Of a DNA stretch of 64,000 nucleotides, positions 1 through 64,000 are shown in pieces. The notes beneath the pieces are model-generated. The model was not told where the DNA came from. It worked only from the letters and a program-made list of their open reading frames with translations, and ran no database searches. Made by a program: the position numbers and the translations under genes. The stretch is taken from positions 310,001-374,000 of the forward strand of contig JAIQGK010000012.1 in assembly GCA_020072645.1 (NCBI GenBank), read 5' to 3'. Positions within the stretch are counted from its first letter, which is position 1. Every line of letters begins with the position of its first letter. This DNA is from Terriglobia bacterium. GTDB taxonomy: Bacteria; Acidobacteriota; Terriglobia; Terriglobales; Acidobacteriaceae.

Positions 1-626
1 CGCGATTCCCGGCAACGACCAAGCCACCCTTCCTCTAGAAAATGTTGCAGCAAGGCCGCACCTAGTGCCCCGCCTACATGAGGCCGGCGCTCGGTCCAAT
101 CCAGGCAACGCCGTGCGAGATGCCGCTTGCCACGCCGGAGCTCTTCAACTTCCAAACCAAGTTCCCTCAGCCAGTCTGCTCCTCTGGCTGTCACTCGATA
201 GTTGCGGTCACCTTCGGCGACGATCACGTGCTGATTTTGCATGGCTTCGGTCAATGCCACGCCCGCGCGTCCGGCCAGGTGATCGTAGCAACTGCGGGCC
301 ATTAGCAGGGACTGGTCAGCCTTTGATCGAATGTATTCCGCCGCCGGGCGACTGGTTGAAATTGCTCCCAGAGATTCCAGCGCATTCGCCACCCGCTGTC
401 CCGCCAGCTTGTAGTAGCAGCATCGTCCCTCACGTTGCATAGTAATCAGGCCGCCTTGGCTCAGTTTGGCCAGGTGCGCACTGGCGCTCTGTGCGGAGAC
501 AGAAGCTGCTCGCGCCAGCTCTCCCGCCGGCAGAGATTGCCCTTCCAACAGCGCCAGGAGCATTGCCGTTCTTCCCGGATCGGCCAGCAGATAACCTAGA
601 CTGGAGATTGCGTGTTTTTCTTTCAT
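1..626 (-). CDS. ArsR-family winged-helix transcriptional regulator (partial, C-terminus beyond window)
   Basis: Reading the minus strand from the ATG at 626 gives an open frame to the window edge (about 208 codons seen). The first 80 residues form a typical ArsR-type winged helix: 'ISSLGYLLADPGRTAMLLAL', then 'LPAGELARAASVSAQSASAH' as the helix-turn-helix, then 'GRCCYYKLA' in the wing. The following region, about residues 90-200, is a helical extension found in longer ArsR-like regulators that often sense small ligands or metals; I cannot name the ligand. The paired cysteines in the wing could be a metal site, but that is a guess. It is divergent from the HTH gene at 858. The operon partner would lie left of the window. 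Confidence 0.8.
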   Translation of the reverse strand, partial: MKEKHAISSLGYLLADPGRTAMLLALLEGQSLPAGELARAASVSAQSASAHLAKLSQGGLITMQREGRCCYYKLAGQRVANALESLGAISTSRPAAEYIRSKADQSLLMARSCYDHLAGRAGVALTEAMQNQHVIVAEGDRNYRVTARGADWLRELGLEVEELRRGKRHLARRCLDWTERRPHVGGALGAALLQHFLEEGWLGRCRES

Positions 627-857
627 AAGTGTTTACTCATTCGCAATTCTAGCCGCTTTGTAACCACGGATAGTTCACTGCACGCTGAAGTGTCGCAGCC
701 AGCCAGCCGAGGCAGCATTTTTCACTTTTTCGAATTTGACCGGCTTGCGCGAAGGCTCCTGCATGGCTGATCCAGTGAAATCCAAGCATCGATAAATCTT
801 CTCTGTTTGATTTATCCTCTTCCATGGCTGCGCAAGCATGCGCATGGATCTTTCACG

Positions 858-1313
858 ATGACCACTGAGCCCGAACAACCCGAGACGTTAAATACTGACA
901 AATGGATGTCCAAGGGGGATGCCGCCCGCGCCCGGGGCGTGTCCCGCCAGGCCATTTGGGAGTTGGTAAACCGGGGACGCTTGACCACATGCCAGTTCAA
1001 AGGAAGGGTCTATGTCTCGCGCGCTGAAGTCATGGGCTTCGCCCGTCGACCAAGAGGCGCTGCTGGAACGGGCTACGTCAGGATGAAAATTGTCCGTCCC
1101 AAGAAGAAAAAGCTTGATCCCACGAAATGGGTTTACATCGTGGAGGCTGCGCGGGAAACGGGTCTGCCCCGACTGGCAATCGTAGACCTGATCCGGAGAG
1201 GCCGCATAAGAAAGATCGTGAGTGCGGGCAAGACATTTGTTTCTCGGGCCGGAATTGAAGAGTTTATAAAACGTACTCCGGAAGCGAAAAACAGAGCCGC
1301 GATCAAGAAATAA
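858..1313 (+). CDS. Tandem helix-turn-helix (excisionase/MerR-like) DNA-binding protein
   Basis: A 151-residue basic protein built from two similar halves. Residues about 16-66 read 'KWMSKGDAARARGVSRQAIW...RGRL...GRVYVSRAEV'; residues about 93-145 read 'KWVYIVEAARETGLPRLAIV...RGRI...GKTFVSRAGI'. Each half has the helix-turn-helix plus short wing seen in excisionase-type MerR-like domains, so the protein probably holds two DNA half-sites. The two halves are joined by a lysine-rich linker (PKKKK). An upstream in-frame start exists at 807, but the ATG at 858 directly precedes the conserved part and is preferred. It ends just before a shared terminator with gyrA. Target genes are unknown. Confidence 0.7.
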   Translation: MTTEPEQPETLNTDKWMSKGDAARARGVSRQAIWELVNRGRLTTCQFKGRVYVSRAEVMGFARRPRGAAGTGYVRMKIVRPKKKKLDPTKWVYIVEAARETGLPRLAIVDLIRRGRIRKIVSAGKTFVSRAGIEEFIKRTPEAKNRAAIKK

Positions 1314-1353
1314 TTTCCGTCGCACCAAGTTAGGTCGGTTTGTATTCAAAAGA

Positions 1354-1382
1354 AAAAGCTCCCCATATTTAAGGGAGCTTTT
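1354..1382. terminator. Bidirectional rho-independent terminator
   Basis: A perfect 10-bp stem (AAAAGCTCCC / GGGAGCTTTT) around a 9-nt AT-rich loop lies between the convergent HTH gene and gyrA. The A and T ends give a U-tract in either direction, so it can end both transcripts. Confidence 0.85.
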
Positions 1383-1404
1383 CTTCACTTCGCCGATGGC
1401 GTGT

Positions 1405-4029
1405 CTACTGCAACAATGTCCCGTTCGTGTCTTCTTCAGCTTTTTCCTGCAACACCACCGCTGACGCAACGCGATCGCCTTCTTCCAAATGCAGGAGGCG
1501 GACGCCCTGGGTGGATCGACCGGCTTCGCGGATCGTCTTGGTGTCAATGCGGATGATTTTGCCAAACTGGCTGATCAGCATGGCTTCAGACGTCTCGTCC
1601 ACCAGCATGATTCCCACCACGTTGCCGTTGCGTGCCGTGGTCTTCACATTGATCACGCCCTTGCCGCCGCGCGACTGCAACCGGTATTCTTCCACCGGCG
1701 TGCGCTTGCCGTAGCCCTGTTCGGTCACGCTCAGAATAAGGCTGGGGAGCGTCTCTTCTGTTGCTTTGCCATCTTTGCCTTTGCCATTCGTCTTCTTGAG
1801 CTCTTTCGGAGTGACCGCCATGCCGACGATGTAATCATTCTTGTCCAGATCCATGCCGCGAACGCCGTAGGCCGGACGTCCCATGGAGCGCACATCTTCT
1901 TCGTCAAAGCGGATGGCCTGGCCCTCATGCGACGCCAGGAAAACGATCTGATTGCCGTCGGTAAGGCGCACCGCTACCAGTTCATCGTCTTTGTCGATGC
2001 CAATGGCGATGATTCCGCGTGACATCACATTGGAGAAGTCTTTCACTGGTGTCTTCTTCACCGTGCCTTTGCGCGTGGTAAAGAAGATGTAGCGGTTCTC
2101 TTCTTCCAAATTGCGGACTTCCAGCAGCGTGCGTACGGTCTCGCCTGGCTGCAGCGCCACCAGGTTGCCAATGTGCTTGCCCTTGCCCGCCGCGCCTACG
2201 TCCGGCACCTCATACACCTTGAGCCAGTAAACACGTCCGGTGTTGGTAAATACCAGTAGATAGGAATGCGTCGATGCGCTGAAGAGATACTCGACAAAAT
2301 CTTCTTCACGGGTCTTCATTCCAGTGCGGCCCGTTCCGCCGCGCCGCTGCTGGCGATAGGTTGATTGCGGTGTGCGCTTCAGGTATCCGCTGTGGGAGAC
2401 CGTCACAATCACCTGCTCATCGGCGATGAGGTCTTCCAACGTGATTTCCGTCGATTCGTCGGTGATCTCCGTCCGGCGCTTGTCGCCGAACTGCTCTTTC
2501 ACTTCTTCCAGTTCTTTCACGATTACGCCGCGCAGCTTCTTGTCTGAAGCCAGAATCGATTCCAACTCGGCAATCTTTCCGCGAATCTCTTCCAGTTCTT
2601 TCAGGATTTCTTCGGTCGAAAGCCGCGTCAGGCGATAGAGTTGCAATTCCAGGATCGCATCTGCCTGGCGAGGTGAAAGTTTCCCTTCCGCTCCGCCCAC
2701 TTTCGCCTGGATAGCCTTGTCTACGATCTTGAACTTCGCCGCCAGCAAATTCTCTTTTGCTTCAGCGCGCGAGCCCGATCCGCGAATGATCTTGATCACC
2801 GCGTCCATATTGTCCAGCGCGATCTTATAGCCCTCTAAAATGTGTTCGCGTTCGCGGGCTTTTTCCAGCAGGTAGACCGTGCGCCGCCGCACCACGTCCA
2901 CGCGGTGATCAATAAAGTGCTGGATCGCCTGCACCAGCCCCATTTCCTTGGGCTGGCCATTTACCACGGCCAGGAAAATCATGCTGAAGCTTTCCTGCAT
3001 CTGCGTGTGCTTGAAAAGCTGGTTCAGGATGATCTGCGCTTCGGCCCCGCGCTTTAACTCCACCACAATGCGCATTCCGTCGCGACCGGATTCGTCGCGC
3101 ACGTCAGAAATATCGTCGATGACTTTGTCATTCACCAGTTGCGCAATGCGTTCAACAATCTTCGCTTTGTTTACCTGATAGGGGATTTCCCGCACGATGA
3201 TCGCTTTGCGTCCCTGGTTCAGGTCTTCAATCGCGGCCTTGGCTCGCATTACAAACTTGCCGCGGCCATGCGTGTAAGCGGCTTCAATTCCGCTGCGTCC
3301 GTAAATGTACGCGCCCGTGGGAAAATCGGGGCCTTTTACGATCTTTAAAATCTCTTTGAGCGGCGTGGCTGGCGCGTTCACCAGCAAAATCGCCGCTTCC
3401 ACAACTTCAGTGAGATTGTGCGGAGGAATGTTGGTTGCCATGCCCACGGCAATTCCGTTTGATCCATTCACCAATAGATTAGGAATCCGCGTTGGCAGGA
3501 CCGTCGGCTCGACTGTTGACTCGTCATAGTTCGGTACAAAGTCAACGGTCTCTTTGTCGATGTCTTCCATCAGCGAGCCGGCAATGCGCTGCAAGCGGCA
3601 CTCTGTGTATCGCATCGCTGCTGGAGGATCGTTATCTACAGACCCAAAATTTCCCTGGCCATCAATGAGCGGATAGCGCAGTGAGAAATCCTGCGCCATG
3701 CGCACCAGCGTGTCATAAATTGCTGAATCGCCGTGCGGATGGTAGAGACCCATGGCTTGTCCCACTACCTTGGCGCACTTGGTGTACTTCTTGTTGTACT
3801 GCAGGCCCATCTCCTGCATGGTGTAGAGGACGCGCCGGTGCACCGGCTTAAGTCCATCACGCACGTCAGGCAGCGCGCGGCCAATAATTACCGACATTGA
3901 GTAATCGAGATACGAGCGCCGCATCTCCTCTTCAATGTTGATCGGCTGTATGTTTCCCGCGTTCGTACCGCCGCCATCGCCACCCGGAGGAGGCGTTAGG
4001 GGGAGCTGCGGATTCTGTTCATCGGCCAT
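1405..4029 (-). CDS. gyrA: DNA gyrase subunit A
   Basis: The 874-residue protein is the DNA-breaking and rejoining subunit of gyrase, acting as A2B2 with GyrB to introduce negative supercoils. The N-terminal breakage-reunion domain starts at about residue 36 after a Pro/Gly-rich leader of about 30 residues. The catalytic tyrosine is Tyr141 in AAMRYTECR, preceded by [17 protein letters not shown]. The C-terminal beta-pinwheel carries the GyrA box as QRRGGTG (Thr where Lys is usual), which supports GyrA over ParC. One blade has a low-complexity Lys/Gly insertion ([13 protein letters not shown]). It is transcribed away from the probable origin; gyrB lies 5 kb to the right on the same strand, not adjacent. 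Confidence 0.97.
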
Positions 4030-4159
4030 GTTTTTCTCTCATTCAGGACGGGCGAATTTTACGAACGCTGCAACAATTTCGGCACACCTTGTGATCACAC
4101 CGAAATGTGCGCTAAATAGCTGCATTTACAGGAAGTTATGTGCAATAGAAATACAAGAA

Positions 4160-4165
4160 ATTATA
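4160..4165 (-). promoter_or_regulatory. Possible -10 element of gyrA
   Basis: On the minus strand a perfect TATAAT sits about 130 nt upstream of the gyrA ATG in an AT-rich stretch. No good -35 hexamer is seen at 16-18 nt, so this is a weak call. Confidence 0.4.
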
Positions 4166-4269
4166 CCATAGATGAGCGCGCAATCTGAGCTCGACGAATA
4201 GGCCGCGCATAGGCCGGAATCCGAGACATTGGCAAGACGTCAAGAATCACAATTGTTTGTAGAGACAAG

Positions 4270-5020
4270 TCATTTTAAGCAACCGGGTAAGGGCTTGGGG
4301 GGAGCAGGTTTTCCGCCATTCAATTCAATGACGCGCGCTTTCTGATCCGCTATAGGTGGAACACAATATTGTGCTCGCAATGAATCCGGGATCAGTAAAT
4401 AGTTATAAGGCTCTTGTAAATATTCGTCCTGCTTTTTGCTCTCCTGATCATTCCTTGCGACCGCGCTCGGGGAAGAGTGGCTCACCTGGACTGCGGGCTG
4501 CGCCTTTTCTATCACTTTGTTGGCTTTGTGTCTTGCTGAGAGCCGCCTGTTTCCTCGCTTGGTCCAAAAATTCCATATATCCCCGCTCCGCATATTGCGT
4601 GCCAAAAACCTGTGGCTGTCCTATGGCCTGAAGGTAGCGATCCAGCGTGGCAGCGGCAATCCAGCGTCCATGAGGGTCTCCCTTGCTCACCGCGAGCATG
4701 GCCAATACGTGAGCCAGCAAGTAGTCCTCTGCTTTGTTGCCGTGCTGAAAAATGAATGCCGCATCATGGAAATCCTCGCCTGTTTGCAGCACACCTTGAT
4801 TTAGAAGTTGGCTGGCCCGTTGCCGTCGAACGATATCATTGGCATTCATCTGTTCCGGCGTAATCTCCGCTGGCTTTTTGCCATCGAAAGGAACACCGCG
4901 GTCCGTCTGATCATTGATATAAAGCTGGTGGATTTCGCTGGCTCTTGGTGGATTTGTTTGCGCCGTACAGCAAATCACAACTAGCACGAGTAGCAGGATT
5001 GCGAATGATCGCTTCAGCAT
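4270..5020 (-). pseudogene. Secreted protein of unknown function, apparently frameshifted near its C-terminus
   Basis: From the ATG at 5020 a signal peptide (MLKRSFAILLLVLVVICCTA) leads into a helical protein ending at a stop at 4448. A second frame open to 4270 continues with the sequence EPYNYLLIPDSLRAQYCVPP, which looks like a genuine C-terminal domain and not noise. Joining them needs one +1 shift (one extra base) somewhere between about 4450 and 4560; A-runs there are likely sites. The segment 'GRWIAAATLDRYLQAIGQPQ' followed by 'FGTQY' is reminiscent of acidobacterial secreted proteins of unknown function; that resemblance is from memory. It is either a sequencing error or a recently broken gene. 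An earlier start at 5062 would precede the signal peptide and is less likely. Confidence 0.6.
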
Positions 5021-5087
5021 CACTGAATCTCCATGCAGATAGGCCCCAATACATACTGCCAATAATGCTATGGGAGCACTGTGGGAT

Positions 5088-5846
5088 CTAATTCAGCTTC
5101 ATCACCACGCCGCGATCGTCGTTTGCCTTGAGCGTAGCCGCAGAATCAATCTCATCCATCTGGATTTTTTTGAGTACCTTGCTGGAGAAATCAAATAGCG
5201 TTCCGCCCATAATGGCGTAGTTTTTAGTCTCAAGCTGGTGACCATCTTTAAAGATGAAAACGGTCGCGGGTGTTTTATCTTCTACCACCGGTGCTGGCGC
5301 TTGAATTTCAGTGTCCTCGCTAGGCTCCGACCGCTTATCAGACTTTCTTTCATCCTGCTGTGGCTGTTGACGGCGACGCTCCCGAGAATCCATGTAGTGT
5401 TCACCGTAACGGCTGTCAGCTTCACGATTCATGGCATCGCGAGCGCCTTGCAGATAGGCAGCACGTAATTCATCGTCACTTCGCTCATTGGAGGCTTGCT
5501 GGGCCGGCGCTGGATCGGCCGAACTCTCGGGAACGTATGGATCGGCAGCCGAAGGATAGCTTTCATCGCCAAAGTACGGATAGAAAACCGGTATCGGCAA
5601 AAACAGCTGGCGGTGCGACCGGGGATTTCCAAACCGGCGCAGCGGACCATGAATACGGATTGAGCGTTGAGGATGAACGCCGAAAGGTATCTGCGTGGGA
5701 GAAACCACGCTGGCCGGAATTCCATGCTGGCGGCCATCCGCGGTCGGGGACACCACCGACGCCGGTGCTCCATGGCTGAAAGTCTGCGCTTGAGACACTT
5801 GCAGGGCGAAGGCCAAAAAAGGAACGATCAAAAGTCGTGGAGACAT
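5088..5846 (-). CDS. Secreted or periplasmic protein of unknown function
   Basis: 252 residues. A cleavable signal peptide (MSPRLLIVPFLAFALQVSQA) is followed by a short internal duplication (G-x-PASVVSPT twice, about residues 26-51), a Tyr/Pro-rich middle, an acidic-basic Arg/Gln-rich low-complexity stretch at about 120-180, and a compact C-terminal module from about 190 (ATVFIFKDGHQLETKNYAIM). That last module looks like the conserved part; the rest is linker. It lies 26 nt upstream of the downstream-oriented secreted gene's leader and may be co-transcribed with it. No enzyme motif is visible; an envelope-associated role is inferred only from the signal peptide. Confidence 0.7.
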   Translation of the reverse strand: MSPRLLIVPFLAFALQVSQAQTFSHGAPASVVSPTADGRQHGIPASVVSPTQIPFGVHPQRSIRIHGPLRRFGNPRSHRQLFLPIPVFYPYFGDESYPSAADPYVPESSADPAPAQQASNERSDDELRAAYLQGARDAMNREADSRYGEHYMDSRERRRQQPQQDERKSDKRSEPSEDTEIQAPAPVVEDKTPATVFIFKDGHQLETKNYAIMGGTLFDFSSKVLKKIQMDEIDSAATLKANDDRGVVMKLN

Positions 5847-5908
5847 AAGGCACCTGCTTGGAGTACCAACCTGAAGCTACTTCAATCATAAACCCACGCG
5901 ACCGGCAT

Positions 5909-7045
5909 TTACACCGGATTTCGCACCCAGGTAATGAGCGCCATCACGGTCAGAACGGCGCGAACCACAAAACATGCAGCCAAAATCAAGGCTATTGGCC
6001 GCCGGAAGCGGGTTTCCAGGAAGTCCGCAGCCAGACCGCCAACAAATATAAACACAAAACTTAACCCTAAAGTTGCGTCCCAGATGCGGATGGCAGGTAC
6101 AAGGCTAAACAGCAGCACTGCGGCCAGGCTGGTTAAAAGAGGGGCAGTATTGCCGAAATAGCGTGCTCTGCCCCAGCTGCCGTAGGCCGTGAGCGCCGCA
6201 ATGAATAGAAAAACCAGCACATAACCATCTGTGTGCCCGGACAACGCGAAGGTCAGATTACTCAAAGTGTCCAGCGTAGGCTTTTGTGCCAGAAGCGGCT
6301 TGATGCCTAATCCAAAGCTGCCGGTGAGCCAATAAATTGCTGCCCAAATCCCACAGCCAATGCCGGACGCACTGGCCAGGACTATGAACGCCCTTTTGCG
6401 GCATCCTGGCGCAAGGTACATCATGTCACCAAAAGCCAGGAGCACCAGAGTGATGGACCACCACGCGGTAGCAAGGGCAAAGCCGATGGAAAGTCCCAGG
6501 ATGATAATGCGTGGCACCCATTTTTTCGGCGGGGCGTAAAGCGTGTGGGCCACGCCAATCGCCGTATAAATCAGTCCCAGGCTGCTCCACGCCAGAATAA
6601 TTTCCGGACCAATATTGCTGCAGACGGTAATCATCGCGGGCGAAGTGCAATAGAGCGCCAGCGCAACATAGCCGCCATCGTCATCAAACAGCCGACGCGC
6701 CACCCACCACAAAGCTGCTCCCAGCCACAGGCCAAAAACAACAAATGGCAACCGCAGCATCCAGGGGCGTGGAACGGCCAGAGCTGCGCTTATCGAGGGA
6801 TTTGCGATTTTTCTCGCTAGCGTAATGAGCCGCACGGGCAAAGCGGCCACCCATCCGGTAAAGGGAGAAGGGCTGACGGCCTTTTCACTTTTGCCTGTCA
6901 ATCCGGCGGCAATGTAGCGGTATTCCAGGTCAGAAAGCTTGCGCGTGTTGGCCGCCCAAAGGCATTGCACCACAAATGCCAGCAGCATGAGCCCGGCAAA
7001 AACCTGCGGCCGGCCAACCCTGAATTCTCTGATCACCTGGAGCAT
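5909..7045 (-). CDS. Polytopic membrane protein resembling ArnT/PMT-type glycosyltransferases
   Basis: 378 residues with roughly ten hydrophobic segments. The pattern is that of GT-C glycosyltransferases of the PMT/ArnT type: first helix (VFAGLMLLAFVVQCLWA), then a short loop with acidic residues (LSDLEYRYIAAGL), then repeated helices including 'DDGGYVALALYCTSPAMITV'. In such families a D/E in the first periplasmic loop binds the lipid-phosphate sugar donor; here Asp-Leu-Glu at about 39-41 could serve. It is shorter than most ArnT proteins (about 500-550), lacking a clear periplasmic C-terminal domain. Function is therefore only a family-level inference. Start ATG at 7045 is the first available. 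Confidence 0.55.
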   Translation of the reverse strand: MLQVIREFRVGRPQVFAGLMLLAFVVQCLWAANTRKLSDLEYRYIAAGLTGKSEKAVSPSPFTGWVAALPVRLITLARKIANPSISAALAVPRPWMLRLPFVVFGLWLGAALWWVARRLFDDDGGYVALALYCTSPAMITVCSNIGPEIILAWSSLGLIYTAIGVAHTLYAPPKKWVPRIIILGLSIGFALATAWWSITLVLLAFGDMMYLAPGCRKRAFIVLASASGIGCGIWAAIYWLTGSFGLGIKPLLAQKPTLDTLSNLTFALSGHTDGYVLVFLFIAALTAYGSWGRARYFGNTAPLLTSLAAVLLFSLVPAIRIWDATLGLSFVFIFVGGLAADFLETRFRRPIALILAACFVVRAVLTVMALITWVRNPV

Positions 7046-7181
7046 GAATTCACATTTGTATCATGCAGTCGCGGCGAAAGCTCAACGCCATCGTGCAACT
7101 TGATTCCCCGCGTTCCCCATTAAAGCCAATTCTGATAGATTTTGCTGTTCTTTCATGCGGGGATCATCATAGAGTTGCAAT

Positions 7182-8138
7182 ATGGAGCCGGAAATTTCAT
7201 CTAGCGCGGCATCGAACAAGCTCTCATTCATCTTTTACAACGATCGCGGCTTGCGCGCTGGCTGGCGGCTGCTGATCTATTGCGGGATGATTTTTGTCTT
7301 GATATTGGGGGTGGGAGCCATTGCCAAGCGTATTGGCTCAGGCCAGGCAAAGGGCGCTCCATCTTCCGATATTCTTCGCGCCATTTTCCAGGCCATTGGT
7401 GAACTCATTTTGTTTCTGGTTCTCTTGTTCCTGGCATGGATCATGAGCAAAATTGAACGCCGCCCCGTAGGCATTTATGGCCTGCCTTTGCAAAGGTCGG
7501 CTGTTTCCAGATTTGTTCGAGGATATTTGTTCTGGGGATTTCTGCCACTCGCTCTTCTGCTGTGCATTCTGCGAGGACTTCACATTTTTTATTTCGGCAA
7601 CCTCAGCGCTCTAAATTCCCAGATTATCGGCTGGGGTGTGCTTTGGTTCTTTGTCTTTTTACTCGTGGGATTCTTTGAGGAGTTCTCGTTCCGCGGTTAT
7701 TTTCTTTACACCCTAGCGGATGGAATCGGCTTCTGGCCCGCGGCCATCATTCAGGCAATCTTGTTCGCTCGAGTCCACATGGGCAATGGCGGCGAGACAC
7801 GCGTTGGAATTATCGCAACAGGCATTTTCGCCCTGTTCGCGGCAGCCACGCTTTGGCGAACTGGCAATCTCTGGCTTGCCGTGGGAACTCACGCCGGCTG
7901 GGATTGGGGACAATCATTTTTCTTTGGCGTGAATGACAGTGGCTTCCAGTCGCAAGGGCACCTTTTTAATCCGCACCTGGCGCAAGGGCCTGACTGGCTC
8001 ACCGGCGGCAGCGTGGGACCGGAAGGCAGCGTGGTCACGCTGGTTCTCTGGGTGCTCATGACAATTCTTTTTCTGGCGCTTTATCGAAACCGGCGTGAAC
8101 CGGTGCTGGTGATTACCGAAGGCCGACCTCGCCTGTGA
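7182..8138 (+). CDS. CPBP-family intramembrane glutamic/metallo-protease
   Basis: 318 residues, about eight membrane segments. The CPBP (Rce1/Abi-type) motifs are present in order: EExxxR in GFFEEFSFRGYF (about residues 165-176), a second helix with FARVHMG, and the terminal histidine motif HAGWDWGQSFFFG (about 233-245). Members cleave membrane-anchored or prenylated peptides or serve in bacteriocin immunity; the substrate here is unknown. The N-terminal cytoplasmic stretch 'FIFYNDRGLRAGWRLLIY' is typical of the acidobacterial subgroup (from memory). It is divergent from the membrane gene at 5909-7045 with a 136-nt shared upstream region. Confidence 0.85.
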   Translation: MEPEISSSAASNKLSFIFYNDRGLRAGWRLLIYCGMIFVLILGVGAIAKRIGSGQAKGAPSSDILRAIFQAIGELILFLVLLFLAWIMSKIERRPVGIYGLPLQRSAVSRFVRGYLFWGFLPLALLLCILRGLHIFYFGNLSALNSQIIGWGVLWFFVFLLVGFFEEFSFRGYFLYTLADGIGFWPAAIIQAILFARVHMGNGGETRVGIIATGIFALFAAATLWRTGNLWLAVGTHAGWDWGQSFFFGVNDSGFQSQGHLFNPHLAQGPDWLTGGSVGPEGSVVTLVLWVLMTILFLALYRNRREPVLVITEGRPRL

Positions 8139-8227
8139 CTTGTCAATAATTTATTGAACACACTTAATGCTACTTGTAGCATTATTGCTAGCAAAGTCAT
8201 CAGCATCTTGCGTTGAATGGAGAATCA

Positions 8228-8461
8228 ATGTCCGAAACGCACAATCCTCTTGATCGCGAATTGGCATTCTTTGAGCAACACAAGTCTGAATGGCTACCGC
8301 AATACGAAAATCAATTCGTCGTGGTGGCTGGGGACAAGATCGCGGGCTTTTACGGTGATTATGAGAGCGCCTGGGTCGCAGGGACAAAGGAACTTGGGCA
8401 TCAGGCAAATTTCTTGATTAAACAGATTTGCCAGCATGAACCTGTTCACTTCCTGTACTGA
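8228..8461 (+). CDS. Small DUF5678-like protein
   Basis: 77 residues from the ATG at 8228. The sequence 'FFEQHKSEWLPQYENQFVVV' followed by GDKIAGFYGDYESAWVAG and a C-terminal PVHFLY is the pattern I know from DUF5678: small soluble proteins that begin with an acidic helix, then strands carrying 'G..V.G...'. They are often found singly or near toxin-antitoxin loci; no toxin partner is seen here. An ATG five codons upstream (8213) is possible but the stronger match begins at 8228. Function unknown. Confidence 0.65.
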   Translation: MSETHNPLDRELAFFEQHKSEWLPQYENQFVVVAGDKIAGFYGDYESAWVAGTKELGHQANFLIKQICQHEPVHFLY

Positions 8462-8640
8462 TCACCATAACCGTTCGGTTTCCTTCTCGAGACGCCATCC
8501 CGAACTGCGAAGCCGAGGCTTTGCTGAGGCTGAGCATGTGAGGGATTGGCTCCGCTACCGCTTCGCGGAAGCTCAGGATGAAATGTAGACAGACTGCTAT
8601 ATGAGCACTTCTTCAGACCCAAATTGCATCTCTTCGAAGG

Positions 8641-9326
8641 CTATGGCGTCTTTGCTGCCTTTTTCGTGTTTGCCAGTTCAGTGACAGCCTTGAGGCGCTC
8701 TTGACGTTCATAGCGAGTGATGTACCAATCCTTGATAAGCAACTCAATTAGGCCAATCAGCTGAGCTGCTTCATCCGGATCAACATCTACAATGACATTA
8801 ATGTCTTTTCCATGTGTGCGCCGATATTGCCTACTTGTCGCACAGCATCTATTGCCTTCCACGTGAGGGGATCAACTTTGTCTTTGATTGCTTCTATTTC
8901 ATCGATCAAGCGCGCCTTGCTGATTCCCCAGAAGCCCCGAATCATGCCCTGCAAGCAACGGCGAGCTAAGGTGGCAGAAGCCTTTGGACTCAGTTTTTTT
9001 ATCGCACACGCCTCGGCATAATCGTCACGAATACTGGCAGGGACATAATCAGGAAAAACCTTTGCATCAGAAGCTGGAATTAAACTCCACTGCGACAGGA
9101 GTTCCGTTCTTTCCCAATCCGTGCCTTTCTTTTCGTATTTATACAGGTTCACATCTAATGTGTACTTTTTGCAGTGTGGATTTGGGCACACTACAAAATG
9201 TGTCGAGCAGACACGCGATCCTAGTGAATTGGCGATCGTCATCGTGTGTGAACTGTTTGAGATGTCGTACTGCGTAATTGTGGTATCACGCCCGCAAAAT
9301 GGGCACGTCCAATGGTAAGTAGGCAT
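8641..9326 (-). pseudogene. DUF4145-domain protein with zinc-ribbon start, broken by a 1-nt shift
   Basis: Begins at the ATG at 9326, only 2 nt after the gyrB stop, so it is likely co-transcribed with gyrB. The N-terminus has two Cys pairs (CPFCG, and CPNPHC at about 47-52) suggesting a zinc ribbon. The DUF4145 region (about residues 95-225) is split: the first frame stops after GNIGAHMEK at 8787, while the next frame continues with KDINVIVDVDPDEAAQLIGL to the stop at 8641. Adding one A to the four-A run at 8806-8809 restores a continuous protein of about 227 residues. A homopolymer sequencing error is the simplest explanation; a true frameshift is possible. DUF4145 proteins appear in defence-related and restriction contexts, but nothing here supports that role. 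Confidence 0.75.
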
Positions 9327-9328
9327 TG

Positions 9329-11983
<2,655 letters not shown>

Positions 11984-12069
11984 CTATTTCAGGCCTTATG
12001 TAAATTAGTCTGAATGACTCTCAAGTTACTGTAAATTCAATGGCTTAGTGGATGTGCGCCGTAATTTTT

Positions 12070-12075
12070 ATTGTA
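12070..12075 (-). promoter_or_regulatory. Possible -10 element of gyrB
   Basis: TACAAT on the minus strand about 122 nt upstream of the gyrB start, in a position similar to the gyrA element. No clear -35 is seen. Confidence 0.35.
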
Positions 12076-12613
12076 TCACAACCGGAGTTGAAGCGAGGGT
12101 TCTTAAAGGAGCCAAAACACGCGCTTGAGTAAGGCATTCAGAGCCCATTTTCGGGACAACCGTTTCCAGTTGGATGAAGCGCGTCTTCAGCCGCCTACGG
12201 AATGGGACACCCGCGTGCCAGGAAACAGGTTGGAAAGTTTTAAGAATTTTAAGAATTCTGTGGAAAATGTTGCCTTTCAGGATTCCCCCAACGGCCAGCG
12301 TCTGGAACAACCCTCAAAAAGGCCTTCCCATCTGCCTCGTGCCATCTATTACCAAAGTAACCTAAACTCAATGGGTTACAGGTACTTTGGGCCACTCACC
12401 TTAGTACTCATAAGGGACGCACTGCCAAATTTGGTCGGAGGAACAAAATTGCCCCAAAAAACTTTCTCAAATAGTACTAATAAACCATTGAAAAATCAGG
12501 GATGAAATGTATACTCAAGCCCGCGTTTCAGAATACCGAAATGCACCACACCAAGGACCAAGTTTTAACCCATATAAAAGATTTCAAAAGAATAAAAACA
12601 GGAGAGATTCCCC
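12076..12613. other. Intergenic region with a hairpin and no convincing gene
   Basis: No ORF here has coding character on either strand. The stretch is AT-richer than its surroundings. It holds an 8-bp inverted repeat CCAAAGTA/TACTTTGG at 12352-12359 and 12383-12390, with AACC/GGTT pairing inside. It also holds one near-DnaA-box (TGTGGAAAA at 12259-12267) and several short TAGTACT-like words. It leads into the ribosome site of the small peptide at 12614, so the hairpin may be a leader element of that gene. Confidence 0.4.
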
Positions 12614-12763
12614 ATGAAAGCGCTTCTTCGTTCGTCAATTTTCGCTCTGTTCGTTTTTGCAGGCTATGCTGCCGTGGCCACCGATATCAGCAAGCCGCAT
12701 TCAAATGCTGCCATACCGTACCCTCAATGTCCGCCACGTGCGACATGTGCCATTAGTAAGTAG
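12614..12763 (+). CDS. Small secreted two-cysteine peptide
   Basis: 49 codons from ATG with a good ribosome site (AGGAGA, about 9 nt upstream). The N-terminus is a textbook signal peptide: MKALLRSS, then a hydrophobic core IFALFVFAGYAAVA. The predicted mature part is about 27 residues and ends in YPQCPPRATCAISK, with two cysteines six residues apart that could form a disulfide. It is proline-rich and slightly cationic. No family is recognised; a secreted signal, bacteriocin-like or envelope peptide are all possible. It stands alone between gyrB and a polytopic membrane protein on the same strand, with a 178-nt gap. Confidence 0.6.
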   Translation: MKALLRSSIFALFVFAGYAAVATDISKPHSNAAIPYPQCPPRATCAISK

Positions 12764-12941
12764 TTCGGCATGGTTACGGTATCCAGGTTTTCCGGGTCGG
12801 GGAGATTTTTAAAATCAATGGCTTACCCCGTTTAGCAACCTGGACTATGATTACTAAATAGTAAATTGTACTTTGGTGTTGACGAGAGGCTTGTGAGAGC
12901 CTCCGTAGGGGTAGTATGCTTACGCTCCTTCGGAGGCAAAA

Positions 12942-13790
12942 GTGCATATCTCCCAAACTCAGTGGATTTTCATAACGCTGGCAGTAGTTGCTGGCGGCAT
13001 ACAGGGCTTCATTCTCCGCATTCTGAACCAGCGCAAATTGCGGACGGAATTCCCCGTCTTCTTCCGTTACTCCGCCATCTGTATTGCCGCTTACATCTTG
13101 AGCTTGGTCCCGTTTGTTTTCTTTTGCCCTCAGTTTTTTTACGTCTACTGGGCCTTTACCGGCCTCACCATGGTTTTTGAGTTTTGGGTTTTGTACGAAC
13201 TGCTGGTCAATGCGCTCAAGCCGTATTCGGCCCTCATCGATCTGGGCAAAATGTTGTTTCGCTGGGCCGCCGTTTTTCTGGTTCTGGCCGCGCTACTTAC
13301 AGCGTTCGCTACAGCCGGCTCCGGAAACAACAAAATGATTGCTGCTATGGAATTGCTGCAGCGGACGGTTCGCCTGATGCAGTGTGGTCTTTTACTGCTT
13401 TTCTTCGGCCTGGAAAAACGCCTCGGGCTATCGTGGCGTACTCATAGCATGAGCATTGCACTCGGTCTTGGCATCTATGCCGGAGTCGATCTAAGCACCA
13501 CGTACCTGATTGACCGCCTACCTGCATTGACCGTCGTTTTCCAGACACTCGCCACTCTTGTCTATATCAGCGCCGCTTCGCTCTGGGCATACAGCCTGGC
13601 CAAGCCTGAGCCTGTGCGCGGCAACGTACTGGATTCGCCTCGCCGCCTCATCTTCCAGCGCTGGAATGAAGCGCTTTTGACTCACACCGTCCGCGGCGAA
13701 ATGGCCTTTGCCGGAAGCGGAATGGAATCATTCCTTCCAGGTGTGGAACAAACGGTGGAACGCGTTCTCGCTCGCAAAATAGTCCAGTAA
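12942..13790 (+). CDS. Seven-helix membrane protein of unknown function
   Basis: 282 residues from a GTG start. About seven hydrophobic helices fill residues 5-220 (first WIFITLAVVAGGIQGFIL; last TLVYISAASLWAYSL), followed by a soluble tail of about 60 residues (ESFLPGVEQTVERVLARKIVQ at the end). No catalytic or transport motif is recognised. I have the impression of similar orphan proteins in acidobacteria, but cannot name a family. The leader (12890-12940) contains a 7-bp inverted repeat GCCTCCG/CGGAGGC. It ends before a strong terminator. Confidence 0.65.
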   Translation: MHISQTQWIFITLAVVAGGIQGFILRILNQRKLRTEFPVFFRYSAICIAAYILSLVPFVFFCPQFFYVYWAFTGLTMVFEFWVLYELLVNALKPYSALIDLGKMLFRWAAVFLVLAALLTAFATAGSGNNKMIAAMELLQRTVRLMQCGLLLLFFGLEKRLGLSWRTHSMSIALGLGIYAGVDLSTTYLIDRLPALTVVFQTLATLVYISAASLWAYSLAKPEPVRGNVLDSPRRLIFQRWNEALLTHTVRGEMAFAGSGMESFLPGVEQTVERVLARKIVQ

Positions 13791-13811
13791 GAAAATTGCC
13801 TCCAAGAAATT

Positions 13812-13839
13812 CAGGCCGGACAGTTGTCCGGCCTGTTTT
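13812..13839 (+). terminator. Rho-independent terminator
   Basis: Perfect 10-bp GC-rich stem (CAGGCCGGAC / GTCCGGCCTG) with a 4-nt AGTT loop, then TTTT. It closes the membrane-protein gene; dnaN converges from the right, ending at 13862. Confidence 0.9.
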
Positions 13840-13861
13840 ATTGCGCTGTTTTTCGCTGATC

Positions 13862-14980
13862 TCAGATTCGCATCGGCATAACGATATACCGATAACGGTA
13901 CTCGCTGTCCGCGGCCTCGTCTGGACGCAACTGCCCTGCTGTCTGAGCGTCCTTGAATTCAAAGCGAACGTCGCCCGAGCCGACCACCTTCAGGAATTCC
14001 AGCAGGTACTGTGAATTGAATCCGATCACCATGGGATCGCCGGCGTAAGCGGTTTCAATCGAATCTTCTGATTCGCCTGTCTCCGTGTTTGATGAAGACA
14101 CCTTTAATTCGTTTTTCTCGACGCGCATACGAATCGCGTTGGAGCGTTCGTCAGCGAATTGCGCGACGCGCTGGATGGCAGATGAAAGCTCGTCGCAATG
14201 AACAGTCACAAACTTGTTGTTTTCGCGCGGAAGAACTGCTTCATAGTTGGGAAACTGCCCGGTGAGCTGCCGGGATGTCAATAGACGTCCGCCAATTCGG
14301 AAGAAGAGGGTCGATTCGTCTTTGGCAAACTCCACAATCTGGGTGTCAGTGCTGTTTAGCAGGGTGCTCAGCTCAGCCATGGCTTTTTTAGGCACCAGCA
14401 CCTTTAGTTCCCCACTCACAGGCAGCTTGGTGCCGCCGTGTTCGATATGCGCCAACCGATGTCCGTCAGTGGCGACCATGGTCAGCGATTCCGGTTTGAG
14501 CACCAGGAGCGCGCCATTCAATGTGTAGCGCGATTCTTCATTGGAAATTGAGAAGATGGTCCGGCCAATCAACTGGCGCAATACCTGCGCGGGAAGCTGA
14601 AGCGCTGATTCGGCGGGAAACAGAGGCAGTGCGGGAAAATTTGCTCGCGCCATGCCCACCATTTTGGTATTGGAGCGTCCGCTGCGAATCTGTACCCAGT
14701 GGTTTTCCAGCAGCTTGATGCTGATGTCGCCATCAGCCAGCAGCTTTACGTAGTCATAAAGCTTGCGCGCCGGTATGGTGCATGAGCCTTCTTTTTTCAC
14801 TTTTGCAGGACACGATGTGCGCAGGCTCAGATCAAGATCTGTTGCGGTAATTGACAGCTTGTCCCCGCTCGCTTCAAAAAGAAAGTTGGAGAGAATGGGG
14901 ATGGTGGTCTTGCGCTCCACCACGCCCTGGGTTGCCGTGAGTTCCTTCAACAGATCGTTTTTGCTGACGCTGATTTCCAT
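13862..14980 (-). CDS. dnaN: DNA polymerase III beta sliding clamp
   Basis: 372 residues from the ATG at 14980 (MEISVSKNDLLKEL), the usual beta-clamp N-terminus and length; the frame is open 12 codons further up to 15016 but those codons match nothing. The three repeated clamp domains are visible: domain 1 with VVERKTTIPILSNFLFEA, domain 2 with GTKLPVSGELKVLVPKKAM, and domain 3 ending in the canonical YRYIVMPMRI. It tethers DNA polymerase III to DNA as a dimeric ring. It lies on the same strand as dnaA, 413 nt downstream of it, but recF does not follow. Confidence 0.96.
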   Translation of the reverse strand: MEISVSKNDLLKELTATQGVVERKTTIPILSNFLFEASGDKLSITATDLDLSLRTSCPAKVKKEGSCTIPARKLYDYVKLLADGDISIKLLENHWVQIRSGRSNTKMVGMARANFPALPLFPAESALQLPAQVLRQLIGRTIFSISNEESRYTLNGALLVLKPESLTMVATDGHRLAHIEHGGTKLPVSGELKVLVPKKAMAELSTLLNSTDTQIVEFAKDESTLFFRIGGRLLTSRQLTGQFPNYEAVLPRENNKFVTVHCDELSSAIQRVAQFADERSNAIRMRVEKNELKVSSSNTETGESEDSIETAYAGDPMVIGFNSQYLLEFLKVVGSGDVRFEFKDAQTAGQLRPDEAADSEYRYRYIVMPMRI

Positions 14981-15393
14981 CGTAGTTCCCACCTCAGTGC
15001 CCACGGCGGAAGGCATAATCTTTGGCCCCCTGAATAAATTCTAAATGCTGTGCACAAAATGTCACTTCATGCAGGATACAGCAAATCCCGCTAAAAGCGG
15101 CTCTGCCGTTGCTAGTAGCGCTTCTGTTCTGCGGCTGCCATTCTAATCTTTTCATTTTGGTCTTTGGTAGAAAATCGCTGCCCCAGAATGTGGAGAACCT
15201 GTGGATTTTCTGCACTAAACTTACGGCAAACCGCTCGAACTCGCCGATGTGGACGCGAGCCCGATAGCCGATCCTTCGCCTTCGCATCTTGACATAGAAA
15301 AAGGGGAAATGTCTGGTGCGCTCGGCCCAGGATAGCGTTATCGTTAGGGATAATTTGTCCTAAACCTACAAAAAATGGATTGAACGTCGACCT
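14981..15393. other. dnaA-dnaN spacer with two near DnaA boxes
   Basis: The 413-nt gap contains no gene. TGTGGAGAA (15189-15197) and TGTGGATTT (15200-15208) lie side by side in the same orientation, one and two mismatches from the reverse complement of the DnaA box TTATCCACA. TGTGCACAA lies at about 15050. This may be part of the origin or an autoregulatory DnaA site. Promoter elements for dnaN must also lie here but I cannot define them. Confidence 0.4.
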
Positions 15394-16788
15394 CTAGCTG
15401 TTCAAGGTCTCCGTTAGTTTATTCAACAGCCGGTTCAGATCCTTGTCTGCTTGCCGCTGTTCCTCAATCTTGTCGATTGAATGCATGACAGTGGTGTGGT
15501 GCTTACCGCCAAATTGCCGGCCGATTTCCGGCAATGACGCTTCCGTCATCTGCTTAGCCAGATACATGGCAATTTGTCGCGGGAACACAATGGCGCGAGA
15601 GTTGCTCTTGGCTTTGATCTCAATCACGCGCAGGCCAAACTGCTCTGCCACTGCTTTCTGAATGGCATCAATCGTGATCTTGCGCGCCTGTGAGTCGATG
15701 AAGTTCTTCAGCACCTGTTGAGCAGTAATCAGGCTGATTTCAGCTCCGGTCAGTGAACAATACGCAATCAGGCGGATCAACGCGCCTTCCAGTTCGCGAA
15801 CATTGGTGCGCACATTGGATGCGATGTACAAGGCGAGATCAGTTGAGAGAACGACGCGTTCCGACTCTGCTTTCTTCTGCAGGATCGCAACTTTGGTTTC
15901 CAGATCGGGCGGCTGAATGTCGGCAATCAGGCCCCACTCAAAGCGCGAGCGCAAACGGTCTTCAATTTCCGGCAGCTCCTTCGGCGGACGATCGCTGGCA
16001 ATCACGATCTGCTTCATCGACTCGTGCAGAGCGTTGAACGTATGGAAGAATTCTTCCTGCGTGCGTTCTTTCTGCGCCAGGAACTGAATGTCATCAATCA
16101 GCAGCACGTCCACGTTGCGGAACTTATCGCGGAAGCTGATCATTTTGTCGTAGCGCAGCGAATTGATCATCTCATTGGTGAATTTCTCGCTTGAGATGTA
16201 GCAAATGGACGCCTGTGGCTGTCGGCGTTTTACTTCATGCCCAATGGCTTGCATCAAATGGGTCTTGCCCATGCCCACTCCGCCATACAGAAATAGCGGG
16301 TTGTAAGCTTTGGAAGGGCGCTCCGCCACGGCCTGTGACGCTGCATGCGCAAATTGGTTACCTGCGCCAATGACAAAAGCGCCAAAAGTATATTTGGGGC
16401 TGAGCTGCGCGGCGGAGTCCCAGTCAAAGCGCTGCTGTCTCGAGGTGGATGGCGCCGATGTGCCGCTGGCTGAAACCGGAGCGAAACCTCCATCGGAACG
16501 GACCGGAGGCACTGTGGGATCTTCTTCCGCGGTAACGAACTTTACGTCCTGATATTCAGGCGCCAGCGTGTCCATGGCTTCCTGAATCAGATCACCGAAT
16601 TTTTCTCCCAGCTGACGAAACTCCGGGTTCGGTACCCGGACAAAAATTATGTTGCCGTTGATGTGGCTGAACCGTGTGGGCTTGAGCCATGTGTCATAGG
16701 AATGACGAGTAATCTTTTTTTCCAGCGCTCCGAGTATTCGAAGCCATGGATTCGCAGTTGCGGTAATTGTCGCAGCGGGTAATGACAT
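15394..16788 (-). CDS. dnaA: Chromosomal replication initiator DnaA
   Basis: 464 residues. Domain I (residues 1-90) starts NPWLRILGALEKKITRHSYDTWLKP; domain II is a short Pro/Ser linker; the AAA+ domain III has Walker A GGVGMGKT (169-176), Walker B LLIDDIQF (229-236) and sensor/arginine-finger region ELPEIEDRLRSRFEWGL. Domain IV has the DnaA signature RQIAMYLAKQMTEASLPEIG and the box-binding GGKHHTTVMHSIDKI. It opens the origin and loads the helicase. It is the last minus-strand gene before the strand switch to rpmH, so its 5' region is a candidate origin. Confidence 0.97.
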   Translation of the reverse strand: MSLPAATITATANPWLRILGALEKKITRHSYDTWLKPTRFSHINGNIIFVRVPNPEFRQLGEKFGDLIQEAMDTLAPEYQDVKFVTAEEDPTVPPVRSDGGFAPVSASGTSAPSTSRQQRFDWDSAAQLSPKYTFGAFVIGAGNQFAHAASQAVAERPSKAYNPLFLYGGVGMGKTHLMQAIGHEVKRRQPQASICYISSEKFTNEMINSLRYDKMISFRDKFRNVDVLLIDDIQFLAQKERTQEEFFHTFNALHESMKQIVIASDRPPKELPEIEDRLRSRFEWGLIADIQPPDLETKVAILQKKAESERVVLSTDLALYIASNVRTNVRELEGALIRLIAYCSLTGAEISLITAQQVLKNFIDSQARKITIDAIQKAVAEQFGLRVIEIKAKSNSRAIVFPRQIAMYLAKQMTEASLPEIGRQFGGKHHTTVMHSIDKIEEQRQADKDLNRLLNKLTETLNS

Positions 16789-17298
16789 TCTTGGGATGAT
16801 TCCTATGTTGCGAGCCGGCCAGGGCCCGTGGTTGAACTCGAAGAAACTTGATCTTAACTCTACAAGGGCGAAGCAGAAGTGTTGAACACTTCATTGTGCA
16901 ACAGATTTTTTTTCGACTGGTGGGCATACTAGCACGAAGTTCACCCGCTGGAAATGCATACGCCAGACTTTTTTTTGCCATCACCAAATTTTTTTCAAAA
17001 GGTAGCCCATAGTTTTGTCATCGTAGCTTTGCAATTGCAGCAAGCGTGGTGCAAGATTCCATTCTGTTGTCACACTTGCTACGTGATAGCGGTGTTCCTG
17101 TCGCGTGCCACATGAGAAATTGTCTGGTGAGAATAGCAACGGAGCAGTTTGCCGCCAGAAGAATAAACAACGATCAGCGGACTGGCGAAAAGTGTCACTT
17201 CAACAGTTGGTTGCACGGGAGGCAACGCAGAAAATAACTCCTACGAGCTCCTTCTGCTCGCAGGTTCCTCAAAGTGGCACGAAAGGCCCGAATTCCTT
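16789..17298. other. Candidate replication origin region between dnaA and rpmH
   Basis: A 564-nt divergent gap (to rpmH) with no gene. Strand usage switches here from minus to plus. It has three spaced runs of 7-9 T (about 16907, 16969, 16988), which could be an unwinding region, but no perfect TTATCCACA box. The dnaA and rpmH promoters must both lie within it. The call rests on position and base composition; a cumulative GC-skew plot would decide. Confidence 0.4.
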
Positions 17299-17304
17299 TA
17301 TACT
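17299..17304 (+). promoter_or_regulatory. -10 element of the rpmH operon
   Basis: TATACT lies 48 nt upstream of the rpmH ATG. The hexamer 17 nt further up is poor, so it may need an activator or an extended element. Confidence 0.45.
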
Positions 17305-17352
17305 TGTCGTTTGCCCAGCGCAAACAATCCTGAGTAGGAGTTCCACAAGTCA

Positions 17353-17508
17353 ATGCCCAAGCGCACTTTTCAACCTAACCGCCGCCGTCGTTCCAAGGTG
17401 CACGGTTTTCGCACGCGAATGAAAACAAAGAGCGGAAGGGCCGTTCTCTCCCGCCGCCGCGCTAAAGGACGCAAGCGCGTTTCCGTGAAGCCTGGCTTCC
17501 GGGAATAG
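17353..17508 (+). CDS. rpmH: 50S ribosomal protein L34
   Basis: 51 residues: [19 protein letters not shown] at the N-terminus, then [20 protein letters not shown] and RKRVSV. This is an unmistakable L34, the short basic protein of the large subunit, with a few extra residues at the C-terminus (KPGFRE). It heads the classic rpmH-rnpA-yidD-yidC order and lies 11 nt ahead of rnpA. The AGGAG ribosome site is rather far (12 nt) from the ATG. Confidence 0.97.
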
Positions 17509-17519
17509 TTTCACCCGCA

Positions 17520-17924
17520 ATGTCCATTCTGCCTGCCAGACCAGCCGTGAAAGAAACTTCTAACAAAGTGTCGCAAGGCTTCCCCCGGGAAACGCGATTG
17601 CTGAAGCATGCTGACTTTCAAGTGGTCTACAAACAGGGCAGGAAGCACTTCTCCGGAAACATGACGGCTTTCTACCGCGAGAACCAGGATACCGTGGGGC
17701 CACGTGTAGGCTTTACTGTCGGGAAAGTGCTGGGTGGAGCAGTGGACCGCAATCGCATTCGTCGGCGCATGCGCTCGGCTGTGCGAAACCACCTGAGAGA
17801 ACTCGCCCGCCCGCTGGATCTGGTGTTACATCCGCGCAAAAGCGTGCTGACCTTGGACTTTTCCCAACTGGATGCAGAGATTATGCAAGTATTTGCCGCC
17901 GTGCAACGAGGCCGTGGACGATGA
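17520..17924 (+). CDS. rnpA: Ribonuclease P protein component
   Basis: 134 residues. RnpA binds the RNase P RNA and helps cleave tRNA 5' leaders. The family pattern is seen from about residue 23: [19 protein letters not shown], then [20 protein letters not shown] and [11 protein letters not shown], the RNR-type basic motif contacting the RNA. The first 20 residues are a variable extension. It overlaps yidD by 4 nt (ATGA), implying translational coupling. The RNase P RNA gene is not in this window. Confidence 0.95.
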
Positions 17925-18187
17925 AGCACCTTGCAACGTTTTGCCTGCGGTTTTACAAGGGCGCCATTTCTCCCCATCTTCCGGTCGCCTGCCGATTCGT
18001 GCCCAGTTGTTCAGAATACACAGCAGAAGCCGTTGCAAAGCACGGCTTGCTGTATGGATCAGCACTAGGGCTTTGGCGGCTCCTGCGTTGTAATCCTTTC
18101 GCGCGAGGAGGCTATGATCCTGTGCCGGCAAAGGGAGCCACAAAGGCAGTGGCGGTTGAGCGGCCACAAGCAGGGCAGAAGAGCTAG
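17921..18187 (+). CDS. yidD: Membrane insertion efficiency factor YidD
   Basis: 88 residues with the YidD core: [20 protein letters not shown] followed by [14 protein letters not shown] and the closing [14 protein letters not shown]. The amphipathic N-terminus places it at the inner membrane, where it assists YidC-dependent insertion. The three conserved cysteines (CRF, CSEY, CNPF) are present. It overlaps rnpA by 4 nt. Downstream, the link to yidC is interrupted by 260 nt of repeats, which is unusual because these genes are generally close. Confidence 0.93.
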
Positions 18188-18205
18188 CAAGGTGCAACGA
18201 TTCGG

Positions 18206-18432
18206 GAAGCGACAGGACTGATTGAAACGCGTATAAGGCCCGAGCGTCGCCGAGCCACGAGCCACAGGCGCACGACAGATGACTTTGGTAGACATGCTCC
18301 AGCGGTTTGGAGCGAAGCGACAGGATTGATCGAGGAGTGGCGAGGCCCGAGCGTCGCCGAGCCACGAGCCACAGGCGCACGACAGATGACTTTGGTAGAC
18401 ATGCTTCAGCGGTTTGGAGCGAAGCGACAGGA
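18206..18432 (+). repeat. Tandem approximately 90-bp repeat (family A) between yidD and yidC
   Basis: Two 90-bp copies, 18236-18325 and 18343-18432, differ at one base (CTCC versus CTTC); the period is 107 nt. A partial copy of the unit's end (GAAGCGACAGGA) lies at 18206-18217. Each unit runs from AGGCCCGAGCGTCGCC to GTTTGGAGCGAAGCGACAGG. The end of copy 2 touches the ribosome site of yidC. Diverged relatives lie in reverse orientation at 25509-25715. Confidence 0.9.
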
Positions 18433-18446
18433 AAAGAAGAACCTCA

Positions 18447-20255
18447 TTGGCTGAATATCGTAATCCGCAGAATGAACCTGGCTCAGACAAGCGCATGCTT
18501 CTGGCCCTGGTAGCTGTATTCGTGGTGCTTGGCGTGATGCAGTACTTTATGCCGAAGCCGAAGACGCCGCCGGCAAAAGACCAGGCACAACAGCAGTCGC
18601 AACAGGCCCAGCAAACGCCCAGCCCAGTAGCCGTACCTACAGCGTCCTCAACCCCGGTCTCGCCCAAGTCTCCCGCATCTGCGGTAAAAGTCCCCGTGAA
18701 GACGGCGGCGAGTGAGACGGAATCAGTTTTAGAGACTCCGACCTATCGCATCACCTTCACAAACCGCGGCGCCAGCGTGAAATCGTGGCTGCTTACGGAA
18801 AAAGAAAAGCTCAAAGACGGCACCGAGAAGTACAAATACACCGACGATAACGGCAAGCCCTTTGAATTGGTCAATCCGACAGTGGCAGGTCAGCTGGGGA
18901 ATCCACTTTCATTCTTTGCCTACGATAAAGACCTTGAAAAAAAGCTAAATGAGTCTCTTTATGTCGGGGGCGCGGCAAGCGGCTCAACATCCGGCGCGTT
19001 GACGTATGAGTTCTCAGATGGAGAGGTCACGGTACGCAAGACTTTCCGTCCTGACAAAGACAATATCCTCAGCGTTGAAACTGAAGTTCTGCGGAACGGC
19101 CAGAGGGTCGCAGCCTATCCCAAGTGGGCCAGCGGTCTGGGTGACCAGATGGCGCCAGTTTCCTATACCAAGAGCCGGGTTGATTACCAGCAGGGATCAA
19201 CGCTGGAACGCAAGGACCCAACTTCAGGCGGAATTATAAGAAGCAAGAAATGGATTGTTGGTGGAGATACTGTGCCCGGTCCATTGGATTGGGCCGCGAC
19301 CGCCGACCAGTATTTCGCCGTCGCTTTTCTGCCGGACAGCCCTAAAGACTCAACGTTGGTTACGTTGAACTCTCAGGCGGAAGTCCCCAAAAATCCTGAC
19401 AAGCCGAATGAAGGCAAAGACAAAGCCAACGTGGTTGGTCTGGCGTTTGGAAATACCGGTGGCCCAACGCGGGTTCGTGTATTTGCCGGCGCTAAAGCGG
19501 TGGACGTGCTGGAAAGTATTCAGAGTCATCCCGGCGGCCCTGATCTGCGCGGCATTTATGATTTCGGCACCTTCAGCCTTATCGCGCGACCGCTTTTCCT
19601 CTGGCTGAAATGGACATACGAGCACTGGATCAACAACTGGGGCTGGGCCATCGCGTTCCTGACCCTGGTGATAACCATGGCGCTGCTGCCTCTGCGCATT
19701 TCCAGCATGAAATCATCACTGCGGATGCAGAGAATCCAGCCGCAGATGAAGTCGATCCAGGAAAAATACAAGCGCTATAGCCTCACCGATCCGCGCCGCG
19801 CGGACATGCAGAAGGAGATGCAAGCGCTCTACAAGAAAGAGGGCGTCAATCCGGTGGGCGGCTGCTTCCCTCTGCTGCTGCAATTGCCCTTCCTCTACGC
19901 GTTTTACGCCATGCTGAATAACGCCATTGAGCTGCGTCAGGCGAGCTGGCTCTGGGTACACGATCTCTCCATGCCGGATCCCTGGCATCTGCTGCCGATC
20001 ATTATCATTGTGGCGATGTTCGTGCAGCAGAAGAACGCGCCACAAGGCGGAATGGATCCGGCGCAGCAGAAGATCATGGCATTTATGGGCCCGCTGATGT
20101 TTGGGGCTTTCAGCTGGAGCATGCCAGCCGGACTTTCTATTTATCTGGCGCTCAGTACGCTGCTGGGCTGGGCACAGCAGATATTCATCAATCGCTCTGA
20201 ACTGGGCCAGCAGGTCAAGAAAACTATTGAAAAGAGAAATGCGCGCAAACGCTAA
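18447..20255 (+). CDS. yidC: Membrane protein insertase YidC
   Basis: 602 residues from the TTG at 18447. The frame is open back to an ATG at 18414, but those 11 codons are repeat sequence; the TTG follows an AAGAAG site and gives the family N-terminus (LAEYRNPQN). The first helix is MLLALVAVFVVLGVMQYF, followed by a Pro/Gln/Ala-rich linker, the periplasmic beta-sandwich (about 80-340) typical of Gram-negative YidC, and the five-helix insertase core from about 370, with the hydrophilic-groove Arg in LRISSMKSSLRMQ and GGCFPLLLQLPFLYAFYAML. It inserts proteins with or without SecYEG. Confidence 0.95.
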   Translation: MAEYRNPQNEPGSDKRMLLALVAVFVVLGVMQYFMPKPKTPPAKDQAQQQSQQAQQTPSPVAVPTASSTPVSPKSPASAVKVPVKTAASETESVLETPTYRITFTNRGASVKSWLLTEKEKLKDGTEKYKYTDDNGKPFELVNPTVAGQLGNPLSFFAYDKDLEKKLNESLYVGGAASGSTSGALTYEFSDGEVTVRKTFRPDKDNILSVETEVLRNGQRVAAYPKWASGLGDQMAPVSYTKSRVDYQQGSTLERKDPTSGGIIRSKKWIVGGDTVPGPLDWAATADQYFAVAFLPDSPKDSTLVTLNSQAEVPKNPDKPNEGKDKANVVGLAFGNTGGPTRVRVFAGAKAVDVLESIQSHPGGPDLRGIYDFGTFSLIARPLFLWLKWTYEHWINNWGWAIAFLTLVITMALLPLRISSMKSSLRMQRIQPQMKSIQEKYKRYSLTDPRRADMQKEMQALYKKEGVNPVGGCFPLLLQLPFLYAFYAMLNNAIELRQASWLWVHDLSMPDPWHLLPIIIIVAMFVQQKNAPQGGMDPAQQKIMAFMGPLMFGAFSWSMPAGLSIYLALSTLLGWAQQIFINRSELGQQVKKTIEKRNARKR

Positions 20256-20295
20256 CGCATAAGCTGTAAAATTCCCCGGGGAGTTTGAACGACAA

Positions 20296-20808
20296 ATGCT
20301 GCAGGACAAGGTAGCAACCGCAAAGAAGATCGATGCATTCCTGAAGAACGTTATTTCTTCAGGCGCGTTCAAATTGAAGTACCGCATCACGGTGAATCCC
20401 CCCATCGCCCAGGAAGGGGAGACGCCTGACATCCTTGTGGAATTTGCCGGCCCTGACAGCCAACTGCTACTGGAGCGCGGGGGAGAGGTTTTGCGGTCCT
20501 TTGAAGTCCTGACCCATGAATCGCTCCACCTGCATGCTGAAGACCATGACAAAGTCAGCTTTGACTGCAAGGGATATCGTGCCGCCCGCCAGCAGGAATT
20601 GAAGCTGGCCGCCAAGGTGGCGGCTGACCGCGTATTGCAGAGCGGAGTGCCCTATTCTTTTGCGCCCATGTCATCACGCGAGCGCCGTTTGATTCATCTG
20701 GCGTTTCGCGACCACGCTTCCCTGATAACACAGAGTGAAGGCGAAGGCGGACGCCGGTATGTGGTGCTTTATCCCAAGGATTACAAGCCGGCGCGGCCTC
20801 GCCGGTAA
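20296..20808 (+). CDS. khpB: RNA-binding protein Jag/KhpB (KH-R3H)
   Basis: 170 residues. A KH-like segment (about 35-90) precedes an R3H domain in the last 75 residues: ELKLAAKVAADRVLQSGVPY, then PMSSRERRLIHLAF as the R3H core, and ending GEGGRRYVVLYPKD. The N-terminal Jag domain of longer homologues is not seen, so this is a short version. It sits 40 nt after yidC, the usual place for Jag (also called SpoIIIJ-associated protein or EloR). It is expected to bind RNA and affect cell-wall elongation; both are family knowledge. Confidence 0.88.
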   Translation: MLQDKVATAKKIDAFLKNVISSGAFKLKYRITVNPPIAQEGETPDILVEFAGPDSQLLLERGGEVLRSFEVLTHESLHLHAEDHDKVSFDCKGYRAARQQELKLAAKVAADRVLQSGVPYSFAPMSSRERRLIHLAFRDHASLITQSEGEGGRRYVVLYPKDYKPARPRR

Positions 20809-20968
20809 CAGTTTTCATCCCCAAATCACGCTGCTATACCAACCGCATTCAGCTATGATGTGCGTGGAATCGCTCGCCCGAAGCGCATTTTCTCGGGTAG
20901 TTATTGAGGGATGGCTTGTCGGCGTTGGATCGGTTTTGAAACCAAAGTGACAGGAAAATAAAACTTTT

Positions 20969-21808
20969 ATGTCTACAACCGTGACGATGATCGGTGAAGT
21001 TCCCATCTTTGGATTGCTGGACGACGAAGAACGCGAAGCTCTGGCCCAGCTTATGGATTGCCGCGACTTCAAAGCAGGTGAAACTATTTTTTATTATGGC
21101 GATGCCGGCGGCGAGATTTTTATCCTGCGGACCGGACGAGTTGAGCTTTTCATTGAAAGCACGGAAGGACAAAAGATTGTTCTCTCAGAAAATGAGATGG
21201 GCGACGTGATCGGCGAGCTTTCATTTCTTGATGGCGGCGCGCGCACCGGCACCGCCGTAGCCAGCGAACCGACTGAAATGCTGGTCATGCATCGCGACCG
21301 TTTGCTCGAGTTTATCGATAAGCATCCGCACGCCGCTATGGACCTGCTCACCGCTGTGGGCCGCCGCCTGCGCGCTACCGACGAGCTTCTGCGCACACAG
21401 GTTTCCCGCAATCCCAACCTGGAAGAAGAAGAACGGCTGACTTTTGGTCAGCGCATCGCGGACAAAGTCGCGGCTTTTGGCGGTTCGTGGACTTTTATCA
21501 TCCTCTTTGGAGTTGTTCTTGCCATCTGGGTCATTCTTAATTCGACGGCGCTGCTCCGGGACCACTTTGATCCGTACCCTTATATTTTGTTGAATTTATT
21601 TCTATCGATGATCGCCTCCGTTCAGGCGCCTGTGATCATGATGTCGCAAAACAGACTGTCATCCAAAGACCGATTGAAGTCGGACCTGGATTTTGCGGTG
21701 AACCTGAAGGCCGAATTGGAAGTGGCCCATCTTCATCGCAAAGTTGACCATATTTACGAGCGGCTTGAAGACCATTTTGCGCGGCTGGAGCGGAAAGGCA
21801 GCAATTAG
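20969..21808 (+). CDS. Cyclic-nucleotide-binding domain fused to DUF1003 membrane domain
   Basis: 279 residues. Residues about 10-130 are a cNMP-binding beta-barrel: FKAGETIFYYGDAGGEIFIL, then GDVIGELSFLDGGARTGTAV in the phosphate cassette position. The Arg usually needed for cyclic nucleotide is replaced or shifted, so ligand binding is uncertain. Residues about 150-260 are a DUF1003 domain: FGQRIADKVAAFGGSWTFII with two helices (FGVVLAIWVILN and LLNLFLSMIASVQAPVIMMS) and a soluble coiled-coil tail (LEVAHLHRKVDHIYERLEDH). It is probably a membrane sensor. The role is unknown. Confidence 0.85.
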   Translation: MSTTVTMIGEVPIFGLLDDEEREALAQLMDCRDFKAGETIFYYGDAGGEIFILRTGRVELFIESTEGQKIVLSENEMGDVIGELSFLDGGARTGTAVASEPTEMLVMHRDRLLEFIDKHPHAAMDLLTAVGRRLRATDELLRTQVSRNPNLEEEERLTFGQRIADKVAAFGGSWTFIILFGVVLAIWVILNSTALLRDHFDPYPYILLNLFLSMIASVQAPVIMMSQNRLSSKDRLKSDLDFAVNLKAELEVAHLHRKVDHIYERLEDHFARLERKGSN

Positions 21809-21985
21809 CAATTGCAATTAGCTTTTCTGAAGTCCCCGAACCCGCAACCAACACCGAGGTGTGGTTCTTTTGGGATCGCAAATGAAGCGGGTGAGGGATT
21901 CCTACCGCCACTGAAATCTTGAAGGTTCATGATTTCGCGTAGCCTGCTTAAAGGCGATCCTGTGAGAACATCGTAGCTATATGGA

Positions 21986-22016
21986 TCCCTCCCCTTCGGC
22001 AAGCTCAGGGTCGGGA
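21986..22016 (+). repeat. 31-bp dispersed repeat, copy 1
   Basis: The word TCCCTCCCCTTCGGCAAGCT, continuing CAGGGTCGGGA, lies just ahead of mnmE. It recurs with one change at 61499-61529. Confidence 0.85.
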
Positions 22017-22042
22017 CTTCAGAAAACAAGCTGATTGCTCCA

Positions 22043-23401
22043 ATGAACCTGGACGATACCATCGTCGCAATTGCCACGCCGCCCGGCCGCGGTGGCATTG
22101 GCGTGGTTCGCCTTGCTGGCGCGGAAGCGCGCACGATCGCCGGCCCAATGCTGAGGCTGAAGCATGAGCTTGCCGCGGGGCGTGCCGTGTTTGGCGAAGT
22201 GATTGAACCTGCCACGGGCGAACGGATCGACGAAGCAGTGGTTACTTTTTTCGCCAAGCCGCATTCTTACACCGCGGACGACGTTATAGAAATCTCCGCA
22301 CACGGCGCGCCGGTTGTGCTGCGGCATATTGTTGAACTGGCCACAAGCCGCGGCGCGCGCCTGGCTGAGCCCGGGGAGTTCACCATGCGTGCATTCCTCA
22401 ACGGCCGCATTGATCTCACCCAGGCTGAGGCGGTCCGCGACCTGATTGAGTCGCAAACGCTGTATCAGGCCAAAGTCGCGGCGCAACAGCTGGAAGGTTC
22501 GCTTTCACGCCGATTGCAGCCGATCAAGCGCAAGCTGGTCGAGTTGGTGGCGGTGATGGAAGCGGGCATCGACTTTGCTGAAGACGATGTTTCGGTGCTG
22601 CCGCCCGCTGAGATTTTGTTGCGTCTGGAAGAAGTGCAGATTCCGCTTGAACAGCTGCGCGCGTCTTTTGCTTACGGGAAGATCGTGCATGAAGGCCTCA
22701 CACTCGCAATCGTAGGACGGCCAAACGTGGGCAAGTCAAGCCTGTTCAACAGGCTGGTGGAGCGAGAGAGGGCCATTGTGACCGCCACGCCCGGCACCAC
22801 GCGCGATCTGGTCACGGAAACCGTCGCTCTGGGCGGCATTCCCATCAAGTTGATCGATACGGCAGGCATACGCCACTCCACAGACGAAGCCGAGAGCATC
22901 GGTATCCGCAAGTCGTATGAAGCGCTGAGCGAGGCCGATCTGGTGCTGGTGGTGCTCGATAGCACGCAGGAACTTTCTGCCGAAGATCGCGAGCTATTGG
23001 ATGTTAGCGCCAAGCGCCGCGCGCTGGCCGTAGCCAACAAGTCTGATCTTGCTCCCGATGGCCAGCCCGCGCTGACCGAAATGAAGATATTCAGCACTTC
23101 GGCGGTCACCGGCGCCGGCATCAATGAGCTTCGTGCGGCGATCCTTGAAGAAGTCGCTGGCCACTCCGTGCGAGGGGAACAGGAAACCGGCTTTCTGACA
23201 AACATCCGCCACCAGCGGCTGGTGGAAGAATCGCTCAGCTGTATTGAAGCCGCATGCCACGCGGTGACGCGAAGCATTCCGCATGAAATGATCATGCTCG
23301 ATCTTTATGGCGCGTTGCGCCCATTGGATGCCATCACAGGCGAGACCACGACCGATGACATCCTGAATTTGATCTTCAGCAGTTTTTGTATTGGAAAGTA
23401 G
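22043..23401 (+). CDS. mnmE: tRNA uridine-34 modification GTPase MnmE
   Basis: 452 residues. With MnmG it installs (carboxymethyl)aminomethyl groups on wobble uridine 34. The N-terminal folate-binding domain begins [20 protein letters not shown]; the helical domain follows; the inserted G domain has G1 GRPNVGKS (225-232), G2 TTRD, G3 DTAG in KLIDTAGIR, and G4 NKSD. The C-terminus ends in the conserved FCIGK whose Cys is needed for activity. It is the last gene of the rpmH-rnpA-yidD-yidC-jag block, although a DUF1003 gene is interposed. mnmG is not in the window. Confidence 0.96.
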
Positions 23402-23461
23402 CTAAAGAGATTATTTTCGCTTCAGGAGCGTTAGAATGTCGCCCATCGGGGCAACTAGGGT

Positions 23462-24217
23462 ATGGCACAGATCCAAAGCAGACTGGAGCGCCTGAACATT
23501 GCCGCAAGGGCTATGGTGGGGGAACATGCCTTTAATGTCGAGCGACTCTCCTGGACTGCAATAGCCGGACTAGTTGTTTTTTGGGCGGTTAGATCGACAG
23601 CTTCTGCGCCTGGGACTCTTGGCCTTCGAATCAACGCAGCAGTTTCTGTGATCATCGTTCTTTTTTTTTGGCTGAACTGGCGTTACGCGTTCCATGCTCT
23701 CGCCCTGGGCTGGGCTGCCGGCGGCTTCGCGATGTTCTGGTTTTACATCCCGCACCCGCATACTGTCACTGCCTGGACCCTGCGGTGCACTCTTCCCCTA
23801 GTTTGCATGCGTATGGTCTATCGCGAACTGGAGCTCGGGATTCCTTATGCTAAGGCTCGCGGCAGAGGATGGGAAACGGAGCGATCGCAGGTACACGAGT
23901 GGTTCAAGCTGCTGATGGACCAGAACTCTTCGTCATCGACCGTGGAAGTTTCCTCGCGAGGTTTTTGGAGCTTGTCCACCTATCGGCTGATCTTGCTGGG
24001 TGATTGCTGGGCCATCGCAAAATTTACGACCGGGGACCACATTCTGTTGGGTTTCAGGGTTTTCGCCCGAAGCGCGGTTTGTGCTGCCCAGGGCTTAGAT
24101 GGAAAACTTGCGCTCTATTTCGGGAGTGAAAAGATCAGACAAGCATCGCTTACGCCGGAAATGCTGCATCGCCTATTACAACTCGCCGAGCCAGCCGACA
24201 GCGTGCCGCAGTTATAG
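23462..24217 (+). CDS. Membrane protein of unknown function
   Basis: 251 residues. Three or four hydrophobic helices occupy residues 28-125 (AIAGLVVFWAV; VSVIIVLFFWLN; FHALALGWAAGGFAMFWFY). A soluble C-terminal half of about 115 residues follows, containing STYRLILLGDCWAIAKFTTG and ALYFGSEKIRQASL. No domain is recognised. It begins 60 nt after mnmE on the same strand, so read-through is possible. It converges with the peptidase-like gene at 24231 with only 13 nt between stops. Confidence 0.6.
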   Translation: MAQIQSRLERLNIAARAMVGEHAFNVERLSWTAIAGLVVFWAVRSTASAPGTLGLRINAAVSVIIVLFFWLNWRYAFHALALGWAAGGFAMFWFYIPHPHTVTAWTLRCTLPLVCMRMVYRELELGIPYAKARGRGWETERSQVHEWFKLLMDQNSSSSTVEVSSRGFWSLSTYRLILLGDCWAIAKFTTGDHILLGFRVFARSAVCAAQGLDGKLALYFGSEKIRQASLTPEMLHRLLQLAEPADSVPQL

Positions 24218-24230
24218 CAAACCCAAGAAG

Positions 24231-24857
24231 CTATTGCGAAAGAACTGAGACGCTCAATATCCCGGCGATCTCTGCCGGATCGTCTCGCCCTTTTAGAAAG
24301 GTGACGCCCGGCAGCTTGGCGTAAGTGTTGGCCAGGCGGATTTCTTTTACTTCAAAGAAGCGAGTCCCGTCACGGCCAATGCGCTCATCATACGTTACGC
24401 CGGTCAGATAATACGGATGCCCGCGCCACAGCAGCAGCGTTACTTGTTGCTGTTTCAAGTCGGCAATTACGGGATCGATATTCACCGGAGGCCCAGGCAC
24501 GAACTGAATTTCCAGGCGAACGTGGCGGCCATCGTCTAAAACAAAGTCATGGTTCACCACCAGCTTCAGAGCGTCGATGCTTGGCGTGTCGTCCACACAC
24601 AGCTCGCCGCCATTCAGGCGCATGACCCAGAAACTCTGGTCCAGCGGAATATTCTGCCGCTGAAGCATTGTCTCCAAACCCGCGGCCACGGCCCAGTTTT
24701 CGCAGTTTTGTTTTGCTGTATTCAGCTTGGTTTCTGCGGCAAGGTCGGCGGTCTGGTCGGGCTTGAGATAGTACTGCTGCCGTTGTTTCTGGCCGACTGC
24801 TTGCAATAACATCGTGATCAGCAAGAAAAAGACTGCGAAATGTGATCTGCCTCGCAT
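24231..24857 (-). CDS. Secreted C39/papain-like cysteine peptidase fold protein
   Basis: 208 residues with a signal peptide (FAVFFLLITMLLQAVG). The mature part has NCENWAVAAGLETMLQRQ, which resembles the catalytic Cys helix of C39-like peptidases (N-C-x-x-W), and a later RGHPYYLTGVTYDE that can provide the catalytic His, followed by an Asn (LANTYAKLP). The order Cys-His-Asn and the spacing fit a papain-like or C39-like fold, but the catalytic role is inferred from the motif only. It is probably a single-gene unit: convergent with 23462 and followed upstream by ruvA on the same strand. Confidence 0.6.
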   Translation of the reverse strand: MRGRSHFAVFFLLITMLLQAVGQKQRQQYYLKPDQTADLAAETKLNTAKQNCENWAVAAGLETMLQRQNIPLDQSFWVMRLNGGELCVDDTPSIDALKLVVNHDFVLDDGRHVRLEIQFVPGPPVNIDPVIADLKQQQVTLLLWRGHPYYLTGVTYDERIGRDGTRFFEVKEIRLANTYAKLPGVTFLKGRDDPAEIAGILSVSVLSQ

Positions 24858-24917
24858 GGCTAATGCAAGTGTAAGCTGACTTGGCTGCCATTCATCGGCA
24901 AGATTTGGCGGAAGTTC

Positions 24918-25502
24918 TTACTTTGCCAATGCGGCCATAGCCTTACGGAAGAGCGAATCGAAGCTCTGGTTGGAAACATCGCCCAGCTTGGCCAGCGCTC
25001 GCTCTGCGAGAGGCCGCTGATAACCCAGGTTGACCAGCGCGGAGATCACGTCTTCTTCTACTGGCGAGGCGGTAGTGACGGTATCCGGCGGGACGCCGAA
25101 GGCATCCAGCTTGTCACGCAATTCCAGAACCATACGCTCAGCGGTTTTTTTGCCAATCCCAGGAACGCGCGTGAGGGCGGCCACGTTATTGCCCTTGATG
25201 GCGGCTATCATCGCGTCCACGGGCATGCCGCTCAGGATAGTAATGGCCAGTTTGGGGCCAATCCCGCTCACGCTCAGCAGCTTTTCAAAAAGTTGTTTCT
25301 CGCCTGCGCGCAGAAAACCGAAGAGAGCCAGCGTATCTTCCCGCACATGGGTATGGATGAAGAATGAAACTTCAACACTCAATGCCGGTAGTTCAGAAAA
25401 AGTAGGGACGCTGATGGTTACGTCATAGCCCACGCCGCCAGCCTCGACAATCGCCTGGTTCGGGTGCTTCGAGATAAGCTTGCCTCTTAGGTGCGCTATC
25501 AT
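24918..25502 (-). CDS. ruvA: Holliday junction branch migration protein RuvA
   Basis: 194 residues. Domain I starts MIAHLRGKLISKHPNQAIVE; domain II has two helix-hairpin-helix motifs that bind the junction, LLSVSGIGPKLAITILSG and LTRVPGIGKKTAERMVLEL; domain III at the C-terminus (EDVISALVNLGYQRPLAERA) contacts RuvB. The length is near the usual 200. ruvC and ruvB are not adjacent, unlike in many genomes. The 5' flank is taken up by two diverged repeat units (25509-25715), so its promoter may lie in the repeats or beyond. Confidence 0.95.
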   Translation of the reverse strand: MIAHLRGKLISKHPNQAIVEAGGVGYDVTISVPTFSELPALSVEVSFFIHTHVREDTLALFGFLRAGEKQLFEKLLSVSGIGPKLAITILSGMPVDAMIAAIKGNNVAALTRVPGIGKKTAERMVLELRDKLDAFGVPPDTVTTASPVEEDVISALVNLGYQRPLAERALAKLGDVSNQSFDSLFRKAMAALAK

Positions 25503-25508
25503 TTGTTT

Positions 25509-25715
25509 TTGTCGCTACGCTCCAACCGCTCAACATCCTCGTATTTGACCAGAGCAATCTGCTCCTGATGCCGCGCTCTCGGCACGCGAGTCAGCCTCAC
25601 GCGATGACAACTGGCCTGGTCGCTGCGCTCCACACCGCTCCACATCTTGGTTTCAATTGAATCGCACTGCACCTGTGGAAGCGCGCTCGGGCACGCAAGC
25701 CGGCCTCGCGCGGAG
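25509..25715 (-). repeat. Two diverged family A repeat units upstream of ruvA
   Basis: On the minus strand each approximately 90-nt unit runs GAGGC...CGTGCC...GAGCGGT(G)TGGAGCG-AGCGAC, matching the unit at 18236-18432 in start, end and much of the middle (for example CCACAGG-GCA and AGATG-GGAGCGG). The units occupy about 25509-25604 and 25618-25715. They differ from each other more than the yidC copies do, so they are older. Confidence 0.7.
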
Positions 25716-25768
25716 GGTGAAAAGACAATGTTGCGAACGTTACCAGTTTGGCCCGCGATGTTTCACCT

Positions 25769-26506
25769 TTAACTCCTGCGCTTGTAAAAAATATTGAACT
25801 GGAATCCCGGGTTCGGCGGAAACAACGCAGCAACTTTCTTCAAGCGTTCAGCCAGAGCCGACGGCGCCAGCAGCGGGTAATCGCGTTCACGCAGCTCGTA
25901 ATAATCCACATCCAGGCAAAGCGAGAGCAGGTAAATGGCGATGGAGTCGCAAAACGTGGCAGCCAGATAGTCTGACTTGGCTTTTTCGTCCACGCGGTCT
26001 GAAGATCCGGCCATTTTGCGAAATTCATGAGCGTCAAGGCTTGTCTCACCGCGGACGTTGGCTTGCGCCTGAGACCAGACAAGCTCAGCAAATTCCGGGG
26101 ACATGCCGGCTTTGTCCACGAATGCGTGGCCTACATTGATATAAAACTCAAACGCAATGGCGAATCGTTCATCGAGCAGCCGGGTGGAGATAAAGACGCA
26201 CTGCGAGTTGCCGGAATCGATATTGCGATGGCAGATTGCTCCTTCTGGCGGCGCGCCGTCAAAGCGTTCGGCGACCAGGGTTTTGTCGCCATCGCTAATG
26301 GCGAGCGGCACAAAATAGAAGGCCTTGCGCTCCAGCGCGGCCGCAATCGGGCGCGGCACAGCGCCGATGATCCGCTCCAGATCGTCGGAAGGAAGCATGA
26401 CCTCGCCCGACGTGGTATAGCAGATACCGTTGGGTGCCTGGTTGACTCGCGCGTCGCGAATAATTTCCTGCGCGGTGCGGAGTTGCGCATTGACTGCCTG
26501 ACTCAC
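25769..26506 (-). CDS. Conserved-looking protein of unknown function
   Basis: 245 residues, soluble. It contains an N-terminal helix (NAQLRTAQEIIRDARV), a middle with SGEVMLPSDDLERIIGAVPR and a long helical half (FAELVWSQAQANVRGETSLD; AATFCDSIAIYLLSLCLDVD). No motif or fold is recognised and no catalytic pattern is clear. It is on the same strand as ruvA but separated by 266 nt of repeats. Codon composition resembles the neighbours, so it is likely a true gene. Divergent from the small membrane gene at 26555. Confidence 0.6.
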   Translation of the reverse strand: MSQAVNAQLRTAQEIIRDARVNQAPNGICYTTSGEVMLPSDDLERIIGAVPRPIAAALERKAFYFVPLAISDGDKTLVAERFDGAPPEGAICHRNIDSGNSQCVFISTRLLDERFAIAFEFYINVGHAFVDKAGMSPEFAELVWSQAQANVRGETSLDAHEFRKMAGSSDRVDEKAKSDYLAATFCDSIAIYLLSLCLDVDYYELRERDYPLLAPSALAERLKKVAALFPPNPGFQFNIFYKRRS

Positions 26507-26554
26507 GTTATTATTCTAACGTACACTTGATTTATCGGAAGCAATGGGTCCTTT

Positions 26555-26785
26555 ATGAACAAATTCTTTTTGAGTGCCGGGATCGGTCTTGTTTCTGGCG
26601 TAATCACCTTCTTTCTCTCCGTGGCGTTCCTGTGCTTTGTGCTGCTGGCGCTCAGGGCGGCAAGCCACACCACTCCGGACATGACGCTGGCTTACAAAGC
26701 CGCTGTCCCGGTGGCGATCTTAGGCGCAATTTGCGGTTTTACCATCGCGCTGATCCGCGTAGGCCGGCCACGGGCGGCTCGCTAG
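26555..26785 (+). CDS. Small two-helix membrane protein
   Basis: 76 residues from ATG. Two hydrophobic helices: FFLSAGIGLVSGVITFFLSV running into AFLCFVLLAL, and AVPVAILGAICGFTIALI, joined by a short polar loop, with a basic tail (RVGRPRAAR). No family is recognised. It lies between a divergent unknown and an M28 peptidase gene 97 nt downstream on the same strand. Confidence 0.55.
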   Translation: MNKFFLSAGIGLVSGVITFFLSVAFLCFVLLALRAASHTTPDMTLAYKAAVPVAILGAICGFTIALIRVGRPRAAR

Positions 26786-26881
26786 CAACTCAACAAATCT
26801 TCACTCATCATTGTTTGACCGCGTCCGGCGATGCGATTACACTTCTCTGCCCGCCATTCTGGCCCACATCAAGGAGAAATA

Positions 26882-28627
26882 ATGCCAATCGTCAAGCGCC
26901 TTATCTCGTTTATTGCGGTACTCTCGCTGGCCATCGCGCTCAATTGCAGCGCCCAGGAGAAAGTTGATCTGGATGCGATCAGCAAGATCCGCTATGAAGG
27001 TTTTCATAACTCCAAGATCATGGAGATCGCCAGCGGATTGATGGACCAGATTGGCGCGCGCTTGACCGGCTCTCCCAACATGCACAAGGCGAATGAATGG
27101 ACCCGCGACAAGCTGAAGGAGTTTGGGCTGGTCAACTCGCATCTTGAGCCGTGGGAACCTTTCGGTCGCGGCTGGGCCAATGAATATGTAAATGTGCGCA
27201 TGGTGTCCCCAGATACGGCGCCGCTTATCGCGTATGCCAAGGCATGGACGCCAGGCACGAATGGCACGGTCCGCGGCAGCGTTGTTCGAGTGAATATCCG
27301 CGGCCCACAGGATATTGCGAAATACAAAGGCAAGCTGGCGGGCAAGATCGTGCTTTTCGGAGACGATCCGGAGGTAAAGCCTTCAGTAGAGCCCCTTTCA
27401 GAACGGCTGAATGAAAAGTCATTGGCGGATATAGCGAATTACCAGATTCCCAGTGAGCGGAATGAGGCCCGCTTCCGTGAATTTCTCCAGCGCGCACGCC
27501 TGCAACGGCAGCTCAACAAATTTTTCGACGACGAAAAGCCTCTTGCGGTGATCGACCACAGCCGTGGCACGCTCGGCGGCGGGACGGTGTTTGTACAGCA
27601 AGGCGGCTCATACAAAGTGGGGCAGACTGCCGGTACTCCGCAAATCACGCTGGCCACCGAACATTGGACTCGTATTGCGCGCATCCTGGCCGCCAAGAAA
27701 GACGTGGAACTTGAACTGAACGTAAAGAATAATTTCTATGACGGGCCCGAGGCCATGACGCAGAATGACACCATCGCGGAAATTCCCGGCACGGACAAGA
27801 AAGATGAAGTGGTAATGCTGGGCGCGCATCTTGATTCCTGGCACAGCGGCACCGGCGCCACGGACAATGGCGCAGGATCAATCGTAATGATGGAAGCTGT
27901 GCGCATCCTGAAAGCGCTTGACCTCAAGCCGCGCCGCACGATTCGCATCGGCCTCTGGAGCGGTGAAGAGCAAGGCCTGCTGGGCTCAGAATGGTATGTG
28001 GCGCATCACTTTGGTTCGCGACCGGAGTCAAAAGACCCTGAGCGCAAAGGCGATCCTTCCGTCCGGCGCCGTGAGAACGGCCCTATGTCTATCAAGCCTG
28101 AGCAGGCAAAGGTTTCCGTCTATTTCAACGTGGACAACGGCTCCGGCAAGATTCGCGGCGTCTTTATGCAGGAAAATGCCGCTGTCCAGCCCATCTTTGA
28201 AGCCTGGATGAAGCCTTTCCACGATCTTGGCATGGATACTTTGACCATGCGCAACACCGGCGGCACTGACCATCTCTCTTTCGATGCGGTCGGCATCCCC
28301 GGATTCCAGTTCATACAGGACCCGCTGGACTACGACACACGCACGCACCACTCCAACATGGACGTCTATGACCGCTTGCAACCGGAAGACTTGAAGCAGA
28401 TGGCCGTGATCGTGGCGTCATTTGTTTATATGGCGGCGCAGCGTGACCAGATGTTCCCGCGCAAGCCGATCGAGAAAGAGCTGCCGCCAACCCCTCCGGC
28501 GCAAGACGACGAAAACGCTGCTCCGGCTTCGCCGGTAACAAATCCTGCGGTCGCGGATCGTCCGCAGCGGCCTCGGCCAGCGGAGGAACGACCACGCGCG
28601 CAGCCCAGCCCGACTCCGAAGCCGTAA
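26882..28627 (+). CDS. Secreted M28-family zinc aminopeptidase/carboxypeptidase
   Basis: 581 residues from the ATG at 26882, which has AAGGAG 6 nt upstream; codons further up (26831) precede the signal peptide and are not used. Signal peptide: FIAVLSLAIALNCSAQ. A PA-like inserted region spans about 100-250. The M28 zinc ligands are all visible: HLDSWHSGTGATDNGAG (His and bridging Asp), GEEQGLLGS (catalytic Glu pair), NVDNGSGK, and GGTDHLSFD (final His). The C-terminal 60 residues are a Pro/Ala/Arg-rich tail, probably cell-surface linker. It likely digests peptides outside the cytoplasm. Confidence 0.9.
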   Translation: MPIVKRLISFIAVLSLAIALNCSAQEKVDLDAISKIRYEGFHNSKIMEIASGLMDQIGARLTGSPNMHKANEWTRDKLKEFGLVNSHLEPWEPFGRGWANEYVNVRMVSPDTAPLIAYAKAWTPGTNGTVRGSVVRVNIRGPQDIAKYKGKLAGKIVLFGDDPEVKPSVEPLSERLNEKSLADIANYQIPSERNEARFREFLQRARLQRQLNKFFDDEKPLAVIDHSRGTLGGGTVFVQQGGSYKVGQTAGTPQITLATEHWTRIARILAAKKDVELELNVKNNFYDGPEAMTQNDTIAEIPGTDKKDEVVMLGAHLDSWHSGTGATDNGAGSIVMMEAVRILKALDLKPRRTIRIGLWSGEEQGLLGSEWYVAHHFGSRPESKDPERKGDPSVRRRENGPMSIKPEQAKVSVYFNVDNGSGKIRGVFMQENAAVQPIFEAWMKPFHDLGMDTLTMRNTGGTDHLSFDAVGIPGFQFIQDPLDYDTRTHHSNMDVYDRLQPEDLKQMAVIVASFVYMAAQRDQMFPRKPIEKELPPTPPAQDDENAAPASPVTNPAVADRPQRPRPAEERPRAQPSPTPKP

Positions 28628-28700
28628 CGTTGGCCACAAAGCTTCGTGGTAGGTGCAAAGCTTGGAAAACGGCGATTGTTGCGACTCGAAAATCTAGAGG

Positions 28701-28729
28701 GTGGAGACGTAGCACTGCTACGTCTCCAC
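28701..28729. repeat. Palindromic repeat-like hairpin
   Basis: GTGGAGACGTA and TACGTCTCCAC pair perfectly (11 bp) around a 7-nt loop that can itself pair further. There is no T-tract, so it resembles a dispersed palindrome and not a terminator, although it may slow transcription after the M28 gene. Confidence 0.6.
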
Positions 28730-28786
28730 TGCAGCTACTGTGTTCTAGCTGAACTGCGGATCAGGGCAAATCTGCGGCTAAAAGCT

Positions 28787-28861
28787 TTCCTCCGTGCCTC
28801 CGTTCTCCCGTGGTGAGGTTTGGGCTTTTCCTTCCTTCGCGCCCTTTGCGGTAAAAGCCCA
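28787..28861 (-). repeat. Intergenic repeat pair of the CACGGAGGCACGG and CGCAAAGG-GCGAAGG type
   Basis: On the minus strand the region reads ACCGCAAAGGGCGCGAAGGA and then CACCACGGGAGAACGGAGGC. Both modules are of a type I recall as common dispersed spacer repeats. The second also occurs in frame inside the adjacent helicase gene (30366-30401). Confidence 0.65.
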
Positions 28862-28883
28862 AACACGCGATACTTGATCTAAC

Positions 28884-31517
28884 GTGTCTGACTTCCTCAA
28901 CAAGCTCAATCCCCAGCAGCGCCAAGCGGTGGAAGCCGTTGACGGGCCGCTGCTTATTCTGGCTGGCGCGGGCAGCGGCAAGACCCGTGTAATTACCTAT
29001 CGCATTGTGCATCTGATTGAGAATAAGGGTGTTGAGCCGGATTCCATCCTGGCTGTTACGTTCACGAACAAAGCTTCGGCAGAGATGGCGGAGCGCGTTG
29101 GCAGCATGCTGGGTGGCAGGACGCTACGCAAACCGCTGATCGCCACATTCCATTCTTTTTGCGTGCGGGTCCTTCGCCGCGATATCGAGGAAATGAAAAT
29201 CGGGGGCGCGGGCTACAAGAAAGATTTCGCCATCTATGACGAATCCGACCAGCAGGCTGTGGTCAAGGGTGTGATGCGCCGGCTGGGTCTGGACGACAAG
29301 CAGCTCAAGCCGAGTGCCGTGCTTTCACGGATTTCATGGGCCAAGAACCACATGCTTGATCCGCAGGAGCTGTATCTGCAATCGGCTGATCCAATCACGG
29401 AAAAGATTGCGCATATTTTTGAGGAGTACCGCAAGGAACTGCGCAAGTGCAACGCGCTGGATTTTGATGATCTGCTGCTGGAAACGGTGCGGCTGCTCAA
29501 GTCGTCGGCCACCACGCGTGAGCGTTACCAGCGGCGTTACCAATACATGCTGATTGATGAATACCAGGACACGAACCGTCCGCAGTATGAGCTGATCAAG
29601 CTGCTGGCCGGGCCGGACCACAATGTCTGCGTGGTGGGCGATGAAGACCAGTCAATTTATTCCTGGCGAGGCGCGGACATACGCAACATCCTGGAATTTG
29701 AAAAAGATTTTCCTGAAGCAAGGATTATCCGGCTCGAACAGAACTACCGCTCGACGCAGGCGATATTGGAAGCCGCGTCAGCGGTTGTGTCGAACAACCT
29801 GAAACGCAAAGGCAAGACACTTTGGACCGCGCGCCAGGGCGGCAACAAGATTGGCTATTACGAAGCGCCCGACGGCGAAAATGAATCGCTCTTTGCCGCC
29901 GACTATATTTCGCGCTATCTCAAGAAAATGAAAGAAGAAGGCGCGGAAGATGTTCGCGTGGCCGTGTTGTACCGGCTCAATTCCCAATCGCGTTTGATTG
30001 AAGAAGCCATGCGGCGCTACCAGCTTCCGTATCAGGTTGTGGGCGGTTTTTCTTTCTATGAGCGCGCCGAGATCAAGGACATGATCAGCTACCTGAAACT
30101 GATCAACAATCCCCAGGACTCCATCGCTTTGCTGCGCGTGATCAATACTCCAACGCGCGGCATTGGCAAATCGACCATTGAAACGCTGGAGCGGCTTTCT
30201 CTGGAGACAGGAATGTCGCTATGGTCGGCGATTAGCGAAGCTATCGACCGCAGACTGTTGCCACAGCGTGCTTGTGCGGCATTGAAGAGCTTTAAAGACC
30301 TGATTGAAGACGCTCGGGCCATGCTGTTGGGGACTTTTGCTGAACGTGTGGCGGAAACCTCACAAATCCACCACGGAGACGCGGAGGCGCGGAGAGAATC
30401 AGTAGAAGAAATAGATGCGGATGTATCGTTCGAGCCCGCACAACTGGGAGAGAACATCAGTTTCGATTTTGGCGCGAATGACGAGCCGGAAGCGGAAGAA
30501 ATAAAAGCCAGCCAGGATGTAACCGAATCCGTGGCCGAAGGCGAGAAGGCAGAAGCCGTAGAAGGCTTTCGCGCACCAGGCGGTACCGCCTCGATCCCTG
30601 AAATTCTCAAGTTTCTGATCGACCGCACGGGATACATCAAGCAACTGGAAGAAGAAAACACGCCGGACTCGCTGGCGCGTATCGATAACCTGCGCGAATT
30701 GGTGAATGCCGCCATGGATTCGCGCGATCGAGGCGAGACGCTGGCGGAATTCCTGGACCACGCCGCGCTGGTGAGTGACGTGGACACATACGATCCGCGC
30801 GGCACGGTCACGCTAATGACGTTGCACTCGGCCAAGGGGCTGGAGTTCGGTCTGGTATTTCTGGTTGGCATGGAAGAAGGGCTGTTTCCGCATTCACGCG
30901 CCTTTAATGATCCTGATCAGATGGAAGAAGAGCGCAGGCTTTGCTATGTGGGCATGACGCGCGCTATGGACCATTTGGTGCTCAGCAATGCGCGCTATCG
31001 CCGTCGCTATGGCACAGACATGCCGGATGCCACCGTGCCCTCGAGGTTTCTGGAGGAAGTGCCGCCGCAGTTGCTGGAAGAGCTAGGCACTTCGTCGCGG
31101 GCGCGCCAAGCTGCTTCGTATCAAAGCGCTGACCATGGCGAGCGCCATTACAGCTATGAAGATGAAGACCAGAGCGTGACATCGTACGGATCCAAACCCC
31201 GGGGCCCCCGGACGGCGCCTTTGCGCGGGTCGGGGTCGAACGGCGGATATACTGGTCCCAAGTACAATTCCATTGACAACATTGCCGACTTCTTTGCTTC
31301 GCGCGGCAAGAAGTTCAACCGGCCACAGATTCCGGTGGAGAAGGCGGCGGGCGGCAGCTCTTTTCGTCCCGGCCAGCGCGTGAAACATCCGAAATATGGC
31401 GAGGGAGTGGTGTATCGGCGCGAAGGTGAAGGAGAAAGCGCTAAGATTACGGTACAATTTCCACGATTCGGATTGAAAAAGCTGGTGGAAAAGTACGCGC
31501 ACCTGGAGCGAGCGTAA
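28884..31517 (+). CDS. pcrA: UvrD/PcrA-type ATP-dependent DNA helicase
   Basis: 877 residues from a GTG. Superfamily 1A helicase for repair and displacement of proteins from DNA. Walker A is GAGSGKT (28-34); motif Ia TFTNKA; motif II DEYQDTN; motif III GDEDQSIYSWRGA; motif IV RLEQNYRST; motif V TLMTLHSAKGLEF; motif VI RLCYVGMTRAMD. The C-terminus ends in the PcrA/UvrD tail, PGQRVKHPKYGEGVV, which binds RNA polymerase in PcrA. About 90 extra acidic, low-complexity residues interrupt domain 2B (about 490-580) and include repeat-derived sequence. The true start is set by MSDFLNKLNPQQRQAV, the family N-terminus. Confidence 0.93.
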   Translation: MSDFLNKLNPQQRQAVEAVDGPLLILAGAGSGKTRVITYRIVHLIENKGVEPDSILAVTFTNKASAEMAERVGSMLGGRTLRKPLIATFHSFCVRVLRRDIEEMKIGGAGYKKDFAIYDESDQQAVVKGVMRRLGLDDKQLKPSAVLSRISWAKNHMLDPQELYLQSADPITEKIAHIFEEYRKELRKCNALDFDDLLLETVRLLKSSATTRERYQRRYQYMLIDEYQDTNRPQYELIKLLAGPDHNVCVVGDEDQSIYSWRGADIRNILEFEKDFPEARIIRLEQNYRSTQAILEAASAVVSNNLKRKGKTLWTARQGGNKIGYYEAPDGENESLFAADYISRYLKKMKEEGAEDVRVAVLYRLNSQSRLIEEAMRRYQLPYQVVGGFSFYERAEIKDMISYLKLINNPQDSIALLRVINTPTRGIGKSTIETLERLSLETGMSLWSAISEAIDRRLLPQRACAALKSFKDLIEDARAMLLGTFAERVAETSQIHHGDAEARRESVEEIDADVSFEPAQLGENISFDFGANDEPEAEEIKASQDVTESVAEGEKAEAVEGFRAPGGTASIPEILKFLIDRTGYIKQLEEENTPDSLARIDNLRELVNAAMDSRDRGETLAEFLDHAALVSDVDTYDPRGTVTLMTLHSAKGLEFGLVFLVGMEEGLFPHSRAFNDPDQMEEERRLCYVGMTRAMDHLVLSNARYRRRYGTDMPDATVPSRFLEEVPPQLLEELGTSSRARQAASYQSADHGERHYSYEDEDQSVTSYGSKPRGPRTAPLRGSGSNGGYTGPKYNSIDNIADFFASRGKKFNRPQIPVEKAAGGSSFRPGQRVKHPKYGEGVVYRREGEGESAKITVQFPRFGLKKLVEKYAHLERA
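30366..30401 (+). repeat. Intergenic-type repeat carried in frame inside the helicase gene
   Basis: The bases CCACGGAGACGCGGAGGCGC with flanks encode IHHGDAEARRES (residues 495-506). The same word family lies in the spacer just upstream of the gene (28787-28816). The reading frame is intact across it. Confidence 0.7.
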
Positions 31518-31570
31518 AGCTTCTTCGCAACATATCTTTAAAATTTAGAAACAGGAAATAGGACAGGTAC

Positions 31571-31723
31571 ATGGCAAATACGAAGACATTGAGCAAGGAA
31601 GAACGCAAGAAATCAAAGCGCACGGCGCGCAAAAAGCAGGCGCCCAAGAAGCCCCGCGAATATCCGCGCGGCTCCAAAAAGCCCAAGATGAAGAAGATGG
31701 CTCGCGGCACGGCCAAGCGCTAA
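31571..31723 (+). CDS. Very basic 50-residue protein
   Basis: MANTKTLSKEERKKSKRTAR, then KKQAPKKPREYPRGSKKPKM, ending KKMARGTAKR. Lys and Arg make up nearly half of the protein. It begins 53 nt after the helicase gene on the same strand and has a weak ribosome site. It could be a histone-like DNA-binding or ribosome-associated peptide; no family is recognised. The full-length ATG-stop frame and composition argue that it is real. Confidence 0.55.
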   Translation: MANTKTLSKEERKKSKRTARKKQAPKKPREYPRGSKKPKMKKMARGTAKR

Positions 31724-31831
31724 GCATCTGATGACGGCGTAGAGGCGCCCTGGTGCGCTTTTACGCCGCGCTTCTGCGCCGCATCGTGTATTTCCAGGAC
31801 CATTACTTGCGTCTCTCTTAAGGAGGCCTTT

Positions 31832-33376
31832 CTGGCCAGCCAACTCTTCGCCAAGAAGTCCATTGACAAGCTGATTTCTGACTCGGAAAGGCCGGGGCAT
31901 CGCCTGCCCAAGTCACTCGGACCGTGGTCACTCACGGCTCTTGGCATCGGCGCGATCATTGGTTCGGGAATTTTTGTACTGACCGGGACAGCTGCGGCTG
32001 GAGAGTTTTCCACTCCGTCCCTGCTGCACGCTCAGGTGCTGGATGTCTTCCAGAACCTGTTTCAGCATGGGAACCTTTCCGGTGTGCTTCTGCACGGACG
32101 GCCGCCGGCCGGTCCGGCAATCGCTATCTCATTTCTTCTCGTAGCGATTGCCTGCAGTTTTGCTGGACTGTGTTATGCCGAGCTTGCCTCGATGATACCG
32201 ATTGCGGGCAGCGCGTATACGTATTCTTACGCAACTTTGGGTGAATTGATCGCATGGATCATTGGCTGGGACCTGATTCTGGAATATGCGGTGAGCAACG
32301 TGGCCGTAGCAGTTGGCTTTGGCGGATACTTGAAAGCGCAGCTGACTTCCTTTGGACTCCACATTCCAGATAACTGGTCTTCGCCTGTATGGACGGGGGG
32401 CCATTGGTCGGGCGCTTACTTCAATGTGCCGGCTTTTCTCATCGTTTTCATTTTGACTGTGCTTCTGGTGTGGGGCATTCGCGAATCGGCGGGGGCCAAC
32501 AACATCATGGTGCTGGTAAAGATCGGCGCCATTATTACGTTCCTGGTGGTTGGTGGAATGCTGGTGAACCGTGCGAACTGGCATCCATTTGCGCCGTCTG
32601 GATTTGCGGGAGTGATTTCCGGTGGAGCGATCATTTTCTTTACCTATATTGGCTTCGATTCGGTATCAACCGCAGCCGAAGAAGCCAAAAATCCGCAGAA
32701 AGATATTCCCTTCGGAATCATCGCGTCCCTGATCATTTGCACGGTCCTTTATATCGGCGTGGCGCTGGTGCTGCTGGGAATGCAGAAATACAGCATCTTT
32801 GCCACCAACGCCGATGCAGCTTCCGCGCCTGTGGCATACGCGCTGCAACAAATGGGGACAAGCCGCTTCTTTCAGGCTGTGATTGTGATTGGCGCACTGA
32901 CGGGAATGATTTCCTCCCTGCTGGTCTTTCAGTATGGCCAGACCAGAATCTGGTTTGCCATGTCGCGCGACGGCCTGCTACCAAAACTGTTTTCGGATCT
33001 GTGCCGGTTTGAGACGCCGCACTGGTCAACCTGGATTGCTGGAGCGGCTGTCGGCATTCCTGCCGGGTTAGTGGACATCGGCGAAGCGGCCGATCTTTCC
33101 AACATTGGAACGCTTTTCGCTTTTGTGCTTGTCTCGCTCGGCGTGCTGTTTCTGCGCAAGGCGCAACCAGACCGCCAGCGAGGATTCAAGGTCCCCTGGG
33201 TGCCACTCTTTCCTATCATCTCTGTGGTGCTATGCGTTTCATTGATGGCGGGCCTCCTGGTGATTACGTGGCTCCGCTTCTTTGGCTGGCTGGCCATCGG
33301 CATGGTGATCTATTGGCTTTATAGCCGCCGCCACAGCGAGTTTGCGCCAGCTAACATTCCTGCCGGCAAAGGGTGA
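31832..33376 (+). CDS. APC-superfamily amino acid permease
   Basis: 514 residues if started at the CTG at 31832. The first ATG in frame is at 32036, but starting there would delete the first membrane helix. The codons before it read LPKSLGPWSLTALGIGAIIG and SGIFVLTGTAA, the signature of helix 1 of cationic/LAT-type APC transporters. The only initiation signal is AAGGAGG at 31820-31826, 5 nt ahead of CTG; no ATG, GTG or TTG is in frame. Twelve helices follow, including SFAGLCYAELASMIPIAGSA and FFTYIGFDSVSTAAEEAKNP. It begins an operon with adenosine deaminase. Substrate is probably an amino acid; it cannot be named. Confidence 0.85.
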   Translation: MASQLFAKKSIDKLISDSERPGHRLPKSLGPWSLTALGIGAIIGSGIFVLTGTAAAGEFSTPSLLHAQVLDVFQNLFQHGNLSGVLLHGRPPAGPAIAISFLLVAIACSFAGLCYAELASMIPIAGSAYTYSYATLGELIAWIIGWDLILEYAVSNVAVAVGFGGYLKAQLTSFGLHIPDNWSSPVWTGGHWSGAYFNVPAFLIVFILTVLLVWGIRESAGANNIMVLVKIGAIITFLVVGGMLVNRANWHPFAPSGFAGVISGGAIIFFTYIGFDSVSTAAEEAKNPQKDIPFGIIASLIICTVLYIGVALVLLGMQKYSIFATNADAASAPVAYALQQMGTSRFFQAVIVIGALTGMISSLLVFQYGQTRIWFAMSRDGLLPKLFSDLCRFETPHWSTWIAGAAVGIPAGLVDIGEAADLSNIGTLFAFVLVSLGVLFLRKAQPDRQRGFKVPWVPLFPIISVVLCVSLMAGLLVITWLRFFGWLAIGMVIYWLYSRRHSEFAPANIPAGKG

Positions 33377-34416
33377 TGGCTTCTAAATCGTTCATCCAGA
33401 CGCTCCCGAAAGCGGAACTTCACCTGCACCTGGAAGGCAGTGTTGATCCTGCGACGCTGGCGGAGCTAAGCCGCCGCTACAACACGCCTTTGCCGACTGA
33501 AAACAACCGCTATGACATTGCGGGCAGCGGCGACGTGCTTACTGAAGGCGATGTTCGCCGTCTTTATTCTTACAAGGATTTCAATGGCTTTCTGATGGCG
33601 TTTAAGTCTGTGACGGAGCGGCTGCGATCGCCGGAAGATTACGAGCTTGTGACCTACCGGCTGATGCAGAAACTGCGGCAGCAGAACATTGTCCATGCTG
33701 AAGTGTATGTAAGCGTAGGCGTGATCCGCTGGCGAGGGCAGCCGGTGGAGCCGATTTTTGAAGGCATGGAGCGTGGACGCGAGCGCGGCCAGCGCGACTT
33801 TGGCGTGTCACTGCTGTGGATATTTGATGCGGTACGGCACTTTGGCAAGGAAGCGGCAGCAGAAGTTTTTGATCTGGCTGCGCGGCTGCGTGAGCGCAAT
33901 GTGGTCGCCATCGGTATTGGTGGCGATGAGGCGCGCGGGCCAGCGGAGTGGTTTCGCGATCTTTATAAAAAAGCAGCCGACAATGGCATGCGTCTGACGG
34001 CCCACGCGGGAGAGACCACGGGGCCGGAGTCGGTTTGGGGCGCGCTGAATATCGGAGCGGAACGGATTGGGCACGGCCTTTCCGCGGCGAACGATCCGGA
34101 ATTGCTGGAAGTGATGGCGCAAAAGCAGGTGCCGGTGGAGCTGTGTATTACCAGCAACCTGCGCACGGGCGCATGCAAGGAGTTACAGCAACATCCGGTG
34201 CGGAAGTTTTTTGATGAAGGGTTGATGGTTACCCTAAGCACGGACGATCCGGCCATGTTCCAGACCTCGTTGAACAAGGAATTTGAGATCGCGCGGCAGG
34301 AATTCAGCTTTACTGAGGAACATCTGCGCGAGCTGGCGCGTAATTCCATTGAAGCGTCTTTTTTGCCGGTGGAGAAGAAGCTGCGCTTTATGCAGCAGAT
34401 TGATTTTCTGGCATGA
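33376..34416 (+). CDS. add: Adenosine deaminase
   Basis: 346 residues from the ATG at 33376, which shares a base with the permease stop (a GTG one codon earlier, at 33373, is the alternative). It hydrolyses adenosine to inosine and ammonia. The metal ligands HLHLEGS (His16, His18), the substrate-binding TAHAGE with catalytic Glu, RIGHGL, and the final STDDP are all visible, at normal spacing. The length is close to other bacterial enzymes (330-350). Adenine deaminase or another deaminase of the same family cannot be excluded from motifs alone. It overlaps the next gene by 4 nt. Confidence 0.9.
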   Translation: MASKSFIQTLPKAELHLHLEGSVDPATLAELSRRYNTPLPTENNRYDIAGSGDVLTEGDVRRLYSYKDFNGFLMAFKSVTERLRSPEDYELVTYRLMQKLRQQNIVHAEVYVSVGVIRWRGQPVEPIFEGMERGRERGQRDFGVSLLWIFDAVRHFGKEAAAEVFDLAARLRERNVVAIGIGGDEARGPAEWFRDLYKKAADNGMRLTAHAGETTGPESVWGALNIGAERIGHGLSAANDPELLEVMAQKQVPVELCITSNLRTGACKELQQHPVRKFFDEGLMVTLSTDDPAMFQTSLNKEFEIARQEFSFTEEHLRELARNSIEASFLPVEKKLRFMQQIDFLA

Positions 34417-35108
34417 GCAAGCATATTGGCATTGTTGGATGCAGCGCGGAAGGCGCGGCGCTCTGCTATCGGACGATCTGCCTGGAGGCGGAGCCGCTGA
34501 TGGGCAGGCATGCCCACCCTGAAGTGACGATGCATACCATCGCTCTGGCTGAATACATGAAGCCGATTGACGCCGGAGCAGGATGGAAGCCGGTGGCGGA
34601 ATTAATGTTGCGGTCCGCCGAAGTGCTAAAACGCGCAGGAGCGGACTTCTTGATCTGTCCGGACAACACGATTCATGAAGCCATGCCATTCGTGTTGCCG
34701 CGAACGCCACTGCCCTGGCTGCACATTGCAGAAGAAGTCGGCAAGGAAGCAAAGCGTCGCGGCTATAGAAAGCTGGGGATTACCGGAATAAAGTTTTTGG
34801 TGAGCGGCCCGGTCTATCCGGAAAAGCTGGAGCAAATGGGCATTGCGTATCTGAGGCCAACGAAGGAGCAGCAGGAACAGATCAATACGATTATTTTTGA
34901 TGAGCTGGTGCGGGGCGAGCAAACGCCAGAGTCGCTGTTTTACTTTGAGCAGGTGATTGAATCCCTGAAGCTGCAAGGCTGCGACGCCGTGGTGCTGGGA
35001 TGCACGGAACTTCCCTTGCTCGTCAATGAGAATGAATCGCCGCTGCCGGCGCTGGATTCCACGCGCACGCTGGCACGCGCCGCTTTGCGGCATGCGCTGG
35101 CCAAATGA
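34413..35108 (+). CDS. Aspartate/glutamate racemase-family protein
   Basis: 231 residues. Aspartate/glutamate racemases use two cysteines as acid-base pair; these are visible as ICPDNTIHEAM (about residue 76) and VVLGCTELPLL (about residue 197). The N-terminus is KHIGIVGCSAEGAALCY. The family racemises aspartate, glutamate or other amino acids; the exact substrate is not evident. The overlap with add (ATGA) and position after the permease suggest an amino-acid or purine-salvage context, but this is only inferred from co-transcription. Confidence 0.85.
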   Translation: MSKHIGIVGCSAEGAALCYRTICLEAEPLMGRHAHPEVTMHTIALAEYMKPIDAGAGWKPVAELMLRSAEVLKRAGADFLICPDNTIHEAMPFVLPRTPLPWLHIAEEVGKEAKRRGYRKLGITGIKFLVSGPVYPEKLEQMGIAYLRPTKEQQEQINTIIFDELVRGEQTPESLFYFEQVIESLKLQGCDAVVLGCTELPLLVNENESPLPALDSTRTLARAALRHALAK

Positions 35109-35132
35109 ATTGATTGAACAAAGGAGTGGATT

Positions 35133-37097
35133 GTGAAGTCAGTCAGGAAGGTTTTTTTTGCGGTAATGATGCTTGTGTGTATGTCCGGCTGGGCGCAGAC
35201 GGAGCTGCAAACACCAGAGCAAGGCGTTTTCAACTTACACAAATTCGAGCAGCTGATTGGCAAAGAAACCTACACGCTGGCCCGCACTCAAGAAGAAGTC
35301 ACGTTGAAGTCGGATTTCAAGTTTACTGATCGCGGAACAGCGGTTCCACTGACAGCTTCACTCACCATGGCCAAAGATCTCATGCCGCGCGACTTTGAGA
35401 TCAAAGGGAAGATCTCCCGCTTCTCTTCCATAGAAGATTCGGTGCATGGACGCACCGCGGGTGTCGTGAGCATTCCGCCGGGTGAGAACTTTTTTGATAT
35501 TCAGGGCTATGCGCCAGTCTCAGTGCAAATGATGTTGGTGCGTTACTGGCGGTCGCACGGCAGCCCAAAGACGCTGAAGACGTTGCCGCGCGGTGAAGTG
35601 CAAATCCAGGACCAGGGGACTGAAGAGTTCACCATCGGCGGCCGCAAGGTCCAGCTACACAAACTTTCTATCCGTGGCTTGATCTGGGGTATGGAATCAC
35701 TGTGGCTGGATTCGCAGGATCATTTGGTGGCGGTGGTGAGTGTGGATGCCGAGATGGACCACTTTGAAGCCGTGGCTGAAGGCTATGAAGACGGTCTAGC
35801 GACATTTGTGGCTGGCGCCGCACGTGACGGGATGGCCAACCTGGCCAAGGTCGCGTCAGATTTTACCGGGCAGCCCGCATCGGTAACGGCGATTGTGGGC
35901 GGCAGGTTGATTGATGGAACGGGCAAGCCGGCGATCGACAATTCTGTAGTAATTTTAAAAGACGGGAAGATTGCGGCCGCGGGACCAGCGGCCAGCACTC
36001 CCGTTCCGCAAGGCGCGCAAATTGTGGACGCGCATGGCAAGAGCGTGCTGCCGGGTCTATGGGAGATGCACGCGCACTTTGAGCAAGTGGAGTGGGGACC
36101 GATTTATCTTGCGACGGGCGTTACCACGGCGCGCGACGTTGGCAATGAACGAGAATTTATTGTCGCGGCGCGCGATGCCATAGCCGATGGCAAAGGCATT
36201 GGGCCCAGGCTGGTGATGGCGGGCGTGGTAGATGGCAGCGGACCGTTTTCGCTGGGCGTAATTCGCGTCGATACACCTGAGCAGGCCCGCGAGCAGGTAC
36301 AAAAATACAAAGCCGCCGGCTTCCAGCAGATCAAAATATATAGTTCGGTGAAACCTGACATCCTGAAAATTGTTACGGCTGAAGCGCATCGGCTGGGCAT
36401 GACCGTGACGGGACACATTCCGTTCGGCATGAATGCCATTCAGGGAATTGAAGACGGCATGGACCAGATCAACCATGCGGAATATCTGACCAAAATTATG
36501 GTGGATCCCAAATCGCAGACCATCGATCCCGATGCGCCGAATGTGAAGAAAGTAATCAAGCTGCTGCTGGAACATCATATTGTTGTTGATGACACTCTGG
36601 CGCTGATGGAAGTGATTTTGCATCCTCTGGACCATCCTATTTCTGCCTTTGAACCCGGAATCTTGAAAGTTGCGCCGGAGCTGAAAGAAGCACTGGAGAC
36701 CATGGGAGCGCCACCGCCCAGGGCGGAGCAGTCCGCAGCGACGTTTCGCGCCATGATGGCGACGGTGCGCGTACTTCATCAGGCAGGTGTGCCGATTGTT
36801 TCCGGAACAGACCAGACGGTGCCTGGCTTTAGCCTGGATCGCGAAATTGAACTTCACGTTCAGGCAGGGTTCACGCCGATGGAAGCTATCCAATCAGCGA
36901 CCGTTGTGGCCGCCCGCGCAATGGGCATGGAGAAAGACTCAGGGACAATTGAGGCCGGAAAGCGTGCCGATGTGATCGTGGTGGATGGAAACCCACTGGA
37001 AAATATCAGCGACATCCGCAAAGTGAGCACGGTGTTTGCGGCTGGGAAAATGTATCAGCCGGCGGCTTTGTGGAGTGCGGTTGGATTTAAGCCGTAG
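35133..37097 (+). CDS. Secreted amidohydrolase-family protein
   Basis: 654 residues from a GTG with AAGGAG 7 nt upstream. Signal peptide KVFFAVMMLVCMSGWA. An N-terminal domain of about 230 residues of unknown type precedes the amidohydrolase (imidazolonepropionase-like) part, which opens with VGGRLIDGTGKPAIDNSVVI and metal motif LPGLWEMHAHFE. A Lys that could be carboxylated lies in QQIKIYSS, then TGHIPFG, INHAEY, and the final Asp in VSGTDQT. The C-terminus re-forms the beta-sandwich (AGKRADVIVVDGNPLENIS). It closes the operon; substrate may be a peptide or heterocycle. Confidence 0.85.
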   Translation: MKSVRKVFFAVMMLVCMSGWAQTELQTPEQGVFNLHKFEQLIGKETYTLARTQEEVTLKSDFKFTDRGTAVPLTASLTMAKDLMPRDFEIKGKISRFSSIEDSVHGRTAGVVSIPPGENFFDIQGYAPVSVQMMLVRYWRSHGSPKTLKTLPRGEVQIQDQGTEEFTIGGRKVQLHKLSIRGLIWGMESLWLDSQDHLVAVVSVDAEMDHFEAVAEGYEDGLATFVAGAARDGMANLAKVASDFTGQPASVTAIVGGRLIDGTGKPAIDNSVVILKDGKIAAAGPAASTPVPQGAQIVDAHGKSVLPGLWEMHAHFEQVEWGPIYLATGVTTARDVGNEREFIVAARDAIADGKGIGPRLVMAGVVDGSGPFSLGVIRVDTPEQAREQVQKYKAAGFQQIKIYSSVKPDILKIVTAEAHRLGMTVTGHIPFGMNAIQGIEDGMDQINHAEYLTKIMVDPKSQTIDPDAPNVKKVIKLLLEHHIVVDDTLALMEVILHPLDHPISAFEPGILKVAPELKEALETMGAPPPRAEQSAATFRAMMATVRVLHQAGVPIVSGTDQTVPGFSLDREIELHVQAGFTPMEAIQSATVVAARAMGMEKDSGTIEAGKRADVIVVDGNPLENISDIRKVSTVFAAGKMYQPAALWSAVGFKP

Positions 37098-37106
37098 AGT
37101 AGAGGG

Positions 37107-38171
37107 CTAGTCGCCCATTACAGATTCTTCTTCGCGGGCGGATTCAATCTGCACCAGTTCAGGGCGTGCTGCCGGATGGAAGGTGGTATGCGATTCAAGG
37201 CCCTGCGGAGCGCGCCAGAAGTCGACTATCGAAGTCTGGTGGACGCAGGATATAGTGCAGTTGGGCGCGCATGATTTCTCTGTAAGGAATTCGCGGCGGA
37301 TGTCCTTTACTGAGTAGTCGGACAGAGGCGTTCCGGGATAGCCGCGCTGCTGAGAGCAGTAATGCACCAGCCCGTTTTCGCAGATATAGAGGTAGCGCGA
37401 ACCGGCGCGGCATCGCCAGTTGTTGGGCTGGCCCAGTGCGATGTTGTTCTGGAACTGATTGAAGCGAGCGTAACTGTGTTTGCCCAGCTTCTTCATCTCG
37501 GCAAAAACGGTGCGCGCTTCTTTATCCAGAGGACGAAGCTGCCCGGTGCCATCGTGAATAATTCCTACCGTTGACGTAAAGCCCAGTTCCACGGCGCGTT
37601 TGCCAATGGTAACCGCGTCCCACTGCTCTCTTACGCCAGCGCCAATCACGGAGTTGATGTTCACGTGGAATTCGGCATTCGCGCGCAGCCATTGCAGTTT
37701 CTTATCCAGGACCTTCAAAGATTTCTTGGAAACATCGTCGGGTTTCACGTTGTCGATGGAAATCTGGAGATGGTCGAGACCAGCCTGGTTTAGTTGCTGG
37801 ATACGCTGCGGCGTCAGAAGATAGCCGTTGGTGATCAGTCCGGCAATGATGCCATGAGAACGGATGCGGCGGATAATGTCATCCAGTTGCGGATGCAACA
37901 GCGTTTCACCGCCGCTGATGGTGATGAGCGTGGTGCCCAGTGCCGCCAGCTTGTCCACGCGACGGTACATCTCTTCCAGCGGAACTGGATCAGAGAAATC
38001 GTCGTACTCATTGCAATAGGCACATGACAGGTTGCAGCGCCGCATGGGAATGATGTGCACCTGAATGGGATGGTCGGTCGAAAGCAGACCCTTCGCGATC
38101 ATTTTGAGTTCGCGGAAAGTGCGGTGCGCGGCCTTAAGCCGGCGCCTGATCCTGAGTTTCAAATCTGCCAT
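37107..38171 (-). CDS. Radical SAM/SPASM protein
   Basis: 354 residues from the ATG at 38171; the frame is open 26 codons further up, but those are hydrophobic and lie outside the conserved part. The [4Fe-4S]-SAM motif is CNLSCAYC (CxxxCxxC) in [23 protein letters not shown]-binding parts follow: [10 protein letters not shown] and [12 protein letters not shown]. The C-terminus has further cysteines ([21 protein letters not shown]) that fit a SPASM auxiliary cluster domain. The substrate, protein or small molecule, is unknown. No peptide precursor is seen nearby: the adjacent genes are an amidohydrolase (convergent) and a Yip1 protein on the same strand. Confidence 0.87.
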
Positions 38172-38276
38172 GTATAAACTAGTTATTAGATCATAAACGG
38201 GCACATTAAAAGCAGCAACAACCAGTAAATGGTTGATTTTGATGGGCAAACGGGTGTTTTTGCAAGTACTAATCGA

Positions 38277-39089
38277 TCAGCTGAATGCCATCTTGAAGCC
38301 GATTCCGATCAGAACTATGATTCCGTAACAAACGAACGCTGTTACCATGGCTGTCCCCACGCTTGGCTTGCGGTTGGTAGAGACTGTTGAAAATCCCAAG
38401 CCGAGCAAAGCAACGAACCAGATTCTGAAAATGTCAATACTGGACGCCAGGCCATACAGCGCTTTGTTTCCCTCCGGATCCATGAAGAACCCGAGATTTG
38501 TGGGCATAGGATTTCTGGCGATGTCGATCGTTGAGGGATCTGCGCTGGCCAAATAGCTCGCAGTGAGAAGAATTGTAGCCACAATTCCGGTGAGGCCAGC
38601 ATAGAAGACAACCGCCATTGCGCGCGGAAATGTAACCTCTGCTCCCAGCATAAAGTTAAAGACGCCCATCAAAACAGCGGCGACGACGAGCCCAATAATC
38701 AGGGAGAAAAGGGGCGCCATGTAAAAGCTGACCTTTGTAATTGTGGCCTGCAAGGCCATCCCCTGGGCCCGCTGTTCAGGCGTCAGGCGTTCCATGCGCT
38801 TTTGAGCTGATGGAGACCGGTCGATCTGCTCCTGGACAAAGCGCGCCATGTCAATTTTCTGGACGGCGACAACTGAGAAGATGAGAGTGAATACGGCTGA
38901 AATCAACCATGGCACCCACCAACTCGCATTGCGCCGGATATCGGTGAACGTTTTGGTCGGCGCGAAAAATGTGTTCACCAGCCGTTGTGACTCTGAAAGG
39001 CCGGGGCCAGCCGGTTCAGGAGTGACAGGTGAGGAGGCGACTGGGTACATCGGCGGCGGTGGTGGAGTTGGACCAGTTGGTGAGCTCAT
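38277..39089 (-). CDS. Yip1-domain membrane protein
   Basis: 270 residues. A proline-rich cytoplasmic N-terminus (PTGPTPPPPPMYPV) of about 30 residues is followed by a Yip1 domain: FFAPTKTFTDIRRNASWWVP, then five hydrophobic helices (SAVFTLIFSVVAV; APLFSLIIGLVVAAVLMGVF; AMAVVFYAGLTGIVATILLT; FRIWFVALLGLGF; MVTAFVCYGIIVLIGIGF). The Phe-x-x-P-x-x-x-F pattern in the loop before helix 1 is typical. The bacterial function is unknown. It lies between thiL and the radical SAM gene on the same strand. Confidence 0.8.
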   Translation of the reverse strand: MSSPTGPTPPPPPMYPVASSPVTPEPAGPGLSESQRLVNTFFAPTKTFTDIRRNASWWVPWLISAVFTLIFSVVAVQKIDMARFVQEQIDRSPSAQKRMERLTPEQRAQGMALQATITKVSFYMAPLFSLIIGLVVAAVLMGVFNFMLGAEVTFPRAMAVVFYAGLTGIVATILLTASYLASADPSTIDIARNPMPTNLGFFMDPEGNKALYGLASSIDIFRIWFVALLGLGFSTVSTNRKPSVGTAMVTAFVCYGIIVLIGIGFKMAFS

Positions 39090-39161
39090 AAACCATCCTA
39101 CGTTTCAATTGGTGGAAAGTTACTACTTCTTTCATTACTGGACCTTGGCCCGCGATACAAG

Positions 39162-40118
39162 TCAGCGTTGCTTTGCGAAATGTTGCCAACCACGCTGAGG
39201 CAGCGGCCTGACTTTGCCATTGTTACCCAGAATTTGTATTGCTGAGGAGTAATCTCGGCGGTTCCTGACCTCACCGATTTCTGTGACCATGACGCCCGCG
39301 ATTCGGGCCGGGACTTTGGCTCGCCTAGGTGCTGTGAAAAGGAGTTCATAGTCTTCGCCGCCGTGGAGCACCAGCTCAAGATCGGCGTTTTTGGGGATAG
39401 GAACCTTGTTGGATATCAAAATGGCAGCCGCTCCACTTTCATCGCAAATATGCCGTAAATCGACAGAAAGGCCGTCGCTGATGTCGATCATGGCGCTTGC
39501 CAGACCATGCTTTCGAATGTAACTTCCCACTTCCAGCCTTGGTGTGGGATAAAAATGGGGGTTGGATCTTGTTGGTTTTATCGCATTTCCAGCCAAAAGC
39601 TGCTTCAGAGTCCCGCCTGATCCACCTAAAGCTCCAGTGACGTAAATGCGATTCCCGGGACGCGCCCCGGAACGGAGAATAGCCGTGCCGGACGGAACCT
39701 GGCCCGTAACGACGATATCCGCCGTGATCTGCGGAGCAGAAGATACATCGCCCCCGGCAAGCTGGACTTTGTAGCGGCCAGCCAAAGACAGCAAGCCGCG
39801 GAGGAAGCCGTTAGCCCAAGCCTGTGGCAAATCGGCGGGAAGCCCCAAAGACAGAAAACAGGCGAGCGGTTCGCCACCCATAGCGGCAATGTCGCTCAGG
39901 CCGCGGGTAAGGCAACGATGTCCCACAGCTTGTGGCGGATGCCAGGCGCGGCGGAAATGTACGTTTTCAATACAAAGATCAGTAGTGACCAAAAGTTCAA
40001 AGCCAGGCTTTAGGCGAAGGATTGCGCAATCATCACCAATGCCAATTTTCACGGCGCGGTTCATCGATGCCGACGCCAGCCGCCGAATTTGCCGAATCAA
40101 ATTTCTCTCTTTGACCAT
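39162..40118 (-). CDS. thiL: Thiamine-monophosphate kinase
   Basis: 318 residues from the ATG at 40118 (a TTG three codons up is possible). It phosphorylates thiamine monophosphate to the diphosphate cofactor. The ThiL pattern is clear: IGIGDDCAILRL near the start (Mg/ATP-binding Asp pair), TTDLCIENVHFR, then SDIAAMGGEPLACFLSLGLP, AGGDVSSAP, GGSGG, and IDISDGLSVDLRHIC. The tail has VLHGGEDYELLFT, the last conserved motif. Length (about 320) is normal. No other thiamine gene is nearby. Confidence 0.93.
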   Translation of the reverse strand: MVKERNLIRQIRRLASASMNRAVKIGIGDDCAILRLKPGFELLVTTDLCIENVHFRRAWHPPQAVGHRCLTRGLSDIAAMGGEPLACFLSLGLPADLPQAWANGFLRGLLSLAGRYKVQLAGGDVSSAPQITADIVVTGQVPSGTAILRSGARPGNRIYVTGALGGSGGTLKQLLAGNAIKPTRSNPHFYPTPRLEVGSYIRKHGLASAMIDISDGLSVDLRHICDESGAAAILISNKVPIPKNADLELVLHGGEDYELLFTAPRRAKVPARIAGVMVTEIGEVRNRRDYSSAIQILGNNGKVRPLPQRGWQHFAKQR

Positions 40119-40513
40119 GAGAATCAAGCAACTACATCATAAATAAAGACTTACAATAGTTTTTAGGCTACATTGTTCCCCAGAGATAGCAACGGCACCA
40201 GATAAAAACTGAAAAAGGTCAGCATGTCCAAGGAACGGAAGGACATGGCCGAATCGACTTCGATGACAGAGCGGAGCAATCGACCTTCGTTACCCAAACA
40301 AGACCTTCGGACGTTGACAGTGCCAGAGTGGGCTTGTTAAGGTTATCCAACATTTCATATCCCTTTAGCTGCCTAACCTCCGACCGACAGTGCAAAGGGA
40401 TTTTAACCGGTAAATTGCCCGGACGAATTTTTGAGTCCAAAAGCGAGACGTACCAGCCGGACGACACGCGGGGCACTTTTGAATCGGGAAAATCACTAAC
40501 AGGAGTAAGTATT
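40119..40513. other. Divergent intergenic region, thiL to M23 peptidase
   Basis: 395 nt without a supportable gene. The reading frame of the M23 gene stays open back to 40328, but the codons there do not resemble any known N-terminus, and the TTG with its own ribosome site is preferred. An AT-rich patch at about 40140-40170 (TTACAATAGTTTTT) may hold promoter elements for either gene. Confidence 0.4.
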
Positions 40514-41401
40514 TTGCGCAAGCGTTTTTACATCATGTTGGTGGCGAGAAATGCGGAAGGGGAGTTGCTGAAAATTCCCGTTCCCATGCATTACCTGTAC
40601 GTTTTTGTGGCCGGCGCGCTGATTGGCATGCTTACCATTACCGGCATGCTGGGCTCTTATACCCGCATGGTGGTGAAGACGCAGCGTTTCAACCAACTTC
40701 GCGACGAACAGAAAGCCCTGAAATCACAATACTCTCAGCTTGAGCAGATTGCCCAGGAAAACGAGCTGCAAGCACAGTCCCTTAGCTCCCTGGCAGGTGA
40801 AGTTTCTTCGCTCTACGGACTCAAGCCTGATCCTGCCTTTGACGATGACGATCCAGCTTCCGCCTCTCTGCAGCAGTTTTACGCGCTGCGGAATACGGCC
40901 ATGACCGGCGCAGCCTCGGTCGGCATTGGCATGGGTGATGTGCGCGACACCAGCACGCGCGATTGGATGCGGCTGGCGCAGGCGCCCACACTGTGGCCCG
41001 TCCAGGGAAGGCTTACTGGATCTTTTGGCGAGCGCATTGATCCGTTCAGCGGCGAAGGAGCGTTCCATCGCGGCGTGGACATTTCCAGCGATTACGGCAC
41101 TCGCATCATCGCTCCAGCGGATGGCATTGTTCGCTTCTCTGATTTCATGAACGGTTATGGCCGCGTGGTGATGATCGACCACGGCAATGGCATCAGTACT
41201 CTCTACGGCCACCTTTCAGGCTTTGCCGTGAGCGCGGGACAGTTGGTCCGCAGAGGCGATTCCATTGGCTACGTGGGACAGAGCGGACGCAGCACCGGTC
41301 CGCACCTGCACTATGAAGTGCGAATCTTCAATACTCCAGTGAACCCGCATAAATACCTGCGTTTCAGCATCAACCAGCAAGTGGCTTCAGGAGCCATGTA
41401 A
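40514..41401 (+). CDS. M23-family metallopeptidase (peptidoglycan hydrolase or LytM factor), membrane-anchored
   Basis: 295 residues from a TTG at 40514 preceded by AGGAG at 8 nt. The N-terminus LRKRFYIMLVARNAEGELLK is followed by one helix (YLYVFVAGALIGMLTITGML), a coiled coil of about 60 residues (RDEQKALKSQYSQLEQIAQE) and the M23 domain. Zinc ligands are present: HRGVDISSDYGT (His and Asp), and HGNGISTLYGHLSGF with SGRSTGPHLHYEV (HxH). All catalytic positions are kept, so it may be an active endopeptidase and not only an amidase activator. A terminator follows at 41429. Confidence 0.9.
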   Translation: MRKRFYIMLVARNAEGELLKIPVPMHYLYVFVAGALIGMLTITGMLGSYTRMVVKTQRFNQLRDEQKALKSQYSQLEQIAQENELQAQSLSSLAGEVSSLYGLKPDPAFDDDDPASASLQQFYALRNTAMTGAASVGIGMGDVRDTSTRDWMRLAQAPTLWPVQGRLTGSFGERIDPFSGEGAFHRGVDISSDYGTRIIAPADGIVRFSDFMNGYGRVVMIDHGNGISTLYGHLSGFAVSAGQLVRRGDSIGYVGQSGRSTGPHLHYEVRIFNTPVNPHKYLRFSINQQVASGAM

Positions 41402-41428
41402 GTCTCAATCTAAACTAGCGATCATGGG

Positions 41429-41455
41429 GCAGCCGAGGGTTTGCGGCTGCTTTTT
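41429..41455 (+). terminator. Rho-independent terminator after the M23 gene
   Basis: GCAGCCG/CGGCTGC, a 7-bp stem with an 8-nt loop, followed by TTTTTCATTTT. Confidence 0.85.
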
Positions 41456-41486
41456 CATTTTGCAATCGTGATGTTCAGGCTGCAAC

Positions 41487-42458
41487 TTAGGGCTTCGCCG
41501 ACGTCGGGATCGCGCCCTGCGATTGAGCTTCTGACCAGATCTTCTTGAGGAGCGATTGAGGAATTGTGGCGGTGAAAGTCGCCACATTTTCTTTTTGCGT
41601 GGCTTGCAGACTATCAAACGCCGCTTTGATGTCGTGATCGGGACCTTTGGTCTTGATGAACTGTCCTATGCTCCGCACCAGCGCCAGATGCGAGTTGGCG
41701 GAGTCAACGATTTGCCGCGCCTGAGCTTCGCTTTGAGCGAACACATCCGCGCGAACGAGCAGGGATCCTGTGTAACGCAGGGAACCAACGGCGACGGCTT
41801 CAGCGGGCAGTGTGATAGCGAATCCTCCGGGAAGCTGGACGTTATCGGGCTTATTGGGAATCCGATCGATGAGCCAGGCTAGGCTGCCGAGAGGAACGTC
41901 ACTGTAGTGGCTCAGCAGCACAGGACCCGCGGAAGGTTTAAGCGATCGATCAATGATGCCGTGCATGGGCTCCGGAGAAACCATGTTCGTGATTGCAACC
42001 TTGGCGCCCTCAAGCAGCGCTACGCGCACCGTGTGGCCCTCATGCGCGATGGAATAAATCGTGTAATTGCGATAAGGCTCACGCGCGGAGGAAAGCAGCT
42101 GCAGATAGTCGCGGAGGCGATTCTGATCGAAATGGCCGGTCAGGATTTCTGAAGACTCTACATCGCTGCCATCGGGTGTGTCCCGGCGAGACATGGCAAC
42201 TTCATCAATATCGCGTTCTGGCTGGATTCCGGTGCGATCGACGAAATCTTTATAGTCGCCCTGCGGCTGTACCGAACCGGATTTGTTGAGATCGAATAAA
42301 TGAACGGGCTTTAAATTGGCGTAGAGGATGAGGTCGCCTTCCGGCAGAAGGCGGGCAGTTTCAGGCACCTGCGTGCTGCGGTGATAGATGACAAAGCCGA
42401 CGGCCGCGGCCGCAACCAGCAAAGTGGCCAAAATCAGCAGTTTGCGATGCTTGAACAT
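41487..42458 (-). CDS. Membrane-anchored or exported protein of unknown function
   Basis: 323 residues. The N-terminal helix (LLILATLLVAAAAVGFVIYH) is a single membrane anchor or signal. The remaining 290 residues are soluble and contain ARLLPEGDLILYANLKPVHL, a Asp-rich stretch PQGDYKDFVDRTGIQP and a helical C-terminal part (SEAQARQIVDSANSHLALVR). No domain is recognised. Convergent with the M23 gene and divergent from the tRNA cluster. Ends at a region shared with the terminator. Confidence 0.6.
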   Translation of the reverse strand: MFKHRKLLILATLLVAAAAVGFVIYHRSTQVPETARLLPEGDLILYANLKPVHLFDLNKSGSVQPQGDYKDFVDRTGIQPERDIDEVAMSRRDTPDGSDVESSEILTGHFDQNRLRDYLQLLSSAREPYRNYTIYSIAHEGHTVRVALLEGAKVAITNMVSPEPMHGIIDRSLKPSAGPVLLSHYSDVPLGSLAWLIDRIPNKPDNVQLPGGFAITLPAEAVAVGSLRYTGSLLVRADVFAQSEAQARQIVDSANSHLALVRSIGQFIKTKGPDHDIKAAFDSLQATQKENVATFTATIPQSLLKKIWSEAQSQGAIPTSAKP

Positions 42459-42592
42459 GTGCCAATCAGTATAGATTATGTGACTTTTTTCTGTTGCATG
42501 GTGGCCGCAAGGGCAAAGTTCTTGCTAGAATATTGAATTGGAGCGGTACCACGCAGGTTACGTTTCCCCTGACAAGGCGTTGGTTCAAGGTG

Positions 42593-42621
42593 TTGCACGC
42601 GGATTGCCGCTGTGCTAACTT
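42593..42621 (+). promoter_or_regulatory. Promoter of the tRNA-tuf cluster
   Basis: TTGCAC (42593-42598) and TAACTT (42616-42621) are separated by 17 nt and lie 33 nt ahead of the first tRNA. This is the best sigma-70-type match in the spacer. Confidence 0.5.
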
Positions 42622-42654
42622 ATTAACTTTGTGCCCGGTTACGGGAAGTTTTAC

Positions 42655-42730
42655 GCTGGCGTAGCTCAGCTGGTAGAGCATCTGATTTGTAATCAGAGGG
42701 TCGGGGGTTCAAGTCCCTTCGCCAGCTCCA
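42655..42730 (+). tRNA. tRNA-Thr (TGT)
   Basis: 76 nt including an encoded CCA. The acceptor stem GCTGGCG/CGCCAGC, D arm and T arm (GGGGGTTCAAGTCCC) fold normally. The anticodon loop TTTGTAA gives TGT. Confidence 0.97.
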
Positions 42731-42945
42731 GATAGCAAGACGGGATTTTCGGAAGCGCGTAAGCTGGACGCGTCTTTCGACACAGCAGGCACTGCGCACA
42801 CATAAGTAGTTTTCTACCGGAAGGCAAACCCACGAAGACTTCCCCCAACGTCAGATTTTTTGACGATTTATGCGGAAGTATGTTCGCGCGTCCCTTAATC
42901 GCTTTTGTCCGCTGGAGAAAAGCGCCCGTTTGTGAGCCAGCATAA

Positions 42946-43096
42946 AAGAGCCGGGCGAAGCATGCAGTGAGCGCCGAACGCAATGCGAGGGCGAGGCGTT
43001 GCGGAGCCCTTGAGAGAAGAGCCGGGTGAGCATGAAGTGAGCGCCGTTCAGCGCGAACGGAATGCGAGGGCGCAGCAGCTTTGCTGCGGAGCCCTT
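42946..43096 (+). repeat. Two tandem diverged copies, 66 and 80 bp, between tRNA-Thr and tRNA-Tyr
   Basis: Copy 1 (42946-43011) and copy 2 (43017-43096) both start AAGAGCCGGG and end GCGGAGCCCTT, with AGTGAGCGCC and AATGCGAGGGCG shared inside. Copy 2 has extra bases forming two small hairpins (GTTCAGCGCGAAC and GCAGCAGCTTTGCTGC). Confidence 0.85.
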
Positions 43097-43120
43097 AGAA
43101 AAACGACGGCTCGGTTCAAT

Positions 43121-43208
43121 GCACAGGTGACCGAGTGGTTAATGGTAGCAGACTGTAAATCTGCCGCTCTTCGGAGCTACGGAGGTTCGAATCCTCCCCT
43201 GTGCACCA
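43121..43208 (+). tRNA. tRNA-Tyr (GTA)
   Basis: 88 nt with a long variable arm, as expected for this class II tRNA. The acceptor stem GCACAGG/CCTGTGC and encoded ACCA end are intact; the anticodon loop CTGTAAA gives GTA. Confidence 0.97.
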
Positions 43209-43230
43209 TGTTTTTTAGCGCGAGTTGTAA

Positions 43231-43455
43231 ATGCAAAAGCGCAAGCGTTTTTATGTGGCACTCGCGATTTACGCAGTTCTAGCCGGGCTGGTCTGGGTAA
43301 CGATGGAAGATGTCCCGTTGCCTGTTGGGAATGGCCAGGTCGGTATTCGGTCCCTGACGTTGATTGTGTTGGCTCTGTTTGCAGTAAGAACAGTTTTGCA
43401 CTTCCGGGCTGACGAGATTCGCGACGAGCAGGACGACGAAGAAGTTTCGAGCTGA
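43231..43455 (+). CDS. Small two-helix membrane protein between tRNA genes
   Basis: 74 residues. Two helices (FYVALAIYAVLAGLVWVTM and SLTLIVLALFAVRTVLHF) with a short polar loop and an acidic tail (DEIRDEQDDEEVSS). It begins 22 nt after tRNA-Tyr and ends 18 nt before the partial tRNA-Thr. Its placement within a tRNA operon is unusual but its composition looks coding. No family recognised. Confidence 0.6.
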   Translation: MQKRKRFYVALAIYAVLAGLVWVTMEDVPLPVGNGQVGIRSLTLIVLALFAVRTVLHFRADEIRDEQDDEEVSS

Positions 43456-43473
43456 GCGGTTAAAAGTTTTCGA

Positions 43474-43512
43474 GCTGATGTAGCTCAGTTGGTAGAGCAC
43501 TCCCTTGGTAAG
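43474..43512 (+). pseudogene. Truncated tRNA-Thr (GGT), 5' half only
   Basis: The 39 nt are identical to the 5' half of the full gene at 43596, ending in the anticodon stem just after GGT. About 12 nt of upstream sequence (TTAAAAGTTTTCGA) is also duplicated. The 3' half is missing, so it cannot make a tRNA. The following insert has an 8-bp hairpin (GTTGCGGC/GCCGCAAC) and GGTGACCTCT, the inverse of 10 nt of the true tRNA's 3' half. Confidence 0.85.
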
Positions 43513-43595
43513 ACGTTGCGGCAGCGAAGCGTAGCCGCAACAAAAAGGAAGATGTCACTCGGTGACCTCTGCTGACGCGGTTTAAAAGTTTTCGA

Positions 43596-43671
<76 letters not shown>

Positions 43672-43726
43672 GATTTTAGATTTGTAGTTTGGTCGAGGCG
43701 GGGAGTAGCAAATAGCTCAAAGCAGG

Positions 43727-43801
43727 GCGGGAGTAACTCAGTGGTAGAGTCACAGCCTTCCAAGCTGTTGGTCGCGGGTTCGATTCCCGTCTCCCGCTCC
43801 A
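43727..43801 (+). tRNA. tRNA-Gly (TCC)
   Basis: 75 nt with encoded CCA. Acceptor GCGGGAG/CTCCCGC, anticodon loop CTTCCAA giving TCC, T arm GCGGGTTCGATTCCCGT. Confidence 0.97.
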
Positions 43802-43814
43802 GGAAACGGTAGTT

Positions 43815-43909
43815 AGTATTTGGTACTCGGTATTTAGCTTTATCCGAAAGGGCCAAGCAGCTCTGGACAGCAAAGCGGGTTGTCAGCTTTCGGCTAAGTA
43901 CCAAATACT
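43815..43909. repeat. 13-bp inverted repeat of reiterated AT-rich words
   Basis: AGTATTTGGTACT (43815-43827) and AGTACCAAATACT (43897-43909) are perfect inverse copies, 69 nt apart. Extra near-copies of the same words flank each arm. Confidence 0.75.
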
Positions 43910-43929
43910 AAGTACTGGAAGAGTATTGC

Positions 43930-43960
43930 AGAGCACAGGCAAGAGTGCTTGTGCCACAAG
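43930..43960. repeat. REP-like element copy 1
   Basis: GAGCACAGGCAAGAGTGCTT, then GTGCCACAAG. The word AGCACAGGC is inversely matched by GCTTGTGC, forming a short hairpin. Similar elements lie at 46889 and 48240. Confidence 0.7.
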
Positions 43961-43967
43961 AAATCAG

Positions 43968-44309
43968 ATGGCGTATCAACAGGCACAAATCGCGGTCACG
44001 AAGACAGAAGAATTTGATCAGCTGAAATCAGCGCTCGATCGGGTCTTCAGCTCTGGCGCGGTAGAAAAGCTTTATAGCAAGCTGCAGAGCCGCACGGTAT
44101 ATGTGCGGGAATTTGAAAAGATTTTAGACCAGGGGATTCTGGAGTCGGTGGATAACGGGCTGGCGAAGTCAGGAAAGTCGGCCAAGGCGCTGTATGGATC
44201 CCTCACTGTTTCTGATCAGGCGCTGATGCGCGAGTTTTATCTGGAGCGGATTGAAAAGGTGGATGCGAAAGTCCGCGAGAAATACCAGAAGGTTTATCGG
44301 TATTACTGA
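43968..44309 (+). CDS. Small helical protein of unknown function upstream of tuf
   Basis: 113 residues from the ATG at 43968; the open frame before it (TTG at 43926) encodes repeat sequence and is not used. Mostly helical and charged: FDQLKSALDRVFSSGAVEKL, then RTVYVREFEKILDQGILESV and REFYLERIEKVDAKVREKYQ. It ends 48 nt before tuf, so it is probably co-transcribed with it. No family is recognised. A link to translation is inferred only from position. Confidence 0.6.
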   Translation: MAYQQAQIAVTKTEEFDQLKSALDRVFSSGAVEKLYSKLQSRTVYVREFEKILDQGILESVDNGLAKSGKSAKALYGSLTVSDQALMREFYLERIEKVDAKVREKYQKVYRYY

Positions 44310-44357
44310 CGCTGCTGAAGTTTTTTGGCGACTTCAGGGGGCGTTTGAGGAGAGGCA

Positions 44358-45330
44358 ATGGCAAAAGAAAAATTTGATCGCAGCAAACCGCACGTAAACG
44401 TAGGCACGATTGGTCACATTGATCATGGCAAGACGACGTTGACGGCGGCGATCACCAAGGTGTTGTCGAAGCACAATCCGAAGATCAAGTTTCGCGATTT
44501 TGCCTCGATTGATAATGCGCCGGAAGAGCGCGAGCGCGGTATTACCATCGCCACGGCGCACGTGGAATATGAGACGCCGAACCCTCGATCTCGTAGAACT
44601 CGAAGTTCGCGAACTGCTGAAGAGCTACAAGTTCCCCGGCGACGATGTTCCGGTGATCCGCTTGTCAGCGCTGAATGCATTGAACGGCGATCCCAAGTGG
44701 GAAAAGCAGATTGACGAGCTGATGGCTGCCGTCGATAAGTACGTTCCGCTGCCGGCGCGCGATATCGACAAGCCGTTCCTGATGCCGATTGAAGATATCT
44801 TCTCCATCTCGGGCCGCGGCACCGTGGTAACCGGAAGAATCGAGCGTGGCAAGGTGAAGGTAGGCGAGGAAGTTGAGATTGTCGGTTTTCGCGACACGCG
44901 CAAGACAGTTGTGACGGGCGTGGAAATGTTCAAGAAGCAGCTGGACGAAGGCATGGCCGGTGACAACGCTGGCTTGCTGCTGCGCGGCATCGGCAAAGAC
45001 GATGTTGAGCGCGGCATGGTTCTGGCGAAACCGGGATCGATCACGCCACACACCAAGTTCAAGGCTGAGATTTACGTCCTGAACAAAGAAGAAGGCGGAC
45101 GTCATACACCGTTCTTCAAGGGCTATCGTCCGCAGTTTTACTTCCGCACCACAGACGTGACGGGCGTGGCTGAGCTGCCTGCGGGCACGGAGATGGTGAT
45201 GCCGGGCGACAACGTTTCATTGCAAATCGAGCTGATTACGCCGGTGGCCATGGAAAAGGGACTGCGTTTCGCTATCCGTGAAGGTGGACGGACGGTGGGA
45301 GCAGGAACGATCAGCGAGATCATTCAGTAA
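44358..45330 (+). pseudogene. tuf: Elongation factor Tu with a large internal deletion and frame change
   Basis: The first 75 codons are normal EF-Tu ([30 protein letters not shown] is G1; [15 protein letters not shown] includes the end of switch I). At 44580-44584 the frame changes and the protein resumes at [20 protein letters not shown], which is about 72 codons further on in normal EF-Tu. The missing part holds G3 (DCPGH) and G4 (NKCD). G5 and domains 2 and 3 to [11 protein letters not shown] are complete (248 residues). The loss is about 215 nt and not a multiple of three. A functional EF-Tu cannot be made from this locus. Either another tuf copy exists elsewhere, or this is a misassembly between duplicated tuf genes. 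Confidence 0.93.
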
Positions 45331-45356
45331 GAAGAAATTGGTAATTGAGTAATTTG

Positions 45357-45411
45357 GTAATTGGGTAATTTGTAAAAAACCAAAACCATGATCATTTAAT
45401 TACCCAATTAC
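45357..45411. repeat. 14-bp inverted repeat of AT-rich words after tuf
   Basis: GTAATTGGGTAATT and AATTACCCAATTAC pair perfectly around a 27-nt loop; the left arm is preceded by two more GGTAATTGAGTAATTT-like words. Resembles the repeat at 43815. Confidence 0.75.
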
Positions 45412-45474
45412 AAAACAGATGAGGCCTGCAGCAAAAGCTAAGGGCCAAAGGCTAAGAGCCAAGGGCTGGTTTTT

Positions 45475-45624
45475 ATGAGAGAAATAGTCACGTTACAGTG
45501 CGGCGACTGCAAAGAGCGGAATTACTCGACCACCAAGAACAAAAAGACCACCACTGGTCGGCTTGAGTTCAAGAAGTTCTGTAAGCGGTGCCGCAAGCAC
45601 ACAGGGCATAAGGAAGTGAAGTAA
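45475..45624 (+). CDS. rpmG: 50S ribosomal protein L33
   Basis: 49 residues: [20 protein letters not shown], then [20 protein letters not shown] and KHTGHKEVK. The two cysteine pairs (CGDC and CKRC) make this the zinc-binding form of L33. It lies between tuf and tRNA-Trp, its usual place. The ORF is too short for most automated minimum lengths. The start ATG is preceded by a GGGCTGG stretch and not a strong ribosome site. Confidence 0.95.
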
Positions 45625-45748
45625 GCAATTAGCAAATGGCAAATGGCAATTAGCCAAAATTCTTGCACCCGCGGCCCTTTAGCCAAAAGTGCTGAAGGCC
45701 AGAAGGCAAGGGGCTAATTGCTAAGTGCTAATTACTAATTGCTGGTAC

Positions 45749-45824
45749 AGGGGCGTAAGCTCAACGGCTAAACTGCCGGTCTCCAAAACCGGACTTGGGG
45801 GTTCGAATCCCTCCGCCCCTGCCA
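45749..45824 (+). tRNA. tRNA-Trp (CCA)
   Basis: 76 nt with encoded CCA. Acceptor AGGGGCG/CGCCCCT, anticodon loop CTCCAAA giving CCA, T arm GGGGGTTCGAATCCCTC. Immediately precedes secE, the standard arrangement. Confidence 0.97.
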
Positions 45825-45869
45825 GATTTTGGAAAGCCGGCCAAACAGGTTGGGGCAAGGAAGGAAGCA

Positions 45870-46121
45870 ATGGCAAAGGCGGTAACGATGGCGCGCGAAG
45901 ATCAGGGCAACAAGATGATGCAATTTCCTGCGCGTGCGAAGGGTTTTCTTACTGACGTCCGCAATGAAATGCGGAAAGTTACTTTTCCGAACAGGAAAGA
46001 AGTCCAGGCCACCACGACAGTGGTCATCATCACGGTCATTCTTTTCGGCATTTACTTTTTCATTATTGACCAGGTGATCGCGAAGGGAATTAATTGGGTG
46101 TTGCACCACCACGTGCGGTAG
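45870..46121 (+). CDS. secE: Preprotein translocase subunit SecE
   Basis: 83 residues from the ATG at 45870 with AAGGAAGG upstream; earlier in-frame codons run through tRNA-Trp. SecE clamps SecY. The core is visible: ARAKGFLTDVRNEMRKVTFP, the conserved cytoplasmic motif, then one membrane helix (TTVVIITVILFGIYFFII). It is the single-helix form seen in most bacteria, unlike the three-helix E. coli version. nusG follows 29 nt later. Confidence 0.95.
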   Translation: MAKAVTMAREDQGNKMMQFPARAKGFLTDVRNEMRKVTFPNRKEVQATTTVVIITVILFGIYFFIIDQVIAKGINWVLHHHVR

Positions 46122-46150
46122 GTGGACACCGGAAAGCCAAGTTGGCAAGC

Positions 46151-46780
46151 ATGACTGAGCAGAACATCAACGCGACTCCCGCCGAAGGCGAACAGGCCCC
46201 ACCGCCGGAGAACACCAACCCGAACATGAAGTGGTACATCATCCACAGCTATTCGGGCTTTGAGCGCAAGGTGAAGGAATCACTGGAATCGCGCGTGCAG
46301 GCCTTTGGCCTGGGAGAAAAGATCGGCAAGGTCGTGATTCCCACGGAGCCGGTGACGGAGATCCGCAACGGCAAGAAATATACCGTGGAGCGGATGTTTT
46401 ATCCCGGCTACGTGCTGGTGCAGATGGACCTCACGGGATTCCGCACCGGGGGCGAAGGCGACCATGTGTGGCATGTGGTGAAGTCGACGCCGCGCGTAAC
46501 GGGATTTGTTGGGACGGCAAACGATCCAACGCCGCTGACCGAAGATGAGGTCAACCAGATTATTTATCGCGTGAATGTGGGCAAGGACAAGCCCAAGATC
46601 CGCGTGAAGTTTGAAAAGAACGAGACTGTCCGCATCACCGATGGGCCGTTTGCAAACTTCAACGGCACAGTGGACGAAGTGAATGAGGATCGCGAGACGT
46701 TGAAAGTGATGGTAACGATCTTTGGTCGCGCGACTCCGGTGGAACTGGAGTTTGGGCAGGTAGAGAAGGTAGCAGCATAA
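46151..46780 (+). CDS. nusG: Transcription termination/antitermination factor NusG
   Basis: 209 residues from the ATG at 46151. A variable N-terminal tail of about 25 residues (ATPAEGEQAPPPENTNP) precedes the NGN domain (MKWYIIHSYSGFERKVKESL; VTGFVGTANDPTPL). The KOW domain follows at the C-terminus (NETVRITDGPFANFNGTVDE; ATPVELEFGQVEKV). NusG binds the RNA polymerase clamp and couples it to Rho or the ribosome. The stop is followed by 243 nt with repeats before rplK, where the two genes are often closer. Confidence 0.96.
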   Translation: MTEQNINATPAEGEQAPPPENTNPNMKWYIIHSYSGFERKVKESLESRVQAFGLGEKIGKVVIPTEPVTEIRNGKKYTVERMFYPGYVLVQMDLTGFRTGGEGDHVWHVVKSTPRVTGFVGTANDPTPLTEDEVNQIIYRVNVGKDKPKIRVKFEKNETVRITDGPFANFNGTVDEVNEDRETLKVMVTIFGRATPVELEFGQVEKVAA

Positions 46781-46888
46781 AGTTTGGTTTTATCCCGAGC
46801 GTAGCGAGGGAACCCTATGAGCTGAGATGCTCTGTGGGGAGAACGAAAAGGGTTCGGGACGCGGTCCTGCGATCCACAAGAAATTAAG

Positions 46889-46920
46889 AGAGCACAGGCA
46901 GGAGTGCCTGTGCCACAAAG
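46889..46920. repeat. REP-like element copy 2 in the nusG-rplK spacer
   Basis: AGCACAGGCAGGAGTGCCTG, then TGCCACAAAG; GCACAGGCA and TGCCTGTGC are inverse arms. Additional spacer words (CCGAGCGTAGCGAGGGAAC at 46797; CTCGCTCAGGATGACA at about 46950) belong to common dispersed types. Confidence 0.75.
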
Positions 46921-47023
46921 AGAAAAAGCAGGTCCTTCGCGAGCTTTGCTCGCTCAGGATGACAGTTGAGAGCATGAGCGGCACAAGCTGTTCCAACGAA
47001 AAAGGAACCAGGTAAACGACAAG

Positions 47024-47458
47024 ATGGCACCGAAAAAAGTACAGACATCCGTTAAGTTGCAGATTGAAGCCGGCAAGGCGACGCCGGCTCCTCCCGTCGG
47101 CCCGGCACTGGGCCAGGCGCAGATCAACATCATGGAATTCTGCAAACAGTTCAACGCCCGCACTAACAATAAAGAGATGGCCGGGCTGATTATTCCTGTG
47201 GTGATCACGGTCTATACCGATCGGTCGTTCACGTTCATCACCAAGACGCCGCCGGCGTCGATTCTGCTGAAACGGGCCGCGGGCATCGCCAAAGGCTCAG
47301 GCGCGCCCAATAAAGATAAAGTCGGCAAGGTGACCGAGAAGCAAGTTGCCGATATCGCCAAGCAGAAAATGCCGGACCTGAACGCCGCATCGCTGGAAAC
47401 GGCGATCAAAAGCGTGAAGGGCACGGCGCGGTCGATGGGGATTGAAGTCGTTGGATAG
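47024..47458 (+). CDS. rplK: 50S ribosomal protein L11
   Basis: 144 residues, with the thiostrepton-binding N-terminal domain ([38 protein letters not shown]) and the rRNA-binding C-terminal domain ([20 protein letters not shown] region, [12 protein letters not shown] at the end). The double-proline [11 protein letters not shown] is diagnostic. rplA follows 68 nt later. AAGGAACCAGG ribosome site upstream. Confidence 0.96.
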
Positions 47459-47526
47459 TTAGTTAAATCGCATGTACTACGGCGACGGAGAAGAGCCCGG
47501 CGCGGTGGGAGATAAGGAAAAAACAA

Positions 47527-48237
47527 ATGAGTCGCAAGGCAGGAAAGAACATAACGAAATCGCGTGAGGCAATTGAGAAGCGCCAGTATCTATTGAGTGA
47601 TGCCGTGCCGCTGCTCCAGAAAGTAAAGTTCGCCAAGTTTGACGAGACGGTGGAAGTCACGCTCCGTCTGGGCGTCGACCCAAAGCACGCTGACCAGATG
47701 GTCCGCGGCACGGTGGTCCTGCCGCACGGGCTGGGCAAGTCGAAAAAAGTCCTGGTGATCGCCAGCGGAGAAAAAGTCCGCGAAGCCGAAGCTGCCGGAG
47801 CGGACATTGTCGGCGGCGAGGAGATGGTCGAAAAAATCCAGAAAGAAAGCTGGACGGATTTTGACGCCGTAATCTCAACTCCCGACATGATGAAATCCGT
47901 CGGTAAGCTGGGTAAAGTGCTTGGTCCCAAAGGCCTCATGCCCAATCCCAAGACCGGCACCGTTACGTTTGACATTGCCAACGCGGTAAAAGAAATCAAA
48001 GCCGGTAAAGTCGAATTCCGCACGGACAAGACAGCGCTGGTGCATGTGCCCGTGGGAAAGATTTCATTCACGCCGGACAAGCTGGTTGAGAATGCCACCG
48101 CAGTGATCACGAGCGTGGTGAAGGCAAAGCCGTCGGCGGCCAAGGGCAAGTACATCAAGGGCGCGTACATCTCGTCCACCATGGGCCCCGGAATTTCAGT
48201 GGATACTACTCCGGTGGAGACAGCGGCCAAGGCGTAA
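47527..48237 (+). CDS. rplA: 50S ribosomal protein L1
   Basis: 236 residues. L1 forms the mobile stalk at the E site and commonly autoregulates the L11-L1 operon by binding its mRNA. Visible family parts: [39 protein letters not shown], and the signature [20 protein letters not shown] at residues about 120-140. The length is normal. An L1 site in the upstream leader could not be identified. Confidence 0.96.
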
Positions 48238-48239
48238 GA

Positions 48240-48310
48240 CTTGTGGCACCGGCGCCCTCGCTGGTGTGAATAGATAAAGAAGACACAGCCGAGGGCGGCT
48301 GTGCCACAAG
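48240..48310. repeat. REP-like element copy 3 in the rplA-rplJ spacer
   Basis: CTTGTGGCAC at the left and GTGCCACAAG at the right are perfect inverses, 51 nt apart, with a nested hairpin CAGCCGAGGGCGGCTG next to the right arm. The right end matches the ends of copies 1 and 2. Confidence 0.75.
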
Positions 48311-48340
48311 GACATCGCAGAACAGAAAAGGATTCTGACA

Positions 48341-48922
48341 ATGGCGGTCACAAAAGCGAAAAAAGCGGAACAGATTGAAAAGCTGAACCAGGACCTGCAA
48401 AAGGCCAGCAGCATGATTGTGGGCACTTTCTCCAAGCTCACGGTGTCAAAGGATTTTGAGCTGCGCAAGACGGTGCGCACGGCAGGCGGCAAGTATCAAG
48501 TCGTCAAGAACACGCTGGCCAAGCGAGCTTCAGAAGGCACGCAGGTGGGTGAAGCGCTAAAAGGGCTGAAAGGCGTCACGTCGATCGCCTATACCAGCGG
48601 GGATCCGGTTGCGCTAGCCAAAGCGCTGAGCAAGTACGTTGACGACAACCCGGAATTTTCCTTCAAGTCAGGTGTGCTGGAAGGCCGCGTGATCTCCATG
48701 AAAGAGATCAAGGCGCTGGCAACCATGCCGTCGAAAGAAGAGATTTACTCCAAGCTGCTGTTCCTGATGAACGCACCGGCGCAGCGTCTGGTCACGGTAA
48801 TGAATGCCGTTGGCCGAGACCTGGCAGTGGTGGTGAGCCAGGGCGTGGAGAAGAAAAAGTTCAAAGACGAGGGCGGCGCTTCTTCTGAAGCTGCTCCGGC
48901 AGAAGCCGGCAGCCCGGCGTAA
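48341..48922 (+). CDS. rplJ: 50S ribosomal protein L10
   Basis: 193 residues, the base of the L7/L12 stalk. N-terminal rRNA-binding part: [20 protein letters not shown], then [20 protein letters not shown] and [11 protein letters not shown]. The C-terminal helix that binds L12 dimers is at about 140-170. The tail is Ala/Glu-rich. It is longer than E. coli L10 (165) mainly at the C-terminus. L10-L12 complexes usually autoregulate this transcript; no leader structure was confirmed. Confidence 0.96.
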
Positions 48923-49078
48923 GTAGTGTTTGAAAAGGTTTTTCTGGGGGACGTAGTGCGGCCTCCAGGCATGGGTTTATCGCTGACGGAAGCTCAACGT
49001 GGCGCTAGTCTGGGCGCATTGGAACACGGTGGGCGGAAGCGGCGAATCAGCACAAACTGAATAAGAGTGGAGATACAC

Positions 49079-49459
49079 ATGGCAGATCTGCAGCAGTTAG
49101 AAGATTCAATCGTAGGGTTGAGCCTGCTTGACGCGGCCCAGCTCGTAAAGAAGCTTGAGGAGCGCCTTGGCGTCTCCGCAGCGGCAGCAGCCCCGGTGAT
49201 GATGGCCGGCGGCGGAGCGGCAGCGGGCGCGGCACCGGCTGAGGAAAAGACCGAATTCACCGTGGTCCTGACCGGCGCTGGCGCCAATAAGATCAATGTA
49301 ATCAAAGCGGTACGTGAAGTCACCAGCCTCGGACTGAAAGAAGCCAAAGACCTGGTGGATGGCGCACCGAAGAACGTGAAAGAGAACGTTTCCAAGGAAG
49401 AAGCGGAAACGATCAAGAAGAAATTCACCGACGCAGGAGCAACGGTCGAAATTAAGTAG
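49079..49459 (+). CDS. rplL: 50S ribosomal protein L7/L12
   Basis: 126 residues from the ATG at 49079 (a frame extension four codons up is ignored). N-terminal dimer domain ([29 protein letters not shown]), Ala/Gly hinge ([20 protein letters not shown]) and C-terminal factor-binding domain ([39 protein letters not shown]). It recruits translation GTPases, including EF-Tu. It follows rplJ by 156 nt. Confidence 0.97.
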
Positions 49460-49474
49460 CTGGCTCAGTAAAGT

Positions 49475-49509
49475 AGCGGATCGGCGGGCTTTAGGGCCCG
49501 CTGGCCGCT
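49475..49509 (+). promoter_or_regulatory. Hairpin after rplL, possible attenuator or processing site
   Basis: Outer arms AGCGG/CCGCT and inner arms GCGGGC/GCCCGC form a two-part hairpin with a 6-nt loop just after the rplL stop. There is no T-tract, so it is not a clear terminator. In E. coli the same spacer holds an attenuator and an RNase III site; the function here is inferred from that position only. Confidence 0.45.
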
Positions 49510-49994
49510 TATCCCGGCGCAAAGGCCTTTATTAAGATTGAATCTTTCATTTGGCTGAATCCTGGAGTACACTACTATTATCAAATAGATACGGTAGATC
49601 TTCTCCAAACCGGTATTTACAAATCTTTTTTTGACGCAGGACAGGCGTGGTGCTCCCGCAATATTCGCCTTGCTCGGAGTCGTAGCCAGACCTGCCAGTT
49701 GTTGTTCTCTTGAACAGGTCCGCATTGGGCGGACAAGAACGGTCTATTCAGACGGGCGCGGATAAAAACATTTTAGATATCGCACAACGCTGTGACGGCG
49801 TCAACGGGAACTCTTGTCTCCTGTTGGCGCGATTCGTTTTTTCCGCTTCGCAGTGAATTTGGCCGCAAGCTAACGCCTGATTGGAAATGGCGTTGGTCAA
49901 CAAAGGCCTGCTTTTAACGAAGAAAGATCTTCGAGCAAGCCGCTTCAATCCGCTCCGCCGCGCGATGAAGCAGAAAAGTCTTTAGGAGTTATTC
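49510..49994. other. rplL-rpoB spacer
   Basis: 485 nt without a gene: no ORF in either strand has coding character. AT-rich patches at about 49560-49620 may contain promoter elements, but I could not pair a -35 with a -10. The rpoB ribosome site (TTAGGAG) is at about 49981. Confidence 0.4.
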
Positions 49995-54464
<4,470 letters not shown>

Positions 54465-54496
54465 CCGGGCTTCATCGCCCCGTTAGTCGAGCCCAA

Positions 54497-54529
54497 CTCA
54501 ACTCCGGACCGCTTCCGGCCGGAGTTGAG
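54497..54529 (+). promoter_or_regulatory. Hairpin in the rpoB-rpoC spacer
   Basis: CTCAACTCCGG and CCGGAGTTGAG pair perfectly (11 bp) around an 11-nt loop ending CCGG. No T-tract, so probably an mRNA-stability or processing hairpin and not a terminator. Confidence 0.55.
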
Positions 54530-54599
54530 AGCAGAGCAGGAAATCAGCAGCAACCGGAAGCCGCAGCGCGGCGCGCGTTAAGCGACGCAGGAGGACACC

Positions 54600-58787
<4,188 letters not shown>

Positions 58788-58816
58788 ACAACTATTTACT
58801 GATCGATAAACTATGG

Positions 58817-58849
58817 CGGGCTGGAGAGATCCAGCCCGTTTTACTTTTT
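58817..58849 (+). terminator. Rho-independent terminator after rpoC
   Basis: CGGGCTGGA/TCCAGCCCG, 9-bp stem with a GAGA tetraloop, then TTTTACTTTTT. It closes the rpoBC transcript. Confidence 0.92.
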
Positions 58850-58948
58850 GCCGCAGATCTGCGCTGATGGCCGCAGATAAAAAAACAACTGCTTTGGGCA
58901 CAATCCCCAGTTGCTAACGCACCGAATCCCCTTTAACCTATTCAGCTA

Positions 58949-59797
58949 ATGCACTTTACGCGGCTTCGTCGGGCCTTCTGGCAGGCCTTCCAACACGGGC
59001 AGTTTTCCATCGCCAAAGGCGCGGCGTATTCGTCGATCCTTACGCTGTTTCCCGCATTCCTAGTTATCACTTCTGTGCTGGAGGCCTCTCACAACACAGA
59101 GGGCTTTCTGGAGCAGATTGGCGATGCCGTGGGCTGGGTGCTGCCGCCGGGATCGCGATCCGTGGCGCTAGCGTTCTTTCAGAGCAAGCAGCACCATGCC
59201 ACGCGCATCATATACTCGGCTTCCATCGTGACGCTGCTGGCGGCCACGGGCGTGATGATCTCCTGGATGGACGGCTTCCGCAAAGCCTATGGCATGGCCA
59301 ATACATGGGGCTTCTGGCGTGAGCGCGCGATTGCTCTTTACCTGGTCTTGCTGGGACTGGTTCCGCTGGGCTTTGCCACAATCCTGGTGGCCTTTGGCAC
59401 GGAGGTAGAGAACTGGGTGCAAAGCGGTACCATGCATCTCTTCAAACCGCTGATCCTGCTGGTATGGGATGGCGTGCGCTGGGGCATCGCGTTACTTACG
59501 GCGATTGCGCTCACCGCGCTGGTCTATCACCACGGACTTCCCAAGACACAATCCTGGCAGCGTGTCTTGCCCGGCGCAGTGATGGCAGCGGTGCTCTGGT
59601 TTCCGGCGACAGTGCTGTTTGGCTGGTATGTGAGGGTCTATGCCACGTACACGGTGGTTTACGGCTCACTGAGCGCGGCCATTGCGCTGTTAGTGTGGCT
59701 GTACATCGTTTCCGTGATCGTGTTGCTGGGAGCGGAATTGAACGCGCAAGTCTATCCCAAGCTGGCGGAAGGCGACGCCACGGAAAAGAAGGTATGA
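58949..59797 (+). CDS. YihY/BrkB-family inner-membrane protein
   Basis: 282 residues. YihY family pattern: FSIAKGAAYSSILTLFPAFL near the start, six helices, then VLPGAVMAAVLWFPATVLFG and YGSLSAAIALLVWLYIVSVI, closing with LLGAELNAQVY. The family was once called RNase BN; that activity belongs to another protein, and the function is unknown. It lies 4 nt ahead of pyk and is probably co-transcribed. Its spacer on the left contains dispersed 'GCCGCAGAT' words. Confidence 0.87.
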   Translation: MHFTRLRRAFWQAFQHGQFSIAKGAAYSSILTLFPAFLVITSVLEASHNTEGFLEQIGDAVGWVLPPGSRSVALAFFQSKQHHATRIIYSASIVTLLAATGVMISWMDGFRKAYGMANTWGFWRERAIALYLVLLGLVPLGFATILVAFGTEVENWVQSGTMHLFKPLILLVWDGVRWGIALLTAIALTALVYHHGLPKTQSWQRVLPGAVMAAVLWFPATVLFGWYVRVYATYTVVYGSLSAAIALLVWLYIVSVIVLLGAELNAQVYPKLAEGDATEKKV

Positions 59798-59801
59798 ACG
59801 G

Positions 59802-61349
59802 GTGACCGCTGGAACGAAGGCTCTGGAAACGGGCATTGTGCCCACAATAAGGAAAGCCAAGATCGTATGCACCATTGGGCCGGCCAGCGGCTCAGAAGCG
59901 GTGCTGCGCGACCTGATGCGCCTAGGGATGGATGTGGCCCGGCTGAATTTCTCCCACGGAACGCATGAAGAACACGCGCGGATGATTGACAGGCTGCGCA
60001 AAGTTGCCGACAAAGAAGGCCGTACCATCTGCATTCTGCAAGACCTGCAAGGGCCCAAGATCCGCACCGGGCGGCTGAAATACAGGACGCCGATCGCCAT
60101 CAAAAGCGGAGCGAAGTTGACCATCACGCCGAGAGATATTTCCGGAACAGCAGCAGTGCTTTCAACTACTTTCAAGACGCTGGCCAAAGAAGTGGAGCCC
60201 GGTTCCCGGGTACTGCTTTCCGATGGGCTGATTGAATTGCGCGTGACAGCGGTTCGCGGTGATGACGTTGAGTGCGAAGTGATCAACGGCGGCCTTTTGG
60301 GCGAGCACAAGGGGATCAACCTGCCCGGGACCGTGGTGAGCGTTCCGTCGCTGACGGAGAAAGACGAAAAAGATCTTGAGTTTGGCCTGAAGCATGGCGT
60401 GGACATTGTGGCTGTTTCATTTATCCGCACGGCCGATGATGTGCGCCTGGTAAAGCGCATGGTGCGCCTGCACAACTCCGATGCATGGGTGATCGCCAAA
60501 CTGGAAAAGCCTCAGGCCATTGATCCGGCAAATCTGGAAGAGATCCTTGATGTCGCAGATGGAGTGATGGTGGCGCGCGGCGATCTCGGCGTGGAGGTGC
60601 CGCCGGAGAAAGTTCCGATCATACAGAAGCACGTGATCCGCCGCGCCTCGGACTGGCGCAAGCCGGTGATTACTGCGACGCAGATGCTCGAATCAATGAT
60701 TGAAAACCCGCGACCCACACGCGCTGAGGCCAGCGACGTGGCCAACGCGATCCTTGATGGCTCCGACGCGGTAATGCTCTCTGCCGAGACGGCCAGCGGC
60801 AAATATCCGCGCGAGACCGTGGCGATGATGGCGAAGATTGTGCTGGAAGCGGAGTCGGCCAAGGAAGAGCCTATCCAAAGACGCCGCCAACACCGGCAGC
60901 TTTCCATCTCAGAGACGATCTGTGAATCCGTGGCGCACGCCGCGCAGGACCTGGAGATGAAAGCTATCGCCGTCTATACGGAGACAGGAACCACGGCACG
61001 GCTGATTTCCAAGTATCGACCTACAGCGCCGATCTTTGCGTTTGCCGCAAATACTACTGTTTGTGCGCGGCTGAACCTGATGTGGGGCGTGTCACCGCTT
61101 TCTTGCGAAATGACGCCAGATGCCGAAGACATGGTGCACAGAGCTGAAAAATATCTTTTGCAGATGCATGCCGTACAGCCGGGAGACATCATTGCCGTGG
61201 TAGCAGGGACGCGCAGCAGCAGCGGGTCAACAAATTTTATGCGATTGCATGTGGTCGGCACAGGTGAGCATCCGGTTCAGGTTCGCGAGGAGAGACGCAA
61301 AGCGCCACGGATAAAACCGGTGAGTCCGCTGGAGCGGCGGAAAAGATAG
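59802..61349 (+). CDS. pyk: Pyruvate kinase
   Basis: 515 residues from a GTG. Last step of glycolysis: phosphoenolpyruvate plus ADP to pyruvate plus ATP. Motifs: KAKIVCTIGPASGS, GMDVARLNFSHGTHEEH, LQDLQGPKIRTG, KLEKPQAIDPANLEEILDVA, GVMVARGDLGVEVPPEKVP and ATQMLESMIENPRPTRAEAS, the active-site signature. The C-terminal regulatory domain is present, with the basic tail (KAPRIKPVSPLERRKR) slightly longer than usual. The start is fixed by proximity to YihY's stop. Confidence 0.96.
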   Translation: MTAGTKALETGIVPTIRKAKIVCTIGPASGSEAVLRDLMRLGMDVARLNFSHGTHEEHARMIDRLRKVADKEGRTICILQDLQGPKIRTGRLKYRTPIAIKSGAKLTITPRDISGTAAVLSTTFKTLAKEVEPGSRVLLSDGLIELRVTAVRGDDVECEVINGGLLGEHKGINLPGTVVSVPSLTEKDEKDLEFGLKHGVDIVAVSFIRTADDVRLVKRMVRLHNSDAWVIAKLEKPQAIDPANLEEILDVADGVMVARGDLGVEVPPEKVPIIQKHVIRRASDWRKPVITATQMLESMIENPRPTRAEASDVANAILDGSDAVMLSAETASGKYPRETVAMMAKIVLEAESAKEEPIQRRRQHRQLSISETICESVAHAAQDLEMKAIAVYTETGTTARLISKYRPTAPIFAFAANTTVCARLNLMWGVSPLSCEMTPDAEDMVHRAEKYLLQMHAVQPGDIIAVVAGTRSSSGSTNFMRLHVVGTGEHPVQVREERRKAPRIKPVSPLERRKR

Positions 61350-61480
61350 TCGCCGCAGATTTGCGCAGATCGAGCGGATAAAGAACAGCTTAGCCGCGAA
61401 TTTCGCGAAAGAACGCGAATCAAAAAGTGGAGAGGTGCACTTCGCGCTTTAGAAATTCAGTTTAGCCACGAAGAGAATTG
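61350..61480. repeat. Mixed dispersed spacer words
   Basis: GCCGCAGATTTGCGCAGATC (61354) and TAGCCGCGAATTTCGCGAAA with GAACGCGAATCAAAAAG are of the dispersed types also seen at 58852-58882. Their origin is unclear. Confidence 0.55.
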
Positions 61481-61498
61481 GTGATGTAGAGACAGGGC

Positions 61499-61529
61499 TC
61501 CCTCCCCTTCGGCGAGCTCAGGGTCGGGA
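61499..61529 (+). repeat. 31-bp dispersed repeat, copy 2
   Basis: TCCCTCCCCTTCGGCGAGCT, continuing CAGGGTCGGGA; 30 of 31 bases match copy 1 at 21986-22016, the one difference being G for A. Confidence 0.85.
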
Positions 61530-61536
61530 TAAAAAC

Positions 61537-62382
61537 TCAATTCACCCATCCACCTGTGCTGCCGCCATTTTTCTTGTCCTTGTCATCAGGCGGACGGAAA
61601 TTGCCGTACTCGTCGAAATAGTCTTTGGCGTCCTGGTTGTGCTTCTTCATGTAAACCTGAAATTTTTTGCCGGCACGGCGACGTTTCCAGCGGTGATAGC
61701 GATTCGTGAGTCCGTAAGAGACCTCAGATGCCGAGAACAGCAGCCCTCTCCTGGGAACGAACTTGACATAAAGATAACCGAAGAGCAGACCGCTCAAATG
61801 CGCGACGTTTGCGGTCCCACTGGCATCGCCCAGCGCGCCAGCCAAAGCCACAAATGCGAGTATTCCTACCAGATATTTGAGCCGGATGGCGAACGGGAGC
61901 GGAAACATGAAGACTTCCTGATCGCCAAACAACATGGCGGCGGCCATGAAAATTGCATAGATTCCGCCAGAAGAACCAACGGTTGGAGTTTGCGGAACAA
62001 GATGGACGATAGGCCCGAGCGTGTAAGCCAGAGCGACCGTGCCCAGTCCCGCGCCAATCACGCCGAAAAGGAAAAACTCCAGGAAGCGGCGGCTGCCCCA
62101 AGGAACTTCCAGCATGGAGCCAAACATCCACAACATCAGCATGTTGAAAAATACGTGAAAAAAACCAGCGTGCACGAATCCATACGTCAATAACTGATAA
62201 ATATGTCCATGGACAACGTCATGCGCACGGAGAGCCAGCGGATTAAAGATAGCATTGGCAAGACGTCCCTGGCCTATGGCAACGAGTATCAGCCCAAGAA
62301 AGTAAATACCGCCGTTGATTGCGACCAATATTTTGATGGCCCGCGTAAACGGCGGGAATGAAAGCGTCATTGTTCTCGCCAT
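61537..62382 (-). CDS. Rhomboid-family intramembrane serine protease
   Basis: 281 residues, six helices plus a cytoplasmic tail. The catalytic Ser is in TVGSSGGIYAIFMAA (GxSG motif as GSSG) and the catalytic His in ANVAHLSGLLFGYLYVKF. The conserved HxxFNMxxLW pattern is FFHVFFNMLMLWMFGSMLE. Rhomboids cleave single-pass membrane proteins within the bilayer. The tail is charged and Asp/Lys-rich (DDKDKKNGGS). It overlaps nothing; the next minus-strand gene, an M28 peptidase, ends 4 nt upstream, so they are likely one transcript. Confidence 0.93.
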   Translation of the reverse strand: MARTMTLSFPPFTRAIKILVAINGGIYFLGLILVAIGQGRLANAIFNPLALRAHDVVHGHIYQLLTYGFVHAGFFHVFFNMLMLWMFGSMLEVPWGSRRFLEFFLFGVIGAGLGTVALAYTLGPIVHLVPQTPTVGSSGGIYAIFMAAAMLFGDQEVFMFPLPFAIRLKYLVGILAFVALAGALGDASGTANVAHLSGLLFGYLYVKFVPRRGLLFSASEVSYGLTNRYHRWKRRRAGKKFQVYMKKHNQDAKDYFDEYGNFRPPDDKDKKNGGSTGGWVN

Positions 62383-62386
62383 GCTG

Positions 62387-63853
62387 TTATCTTTCCGGTT
62401 CAGGAATCACGATCAGGCTTCGGTGACCCTTGGCATCCACTGATCGTACTCCAAAAATCACATTGTCCTTGGAATCCGGAAGGTCAACTTTTGGCTCGGT
62501 CGTTCGCAACAAGTTTTCTTCCGGGAAATCCGCGTCAGTGGTCTTGCGCCAAAGCACTTCATAGGCTGTAGCTCCGGGCGCGGGCTTCCATTGGATTTTG
62601 GAATCGTTTTCAAGCTGCTTGGTCAACAAATGTACGTCGCTGGGCGGCGCAGGCGATGAAGCCAGGCTCGCCAGTGTCGCGGCATTCAGGCGCGCCACAT
62701 TTGCGACATATTCAAAATCCACAAATTTCGGCAGGTCACCATATTCGATGCCGTTTTCTGTCCTCACGTTTTGGTGTTGATGGTTGTAATCTTCACGATA
62801 TTCGGTAAAGCGGACAGCAGCAAAGCCCTGCTCATTGAAGGCGCTGTGATCGCCACCGCGCAGGTAGCGGTCACGACGGAAGATCAGCTTGGGAGAAAAT
62901 GCCCCAAAATCATAAGTTTCGCCCACGGAGTGAATGTAGCGGGCCAGTTCGCGCGAGGAAGAATCATTCTCTCCGCCAATTGCCTTGATGCGGCGCAAAT
63001 CGGCATCGGTGGCGGCGGCTGGAATACCTTCAGAAAACACGCGCACCCAGTTGTTGTTCTGCATTGTGTCGCCGGGTGTGCGGTTGCCGCCGACGATGTC
63101 ATTGTTAAGCACGCCCTCAAGTTGCCAGCCTTGTTCTTTGGCCATTTTGGCAAAATGAGTGCTTCCATTCAGCCCCTGCTCCTCGCCGGCGACGGTGAGA
63201 AAGATGATGGTGGCGGGAAACTTATGCTTGCTGAGCACGCGCGCACATTCGAGCGAAACCGTGGTGCCGCTGCCATCGTCATTGGCTCCGGGAGCGGGAT
63301 CGGTAGAGTTCTCATTGCTGGAATTGCGCGAGTCGTAATGTCCCGTGACCAGATAAATCCGCTTGGCCTGAGCCGGATCTGTGCCTTTCAGGATGGCGTA
63401 GACATTCTGGATTTCCGTGGGTTGAGTGATGCGGTCTCTGGGCCCCTTAGGCTGCTCAATGAAGGTGTCAGTCTTGACTTCCAGACAGCCGTTGCATTCT
63501 GCGGAGATTTTTTCAAATTCTGACTTGATCCAGTTGCGGGCAGCTACAATGCCTTGCGGGGAGCTGGCAGCGCCAGGATTATTGACGGAGAGCGTGCTAC
63601 GCGTGCCAAAACTAACCAGCTTCTCGTCGGTCTGCTGGGCGCGCTGTGGCGAAACATCTTTTATGATCTGAATGATAGCGGGGTCTCGGTCCCGCTTGGC
63701 CGTGGCTGAAGGTTTTTCAGCGGATTCAGCAGCACGGGTTTTGGGCTTATGTTTTTGGGCAACGGCGAAAGGCGCTGCCAGCATCAGAAGCGCAATCGAG
63801 ACAAACAAGGAAATTCGTATGCGGGAATCTTTAAGGGAATCCATGAGTAACAT
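62387..63853 (-). CDS. Secreted M28-family peptidase with C-terminal fibronectin-like region
   Basis: 488 residues from the ATG at 63853 with GAGGAAC 5 nt upstream. Signal peptide (SLFVSIALLMLAAPFAVAQ) then a Lys/Ala-rich spacer. Zinc ligands: GHYDSRNSSNENSTDPAPGA with NDDGSGT (His and bridging Asp), GEEQGLNGS (Glu-Glu), NDIVGGN and GGDHSAFNEQG (final His). The last 90 residues, with IQWKPAPGATAYEVLWRKTT, resemble a fibronectin type III domain. Probably an extracellular or periplasmic aminopeptidase. It is not closely alike the other M28 protein (26882), which has a Pro-rich tail. Confidence 0.9.
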   Translation of the reverse strand: MLLMDSLKDSRIRISLFVSIALLMLAAPFAVAQKHKPKTRAAESAEKPSATAKRDRDPAIIQIIKDVSPQRAQQTDEKLVSFGTRSTLSVNNPGAASSPQGIVAARNWIKSEFEKISAECNGCLEVKTDTFIEQPKGPRDRITQPTEIQNVYAILKGTDPAQAKRIYLVTGHYDSRNSSNENSTDPAPGANDDGSGTTVSLECARVLSKHKFPATIIFLTVAGEEQGLNGSTHFAKMAKEQGWQLEGVLNNDIVGGNRTPGDTMQNNNWVRVFSEGIPAAATDADLRRIKAIGGENDSSSRELARYIHSVGETYDFGAFSPKLIFRRDRYLRGGDHSAFNEQGFAAVRFTEYREDYNHQHQNVRTENGIEYGDLPKFVDFEYVANVARLNAATLASLASSPAPPSDVHLLTKQLENDSKIQWKPAPGATAYEVLWRKTTDADFPEENLLRTTEPKVDLPDSKDNVIFGVRSVDAKGHRSLIVIPEPER

Positions 63854-63901
63854 TCAGTTCCTCGGTTTCAGAGCTTGACGACAATCCCAAGAGATTCTAA
63901 A

Positions 63902-63907
63902 TATAAT
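63902..63907 (+). promoter_or_regulatory. -10 element of lysW
   Basis: TATAAT lies 46 nt upstream of the lysW ATG. TTGACG at 63875-63880 is 21 nt from it, or 17 nt from the overlapping TAAATA, so the exact hexamers are uncertain. Confidence 0.5.
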
Positions 63908-63952
63908 CACATGGCCCCCGCCACTTTGTAACAATATCCCATGGAGGAAGAA

Positions 63953-64000
63953 ATGCCGATTTGCCCGGAATGCGATACGGACCTCGATTTGGATGAGGAA
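63953..64000 (+). CDS. lysW: LysW amino-group carrier protein (partial, runs off window)
   Basis: Sixteen codons are visible: MPICPECDTDLDLDEE. Two cysteines in CPEC followed by acidic residues match the start of LysW, a small acidic zinc protein that carries the amino group of alpha-aminoadipate or glutamate through lysine or arginine synthesis. The GGAGGAAG ribosome site sits 5-6 nt upstream. The rest of the gene, which should contain a second Cys pair and a C-terminal Glu motif, is not in the window. Confidence 0.7.
   Translation, partial: MPICPECDTDLDLDEE

Follow-up and report, generated by a model that had tools for sequence, protein, structure and literature searches.

Two interrupted tuf genes in one genome assembly: very probably an assembly artefact at a tract shared by both copies

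The tuf gene of the window and its neighbourhood

In the window, that is, the whole 64-kb stretch of DNA that was analysed, the tuf gene encoding EF-Tu spans positions 44358-45330, with an ATG at 44358 and a stop codon at 45328-45330. The gene is composed of two pieces that lie in different frames of the forward strand. The 5' piece (44358-44583; 226 nt, codons 1-75 plus one base) encodes normal EF-Tu including the G1 region, and its last letters, up to an end that was set at 44583 by alignment with tuf DNA of the same genus, are ...ACGCCGAACC. The 3' piece (44584-45330; 747 nt, 248 codons and the stop) opens at 44584 with CTCGATCTC... and likewise encodes normal EF-Tu. The NCBIfam model TIGR00485 matches the gene at model positions 1-74 and 146-394 only, with 115.5 bits for the 5' half and 443.1 bits for the 3' half, and at these scores the two halves do not match by chance. 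The N-terminal G1 region and domains 2-3 are covered by these matches; the G3 (DCPGH) and G4 (NKCD) motifs are absent. When the window tuf was aligned to tuf DNA of the same genus, 215 nt were found to be absent after base 44583, with a change of frame. The junction at 44583/44584, where alignment and model coverage place the absent coding sequence at about model positions 75-145, is read here as artificial in the light of the evidence given below. A first-pass annotation of the window had described a normal N-terminal 75 codons and C-terminal 248 codons around a lost middle holding G3 and G4, with a frame change and 215 missing nucleotides; the model coverage and the same-genus alignment bear out that description.

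Upstream of tuf are encoded tRNA-Thr(tgt) (42655-42730), tRNA-Tyr (43121-43208), and, on the forward strand, tRNA-Thr(ggt) and tRNA-Gly(tcc) (43596-43801); tRNA-Thr, tRNA-Tyr and tRNA-Gly beside tuf constitute the usual tRNA-tuf neighbourhood. Downstream of tuf, an intact rpmG-like (L33) open reading frame of 49 codons was read by eye on the forward strand (45475-45624), and 3' of it lie tRNA-Trp (45749-45824) and then secE, nusG, rplK-A-J-L and rpoB, which were named by eye from their translations. The neighbourhood of the window tuf looks intact and normal. In its EF-Tu sequence and neighbouring genes the stretch seems to resemble Acidobacteriota.

A second cut copy and the search for the missing middle

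The genome to which the window belongs (G000; window on contig C12) comprises 6.44 Mb in 42 contigs and is 99.14% complete and 0.22% contaminated. One other tuf gene was found in it, in the str operon at C5:30035-31035, preceded by rpsL-rpsG-fusA and followed by rpsJ and rplC (names by eye). Where tuf is duplicated in bacteria, one copy lies in the str operon and one by tRNA-Trp/secE, and both positions with their neighbours are present in this genome; unlike such duplicates, however, neither copy is complete in the assembly. The C5 copy is cut on the left at the same base as the window tuf, lacks 184 nt and is also frameshifted; its right cut falls 31 nt earlier than that of the window tuf, and of the NKCD codons those for KCD alone remain, in a frame other than that of its 5' piece. 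No Ns are present in the 64-kb window or in the fetched stretch of C5, and the joins are thus unmarked as gaps, a point against an artefact.

The 112-residue open reading frame between fusA and tuf on C5 (L009:5683-6021) is, to our knowledge, in an unusual place for the str operon. The end of a similar reading was seen by eye upstream of tuf at the end of contig C11 (L049) of the same-genus genome G007.

No tuf in the assembly scores above the curated whole-protein cut-off of TIGR00485 (522.4 bits), and no third tuf was found in it; the best pieces reach 459.5 bits (C5) and 443.1 bits (window contig), and the 5' pieces reach 115.2 and 115.5 bits. A search of the assembly with the EF-Tu N-terminal portion as query did not recover the EF-Tu middle; that part of the query was covered only by paralogous GTPases and weak chance matches of at most 42% identity. 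A PF00009 match at C5:263198-263548, which spans the missing positions 70-187, was judged by eye from its translation to be an Era-like GTPase and not a third tuf. Taken literally, the assembly would describe an organism without EF-Tu, and such a bacterium is not credible.

The first-pass annotation had also proposed that the window tuf might be decaying while another, intact tuf exists, and had called for a complete tuf to be sought in the rest of the genome. The assembly offers no such gene: the one further copy found, on C5, is itself cut and lacks, with its 184 absent nucleotides, most of the same middle. That the window tuf is nonetheless a real decaying pseudogene, with the other copy intact in the cell, is very unlikely. 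One tuf gene can suffice for a bacterium that has two; however, the C5 copy is cut in the assembly at the same base too, the edge sits at the assembler's overlap length (see below), and apart from the cut both copies read as open coding sequence, without another stop or change of frame.

The 139-nt tract at the left edge

Comparison of the two copies revealed a tract of 139 nt (44445-44583, forward strand) that is identical in both and ends exactly at the cut: the last difference between the copies before the cut is at 44444, and the left edge lies exactly 139 nt after it. A naive count gives 140 nt, because both right pieces start with C; as AACC (AATC in G006) is followed by G in those same-genus sequences that span the site, this final C was given to the 3' piece. 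The other identical tracts between the copies are shorter (at most 131 nt in the 3' part and 73 nt at the 5' end), and with no other tract of at least 139 nt in the assembled parts of tuf, the assembly graph need fork nowhere else in the gene.

The assembly's own contig ends were compared over their terminal 600 nt for 40 of the 42 contigs (80 ends; all contigs but C41 and C42), and shared ends were listed if they were at least 20 nt long at offsets up to 2. In 18 pairs, exactly 139 nt counted from the first base are common to both ends; the remaining listed pairs share 61-138 nt, and none listed shares more than 139 nt. Of four head-to-tail overlaps, that of C28 and C31 is exactly 139 nt; the others are 90, 51 and 34 nt. 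The end overlap of this assembly is 139 nt, and because the tract at the cut has the same length, both left pieces stop where the assembly graph forks. Many of the contig ends also group into a few near-identical families (for example C2 tail, C8 head, C10 head, C12 tail, C17 tail and both ends of C24), and multi-copy repeated elements seem to limit this assembly.

We are highly confident that the break in tuf is an assembly artefact at the tract shared by the two copies and not a real feature, and the deletion is almost certainly not a mutation. This reading is supported by the cutting of both copies at the same left base with different right edges, by the coincidence of 139 nt with the contig-end overlap, by the failure to find the middle in the assembly, and by relatives in which tuf pieces stop at contig ends. 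A join across near-identical copies, which had been raised at first pass as one possibility, is strongly supported by the 139-nt tract, the contig-end overlaps and the contig ends of relatives.

The organism would accordingly carry the ordinary two tuf genes, one behind fusA in the str operon and one, that of the window, beside tRNA-Trp/secE, and one stretch of identity between the copies would exceed the assembler's largest k-mer in length. The de Bruijn graph would fork at this shared stretch, so that both 5' pieces would end at one and the same base, 139 nt beyond the last difference. The short middle piece common to the copies, which would measure about 360 nt if they do not differ in the missing part, would be neither placed nor kept. 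A scaffolding or curation step may then have joined each 5' piece directly to its 3' piece, and unequal trimming of the 3' pieces at the join would have left 215 nt missing from one copy and 184 nt from the other, each with a false frameshift. We infer that the real tuf is intact, that a scaffolding step and a wrong (negative) gap estimate were involved, and which assembler was used; our guess for the latter is IDBA_UD with maxk 140.

The COBRA paper (PMC10914622) states that repeats break de Bruijn assemblies, that the end sequences equal maxK for metaSPAdes and MEGAHIT and maxK-1 for IDBA_UD, and that contigs are advised over scaffolds for IDBA_UD owing to scaffolding errors; the runs given there for the three programs used maxk 140 (IDBA_UD), k 127 and k 141. 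As in the repeat breaks presented in that paper, the 5' pieces of both tuf copies end with a shared 139 nt, which is maxk 140 minus 1; unlike those breaks, the pieces were not left as ends, but were joined inside two contigs with the shared middle omitted. In PMC7674155, in which idba_ud was run with maxk 140, local assembly errors, for example in pmoC, were attributed to high similarity among gene copies. The error in tuf is likewise attributed to near-identical gene copies, although the gene there is pmoC, and the errors in that study were handled by read mapping and manual curation. A literature search that combined misassembly, de Bruijn graph, repeat, metagenome-assembled genome and contig ends returned no paper.

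As biology, the broken tuf is of no consequence, being most likely an ordinary error of assembly software. If the artefact is real, however, it is of slight practical importance: in a genome scored as 99.14% complete and 0.22% contaminated, both copies of an essential gene then carry false deletions that no Ns reveal, and a quick check that needs no reads is available: the identical tract at a break can be compared with the overlap common to the contig ends of the assembly.

Relatives as controls and the right edges

Sixty-one genomes, including the present one, were searched with TIGR00485; a match at E <=1e-30, with paralogues such as SelB-like proteins included, was obtained in 53 of the 61, and a match over the cut-off in 22 of the 61. 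All 42 partial EF-Tu matches in 23 relatives, hand-picked such that paralogues and near-complete genes were left out, end within 6 nt of a contig end; for the four tuf pieces of the present genome, the nearest contig end is more than 30,000 nt away. Among the tuf-bearing contig ends of relatives, an exact terminus is shared in 12 of 13 pairs, with a length of 141 nt in seven, 139 nt in three, 127 nt in one and 107 nt in one; the remaining pair, C4/C165 of G013, shares only 2 nt. The settings in PMC10914622 cited above lead to expected end overlaps of 139, 127 and 141 nt, all of which are seen here; 107 nt is not among them. Two of the 139-nt pairs belong to G004 and one to G007, both of the same genus as the present genome. 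In G007, contig C24 continues from the fork: its first base directly follows the last position at which C11 and C8 differ, and it has a 139-nt overlap with each of these two contigs.

Same-genus sequences run past the left edge without an insert in G007 C24, G006 C312, G004 C29 and C72, G003 C334 and G001 C78, and G003 C217 and G007 C11 and C8 cross it for a short way, also without an insert. These sequences, together with the graph fork, which fully explains the left edge, make it extremely unlikely that a real insert (an intron or intein-like element) occupies the site in both copies and that the assembly collapsed around it; nothing positive speaks for such an insert, and its one point in favour is that the assembly does not show what lies between the edges. 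It is equally hard to believe, more generally, that both tuf genes truly carry an interruption at codon 75, whether from an insert or from a real deletion compensated by an unassembled third gene, and that the 139-nt match is coincidental.

Both tuf copies were assembled and compared in three relatives. In G025, a single contig, the copies are identical (L061/L062); in G036, 62 of 1188 positions differ and no identical tract exceeds 107 nt (L065/L066); and in G014, 72 of 1188 positions differ and one identical tract reaches 194 nt (L063/L064), yet both copies were assembled whole, which indicates that a long identical tract does not always break an assembly. The tuf copies are thus not homogenised in two of these three intact pairs (G014 and G036).

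The right edges follow the overlap length less well than the left edge. The right pieces of the present copies start 8 and 39 nt before the first difference between the copies, and not one overlap length (139 nt) before it; neither right edge could be related to 139 nt, and extra trimming at the join must therefore be assumed. A wrong negative gap estimate may have trimmed 131 and 100 nt from the 3' pieces, which would give the edges seen. In the same-genus G007, the right-hand contig C9 agrees with C24 over no more than its first 119 nt, and the 139-nt rule is hence not seen at every right-hand end. The contig numbers of the present assembly roughly follow length, but C3, C12 (that of the window) and C17 depart widely from this order and C33 and C34 to a lesser degree, which fits joins made after a first numbering; C5, which bears the other cut tuf, is in order by number.

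The right edges also bear on a real deletion in one tuf that was spread by gene conversion, with a third, unassembled tuf sustaining the cell. The left edge is the same in both copies, and PMC5485169 presents the duplicate tuf genes of Salmonella as a model for gene conversion, with which patches of identity between copies fit. Such an event would nevertheless leave the 139-nt coincidence without explanation; moreover, the right edges are 31 nt apart and the assembly yielded no third tuf, and we regard this course of events as vanishingly unlikely. An artefact at the shared tract remains the reading that we adopt.

The same break was sought in other species by one degenerate-pattern scan (residue 75 not Arg), in which the present genome was not counted and which gave two loci. 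One of these, in a Myxococcales MAG (L186), seems on visual inspection of its translations to be unrelated sequence that matched by chance. The other, in the Polaromonas MAG Bin2_6 (L187; NZ_JAAFGZ010000043.1, minus strand, ~920-945), is a tuf with a small frameshifting deletion at the same AACC site; the deletion measures about 11 nt by eye against the NRHYAHVD reading, and is perhaps another assembly fault.
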